DNA of 22,906 bases, taken from the NCBI GenBank assembly GCA_027064085.1, contig JAMOQH010000006.1:1-22906 (forward strand), in the 5' to 3' direction. Shown one piece after another: positions 1 to 22,906 of this stretch (its first letter is position 1; each line of letters begins with the position of its first letter). This stretch comes from a bacterium (GTDB lineage Bacteria; UBP6; JAFGXH01). Below the pieces are notes generated by a model. It was not told the DNA's origin and did no database searches. It worked only from the letters and a program-made list of their open reading frames with translations. Both the position numbers and the translations under genes were made by a program.

Positions 1-23
1 TAATTATTAGAGAAAATATTTTG

Positions 24-82
24 AAGAAACAAGAAACAAGAAACAAGAAACAAGAAACAAGAAACAAGAAACAAGAAACAAG
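24..82. repeat. Heptanucleotide tandem repeat (AAGAAAC), about 8.4 units
   Basis: Eight uninterrupted copies of AAGAAAC run from 24 to 79, followed by a partial AAG. The unit is 7 bp, so any change in copy number would shift a reading frame. No convincing open reading frame crosses it in this window, and the flank on its left is too short to show what it belongs to. It lies about 60 bp upstream of the start of the decayed gene at 143. It could be a slippage-prone tract controlling a neighbouring gene, or simple neutral repeat DNA. Confidence 0.95.
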
Positions 83-142
83 GCGTAAAAGAAAATTCTT
101 GAATCATGTCCTGAATTTATTAACTATTAGTTAGGAGAAATA

Positions 143-453
143 ATGAAACTTTTAATTTTATCAATTTTTTCCATTTACTCCTAATTCTCCTATTTTAAAA
201 AATAGCTATAATAAGAAATTTTATTTTTATAATAAATTAGATGATTACAATAATGATGAAAAATATGGTTTAATGGAAATAGACCCTAAAACAGGTATGA
301 TAAAATATATCTAGAGGTTTTAAATCATTTTATAATAAAGACAGTAATAGTATTGAAATTATTCCAGGGTTAATATTTTTTTTAGATGATTATAGTATTG
401 AGCAATTTAGAGGTGAAAGCTATAAAGTTAAAGAGCCAGTTAAAAAGTTTTAA
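143..453 (+). pseudogene. Decayed small secreted or lipoprotein-like gene, two frameshifts
   Basis: A good ribosome binding site (AGGAG at about 133-137) precedes ATG at 143, and the first codons read as a short hydrophobic leader (MKLLILSIFSIYS) that hits a stop at 182-184. The reading continues in a second frame (about 183-314), where it encodes a Tyr/Asn/Lys-rich stretch ending near DPKTGMIKYI. It continues in a third frame (about 315-453) with segments such as FLDDYSIEQF before a final TAA at 451-453. Each frame keeps protein-like composition until the next stop, which suggests one roughly 100-codon gene broken by two small indels. I do not recognise the family. Unrelated non-coding DNA or sequencing errors at homopolymers are the alternatives. 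Confidence 0.5.
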
Positions 454-513
454 CTAGCAAAATAAATGCTAAATGGAATTCATAAAATAGATATAAAATG
501 ATTTAATCAAAGC

Positions 514-876
514 TTAATAATTTAACTGAATGTCTTTTACAAAATATATACTTTCTTTATTATTTTTGTTTTCAATTAACAGAGCATCTATTGCTAAGAT
601 ATATTTATCAGGATAATTTTTTATTGCTAAATAATAATAAAGTGTTTTTTCTATTTTTTTTATTTTGCTGTATGGTATTGTTTCAAAAATTGAAACAATA
701 GGATTTTTTCTGTATTTTACTTCAACAGCAGAAATCCTATTCTTTTTTATGGCAATTATATCAATTTCTCCAAATTTAGAATAAAAATTTCTTTCAATAA
801 TATCATAATTTAAATTTTTTAAGTAATTAACAGCAAGAGATTCGTATTTGTTTCCAGTATCTCTTTTATTTATCAT
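514..876 (-). CDS. yraN: UPF0102 / YraN family protein, predicted nuclease fold
   Basis: This 120-residue protein matches the UPF0102 pattern: G8 and E12 in an N-terminal helix, an ERNF segment at about 28-31, GEID at 36-39 and EVKYR at 52-56. The E, D and E-x-K residues form a motif like that of Holliday-junction-resolvase or restriction-endonuclease-like folds. The biochemical role of the family is poorly defined, although a DNA repair or recombination function is often suggested. Its ATG overlaps the stop of the upstream MshEN-like gene by 4 nt (ATGA at 873-876 on the minus strand), so the two are translationally coupled. The length is normal for the family. About 60 bp with no visible gene separates it from the decayed gene. 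Confidence 0.88.
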   Translation of the reverse strand: MINKRDTGNKYESLAVNYLKNLNYDIIERNFYSKFGEIDIIAIKKNRISAVEVKYRKNPIVSIFETIPYSKIKKIEKTLYYYLAIKNYPDKYILAIDALLIENKNNKESIYFVKDIQLNY

Positions 877-1643
877 CTTTTTAGTTCTTGAAAGTACTCT
901 TCTCTTGTTATAAATCCTTTATTGATAAGCAACTTTAAAATACCTTTATTTCTTTTATCTAATCCCTTTAAGTCTTCTTCTAAATCTTTTACTAATTCTT
1001 TTAGAACAGCAATTTCTGCTTCTAGAACAATAATATTTTCATCATTTTCAGAAGTTTTTTTAGATGTAGAGTTTTTATTTGATGAAGTTTTTATTAAAGA
1101 ATTATCATCTTCTATAATTTCAGCATCTTCAAAACTATCTATATCATCAAGGTCAGTGGTTTTTCTTGTTATATAGTCAAGTTTAGGAACCATCATTTCA
1201 ATTTTAAAGTAATCTCTTTGTATAGCAGACTCAATAGCTCTTTCTGAACCTATAACAGGTTCAACTTTACTAACATTTGTTCTAAATTTTATTTGATCTA
1301 GTAGATCTAAGTTGAAGGAATCTGTAAGTACTACATATAAAACTTTTCTGCTATTTTCTTCTCTTAATCTTAGTGGATAAACCATGTTTTCTTTACAAAA
1401 CTTAGCGGGCAGTATCGCCAATGCCGTTTTCGATGGAGTTACTGTTGCTAAATCGACAAATTTTATATTTTTAAATTCAGAAATAGCTTCAATTAAATGA
1501 CCTTCAGAAACAAAACCATGATCAAGTAAAATATCTCCTAGTTTTCTGCCAAAGTTATGTTGTTCTTGTAGTGCTGATTCTAATTGAAATCTTGTAATTA
1601 ATTTTTTAGATATCAAAAATTCACCTAATCTTTTTTTGCTCAT
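873..1643 (-). CDS. Stand-alone MshEN/T2SSE-N domain protein with C-terminal coiled coil
   Basis: The first 150 residues of this 256-residue protein resemble the N-terminal domain of GspE/PilB/MshE secretion ATPases. RLG appears at 5-7 and a second KLG at about 34-36, each starting a tandem L-rich helical motif (RLGEFLISKKLI, then KLGDILLDHGFV). In MshE this region binds cyclic di-GMP. There is no Walker A or ATPase domain. Instead an acidic, Ser/Lys-rich linker (about 165-200) leads to a predicted coiled coil (about 203-235) and a short C-terminal helix ending EEYFQELKR. An adaptor or c-di-GMP-responsive protein is plausible but inferred. The ribosome binding site GAGAGG lies 6 nt before ATG. 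It is transcribed divergently from the nitrilase gene and overlaps yraN. Confidence 0.75.
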   Translation of the reverse strand: MSKKRLGEFLISKKLITRFQLESALQEQHNFGRKLGDILLDHGFVSEGHLIEAISEFKNIKFVDLATVTPSKTALAILPAKFCKENMVYPLRLREENSRKVLYVVLTDSFNLDLLDQIKFRTNVSKVEPVIGSERAIESAIQRDYFKIEMMVPKLDYITRKTTDLDDIDSFEDAEIIEDDNSLIKTSSNKNSTSKKTSENDENIIVLEAEIAVLKELVKDLEEDLKGLDKRNKGILKLLINKGFITREEYFQELKR

Positions 1644-1672
1644 TAGATACCTCTCATTCCTAAGCTTGATTT

Positions 1673-1702
1673 ATTATATATCAATAATCTATAAATAAGC
1701 AA
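1673..1702 (-). promoter_or_regulatory. Candidate sigma-70 promoter for the MshEN-yraN pair
   Basis: Read on the minus strand there is TTGCTT (1697-1702), an 18-bp spacer and a perfect TATAAT (1673-1678), about 30 bp upstream of the MshEN-like start codon. The assignment rests only on consensus match in an AT-rich background. Confidence 0.5.
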
Positions 1703-1723
1703 ATTTATGAATAAATTTTTTAC

Positions 1724-1759
1724 TTGCAATGATTTAAATATTTATTATTATTATTATTA
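1724..1759 (+). promoter_or_regulatory. Candidate promoter with its -10 inside a TTA microsatellite
   Basis: TTGCAA (1724-1729) is followed after 16 bp by TATTAT (1746-1751), which lies inside six tandem TTA units (1742-1759). The nitrilase ribosome binding site GGAG (1771-1774) and ATG (1780) follow. The TTA tract would allow the -10 position to shift in 3-bp steps by slippage. Confidence 0.4.
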
Positions 1760-1779
1760 TAGGTTTTTGTGGAGTTAAA

Positions 1780-2580
1780 ATGAAACTTGCCTTAATTCAA
1801 TTAAACAGTAGTTCAGATATTGAAAAAAATTATAAAAAATTTATATATTTTCTAGAACTAGCAAAAGTTAATAAAGCTAATTTAGCTATTTTTCCTGAAA
1901 ATACATTTTTTATTGGTAGTATTGATGAATATAAAGATGTTGCTCAGAAAATACACAAAGAGTATTTAGAGAAAATCTTAAAAGATATAGAAAAATATGA
2001 TTTAGATGTTGTTTTGGGGGGAGTTCCTTTTTTAAAAAAGAATACCGATATTGTAAATAGGCTTCTATATATTAATAAAAGTGGAGTAATTGAGAAATAC
2101 TATGATAAAATTCATCTTTTTCAGTTGGATAATTCAAATTCATCTTTAAATGAGGCTGCTTATTTAAAGCGAGGAAATGATATCGTTACCATTGAAAAGA
2201 ATGGTTTTATTTTTGGGTTCTCTATCTGTTATGATCTTAGATTTCCTGAACTCTATAGGGCATTAATAGACAAGGGTGCCAATGTATTAGTTGTTCCTGC
2301 TGCGTTTACATATAAAACAGGCAAACTTCACTGGGTGGAATTATTAAGAGCAAGAGCTATAGAAAATCAATCCTATGTATTGGGTGTTAATCAGGTTGGA
2401 GAGCATGAAAGTTATGGTAAATCTTATGGTGTAACATCAGTTGTAAAACCTATGGGAGAGATAATTTCTTTAAGTGATAGAGATGAAGATGTTTTATTTT
2501 TTGATTTAGTTAAAAGTGATATAGATAAATTTAGAAATTGGATACCTGCATTAAAAAATAGAGTTGATTTTAAAGGATAA
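1780..2580 (+). CDS. Carbon-nitrogen hydrolase, nitrilase superfamily (Nit-type amidase)
   Basis: The 266-residue protein carries the full Glu-Lys-Cys catalytic triad of the superfamily: E40 in FPENTFF, K110 in YDKIHLF and C150 in SICYDLRFPELYR. The CYDLRFPELYR signature is typical of the Nit1/Nit2-like branch, which includes deaminated-glutathione and omega-amidase repair enzymes, and the length is normal for it. A cytoplasmic amidase that hydrolyses a small amide, possibly in metabolite repair, is the likely role. The exact substrate is not visible. GGAG at 1771-1774 supports the start. The gene is followed on the same strand, 92 bp later, by a lipoprotein with its own promoter. Confidence 0.9.
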   Translation: MKLALIQLNSSSDIEKNYKKFIYFLELAKVNKANLAIFPENTFFIGSIDEYKDVAQKIHKEYLEKILKDIEKYDLDVVLGGVPFLKKNTDIVNRLLYINKSGVIEKYYDKIHLFQLDNSNSSLNEAAYLKRGNDIVTIEKNGFIFGFSICYDLRFPELYRALIDKGANVLVVPAAFTYKTGKLHWVELLRARAIENQSYVLGVNQVGEHESYGKSYGVTSVVKPMGEIISLSDRDEDVLFFDLVKSDIDKFRNWIPALKNRVDFKG

Positions 2581-2622
2581 TTTAATTTGAATATCTTTAT
2601 TGTTAAAAAGTCTAAGAAATAG

Positions 2623-2651
2623 TTCACAATTTTAAGAATATGTGATATATT
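2623..2651 (+). promoter_or_regulatory. Candidate sigma-70 promoter for the LPP20-like lipoprotein
   Basis: TTCACA (2623-2628), a 17-bp spacer and TATATT (2646-2651) lie just upstream of a strong GGGAGGG ribosome binding site and the ATG at 2673. Consensus match only. Confidence 0.45.
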
Positions 2652-2672
2652 ATATAAAAATGGGAGGGTGTT

Positions 2673-3140
2673 ATGAAAGTATTATTAGTATTTGTGTCTT
2701 TATTTGCAATGATTGCAATAAGTTCATGTGGTGGTAGCTCTAAAATAGTTGATAGAATGGGAGTTGCTTGCAATAAAGTTCCTTATTGGGTTAAAAAACT
2801 ACCTAAAGCTAAAAATATGATATATGCTGTTGGTTTTGCAATGCCTGATACTTTTCCAGAAAGGTCACTTTCTGCTGCAAAAATGAGTGCAAGATTAGAA
2901 CTTTCAAGAACTATAGAAACTAAAATAGATGTGGATACACAGATGGTTGATGTTTTTGTAAAAAAACTTGGTGTTGAAGGTGATAATAAAGCTAGAACAA
3001 CAGTAATAAGAAACCTTATAAAAGAAAAGGCTACAAAAATGGTTAAAAACTCAAAGGTAGAACAAGTGTTTTATGATAATTGTAATTTAAATCAAAGAGG
3101 GGAAGGGGCGCATTATGTTTTAGCCTCTGTTCCAAGATAA
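2673..3140 (+). CDS. LPP20-like outer-membrane lipoprotein
   Basis: The protein is 155 residues with a signal peptide (about 1-18) ending in the lipobox ISSC, which makes C19 the lipidated residue. The mature part includes PYWVKKLPKAKN, YAVGFAMPD and a helical AKMSARLELSRTIETKI segment. The W-V followed by Y-A-V-G and then A-x-x-x-A-R-x-E-L arrangement is characteristic of the LPP20 lipoprotein fold seen in epsilonproteobacteria and other diderms. Its function is unknown and it is probably anchored in the outer membrane. The ribosome binding site is GGGAGGG. It converges on the TerB-like gene with only 3 nt between the stop codons, so no terminator can fit between them. Confidence 0.75.
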   Translation: MKVLLVFVSLFAMIAISSCGGSSKIVDRMGVACNKVPYWVKKLPKAKNMIYAVGFAMPDTFPERSLSAAKMSARLELSRTIETKIDVDTQMVDVFVKKLGVEGDNKARTTVIRNLIKEKATKMVKNSKVEQVFYDNCNLNQRGEGAHYVLASVPR

Positions 3141-3143
3141 TTA

Positions 3144-3557
3144 TTAATTTTCTAAAGAATATTTCCAAGAAATGACATCTATTGCCATTTCTAATGTTTT
3201 TTCGCTTAAACCCATTGCATGGGACAATTCAACAATAACATCTTCTTCTGCTTCCGTAATGAAATGGTCAAGCATAGATGCTTCTATTGCAAGTATTAAT
3301 ATTGTTTTTTTCAAATCTTCATTTTCAATTGTCTTAAATGATTCAAGACTATCTTTAAATCCTTTTTCTAAAATAAATGATTTTGCGTCGAATATTACAT
3401 CATCAACATTAATATTGCTAAATCTAGGAAGTGATTCAAGCATAATTTTAATACCCTTTTCTTCTCTCTCATCAATGTCGGCATCAGATGCAATCATCAA
3501 GTACATTCCTAAAGCAATTAAATCTTCATTATCGTGTTGTTTTGTAAAAAGTGCCAT
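3144..3557 (-). CDS. TerB-like helical protein
   Basis: The protein is 137 residues and all-helical in appearance. It has two acidic segments of the TerB / DjlA N-terminal type: MIASDADIDEREEKGI near 19-34 and ASMLDHFITEAEEDVI near 93-108. Each carries a D-x-x-I/F-x-x-x-E arrangement like the metal-binding halves of the TerB fold. The family appears in tellurite resistance loci and many unrelated contexts, and no other ter genes are present, so a tellurite role should not be assumed. It is cytoplasmic. AGAGG lies 7 nt before ATG, and the gene appears to be a single transcription unit. Confidence 0.65.
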   Translation of the reverse strand: MALFTKQHDNEDLIALGMYLMIASDADIDEREEKGIKIMLESLPRFSNINVDDVIFDAKSFILEKGFKDSLESFKTIENEDLKKTILILAIEASMLDHFITEAEEDVIVELSHAMGLSEKTLEMAIDVISWKYSLEN

Positions 3558-3587
3558 ATATAAACCTCTTAAAAAAATATATGACTT

Positions 3588-3616
3588 AATATAGAATATA
3601 TTTGTTAATATATCAA
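3588..3616 (-). promoter_or_regulatory. Candidate sigma-70 promoter for the TerB-like gene
   Basis: On the minus strand, TTGATA (3611-3616), a 17-bp spacer and TATATT (3588-3593) lie about 30 bp upstream of the start codon. Confidence 0.5.
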
Positions 3617-3673
3617 ATTTTTAAAATTTAAATCCATTTTAATTTATTAAAATTAGTTAAATTTTGCATGGAA

Positions 3674-3691
3674 AACCCAGTTATTGGGGTT
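3674..3691 (-). terminator. Weak hairpin downstream of phosphoserine aminotransferase
   Basis: On the minus strand AACCC and GGGTT form a 5-bp stem around an 8-nt loop. The stem ends in TTTT and starts about 17 nt after the aminotransferase stop. It is short and its U-run is brief, so termination activity is tentative. Confidence 0.35.
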
Positions 3692-3708
3692 GAAATGCCA
3701 TAAAAAGA

Positions 3709-4824
3709 TTATTTAACTTGCTCGTAACCCCATTCTAGCCATGGTAAGAACTTTTCTATATCTTCACTTTCTATAGTTCCTCCACACCAGAATCTTAATC
3801 CTAATGGAGCAGCTTTATAAGACTTGCAATCATAAGCAACTTGCTCTTCTTCAAATAATTTAATTAATTTTGCTAATTTATCTTTATCTAAATCTATATT
3901 AAAACAAACTGAAGTATTAGAACGAATATTTTTATCTTCTGCTAAAAAACTAATCCAATCATGCTTAGAAACAAAGTTTTCAAAAAGAGACAAATTCTTT
4001 TCAGAGCGTTCAATTAAGGCTGATAATCCACCTATAGATTTTGCCCATTCTAATGCATCTATATAGTCTTCATTTGCAATCATAGATGGTGTATTAATAG
4101 TAGAACCCTGAAATAAAGCTTCATTTAATTTACCTTTAGGAGCCATTCTAAAGATTTTAGGCATAGGCCATGCGGGAGTATAAGATTCTAATCTTTCAAC
4201 TGCTTTAGGTGATAAAATAAGCATACCGTGAGCTGCCTCTCCACCTAAAACTTTTTGCCATGAATAAGTTATTACATCAAGTTTCTCCCAAGGGATATCC
4301 ATTGCAAAAACAGCACTAGTTGCATCACAAAAAGTTAATCCTTCTCTATCATCGGCAATCCAATCTCCATTAGGAAGTTTTGCACCACTAGTTGTTCCAT
4401 TCCATGTAAAAATTACATCTCTTTTGAAATCAGCTTTAGTAAAATCAGGTAATTTACCATAATCAGCATCATAAACATTAACATCTTTTAGCTTTAATTC
4501 ATTTTGTATATCATTTGCCCAACCTTTACCAAATGATTCCCAATAAAATATATCTATTCCTTTAGGCCCTAACATACTCCACATTGCCATTTCAAAAGCA
4601 CCGGTATCAGAAGCAGGAACGATAGCTATACGGTAACCTTCTGGAAGTCCTAAAATTTCTTTACTTAATTCTATAGAATATTCTAAACGCCCTTTCCCTA
4701 ATTTTGATCTATGGCTTCTACCTAAAATATCTGTATTTAGATTAGCTAATGAGTAACCAGGTCTTTTTGAACAAGGGCCTGATGAGAAGTTAGGATTACT
4801 TGGTTTAATTGTTGGTTTGTTCAT
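3709..4824 (-). CDS. serC: Phosphoserine aminotransferase
   Basis: The 371-residue protein is a fold-type-I PLP enzyme. [12 protein letters not shown] lies near the N-terminus (13-24), GRSHRS at 35-40, and the SWQK Schiff-base lysine is K191 followed by GGEAAHG. This sequence type matches the alphaproteobacterial/Methanosarcina-like branch of SerC, recognisable from FSSGPCxKRPG and the WQK..GGE segment, rather than the E. coli branch. It converts 3-phosphohydroxypyruvate and glutamate to phosphoserine in serine biosynthesis, in the cytoplasm. No serA or serB is in the window. GAGG (4832-4835) precedes ATG, and a separate promoter lies upstream, so it is probably not part of the glpT transcript. 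Confidence 0.9.
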
Positions 4825-4852
4825 TATATTACCTCAAAAAAATATATTAGTT

Positions 4853-4881
4853 TGTATATCACTTATAATTATTTATTTCAA
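4853..4881 (-). promoter_or_regulatory. Candidate sigma-70 promoter for serC
   Basis: On the minus strand, TTGAAA (4876-4881), a 17-bp spacer and TATACA (4853-4858) give a predicted short 5' leader of about 20 nt before the serC start. Confidence 0.55.
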
Positions 4882-4958
4882 GTTATAATGTGGTGAATTT
4901 ATTGTGATTTTTATTTTACTTCATTTGAATATATTTGTGTAAAAGAATATTTATATAT

Positions 4959-6461
4959 TTAATGTGAAGCTTTACCTTTTGTGTCTGGTCTAGCATTCCA
5001 TATTTTCCAAGTGAAATATAAGCCAATTAGGGTAAAAGGAACTAGGAATATTGGCCATCTGTTCCATATAGTGATATCATGTTTTGCTCCCTTTAATATA
5101 GCTCCTAATGCTATAGATTGAAATCCTGTACCAAGATAAACAAAGCCATCAATTACTCCTGCAACAGTTGCTGCACTTTTTTTACCACCAAAATCCATAG
5201 ATGCTGTTCCTGAAAGCATTCCATGAACTCCAATAACACAAAGAGATAAAAAGAATGCTAAAAATCCCATTAAGCCATACCAATGCATTCTTACTGCAAA
5301 AACCATTACAGAAAAACCAATAAACATCCCTACATATAAGAAAAAAGCACTAGGACCTCTTCTTGAATTGAAAAATTTATCAGAAATAAAACCAGCCAGA
5401 AAGCCTCCACTAATTCCAGCAATCATTAAAATTAATCCCCAATTCTGAAAAAAGATATCAGATTTAAAAAGGGTTACACCTGCAATTTTAATATCATTTG
5501 CAAAATGTACTCCCCAATGCATAACACCATTTCTTAAAACACCAGAAGAAAATTCAATTATTATCATTATTAAAATGATAGGGTGTGTTAGTATTCTTTT
5601 ATATAATTGAAGGGGGTTCTCTTTTATCTCTTCTGTTTCGTCTGCACCTGCATCACCTGTATTAAAATCTTCAAAACCTGCTTCTCCTGGAGTATCTTTT
5701 ATTATAAAGAAATCAAGAATTGCCATTATTACTAAAATGATAGCTGGAACAAAAAACACCCACCAAATATGAAAGCCATCTGTTCCTTTGGTTTCTCTTA
5801 GTATCATACCAGTTAAGTCAAATGCTAAAAATATACCTAGTGATATTAATGTACCAAAAATCCCACCAAAAACTCCTCTCTCTTTGATATGAAACCATGC
5901 TGCATTAACTTTAACAATACTAACTGCTCCAAAACTTTGAAAATACATATTTATTGCATAAACTATTACAAAAGGCCAAAATAAAGATGCATTTGCATTA
6001 GAACTATTCATAGTTTTATATGTTATAATACCTAGAATTAAGTTAGCAATGGAAGAACCTATTGCTCCAATAATCATAGTCTTTTTACCACCAAGTTTAT
6101 CTGCTAATGGGCCATTTACAATAAAAGAAACTCCATAGATGATAGCTCCTATACCAAAAATTGTACCAAAGTCAGATTCACTCATCAAGTGTTCACTAAA
6201 CTTACTTGATGCTTTGGTTAAATTATATCTTCCCATATATAAGAAAGCATAAGTTAAACCCAATGTAAGCCAATTAAAATATGACCTGATTCTAAAAGCC
6301 CTGCTATGATTAACAGGATTATTTAATGAATATAAATAGCTAATAATAGAAATTACAACAATAGGAAGAACACCAACAAAGATATCTCTATGATGTGAAT
6401 ACAATACAGCCTCAATTCCTATCAATATAAAAATTGGTATTGATCTAAGTAAATTTTTCAT
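4959..6461 (-). CDS. Organophosphate:phosphate antiporter, GlpT/UhpC type (MFS)
   Basis: The 500-residue, very hydrophobic protein belongs to the OPA family of the major facilitator superfamily. MGRYN at 76-80 carries R78, the counterpart of the phosphate-binding arginine of the first GlpT helix. GPLADKLGGKK at 117-127 is MFS motif A. LRNGVMHW, with R310, matches the second substrate-binding arginine (R269 in E. coli GlpT). It probably exchanges glycerol-3-phosphate or another sugar phosphate for phosphate across the inner membrane. Two additional hydrophobic segments precede the usual first helix, which makes it longer than the typical 450 residues. GAGG lies 4 nt before ATG. The P-loop gene ends 44 bp upstream, so the two are probably co-transcribed. 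Confidence 0.85.
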   Translation of the reverse strand: MKNLLRSIPIFILIGIEAVLYSHHRDIFVGVLPIVVISIISYLYSLNNPVNHSRAFRIRSYFNWLTLGLTYAFLYMGRYNLTKASSKFSEHLMSESDFGTIFGIGAIIYGVSFIVNGPLADKLGGKKTMIIGAIGSSIANLILGIITYKTMNSSNANASLFWPFVIVYAINMYFQSFGAVSIVKVNAAWFHIKERGVFGGIFGTLISLGIFLAFDLTGMILRETKGTDGFHIWWVFFVPAIILVIMAILDFFIIKDTPGEAGFEDFNTGDAGADETEEIKENPLQLYKRILTHPIILIMIIIEFSSGVLRNGVMHWGVHFANDIKIAGVTLFKSDIFFQNWGLILMIAGISGGFLAGFISDKFFNSRRGPSAFFLYVGMFIGFSVMVFAVRMHWYGLMGFLAFFLSLCVIGVHGMLSGTASMDFGGKKSAATVAGVIDGFVYLGTGFQSIALGAILKGAKHDITIWNRWPIFLVPFTLIGLYFTWKIWNARPDTKGKASH

Positions 6462-6505
6462 GATTCCTCATTCTTAAGAAAAGAAAATTAAATAAATAAA
6501 TAGTA

Positions 6506-7282
6506 TTATTTATTTTTAATGTCCCAAAGTTTTGCCATAACTCTTTCAAGCTCTGGGGCTAGTAGTTTAGGGTCATTAGTTTTATTTACATTATTATCAA
6601 ATTCAACATAAGGTACTTTGAATTCTTTATCAGTGCTGTCTTTATGAAATTTTGGAGTAATATGCAAATATTCAGGATCTTTAGCAATAAACTCTTTCCA
6701 ATCTGATTCTTTATACATCATTTCAATTTTCTTGTTTTCTAAAGCATGTTCTAAAACAGAATCTGGCTTATCTGGATTAAATCTTTTTTCATTTTTCTTT
6801 AATGATTCTTCCCAAGTTGTATCTATATAAACGACTACACCATTTTCTAATACTCTATCTGAAAGATAAGAATATCCTTCTTTCCAACCACCATGCTCAG
6901 AACCTCTTGCAAATTCAATAATAAGAGTTTTCTTTTCATGAAAATCGGGGTCATCTCTTAGTATTCTTTCATATTGATCCATTAGTTTTCTAATTAACCA
7001 ATTCCAAAAATACTTTTTCTTAAAAGTATAACCGGGTAGTGTTTCACCTTGATATGTAAATTCTGTATTTGAAACAGTTCTTGGCTCACCAAATTGTTCA
7101 TGTAAATCATCATCTTCAAATCTTTCCCAAAGAATAATGAAATCATCTATTTCAATAAACTCACCAATATGGAATTTTTCAATTCTTTCTTTTAGTGGTG
7201 TCTTTTTTAAAAAATCAATTACTTCAGATTTACCAGCCGCAGGACGACCATTTAATAAAACTACATCAAACGTGTTTTTCAT
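6506..7282 (-). CDS. P-loop NTPase / kinase-like protein of unknown family
   Basis: The N-terminus of this 258-residue protein is a clear Walker A: VVLLNGRPAAGKSE, with G12, G17, K18 and S19. A strand VVYIDTT near 149-155 and LIIEFARG near 125-132 are compatible with a nucleoside- or nucleotide-kinase-like fold. The rest is charged and rich in aromatic residues. It has no signal peptide or membrane segment. I do not recognise the family, and a small-molecule kinase is only an inference. It sits directly upstream of the sugar-phosphate antiporter, which would fit phosphorylation or handling of an imported metabolite. GGAG precedes ATG by 8 nt. Confidence 0.7.
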   Translation of the reverse strand: MKNTFDVVLLNGRPAAGKSEVIDFLKKTPLKERIEKFHIGEFIEIDDFIILWERFEDDDLHEQFGEPRTVSNTEFTYQGETLPGYTFKKKYFWNWLIRKLMDQYERILRDDPDFHEKKTLIIEFARGSEHGGWKEGYSYLSDRVLENGVVVYIDTTWEESLKKNEKRFNPDKPDSVLEHALENKKIEMMYKESDWKEFIAKDPEYLHITPKFHKDSTDKEFKVPYVEFDNNVNKTNDPKLLAPELERVMAKLWDIKNK

Positions 7283-7371
7283 AACTACTTCTCCATAAAA
7301 TAAAACAATATATTTTTAACAGAAAAGTAAATGATTATCAATATATTTTTATTGTTTTTAATAAAAAGTTA

Positions 7372-7548
7372 CTATTTCTTTGCAACTCCTGCACAATATC
7401 GGCAATATGGCTTAAAGGTTTCAAGTTTATCTTCATCTGCTTTGACCCAGTATCTTACACCTTTAATCTTTTCTTTGCAGTTTTCACAAACCATCTTTCC
7501 ATACATTACTGATTGTATTCTAATTTTTTTTTCTATAAATTCAGACAT
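7372..7548 (-). CDS. 58-residue zinc-ribbon protein
   Basis: A short gene starts at ATG 7548, preceded on the minus strand by GGAGTATCTTTT, and ends in TAG at 7372-7374. The 58-residue product has two CxxC pairs (C21/C24 in VCENC and C49/C52 in YCRYC) separated by 24 residues, the spacing of a small zinc ribbon or rubredoxin-like knuckle. It is lysine-rich and has no export signal. The function is unknown. It may bind nucleic acid or act as a structural Zn protein. It begins 23 nt after the upstream exported-protein gene ends and is followed 89 bp later by the P-loop gene, so it probably lies within one operon. Confidence 0.75.
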   Translation of the reverse strand: MSEFIEKKIRIQSVMYGKMVCENCKEKIKGVRYWVKADEDKLETFKPYCRYCAGVAKK

Positions 7549-7571
7549 AAAAGATACTCCTAAAAAAGTTA

Positions 7572-7892
7572 TTACTTCTTTCTCGGAATAATGTAGATAT
7601 AAGTTAATTTTTTATAACGATAAATATTAATTCCTTCCCATTTGGTTCTAGATTTTAAAGATTTTAGGTGAGTTACTGATACTTTTGGAGTTTCAAAACT
7701 TTCTTTTTCGTAAGAAGTTAGTCCTTTTTTTCTTAAATATTTTATAATTTGATAAATTTTAGCTGTAGATCTATATAAATGTTTATCCACTTTTACACCA
7801 GGGAGGTTTACTCCAAATTCTCTAGTATTAGCAGATAGATTTATTGTAAGTGAGAATAATATTATTATTAAGATATAATTTAAAAACTTCAT
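7572..7892 (-). CDS. Small exported protein of unknown function
   Basis: The product is 106 residues with an N-terminal signal peptide (hydrophobic 5-19, likely cleavage near S20-A21). The mature part is about 85 residues, very basic and rich in Tyr and Lys (RYKKLTYIYIIPRKK at the C-terminus), with no cysteine. I recognise no domain. A textbook GGAGG lies 5 nt before ATG and a promoter is visible upstream, so it appears to be the first gene of the transcription unit that continues into the zinc-ribbon gene and perhaps the P-loop and antiporter genes. It is probably periplasmic. Confidence 0.7.
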   Translation of the reverse strand: MKFLNYILIIILFSLTINLSANTREFGVNLPGVKVDKHLYRSTAKIYQIIKYLRKKGLTSYEKESFETPKVSVTHLKSLKSRTKWEGINIYRYKKLTYIYIIPRKK

Positions 7893-7914
7893 AATTCCTC
7901 CATATAATATTAGT

Positions 7915-7942
7915 ATTTTACAAAATAACAGTAAGTTTTCAA
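7915..7942 (-). promoter_or_regulatory. Candidate sigma-70 promoter for the small exported protein
   Basis: On the minus strand, TTGAAA (7937-7942), a 16-bp spacer and TAAAAT (7915-7920) lie just upstream of the GGAGG ribosome binding site. Confidence 0.5.
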
Positions 7943-7993
7943 GTTTTTTATTTTTTTATGCAATTCCAACCATCTTAAAGATGTTTTACATTG

Positions 7994-8018
7994 ATTTTTA
8001 AGCTGAAATCTTAAAAAT
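7994..8018. other. 9-bp perfect inverted repeat at the edge of the duplicated block
   Basis: ATTTTTAAG (7994-8002) and CTTAAAAAT (8010-8018) are exact reverse complements around a 7-nt loop. The element lies about 65 bp beyond the cytochrome b stop of operon 1 and ends 3 bp before the first base shared with operon 2. It is AT-only at the stem ends and has no clean U-run on the minus strand, so it is at best a weak terminator. Confidence 0.6.
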
Positions 8019-8083
8019 ATATTTTTTTAACATATTAAATTACTAAATTTCATGATATTGATTAGGATATTCTTTGGAGAACA

Positions 8084-8707
8084 TTATTTTTCATCTTTTG
8101 CAGTATCTTTAACTAAATCTTCTTCGTATCCATGAATCATTTCTTTAAATAATGCTAATGGAGTATGTCCAGTTGTTGCTAAGTACATGTGTCCAAGAAT
8201 AAATAAAACAAAGAATGCTCCTACTAAAATATGAATAAGCAATGCAGTATGAATGCTTGCTCCACCAAACATAAGTATGAAACCTGTAATCATTTGAGCA
8301 GGCATAGCTAAAAACATAACACCATCATAAGCAAGTTTTTGCATAGGATTCATTCTGTTTTCTGGCCCTACATGGTAAGGGTGTTTATTAGTAAAATAAA
8401 TATCAGCAATATAAAACTTAGCTTGTTTAAATATTCCCATAGGATACTCATCTGCTTTTTTAGGTAAGTATAAATGTATTCTTTTGGTAATAAGCATATA
8501 TAATACCCATACTATAAAATTAATAGTAACTATATATCCAAATAAATTATGCATTTTATAGGCCGTATTCATACTAAATATAGAGTTTGGCCAATGCATG
8601 CTTATACCTGAAAGAGCTAACATAACCATAGAAAATGCTTGTATCCAATGCCATAATCTTTCCATTAATGTAAACATTACTACATTTGTATTTTTTTGTG
8701 TTTTCAT
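8084..8707 (-). CDS. Membrane cytochrome b subunit of molybdoenzyme complex 1 (FdnI/PhsC type)
   Basis: The 207-residue protein has four predicted membrane helices (about 22-40, 55-74, 127-148 and 155-178), as in the formate dehydrogenase gamma / thiosulfate reductase cytochrome b family. Candidate haem b ligands are H20 (ERLWHW), H53 (YKMHN), H153 or H159, and H173 (ILGHMY). It would exchange electrons between the quinone pool and the tetrahaem and Fe-S subunits on the periplasmic side. ATG follows GGGGTAATT and starts 2 nt after the tetrahaem stop. It is the last gene of operon 1 and is identical in sequence to the copy at 14684-15307. The short tail after H181 is acidic and probably cytoplasmic. 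Confidence 0.88.
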   Translation of the reverse strand: MKTQKNTNVVMFTLMERLWHWIQAFSMVMLALSGISMHWPNSIFSMNTAYKMHNLFGYIVTINFIVWVLYMLITKRIHLYLPKKADEYPMGIFKQAKFYIADIYFTNKHPYHVGPENRMNPMQKLAYDGVMFLAMPAQMITGFILMFGGASIHTALLIHILVGAFFVLFILGHMYLATTGHTPLALFKEMIHGYEEDLVKDTAKDEK

Positions 8708-8709
8708 AA

Positions 8710-10275
8710 TTACCCCTTACTATTTCTTTTAGATGCAAACATTATTCTTAATAATCCATGACCTAAAATACCTAAAATCGTTGCTATTAGTAATATTATT
8801 GCATATTGGTCAAATTCTTTATTAGATGTATCAGTAATCATCATAAAATGTTCTTTTGGTAATTTTTCTTTATTAAGAACTATTTTACCATTTACAACTT
8901 TAGCTAATTTTGTATCTTTAACTCCTGGAATAATAACATCAATATCATCTGTAGCCACATAAGATAATATTTCACTATCTTTGTATAACTCACTCTTTGC
9001 TTTACTACTATGACAACTTTCACAGTTTTTAGTAGCCATTTCTTTAGGCATTACATTGTGTTCTAATGCAACAGGAAAAGAAATTAGTTTTAACTTTGGG
9101 TCTTTAATGCCAGCTTTCTTTAATAATTTAATAGCAATATCTTTTTTAGTTTTATTATCAAAGTTTGCTTCAATTACAGATAATTTACCATCTTTATTAC
9201 CATCAAAGGCTTTAGCTATTTCGGAGTTTAGCTTATTATTAACATAAAAAGCTCTTTTTAATACTTTGGCATCAATAAAATTTTTACCATTTTTCCAAAC
9301 TAAAAAACTTACCATATTAGCAGGTTTAATTTTAATGTTCTTATCTGTTTTACCTTTATACCATAAGTGATTTGGAGTAAAACCAACTATACTTTTACCT
9401 TTTTTTCCTAAATAAGTAATAAATGGTTCGTCGTTATTGTTAACTAAAGCATAGTTAAAACTTTTAGCTGTAAACATTTCCCTTTTATTAATATGACAGG
9501 TTTCACAACTGATTTTATCCATGTGATTACTTGTTGCAGGAAGCCATGCTGCATGTTTTGCAATATCGTCTTTATGACATTCAATACATGTTTTAACTTT
9601 GAAGTTTTCTACATTATTATGTTTCGTTCCTAAATAATTATCTATGCTTCCTTTATCAATAAGAATATTTAATCTACCTATATAATTAGTAGCTTTAGCT
9701 GTTTTATTAGGCTCAGAAATGTGACATTTCGCACAACCAACATTTTTACTTGAATGTATATCAAAAACATAGTTCTTAGACTTTTTATCTTTAATATTCA
9801 TATGGCTTTCTGATACTTTTAACTTACTAAATATCTGTCCACCTTTTAATATAGTAGAATTATACTTAGAATCTACAAATGGTAAAATACGCTCTGGCTT
9901 TACTAACTCATTATGCTTAACATCTACTCCTTCAAGCTTAACAAAATTCACTTTCTTATGAAACATTCCCCCTTCATGTTTAGTAGCATGACTATGTGTT
10001 TCTTCTTTTTTAACTTCTTTTTTAATTTCTTTTCTAGAAACTTTTTTTACTTCTTCCTTTTTAGGAACTTCCTTTACTACTTCTTTTGTCTTTATTTTAG
10101 ACTTAACTTTAGTATCAGATTTTGTTTCAACTTTTTTCAAAGCAGGTTGAACTTTTTTACCTGCTACTTTAAGATTAGTTGTTTTTAATGTTTTAATATT
10201 TTTTACAACTTTACTAGGAGTTTGATTCCCATAAACAAATACTGATAAAAACATAAATAATACTATAAATCTCAT
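8710..10275 (-). CDS. Tetrahaem cytochrome c with EF-hand-like loop and C-terminal anchor, complex 1
   Basis: The 521-residue protein starts with a signal peptide (1-16) and a long Lys/Glu-rich linker (about 41-92). It then has four CXXCH c-haem sites, at 181-185, 230-234, 257-261 and 418-422. Between the third and fourth lies DGNKDGKLSVIE (358-369), a perfect 12-residue EF-hand calcium loop pattern. A hydrophobic helix at about 491-512 anchors the C-terminus in the inner membrane, with a basic tail inside. It is likely to relay electrons in the periplasm between cytochrome b and the ferredoxin-like subunit. Scattered histidines can supply distal ligands. It is spaced 9 nt from the Fe-S gene and 2 nt from cytochrome b. 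The duplicate at 15310-16875 is identical. Confidence 0.9.
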   Translation of the reverse strand: MRFIVLFMFLSVFVYGNQTPSKVVKNIKTLKTTNLKVAGKKVQPALKKVETKSDTKVKSKIKTKEVVKEVPKKEEVKKVSRKEIKKEVKKEETHSHATKHEGGMFHKKVNFVKLEGVDVKHNELVKPERILPFVDSKYNSTILKGGQIFSKLKVSESHMNIKDKKSKNYVFDIHSSKNVGCAKCHISEPNKTAKATNYIGRLNILIDKGSIDNYLGTKHNNVENFKVKTCIECHKDDIAKHAAWLPATSNHMDKISCETCHINKREMFTAKSFNYALVNNNDEPFITYLGKKGKSIVGFTPNHLWYKGKTDKNIKIKPANMVSFLVWKNGKNFIDAKVLKRAFYVNNKLNSEIAKAFDGNKDGKLSVIEANFDNKTKKDIAIKLLKKAGIKDPKLKLISFPVALEHNVMPKEMATKNCESCHSSKAKSELYKDSEILSYVATDDIDVIIPGVKDTKLAKVVNGKIVLNKEKLPKEHFMMITDTSNKEFDQYAIILLIATILGILGHGLLRIMFASKRNSKG

Positions 10276-10284
10276 ATCTTACTC

Positions 10285-10920
10285 CTATATTTCCCAATGT
10301 TTGTCAGGTAAACCAATGTAAAAAACTTTAGGATTCATTCCAAATTCTGGATGAAGATGTTTAGCTTTTTTATCTTGTACTAATTTAGTAAATTTATTGC
10401 CTTTATCATCTAAATCAAAGAAATTAATCGCATCTCCAATACAGGTAGCTGCACAAGCTGGCTCTAATCCTTCTGCTAATCTATGTTGACAAAAATCACA
10501 TTTATCTACATGGGGTACCATATGTCTAGCATATTCTTTAGTAAATTTCTCTTCTTCCATTTGAATATCTTCTTCACTATAAAAATACCTAGCATCATAA
10601 GGACAGGCATCCATACAAGCCATACAACCTATACAAGCTTCATAATCAACTAAAACTGTTCCATTATTATCTACATAAGTTGCTGCTGTTGGACATACCA
10701 TCTCACAAGCTGGTTCTTCACAATGCTGACAACGGTTTTGTGCAAAGAATCTCATTGTTTTGGGAAAATTACCACTTTCTTGGCTATCTATCTTTAATCT
10801 CCACTTTCTATCACTTTGATCTGCCCAAAAAGGAGATTGATTTTCTACACTACAGGCTGCCATACAGCTCTTGCAACCAAAACATTTGGTTAAATCTATT
10901 ACCATTCCATATCTTGCCAT
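10285..10920 (-). CDS. Four-cluster [4Fe-4S] electron-transfer subunit of complex 1 (PsrB/DmsB type)
   Basis: The 211-residue protein has all 16 cysteines of the four-cluster molybdoenzyme beta subunit: C13/16/19/23, C64/67/72/76, C96/99/102/106 and C141/144/156/160. It has no signal peptide, as expected for a subunit exported by hitchhiking on the Tat signal of the catalytic partner. It also has no C-terminal membrane helix, so attachment must come from the tetrahaem and cytochrome b proteins. It passes electrons between the molybdenum subunit and the haem proteins. ATG lies 9 nt after the A1 stop with GGAG in front. It is identical to the copy at 16885-17520. Confidence 0.93.
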   Translation of the reverse strand: MARYGMVIDLTKCFGCKSCMAACSVENQSPFWADQSDRKWRLKIDSQESGNFPKTMRFFAQNRCQHCEEPACEMVCPTAATYVDNNGTVLVDYEACIGCMACMDACPYDARYFYSEEDIQMEEEKFTKEYARHMVPHVDKCDFCQHRLAEGLEPACAATCIGDAINFFDLDDKGNKFTKLVQDKKAKHLHPEFGMNPKVFYIGLPDKHWEI

Positions 10921-10929
10921 TTTTATCTC

Positions 10930-13900
10930 CTAATTAACTTTTTTTACTTTAACGGTAAATTCTTGTGAACGGAAAGCTGCTACTAATCTTTCTGTTTGGT
11001 CAGGAACAATTTCATTCAAAGCAGGACCATTTTTATAAGCAACATGTAATAAAGGATTTTCTACTCCAAATGATGATGGAAAGAAAATAGTATCTTTTCT
11101 AACTAAATCAGTTAACTGAACATGTCCAACCACTTTTTGTTTACTTACAGTATTAGAAAGCTCTATTTTATCGCCAGTTTTTAAGCCTAGCTTAACTCCT
11201 TTTTCTTTAGATAACCAAATATGATGAATAGAATCAATATCTTGTTTGATTAAAGCTGCTAAAATTGGGTTGTTACTATTTGTTGATGCATGAGAAATTA
11301 TAGGTGTTTTACCAAAAATAAAATAAAACTCATTATCTGCAAGTTTTTTATTCATATCATTATCAACATGCTCAAACATAGGGTTCCATTCTGGCTTAAT
11401 ACCTGCAGAATCTGAAATCACATTGAATAATTCACTGAAAATTTCTAACCTTCCAGAGAGACTATTTGGTCTTAATTTTCTTGGAATATTAAATTCTTCT
11501 AATATTTTATCTTTAGGATGTTCAAGTACAACTCCCATTTCTTTCATTTCTTCTTCAAATTGCTTTCCTGTCATTCCATGTGGAGCAGCCTGTTCAAAAG
11601 ATAGAATCCTATAAGCTTCATTGATAGGATTTTTTTCTCCTTTAGCTTTAAGCTCATGGTAAATCTTCATTACTTTCATTGCACTTAATGATTTACCACC
11701 AGGTGTTTTAGTTCCGGTCATCATTTGAATAGCACCAAAGAAATGCATATTACTGTCGATTATAGACATAGGGTTTTGCATCATTGCAGCAACATTTTTA
11801 GGCATCATAGGCATCATTTGTTTTTCCATTTTAGCCATCATTTTAGGTGGTATTACTTTCATTAATGCAGGCATCATAACAGGCATTAATTTTGCAATTT
11901 GTTCTTTGGACATTGCCCCCATCATTTTAGGAGCCATTTTCATTAATAAATTATCAGGGATTTTAGCCATCATACCAGGCATCATTGATTTCATCATTTT
12001 AGGATTCATCATTCCCATCATACCTTTCATTGCACTTGGGCTCATTCCTGGCATAACTGCTTTCATTATGTCTGGAGTCATCATTCCTTTAAATTTATTC
12101 ATTAATTTATCATCTGCAATATCTAATAGTGCAGGTGTCATATCTTTCATCATTTGAGGATTCATTAATGGTAATAATTGTTTCATCATTCCATTAAACA
12201 TTCCTGAGCTCATCTTAGGAAGCATTGCTGCCATCATATCAGGCATCATCATCGCTTTAAATCCATCTCGCATCATATAAGCGAGTTTAGTCATATGTGG
12301 TTTCATATGTGGTTTATGTGTCCATACCTCAGCAACTTTAAATAAAATATCTGGAGTTTCTCTACTGTCATATAATGGGTCTATAACTTTAAATCTAGTT
12401 GTTAAAGCACCATCATGTGAAGGACCATTTCCATAAACAAAAGGTTCATTTCTTTCTAAATATGTTGAGTTTGGTAAAATTACATCAGCATAAGGTGTTG
12501 TATCAGAAGGTAAAATATCTACAGCAACAACCAGTTTTAAATTAGGATTTGTTAACATGCTAACCCATTTAGCTTTTGTAAAATAATGCCTGATAGGGTT
12601 AGAACCATTAAAATAAATGGCTTTCATATTATAATCAACAGTTTTACCATCCATTCTTTTATATTTTAATGTTCCCTCAATTGCTTCTTTTAATCCTTTA
12701 TCTGAAAATGCAGGTAATGGAGAGGCTAAGTCATGAGTTTTTTTATTGTTCATTAAATTTCCTTCATGAACAAATGCAGCTGCAGGCATTCCTGTTACCC
12801 AAGAATCGGGAAGTTTAAAAATATCTCTTGCTGCGACATAAAAAGGTAGACCTGTTAAGTCACCAAAAGATAAATCTTGATTAAACATATTGTAGTTAAA
12901 AGGCTTTCCGCCAGATTTTTTTAGTAAAGCATTAGTCCATGAATGAGCTTCTGCTGAAAATATCCAACCACCTTTTTTATCTATTCCACCAATTAATGTT
13001 TGAATTGCGGTTTGTAGTCTTCTTGTTTGTAGTATATTTCTATATCTACTACCCATCCAACCTGGATCTATAGCCGCTCCTTTTATTGTTGCTAATTTAT
13101 GTGATATTTCATCTATTTTACTAGCTGGAATATCAGTCAACTTAGATGCCCATTTTGATGTAAAATCTTTTAAAGTAGGTACAATTAATTGGTAAGAGGT
13201 AAATAGTTTTGTGCTTTTAGAAGTCTTAAAACCTTTTGGAGCTTTAAAATCTTTAGGTAAATCAGCTACTGTTACATTAAAGCTTTCATGCATAGCTGGT
13301 TTTACTTTATCGCCTAATGCATCCACATAATTTGTATTATTTTTAGTGCTTATTCTTTTTACCTTTTTAGTATTTAAATCATATACAAAATACGCTTGAG
13401 GGAATTTATTTCCTCTTATATCTTCTCCTAACTCAACAACAGGAATAGCTCTACCATCTTTATTCTTATATGATAAAAATGGTAAATTAGTATATTGAGT
13501 AACAAATTCTTTATCATAGGATCTTTTTTTCATTATGTTGCTAAATATAGCTAAAAATAATGCTTGGTCATTACCCGGCTTAATAGGTAACCATTCGGTA
13601 GCTTTTGATGCTAATTCTGATTTTCTTGGATCTATAACAACTATTTCTGCACCTTTTTCTATTGCTTTTTTAAGTCTTACTGCCCTTGAAGTTGACATGG
13701 CTGCGATACCTGCATTAACCATAGGAAGAACTGCATATTTAACATTTTCCCAATCAACTAATATTTCATCATGTATATTAAAACTACCAATAACTGCATC
13801 ATTACCAACATGACCAGCACCAACACAATGTTGGAAAGGAGAGGCTAGGATATTAGGAACTTGTGTTGCAATTGCAAATCCTAAAGACATAGGCATATAA

Positions 13901-14364
13901 AAAACACAAGGAGCCCAGCCTCCAGCCATAGTAAATTCCCAAGGTTGAACTTTATGCTCTTCTAATTTATCTCCAATATACTTAATTGCCTCGTCCCATG
14001 TGGCCTTTTTAAATTTCCATTCGCCTCTTTTAGAGCCTTTAATTCTAATCAATGGTGTTTTAATTCTATCTGGATCATAAGTTTGGAATAATCCAGCTTG
14101 ACCTCTAGCACACATTTTTCCTCTGTTTAAATCAGAGTTTTCATTTCCGTCAATTTTTAACATTCTTCTTTTTTTACCTTCTCCCTGAACTTTTACTTTT
14201 ATACTACATACTGTAGAACAAAAATTACAAACAGAAGGAATGTATTCACTTTTTTCTTTTTTACCATGCTTATTTTCAGCTAAAACTGAAGCTGGTTTTA
14301 AAAAGCTTAAACTAGCACCTAGTAGTGCTGATGTTTTCAAAAAAGCTCTTCTTGTAAATTTCAT
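10930..14364 (-). CDS. Molybdopterin oxidoreductase catalytic subunit A1 with methionine-rich insertion
   Basis: This 1,144-residue member of the DMSO-reductase (Mo-bisPGD) family has a Tat signal (TRRAFLK, residues 4-10), a [4Fe-4S] site at C46/C49/C53/C85 and a likely molybdenum-ligand cysteine at C180 in QHCVGAGHVG. The C-terminal region (about 990-1144) forms the usual pterin-binding beta-barrel. Overall it resembles polysulfide/thiosulfate/tetrathionate-type enzymes, but the substrate cannot be assigned. Residues about 687-866 are a methionine-rich insertion that is missing from paralogue A2 and lies between the PDILF segment (671-675) and the conserved C-terminal part. The ribosome binding site GGAGTTTCT is followed by ATG at 14364. 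It is the first gene of operon 1. The last 13 codons fall in the perfectly duplicated block. Confidence 0.92.
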   Translation of the reverse strand: MKFTRRAFLKTSALLGASLSFLKPASVLAENKHGKKEKSEYIPSVCNFCSTVCSIKVKVQGEGKKRRMLKIDGNENSDLNRGKMCARGQAGLFQTYDPDRIKTPLIRIKGSKRGEWKFKKATWDEAIKYIGDKLEEHKVQPWEFTMAGGWAPCVFYMPMSLGFAIATQVPNILASPFQHCVGAGHVGNDAVIGSFNIHDEILVDWENVKYAVLPMVNAGIAAMSTSRAVRLKKAIEKGAEIVVIDPRKSELASKATEWLPIKPGNDQALFLAIFSNIMKKRSYDKEFVTQYTNLPFLSYKNKDGRAIPVVELGEDIRGNKFPQAYFVYDLNTKKVKRISTKNNTNYVDALGDKVKPAMHESFNVTVADLPKDFKAPKGFKTSKSTKLFTSYQLIVPTLKDFTSKWASKLTDIPASKIDEISHKLATIKGAAIDPGWMGSRYRNILQTRRLQTAIQTLIGGIDKKGGWIFSAEAHSWTNALLKKSGGKPFNYNMFNQDLSFGDLTGLPFYVAARDIFKLPDSWVTGMPAAAFVHEGNLMNNKKTHDLASPLPAFSDKGLKEAIEGTLKYKRMDGKTVDYNMKAIYFNGSNPIRHYFTKAKWVSMLTNPNLKLVVAVDILPSDTTPYADVILPNSTYLERNEPFVYGNGPSHDGALTTRFKVIDPLYDSRETPDILFKVAEVWTHKPHMKPHMTKLAYMMRDGFKAMMMPDMMAAMLPKMSSGMFNGMMKQLLPLMNPQMMKDMTPALLDIADDKLMNKFKGMMTPDIMKAVMPGMSPSAMKGMMGMMNPKMMKSMMPGMMAKIPDNLLMKMAPKMMGAMSKEQIAKLMPVMMPALMKVIPPKMMAKMEKQMMPMMPKNVAAMMQNPMSIIDSNMHFFGAIQMMTGTKTPGGKSLSAMKVMKIYHELKAKGEKNPINEAYRILSFEQAAPHGMTGKQFEEEMKEMGVVLEHPKDKILEEFNIPRKLRPNSLSGRLEIFSELFNVISDSAGIKPEWNPMFEHVDNDMNKKLADNEFYFIFGKTPIISHASTNSNNPILAALIKQDIDSIHHIWLSKEKGVKLGLKTGDKIELSNTVSKQKVVGHVQLTDLVRKDTIFFPSSFGVENPLLHVAYKNGPALNEIVPDQTERLVAAFRSQEFTVKVKKVN
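11767..12306 (-). other. Coding segment for the methionine-rich insertion of A1
   Basis: It encodes residues about 687-866 of A1. I count about 54 methionines in 180 residues, with no cysteine and few aromatics, arranged in loose units such as MTPDIMKAVMPGM, MNPKMMKSMMPGMM, APKMMGAM and PPKMMAKM. The pattern is M/P/K-rich and probably helical, with proline breaks every 8-14 residues. A2 runs directly from the PDILF segment into the following conserved part without it. By family analogy it could bind Cu(I), scavenge oxidants or act as a docking surface. None of these is shown by the sequence. Confidence 0.9.
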
Positions 14365-14558
14365 AGAAACTCCATAAATAATAAAACATAGGCTCTAAAG
14401 CATTTTTTTTTCCTAAAATGTAATAAAATACAATAAAATATATGAAATCCACAAGTCATTAATTTTTTTATATAAAAGAAATATATTAATAAAATAATCT
14501 TATAGTTTATAAACTTAAATTTAACTTACTGTAAATAAGTACTATTAGTATTTCATGG

Positions 14559-14597
14559 TGTTGCGGTAAGGTGTTGCAGTGTTGCAATATCGCAACA
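14559..14597. promoter_or_regulatory. Operator-like cluster of TGTTGC half-sites upstream of A1
   Basis: TGTTGC occurs at 14559-14564, 14572-14577 and 14580-14585, and the last pairs with GCAACA at 14592-14597 to make a perfect TGTTGC-N6-GCAACA dyad. The 6-bp half-sites with 6-bp spacing have the geometry of CRP/FNR-family sites. The dyad centre is about 224 bp upstream of the A1 start. A matching arrangement lies upstream of A2. Confidence 0.6.
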
Positions 14598-14610
14598 TTA
14601 TCGTTTTGTC

Positions 14611-14626
14611 AAAAAACTAGTTTTTT
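14611..14626. other. 16-bp perfect palindrome at the edge of repeat copy 2
   Basis: AAAAAACTAGTTTTTT is self-complementary and spans the left boundary of the duplicated block (first shared base 14622). On the minus strand it follows the operon 2 cytochrome b stop by about 58 nt and ends in a T-run, so it could also act as a weak terminator for operon 2. Confidence 0.6.
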
Positions 14627-14683
14627 TTAACATATTAAATTACTAAATTTCATGATATTGATTAGGATATTCTTTGGAGAACA

Positions 14684-15307
14684 TTATTTTTCATCTTTTG
14701 CAGTATCTTTAACTAAATCTTCTTCGTATCCATGAATCATTTCTTTAAATAATGCTAATGGAGTATGTCCAGTTGTTGCTAAGTACATGTGTCCAAGAAT
14801 AAATAAAACAAAGAATGCTCCTACTAAAATATGAATAAGCAATGCAGTATGAATGCTTGCTCCACCAAACATAAGTATGAAACCTGTAATCATTTGAGCA
14901 GGCATAGCTAAAAACATAACACCATCATAAGCAAGTTTTTGCATAGGATTCATTCTGTTTTCTGGCCCTACATGGTAAGGGTGTTTATTAGTAAAATAAA
15001 TATCAGCAATATAAAACTTAGCTTGTTTAAATATTCCCATAGGATACTCATCTGCTTTTTTAGGTAAGTATAAATGTATTCTTTTGGTAATAAGCATATA
15101 TAATACCCATACTATAAAATTAATAGTAACTATATATCCAAATAAATTATGCATTTTATAGGCCGTATTCATACTAAATATAGAGTTTGGCCAATGCATG
15201 CTTATACCTGAAAGAGCTAACATAACCATAGAAAATGCTTGTATCCAATGCCATAATCTTTCCATTAATGTAAACATTACTACATTTGTATTTTTTTGTG
15301 TTTTCAT
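14684..15307 (-). CDS. Membrane cytochrome b subunit of molybdoenzyme complex 2
   Basis: The 207-residue product is identical to the cytochrome b at 8084-8707: four membrane helices and the same candidate haem ligands H20, H53, H153/H159 and H173. In operon 2 it would connect the quinone pool to the complex containing catalytic subunit A2. It follows the tetrahaem gene by 2 nt. Because both copies have the same protein, the two complexes can exchange this subunit freely. The 376 bp between its stop and the first A1 codons include the shared 3' flank and the operon 1 regulatory region. Confidence 0.88.
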   Translation of the reverse strand: MKTQKNTNVVMFTLMERLWHWIQAFSMVMLALSGISMHWPNSIFSMNTAYKMHNLFGYIVTINFIVWVLYMLITKRIHLYLPKKADEYPMGIFKQAKFYIADIYFTNKHPYHVGPENRMNPMQKLAYDGVMFLAMPAQMITGFILMFGGASIHTALLIHILVGAFFVLFILGHMYLATTGHTPLALFKEMIHGYEEDLVKDTAKDEK

Positions 15308-15309
15308 AA

Positions 15310-16875
15310 TTACCCCTTACTATTTCTTTTAGATGCAAACATTATTCTTAATAATCCATGACCTAAAATACCTAAAATCGTTGCTATTAGTAATATTATT
15401 GCATATTGGTCAAATTCTTTATTAGATGTATCAGTAATCATCATAAAATGTTCTTTTGGTAATTTTTCTTTATTAAGAACTATTTTACCATTTACAACTT
15501 TAGCTAATTTTGTATCTTTAACTCCTGGAATAATAACATCAATATCATCTGTAGCCACATAAGATAATATTTCACTATCTTTGTATAACTCACTCTTTGC
15601 TTTACTACTATGACAACTTTCACAGTTTTTAGTAGCCATTTCTTTAGGCATTACATTGTGTTCTAATGCAACAGGAAAAGAAATTAGTTTTAACTTTGGG
15701 TCTTTAATGCCAGCTTTCTTTAATAATTTAATAGCAATATCTTTTTTAGTTTTATTATCAAAGTTTGCTTCAATTACAGATAATTTACCATCTTTATTAC
15801 CATCAAAGGCTTTAGCTATTTCGGAGTTTAGCTTATTATTAACATAAAAAGCTCTTTTTAATACTTTGGCATCAATAAAATTTTTACCATTTTTCCAAAC
15901 TAAAAAACTTACCATATTAGCAGGTTTAATTTTAATGTTCTTATCTGTTTTACCTTTATACCATAAGTGATTTGGAGTAAAACCAACTATACTTTTACCT
16001 TTTTTTCCTAAATAAGTAATAAATGGTTCGTCGTTATTGTTAACTAAAGCATAGTTAAAACTTTTAGCTGTAAACATTTCCCTTTTATTAATATGACAGG
16101 TTTCACAACTGATTTTATCCATGTGATTACTTGTTGCAGGAAGCCATGCTGCATGTTTTGCAATATCGTCTTTATGACATTCAATACATGTTTTAACTTT
16201 GAAGTTTTCTACATTATTATGTTTCGTTCCTAAATAATTATCTATGCTTCCTTTATCAATAAGAATATTTAATCTACCTATATAATTAGTAGCTTTAGCT
16301 GTTTTATTAGGCTCAGAAATGTGACATTTCGCACAACCAACATTTTTACTTGAATGTATATCAAAAACATAGTTCTTAGACTTTTTATCTTTAATATTCA
16401 TATGGCTTTCTGATACTTTTAACTTACTAAATATCTGTCCACCTTTTAATATAGTAGAATTATACTTAGAATCTACAAATGGTAAAATACGCTCTGGCTT
16501 TACTAACTCATTATGCTTAACATCTACTCCTTCAAGCTTAACAAAATTCACTTTCTTATGAAACATTCCCCCTTCATGTTTAGTAGCATGACTATGTGTT
16601 TCTTCTTTTTTAACTTCTTTTTTAATTTCTTTTCTAGAAACTTTTTTTACTTCTTCCTTTTTAGGAACTTCCTTTACTACTTCTTTTGTCTTTATTTTAG
16701 ACTTAACTTTAGTATCAGATTTTGTTTCAACTTTTTTCAAAGCAGGTTGAACTTTTTTACCTGCTACTTTAAGATTAGTTGTTTTTAATGTTTTAATATT
16801 TTTTACAACTTTACTAGGAGTTTGATTCCCATAAACAAATACTGATAAAAACATAAATAATACTATAAATCTCAT
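15310..16875 (-). CDS. Tetrahaem cytochrome c with EF-hand-like loop, complex 2
   Basis: The 521-residue product is identical to 8710-10275: signal peptide, Lys/Glu-rich linker, CXXCH at 181-185, 230-234, 257-261 and 418-422, EF-hand-like loop at 358-369 and a C-terminal membrane helix. The absence of even silent differences between the copies means they have been homogenised or duplicated very recently, in contrast to the adjacent A genes. It lies 9 nt after the Fe-S gene and 2 nt before cytochrome b in operon 2. Its likely role is periplasmic electron relay to or from A2/B2. Confidence 0.9.
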   Translation of the reverse strand: MRFIVLFMFLSVFVYGNQTPSKVVKNIKTLKTTNLKVAGKKVQPALKKVETKSDTKVKSKIKTKEVVKEVPKKEEVKKVSRKEIKKEVKKEETHSHATKHEGGMFHKKVNFVKLEGVDVKHNELVKPERILPFVDSKYNSTILKGGQIFSKLKVSESHMNIKDKKSKNYVFDIHSSKNVGCAKCHISEPNKTAKATNYIGRLNILIDKGSIDNYLGTKHNNVENFKVKTCIECHKDDIAKHAAWLPATSNHMDKISCETCHINKREMFTAKSFNYALVNNNDEPFITYLGKKGKSIVGFTPNHLWYKGKTDKNIKIKPANMVSFLVWKNGKNFIDAKVLKRAFYVNNKLNSEIAKAFDGNKDGKLSVIEANFDNKTKKDIAIKLLKKAGIKDPKLKLISFPVALEHNVMPKEMATKNCESCHSSKAKSELYKDSEILSYVATDDIDVIIPGVKDTKLAKVVNGKIVLNKEKLPKEHFMMITDTSNKEFDQYAIILLIATILGILGHGLLRIMFASKRNSKG

Positions 16876-16884
16876 ATCTTACTC

Positions 16885-17520
16885 CTATATTTCCCAATGT
16901 TTGTCAGGTAAACCAATGTAAAAAACTTTAGGATTCATTCCAAATTCTGGATGAAGATGTTTAGCTTTTTTATCTTGTACTAATTTAGTAAATTTATTGC
17001 CTTTATCATCTAAATCAAAGAAATTAATCGCATCTCCAATACAGGTAGCTGCACAAGCTGGCTCTAATCCTTCTGCTAATCTATGTTGACAAAAATCACA
17101 TTTATCTACATGGGGTACCATATGTCTAGCATATTCTTTAGTAAATTTCTCTTCTTCCATTTGAATATCTTCTTCACTATAAAAATACCTAGCATCATAA
17201 GGACAGGCATCCATACAAGCCATACAACCTATACAAGCTTCATAATCAACTAAAACTGTTCCATTATTATCTACATAAGTTGCTGCTGTTGGACATACCA
17301 TCTCACAAGCTGGTTCTTCACAATGCTGACAACGGTTTTGTGCAAAGAATCTCATTGTTTTGGGAAAATTACCACTTTCTTGGCTATCTATCTTTAATCT
17401 CCACTTTCTATCACTTTGATCTGCCCAAAAAGGAGATTGATTTTCTACACTACAGGCTGCCATACAGCTCTTGCAACCAAAACATTTGGTTAAATCTATT
17501 ACCATTCCATATCTTGCCAT
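16885..17520 (-). CDS. Four-cluster [4Fe-4S] electron-transfer subunit of complex 2
   Basis: The 211-residue product is identical to 10285-10920, with the same 16 cluster cysteines in four motifs and no signal peptide. It must dock onto A2 here and onto A1 in operon 1, so the contact surface on the two diverged catalytic subunits should be conserved. It starts 9 nt after the A2 stop with GGAG in front. The periplasmic location depends on co-export with the Tat signal of A2. Confidence 0.93.
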   Translation of the reverse strand: MARYGMVIDLTKCFGCKSCMAACSVENQSPFWADQSDRKWRLKIDSQESGNFPKTMRFFAQNRCQHCEEPACEMVCPTAATYVDNNGTVLVDYEACIGCMACMDACPYDARYFYSEEDIQMEEEKFTKEYARHMVPHVDKCDFCQHRLAEGLEPACAATCIGDAINFFDLDDKGNKFTKLVQDKKAKHLHPEFGMNPKVFYIGLPDKHWEI

Positions 17521-17529
17521 TTTTATCTC

Positions 17530-20382
17530 CTAATTAACTTTTTTTACTTTAACGGTAAATTCTTGTGAACGATAAGCTGCCGTTGCATTATCATAAGTAT
17601 CTGGAATTAATTTTCCTATTCCTGGACCATTTTTATAACTTAATTTTAGTTCAGGGCTAAAACCACCAAGTGAGCTATTCATAAATACTGTATCCTCTCT
17701 TATTAACTCCGTAACTTCAACTTCTGCAGTTTCTTTATATCCTCTTCCAACTGTTTCTATTTCTATTTTATCTCCTGTTTTTAATCCTATTTTATTTGCT
17801 CTTTTCGTATTCATCCATACTCTTTTAAAACTTTTTTCATCTTGTTTGATTAAAGCAGATAAGATTGGGTTTGCACTTGATGAACCTGCATGTCCAACTA
17901 ATGCAATTTTACCATAAACAAAGAAAAATTCATCATCTTTTATTTTAAAGTTTGGAGTAGCTTTTTTATCATCTTCTTTTCTGAAAGATGGCCCTAAATA
18001 TTTAAAATTAGGTGTGTGGTTTAAATCCTTAACTTTTTGTGAAACTTTTGCCAAAGAAAAAGACCATGGTTCAAGTCTTCCGGTAGGAGTGCCTAGAGGC
18101 ATTTTTCTTGGCATGTTTTCATGTTCCATAAGATGTTCTTTTCCTTCTAGAAAAACTATTCCATCTTTAAAAAATCTTTCTTTTAATTCTTCAGGAGTCA
18201 TTTTGGCTTTTTTAGCCTTTCTTTTAAAATCCATTGCAAATACTGCATCCATGTAAGGAGTATTACTTCCCTTTTCCTTAAATTCATTAATTTTTTCAGA
18301 AAATTTTTCTGGGTCTAGTTTAGTCATTCCTGCAAAAGTTTTTACATGTTTTTTAATTGTTCCCATTGCTTCACTCATACCAAATAAAATATCAGGTAGG
18401 GATTTTGTGTTATATAATGGTTTAATTGCAGGAAATCTTGTTGCATAGGCCGCATCTAGAGATGGACCGTTCATAAATACAAAAGCTTCATTTCTTTCCA
18501 GATATGATGAATCAGGTAATATTACATCTGAATAAAGTGCAGACTCTGAAGGCATTATCTCTGCAGAAATAACTAAATCTAGATTCTTTAAACTGTTTAT
18601 AACTTTTTCTCTTGGATAAAAGTTATTTGCATAGTTGGAAGCATTAAAGTACATCGCTCTGATTTTATAAGGTTTTCCTTTCCATTTTAATTTTCCATCT
18701 ATTGCATCATACAGACCATAATCAGTGAACATTGGTCTTGCAGGTGCATTTCCCGTAGCTTTTTTATCCATTTTGGCTTTGGCATAGGTAAACCCTGGAT
18801 AGCCATGGTCATATCTTTTATCGTTTCCCCATACTTTAGGATGACCCAGCCAGCTCATTATTCCAAATTTTTCATAAGGTTTAGGTTTTCTGAATCCATT
18901 TTCTTTAACATCTTTTTTATAACTAAGTAAAGATTTCATACTATGGCGTGCATGAGCTGATTCTATCCAGCCACCTTTTTTATCTATTCCTCCAATAAGA
19001 GTTTGAACTGTAGCCATAGCTCTTCTTGTTTGAACCATATTTCTGTATCGACCTCCACTCCAGCCAATATCAACTGCAGCAGGTTTTATTGTTCCCATTT
19101 TATGATATACTTCTTTAATATCTTCTAGTTTTAAATCTGTTTCTTTAGCAACCCACTCAGGAGTATATGAAGATACTTGTTTTGATACAATTTGAAATAT
19201 TGTTTCAATTTTTATATCAGAAGGTTTTTTATTTTTTTGTAATTTAAAATTCTCCTGAAAATCTTTTGGCATATCAGCTAATGTTAAATTTTTTACTTCC
19301 AAAGAAGGTTTAATTGTATTTCCATTTATATCTTTTAAGTTGCTATTGGTAAAACCTTTAACTCTTACAATTTTTTTACTAAGTTCATCGTAAACAAAAA
19401 CATGTTTTATTACTTTTTTTACAACTTTTTCTCCCTTCATTAGTTTTTTCTTTTCGAGTAAAGGCTTTACTTTACCTTTTTTATTTAAAGCAAGAAATGG
19501 GAAATCTGTATGAGCTGTATTAAATTCTTTATCATATTGTTTGTTTTTAATTAGACTATTTATTAAGCCTAGAAAAAAAGCAAAATCTGTACCGGGTTTT
19601 ATTGGAAGCCATTTTTTTGCTTTTGATGCTGTTTCTGAATGTCTTGGGTCTAGAACAACAAATTCACTACCATTTTCTAAACCTTTTTTAAATCTTACTG
19701 CTCTTGATGTTGACATTCCTGCAATCCCACCATTAGTAGATGAAAAGATACCATATTTAACATTTTCCCAATCAACTAAAACTTCATCATGTATGTTAAA
19801 ATTACCTATTACTGAATCAACTCCTACATGTCCAGTCATAACACAATGTTGAATTGGAGCAATAATCACATTTGGGATTTTATTTGCATGAAAAAAAGAA
19901 AATGAGAATGGTTTGTAGAATACACATGATATCCATGAACAAATAGGAGCCCATTCCCAAGGTTGAATGTTTTTTTCTTTAGCAGTATCAGCAATATATT
20001 TAAAAGCTTCCTCCCATGAAGCTTTTTTAAATTTCCATTCGCCTCTTTTAGATCCTTTAATTCTTATTAGTGGCGTTTTAATTCTATTAGGGTCATAGGT
20101 TTGAAACATTCCTGCTTGACCTCTTGCACAAATTTTGCCTCTATTTAAATCAGAACTTGGATTTCCCTCTATTTTTGTAATTCTTTTCTTTCCATTTTTA
20201 TTTGTTTTAACATCAACTAAAATACTACATGATGTAGAACAAAAATTACATATAGAAGGAATTTTTTCTGTTTTTACCTTTTGGTTAATATTTTGGGCAT
20301 TAATTTTTTTAGGTGCTAAGAATGCTAAGCTTGTACCAAGCAGTGCTCCTGTTTTTAAAAAATCTCTTCTTGTAAATTTCAT
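17530..20382 (-). CDS. Molybdopterin oxidoreductase catalytic subunit A2
   Basis: The 950-residue Mo-bisPGD enzyme is paralogous to A1. It has a Tat signal (TRRDFLK at 4-10), [4Fe-4S] ligands C45/C48/C52/C85 and the likely Mo-ligand C180 in QHCVMTGHVG. ATG at 20382 is chosen because the same GGAGTATCT ribosome binding site and MKFTRR start occur in A1. An in-frame TTG at 20430 would add 16 residues ahead of the Tat motif and has no good ribosome binding site. A2 lacks the methionine-rich insertion. Residues lining the entry near the active site differ from A1 (for example APICSWISC against TMAGGWAPC at about 145-153), so the substrates may differ. It is the first gene of operon 2, and its C-terminus RSQEFTVKVKKVN is shared with A1. 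Confidence 0.92.
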   Translation of the reverse strand: MKFTRRDFLKTGALLGTSLAFLAPKKINAQNINQKVKTEKIPSICNFCSTSCSILVDVKTNKNGKKRITKIEGNPSSDLNRGKICARGQAGMFQTYDPNRIKTPLIRIKGSKRGEWKFKKASWEEAFKYIADTAKEKNIQPWEWAPICSWISCVFYKPFSFSFFHANKIPNVIIAPIQHCVMTGHVGVDSVIGNFNIHDEVLVDWENVKYGIFSSTNGGIAGMSTSRAVRFKKGLENGSEFVVLDPRHSETASKAKKWLPIKPGTDFAFFLGLINSLIKNKQYDKEFNTAHTDFPFLALNKKGKVKPLLEKKKLMKGEKVVKKVIKHVFVYDELSKKIVRVKGFTNSNLKDINGNTIKPSLEVKNLTLADMPKDFQENFKLQKNKKPSDIKIETIFQIVSKQVSSYTPEWVAKETDLKLEDIKEVYHKMGTIKPAAVDIGWSGGRYRNMVQTRRAMATVQTLIGGIDKKGGWIESAHARHSMKSLLSYKKDVKENGFRKPKPYEKFGIMSWLGHPKVWGNDKRYDHGYPGFTYAKAKMDKKATGNAPARPMFTDYGLYDAIDGKLKWKGKPYKIRAMYFNASNYANNFYPREKVINSLKNLDLVISAEIMPSESALYSDVILPDSSYLERNEAFVFMNGPSLDAAYATRFPAIKPLYNTKSLPDILFGMSEAMGTIKKHVKTFAGMTKLDPEKFSEKINEFKEKGSNTPYMDAVFAMDFKRKAKKAKMTPEELKERFFKDGIVFLEGKEHLMEHENMPRKMPLGTPTGRLEPWSFSLAKVSQKVKDLNHTPNFKYLGPSFRKEDDKKATPNFKIKDDEFFFVYGKIALVGHAGSSSANPILSALIKQDEKSFKRVWMNTKRANKIGLKTGDKIEIETVGRGYKETAEVEVTELIREDTVFMNSSLGGFSPELKLSYKNGPGIGKLIPDTYDNATAAYRSQEFTVKVKKVN

Positions 20383-20584
20383 AGATACTCCATAATAATA
20401 AAGTAACCCTACTAACCATTTATTTTCCAAGTTTTAAGATTTTGAAACTGTTTTAATATTCTAAACATAGTTTTCACATGTTTTTAACAAACTGATGATT
20501 CTAATGCAAAATTATAAGTTACTCTAATAGTGATATTAAGTGATTCTGTAGTTGATGTTTATAAATTTTAACAATTCTCAGTTA

Positions 20585-20634
20585 TGTTGCTTGATTATTG
20601 TTGCTGATTGTAGCATTGTTGCAGTAATGTTACA
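20585..20634. promoter_or_regulatory. Operator-like cluster of TGTTGC half-sites upstream of A2
   Basis: TGTTGC occurs at 20585-20590, 20599-20604 and 20617-20622, with a variant TGTAGC at 20609-20614. The copy at 20617 pairs with GTTACA at 20629-20634 as an imperfect dyad with a 6-bp spacer. The dyad centre is about 243 bp upstream of the A2 start and lies between the groEL stop and A2. Dyad plus a half-site 8 bp away is the same arrangement as upstream of A1, which supports a shared regulator. Confidence 0.55.
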
Positions 20635-20682
20635 ATGTATTGAATATCTAGGGAAATTGTATGAATTACGCAAGGATTACTC

Positions 20683-22356
<1,674 letters not shown>

Positions 22357-22644
22357 TTATTCCATGATTCCAAGAATTTCGTCTTCTCTCATTAATAAAT
22401 ATTCTTCTCCATCTACTTTTATATCATTACCTGCAAATTTACCAAATAAGACTTTATCATCAAGTTTAACAGTTAAAGGTAAAACTTTGCCTGCTTCTGT
22501 TACTTTTCCTGTTCCTAATGCAACAACTACACCCTCAAGTGGCTTTTCTTTTGCTGTATCTGGAATATAAAGTCCTGATTTTGTTTTTTGTTCTGCTTCT
22601 ACTCTTTTAACTAGCACTTTGTCATACAAAGGTTTAAAATTCAT
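22357..22644 (-). CDS. groES: 10-kDa co-chaperonin GroES
   Basis: The 95-residue protein has the family layout: [14 protein letters not shown] at the N-terminus, the mobile loop around [15 protein letters not shown] (about 21-35), VVALGTGKV and the final strand [15 protein letters not shown]. It caps GroEL during folding. AGGAGG (22649-22654) precedes ATG with ideal spacing. It is the first gene of the groESL operon. The length is normal. Confidence 0.98.
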
Positions 22645-22676
22645 ATTGCCTCCTAATAAATAATTTAAGCAAAGAT

Positions 22677-22704
22677 ATAATAAACACGATTTTCAATTTT
22701 TCAA
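22677..22704 (-). promoter_or_regulatory. Candidate promoter of groESL
   Basis: On the minus strand, TTGAAA (22699-22704), a 16-bp spacer and TATTAT (22677-22682) lie about 30 bp upstream of the groES start. The preceding C makes CTTGAAA, the sigma-32 -35 core, but no CCCCAT -10 follows, so a housekeeping promoter is more likely. No CIRCE inverted repeat is visible in the 262 bp upstream. Confidence 0.5.
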
Positions 22705-22859
22705 GTAGATTTTTTTTATTTTTTTTATTTTTTTTATAAAACTTCAACTACACTTTGTGTATTTTCCGTTTAAAAATTAACCAATTATAAAAATTGTTTA
22801 ATTTTTTATATTTTTATAATGTTAAATAAATAAATTTATTTTTTACAAATAATATAAAT

Positions 22860-22873
22860 CCCACTGCTGTGGG
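22860..22873 (-). terminator. GC-rich hairpin, probable terminator of a gene beyond the window
   Basis: CCCAC and GTGGG form a perfect 5-bp stem with a 4-nt loop, unusually GC-rich for this window. Read on the minus strand it is followed by ATTTATATTATTT, a moderately U-rich tail, which fits a Rho-independent terminator for a minus-strand gene lying to the right. On the plus strand the following sequence is purine-rich. Confidence 0.4.
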
Positions 22874-22906
22874 TGGAGAGAATTAATATTTAAACAAAGA
22901 TAGAAT

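Follow-up and report, generated by a model that had tools for sequence, protein, structure and literature searches.

Why one of two sister respiratory enzymes should carry a long stretch made up of 30% methionine, and what such a stretch might do, is the question raised by this locus. The window, by which we mean the whole stretch of 22,906 nucleotides that was analysed, encodes A1 (10930-14364, minus strand), a molybdopterin oxidoreductase catalytic subunit of 1144 aa in which the methionine-rich insert lies. From its sequence, A1 is an exported molybdopterin enzyme of the periplasm, with a Tat signal, belonging to the PsrA/PhsA/SreA group, and it is a putative sulfur-compound reductase. The Fe4S4, molybdopterin and dinucleotide-binding domains (PF04879, PF00384 and PF01568) all score above their Pfam cut-offs in A1 and occur in this order. 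Among solved structures, the Thermus polysulfide reductase (2vpw) is the top sequence match (1.9e-66), and by fold (VIA) the A1 core aligns with it over 652 residues (Z 30.5, rmsd 2.6, 28% identity). Cys180 of A1, which is invariant in ten sequences, aligns with a cysteine of 2vpw in the Mo-ligand region. The score against the NCBIfam PhsA equivalog NF012032 is 302.6 bits, far below the cut-off of 694; A1 was therefore not filed as PhsA, and no substrate was assigned to it. The closest homologues in named genomes belong to Desulfurellaceae and Aquificota, and the genomes of Desulfurellaceae carry genes for the reductases of sulfur, polysulfide and thiosulfate (PMC5317093).

The operon of A1 supplies three partners, all on the minus strand: B (10285-10920), a ferredoxin-type iron-sulfur subunit resembling PsrB/TtrB/DsrO; C (8710-10275), a multihaem c-type cytochrome with four CXXCH motifs and a C-terminal membrane segment; and D (8084-8707), a cytochrome b subunit of the thiosulfate reductase/hydrogenase cytochrome b type. 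The C subunit, which occurs twice (8710-10275 and 15310-16875), has an N-terminal Lys/Val/Glu-rich stretch and an EF-hand-like motif, D-G-N-K-D-G-K-L, and matches known multihaem families only weakly. Elsewhere in the window, a 258-aa protein at 6506-7282 has a P-loop-like start and no match in Pfam or NCBIfam, and positions 24-82 consist of 8.4 perfect tandem copies of a 7-bp unit, AAGAAAC.

Translation of 11767-12306 on the minus strand, which is free of stops, confirmed the composition that a preliminary description had given for residues 687-866 of A1: 54 of the 180 residues are methionine, with 20 Pro, 23 Lys, one His and no Cys. Outside the insert, methionine accounts for 27 of 964 residues (2.8%), a normal value, and the binomial probability of the excess is about 1.5e-39; at its maximal extent, the methionine-rich segment covers residues 687-882. 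The ratio of Met to Leu is 50:11 within the insert versus 31:77 outside. The preliminary description had cast the pattern as M-M-x-P-x-M-type units; the Met/Pro pattern holds, but the unit is better given as an unbroken x-Met-Met-(Pro/Lys) tetrapeptide, repeated about 42 times without a phase slip over residues 705-872 (11749-12252, minus strand). In this array, the column information at period 4 reaches z = 10.9 against shuffles that preserve composition, with nothing above background at periods 2, 3, 5 and 6, and a log-odds scan found the register slip-free from about residue 697 to 866. Distances between methionines peak at 4, 8, 12, 16, 20, 24 and 28 with troughs between, and proline keeps the same beat. 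A unit of eight residues was considered and rejected, as it gained nothing significant once the four-residue composition was kept (z = 1.6). This strict tetrapeptide register is new beyond the earlier account of a methionine-rich segment.

Within the tetrad, position 2 is Met in 26 of 42 units and position 3 is Met in 18 of 42, while position 4 is Pro in 15 and Lys in 9. At position 2, 12 of the other 16 residues are Leu, Ile, Val or Phe, suggesting that hydrophobicity is what is kept there. The hydrophobic periodicity of the insert peaks at exactly 90 degrees per residue rather than 100, and a simple continuous α-helix or coiled coil was rejected on this ground. Instead, the register may imply an array of short amphipathic helices, a prospect that the preliminary description missed along with the register itself. 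An AlphaFold model of full-length A1 built from 20 sequences (mean pLDDT 71, pTM 0.75) has a good core and shows the insert as helical, with low confidence (pLDDT 26-75). Predicted alone, from the single sequence without an alignment, the segment had a mean pLDDT of 69 (pTM 0.51), rising to about 75-84 between residues 720 and 829, and the other four of the five AlphaFold models gave 51-58. About 13 short helices are predicted for the segment, all starting at residue numbers that are 0 mod 4, and both methionines of each tetrad would lie on one face of these helices; because the positions of the proline caps partly set the starts, this register is an agreement with the periodicity rather than independent proof of it. 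Foldseek returned no match under 0.001 for the predicted segment in the PDB and BFVD, and VIA-align gave only weak helical matches (best Z 4.3, which is meaningless for helices); no fold family is therefore claimed for the insert.

The DNA behind the array is informative about how the register has been maintained. Tandem Repeats Finder reported a single array in the insert region, 25 nt long with a 12-nt unit (12291-12315); most of the repetition has been lost from the DNA of the tetrapeptide array, yet the protein register is intact. A register without slips over decayed DNA repeats argues, as far as one sequence can, for selection on the register. It also weighs against reading the insert as an expanded repeat that has no function of its own and is tolerated in a variable surface loop, since 42 units have stayed in phase. 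Such an expansion is favoured by the low complexity of the insert, by the fact that one case is known at this position, by the variability of the linker in all relatives, and by identical codons being slightly more frequent inside the insert (0.65 versus 0.57). Yet Met stands far above Leu, and the insert is in frame with a codon use otherwise like that of the rest of the A1 gene, and we regard an expansion without function as quite improbable. The RNA structure of the insert region gave z = -2.2.

The history of the insert can be approached through A2 (17530-20430, minus strand), the sister catalytic subunit, identified from its open reading frame, alignment and tree. The start of A2 is ambiguous: translation could begin at a TTG or, 16 codons further downstream, at a better ATG (20382), where the Tat signal begins; the ATG is more likely. 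In the tree, A1 and A2 are sisters (100/99), and the next relative is a homologue from another genome (L012 of G071; 85/86). Behind A2, the genes B, C and D occur a second time (14684-17520, minus strand), contained in an exact direct repeat of 2,950 bp (8022-10971 = 14622-17571) that spans these three genes and the final 42 nt of each A gene; the insert is about 0.8 kb away from the edge of this repeat. Despite the exact repeat alongside, the identity between A1 and A2 is only about 50%, and the identical B/C/D copies might reflect either gene conversion or joining by assembly. As the preliminary description had stated, A2 has no counterpart of the insert, and the alignment found none in outgroups or in the other homologues compared, which agrees with its view of a module added to a respiratory enzyme and marks the methionine-rich module of this Mo enzyme as lineage-specific. 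Its further statement, of a direct join between the flanks in A2, was right about the absence and slightly overstated about the junction: the insert lies between the A1 regions that align with 2vpw residues 515 and 556, within a short, poorly conserved linker that is variable in every relative compared. Since A2 and the other homologues compared are without the segment, A1 probably acquired it once the A1/A2 duplication had taken place. The same comparison bears on partner docking, which had been proposed for the insert: because A1 and A2 share identical B, C and D, and A2 lacks the insert, docking to B, C or D is unlikely if the repeat is real.

Relatives of the insert are scarce in the databases searched. 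The preliminary description had called for a profile search of the segment alone, and this returned no named domain: hmmscan against Pfam at E up to 1 gave one sub-threshold unrelated family and nothing else, and NCBIfam and PHROGs gave no match. A sequence search of the PDB recovered HeliScrew4, by register, and two chance matches. Nothing was found in plasmids (tblastn) or viral contigs, where BLAST low-complexity filters may hide relatives of the insert. A protein search of 386 genomes across the domain, with thin coverage within large phyla, returned one plausible relative tail (L042/L059). Matches in two further genomes (G085 and G067) were other repeat or coiled-coil-like proteins, and one in a third (G097) overlapped stops and was dismissed as noise. 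A profile search of three other phyla yielded only small numbers of genomes (25, 1 and 3) and was uninformative.

The relative tail is found at the C-terminus of a fusion of an FAD-linked oxidase, 4Fe-4S and CCG (HdrD-type) protein (L059:5231-8323, plus strand), which has no obvious export signal; strong matches to the tail occur in 3 genomes of one genus, of 151 checked. Like the A1 insert, the tail is Met/Pro-rich (27 Met in 143 aa) with a period-4 tendency. It differs from the insert in its C-terminal position, its more aromatic and acidic composition and its looser register, and the two are no more than candidate homologues. The tail matters for the idea that a net positive amphipathic array tethers A1 to the membrane surface or to another partner. 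Flavin/HdrD-type enzymes are often peripheral to the membrane, and a methionine-rich tail at the C-terminus of one of them would suit such a tether, as would the methionine-faced helices predicted for A1 and the charge of residues 705-872 (Lys+Arg 20 versus Asp+Glu 10). However, the tail itself is not positively charged (16 positive versus 18 negative residues), and A2 does without the insert beside identical B, C and D; tethering of this kind is unlikely.

Methionine is also readily thought of as an oxidant sink in cis, in which the exported methionines would react with oxidants or with reactive sulfur or chlorine species and be recycled by a periplasmic Msr, as in the case of MrpX and YedY. 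A mechanism pairing a periplasmic Met-rich peptide with methionine sulfoxide reductase is known (PMC4623255), and an insert with 30% Met and no Cys in an enzyme with a Tat signal would fit it. Moreover, the genome encodes one MsrB-MsrA fusion (L056:1045-1977, plus strand; NF004042, 444.8 bits, above the cut-off), which has a 20-residue hydrophobic N-terminal extension beyond the family model and is probably exported or anchored. As the fusion is apparently exported, it could repair methionine sulfoxide outside the cytoplasm, much as happens in the MrpX system. An oxidant sink, however, needs no strict four-residue amphipathic register, and it does not account for the Leu, Ile and Val that stand in for Met at position 2. 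The window contains no oxidant-producing gene, the gene for the Msr fusion lies on a different contig (C144), and the protein with the other methionine-rich tail has no obvious export signal. On balance, we consider an oxidant sink somewhat unlikely.

Metal binding, which the preliminary description had raised, has been weakened. The proposal would be that clusters of methionine form a site for Cu(I), Ag(I) or a similar soft metal, as in the CueO insert, CusF and CopM, and the dense M-x-x-M and M-x-x-x-M spacings of the insert speak for it. CueO, a periplasmic redox enzyme with a methionine-rich insert (PMC9302797), is a precedent. Against this, the segment offers a single His and lacks Cys, the window has no metal genes, and neither an HMA domain (PF00403) nor a heavy-metal P-type ATPase (TIGR01525) was found in the 95%-complete genome, in a copper-context search made up of these two models, with multicopper oxidases and RND pumps outside it, and with controls matched in 13 and 14 of 14. 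In addition, a habitat with free sulfide, if correctly inferred, leaves little soluble copper. A soft-metal site is improbable.

The reading that we favour, at a probability of roughly 0.37, is that the insert provides a flexible, methionine-lined hydrophobic surface with a ligand on the substrate side of A1; the register, the enzyme family and the absence from relatives are observed and the helices are predicted, while we infer both that a ligand is bound and what it is. According to this proposal, the insert would form about eleven to thirteen short proline-capped helices, each with a methionine face, and this array would stand out from the surface at the variable linker that precedes the C-terminal cofactor-binding region. 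It might act as a flexible surface or groove, working like the Met-rich domains of the Sgt2/STI1 proteins and the SRP M domain, to which it would be unrelated. In those proteins, proline-separated Met-rich amphipathic helices form client grooves (PMC8010706). The ligand is probably on the substrate side, given that A2 shares identical electron-transfer subunits and is without the insert, and it may be the substrate of A1 itself, a soft compound of low solubility like zero-valent sulfur or a long polysulfide. The homologues in Desulfurellaceae and Aquificota, and 2vpw as the nearest structure, were counted in favour of a sulfur substrate. It is an open question how extracytoplasmic enzymes gain access to sulfur in solid or colloidal form. 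That the x-Met-Met-Pro array is a new kind of module, a thioether-lined surface that holds zero-valent sulfur at a sulfur reductase, is a more specific claim that we think improbable as it stands. Should the insert prove to serve as an oxidant sink or to bind metal, it would still be an unusually long methionine-rich insert of which the relatives compared have none. With A1 and A2 as sisters with identical partner genes, one of them with a 30%-Met module, the locus amounts to a natural controlled experiment.

Compared with known systems, A1 shares with other PsrA/PhsA/SreA subunits the core fold, the Fe4S4 and two Mo-cofactor domains, the Tat signal, the cysteine of the Mo region and a paired iron-sulfur B subunit, and differs from the close homologues examined in its methionine-rich array, which none of them has. 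A1 and A2 are accompanied by a cytochrome b and a multihaem cytochrome c, whereas the Desulfurellaceae relatives have a multi-helix anchor of the NrfD/PsrC type. The Sgt2 C-terminal domain, STI1 and SRP M resemble the insert in their short, proline-broken, Met-rich amphipathic helices; unlike them, the insert has a strict four-residue register, belongs to an exported bacterial respiratory enzyme and has no detectable sequence relation to them. STI1 and Sgt2-C form a hand of about five amphipathic helices with a groove; the helices of the insert are predicted at low to moderate confidence and have no fold match. HeliScrew4 (PDB 9zem), an octapeptide helical repeat, matches the insert weakly (E = 7e-5) and has its hydrophobic residues and prolines at the same 4n register places; yet it is Ala/Leu/Glu-rich with hardly any Met and was not recovered by the fold search, and the likeness is probably one of register, not of descent. 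MrpX of the YedYZ system, compared here by description, is likewise a periplasmic Met-rich polypeptide, and methionine sulfoxide repair is encoded in the present genome as well; the A1 insert differs in being part of an unrelated Mo enzyme, in its strict register and in having no adjacent yedYZ. Compared with the CueO insert, CusF and CopM, the A1 insert has one His, and its genome yielded no copper-transport ATPase. It is also about four times longer than these Met-rich comparators. A methionine-rich insert within a periplasmic redox enzyme is thus shared with CueO and already known, and what is unusual here is its tetrapeptide architecture.
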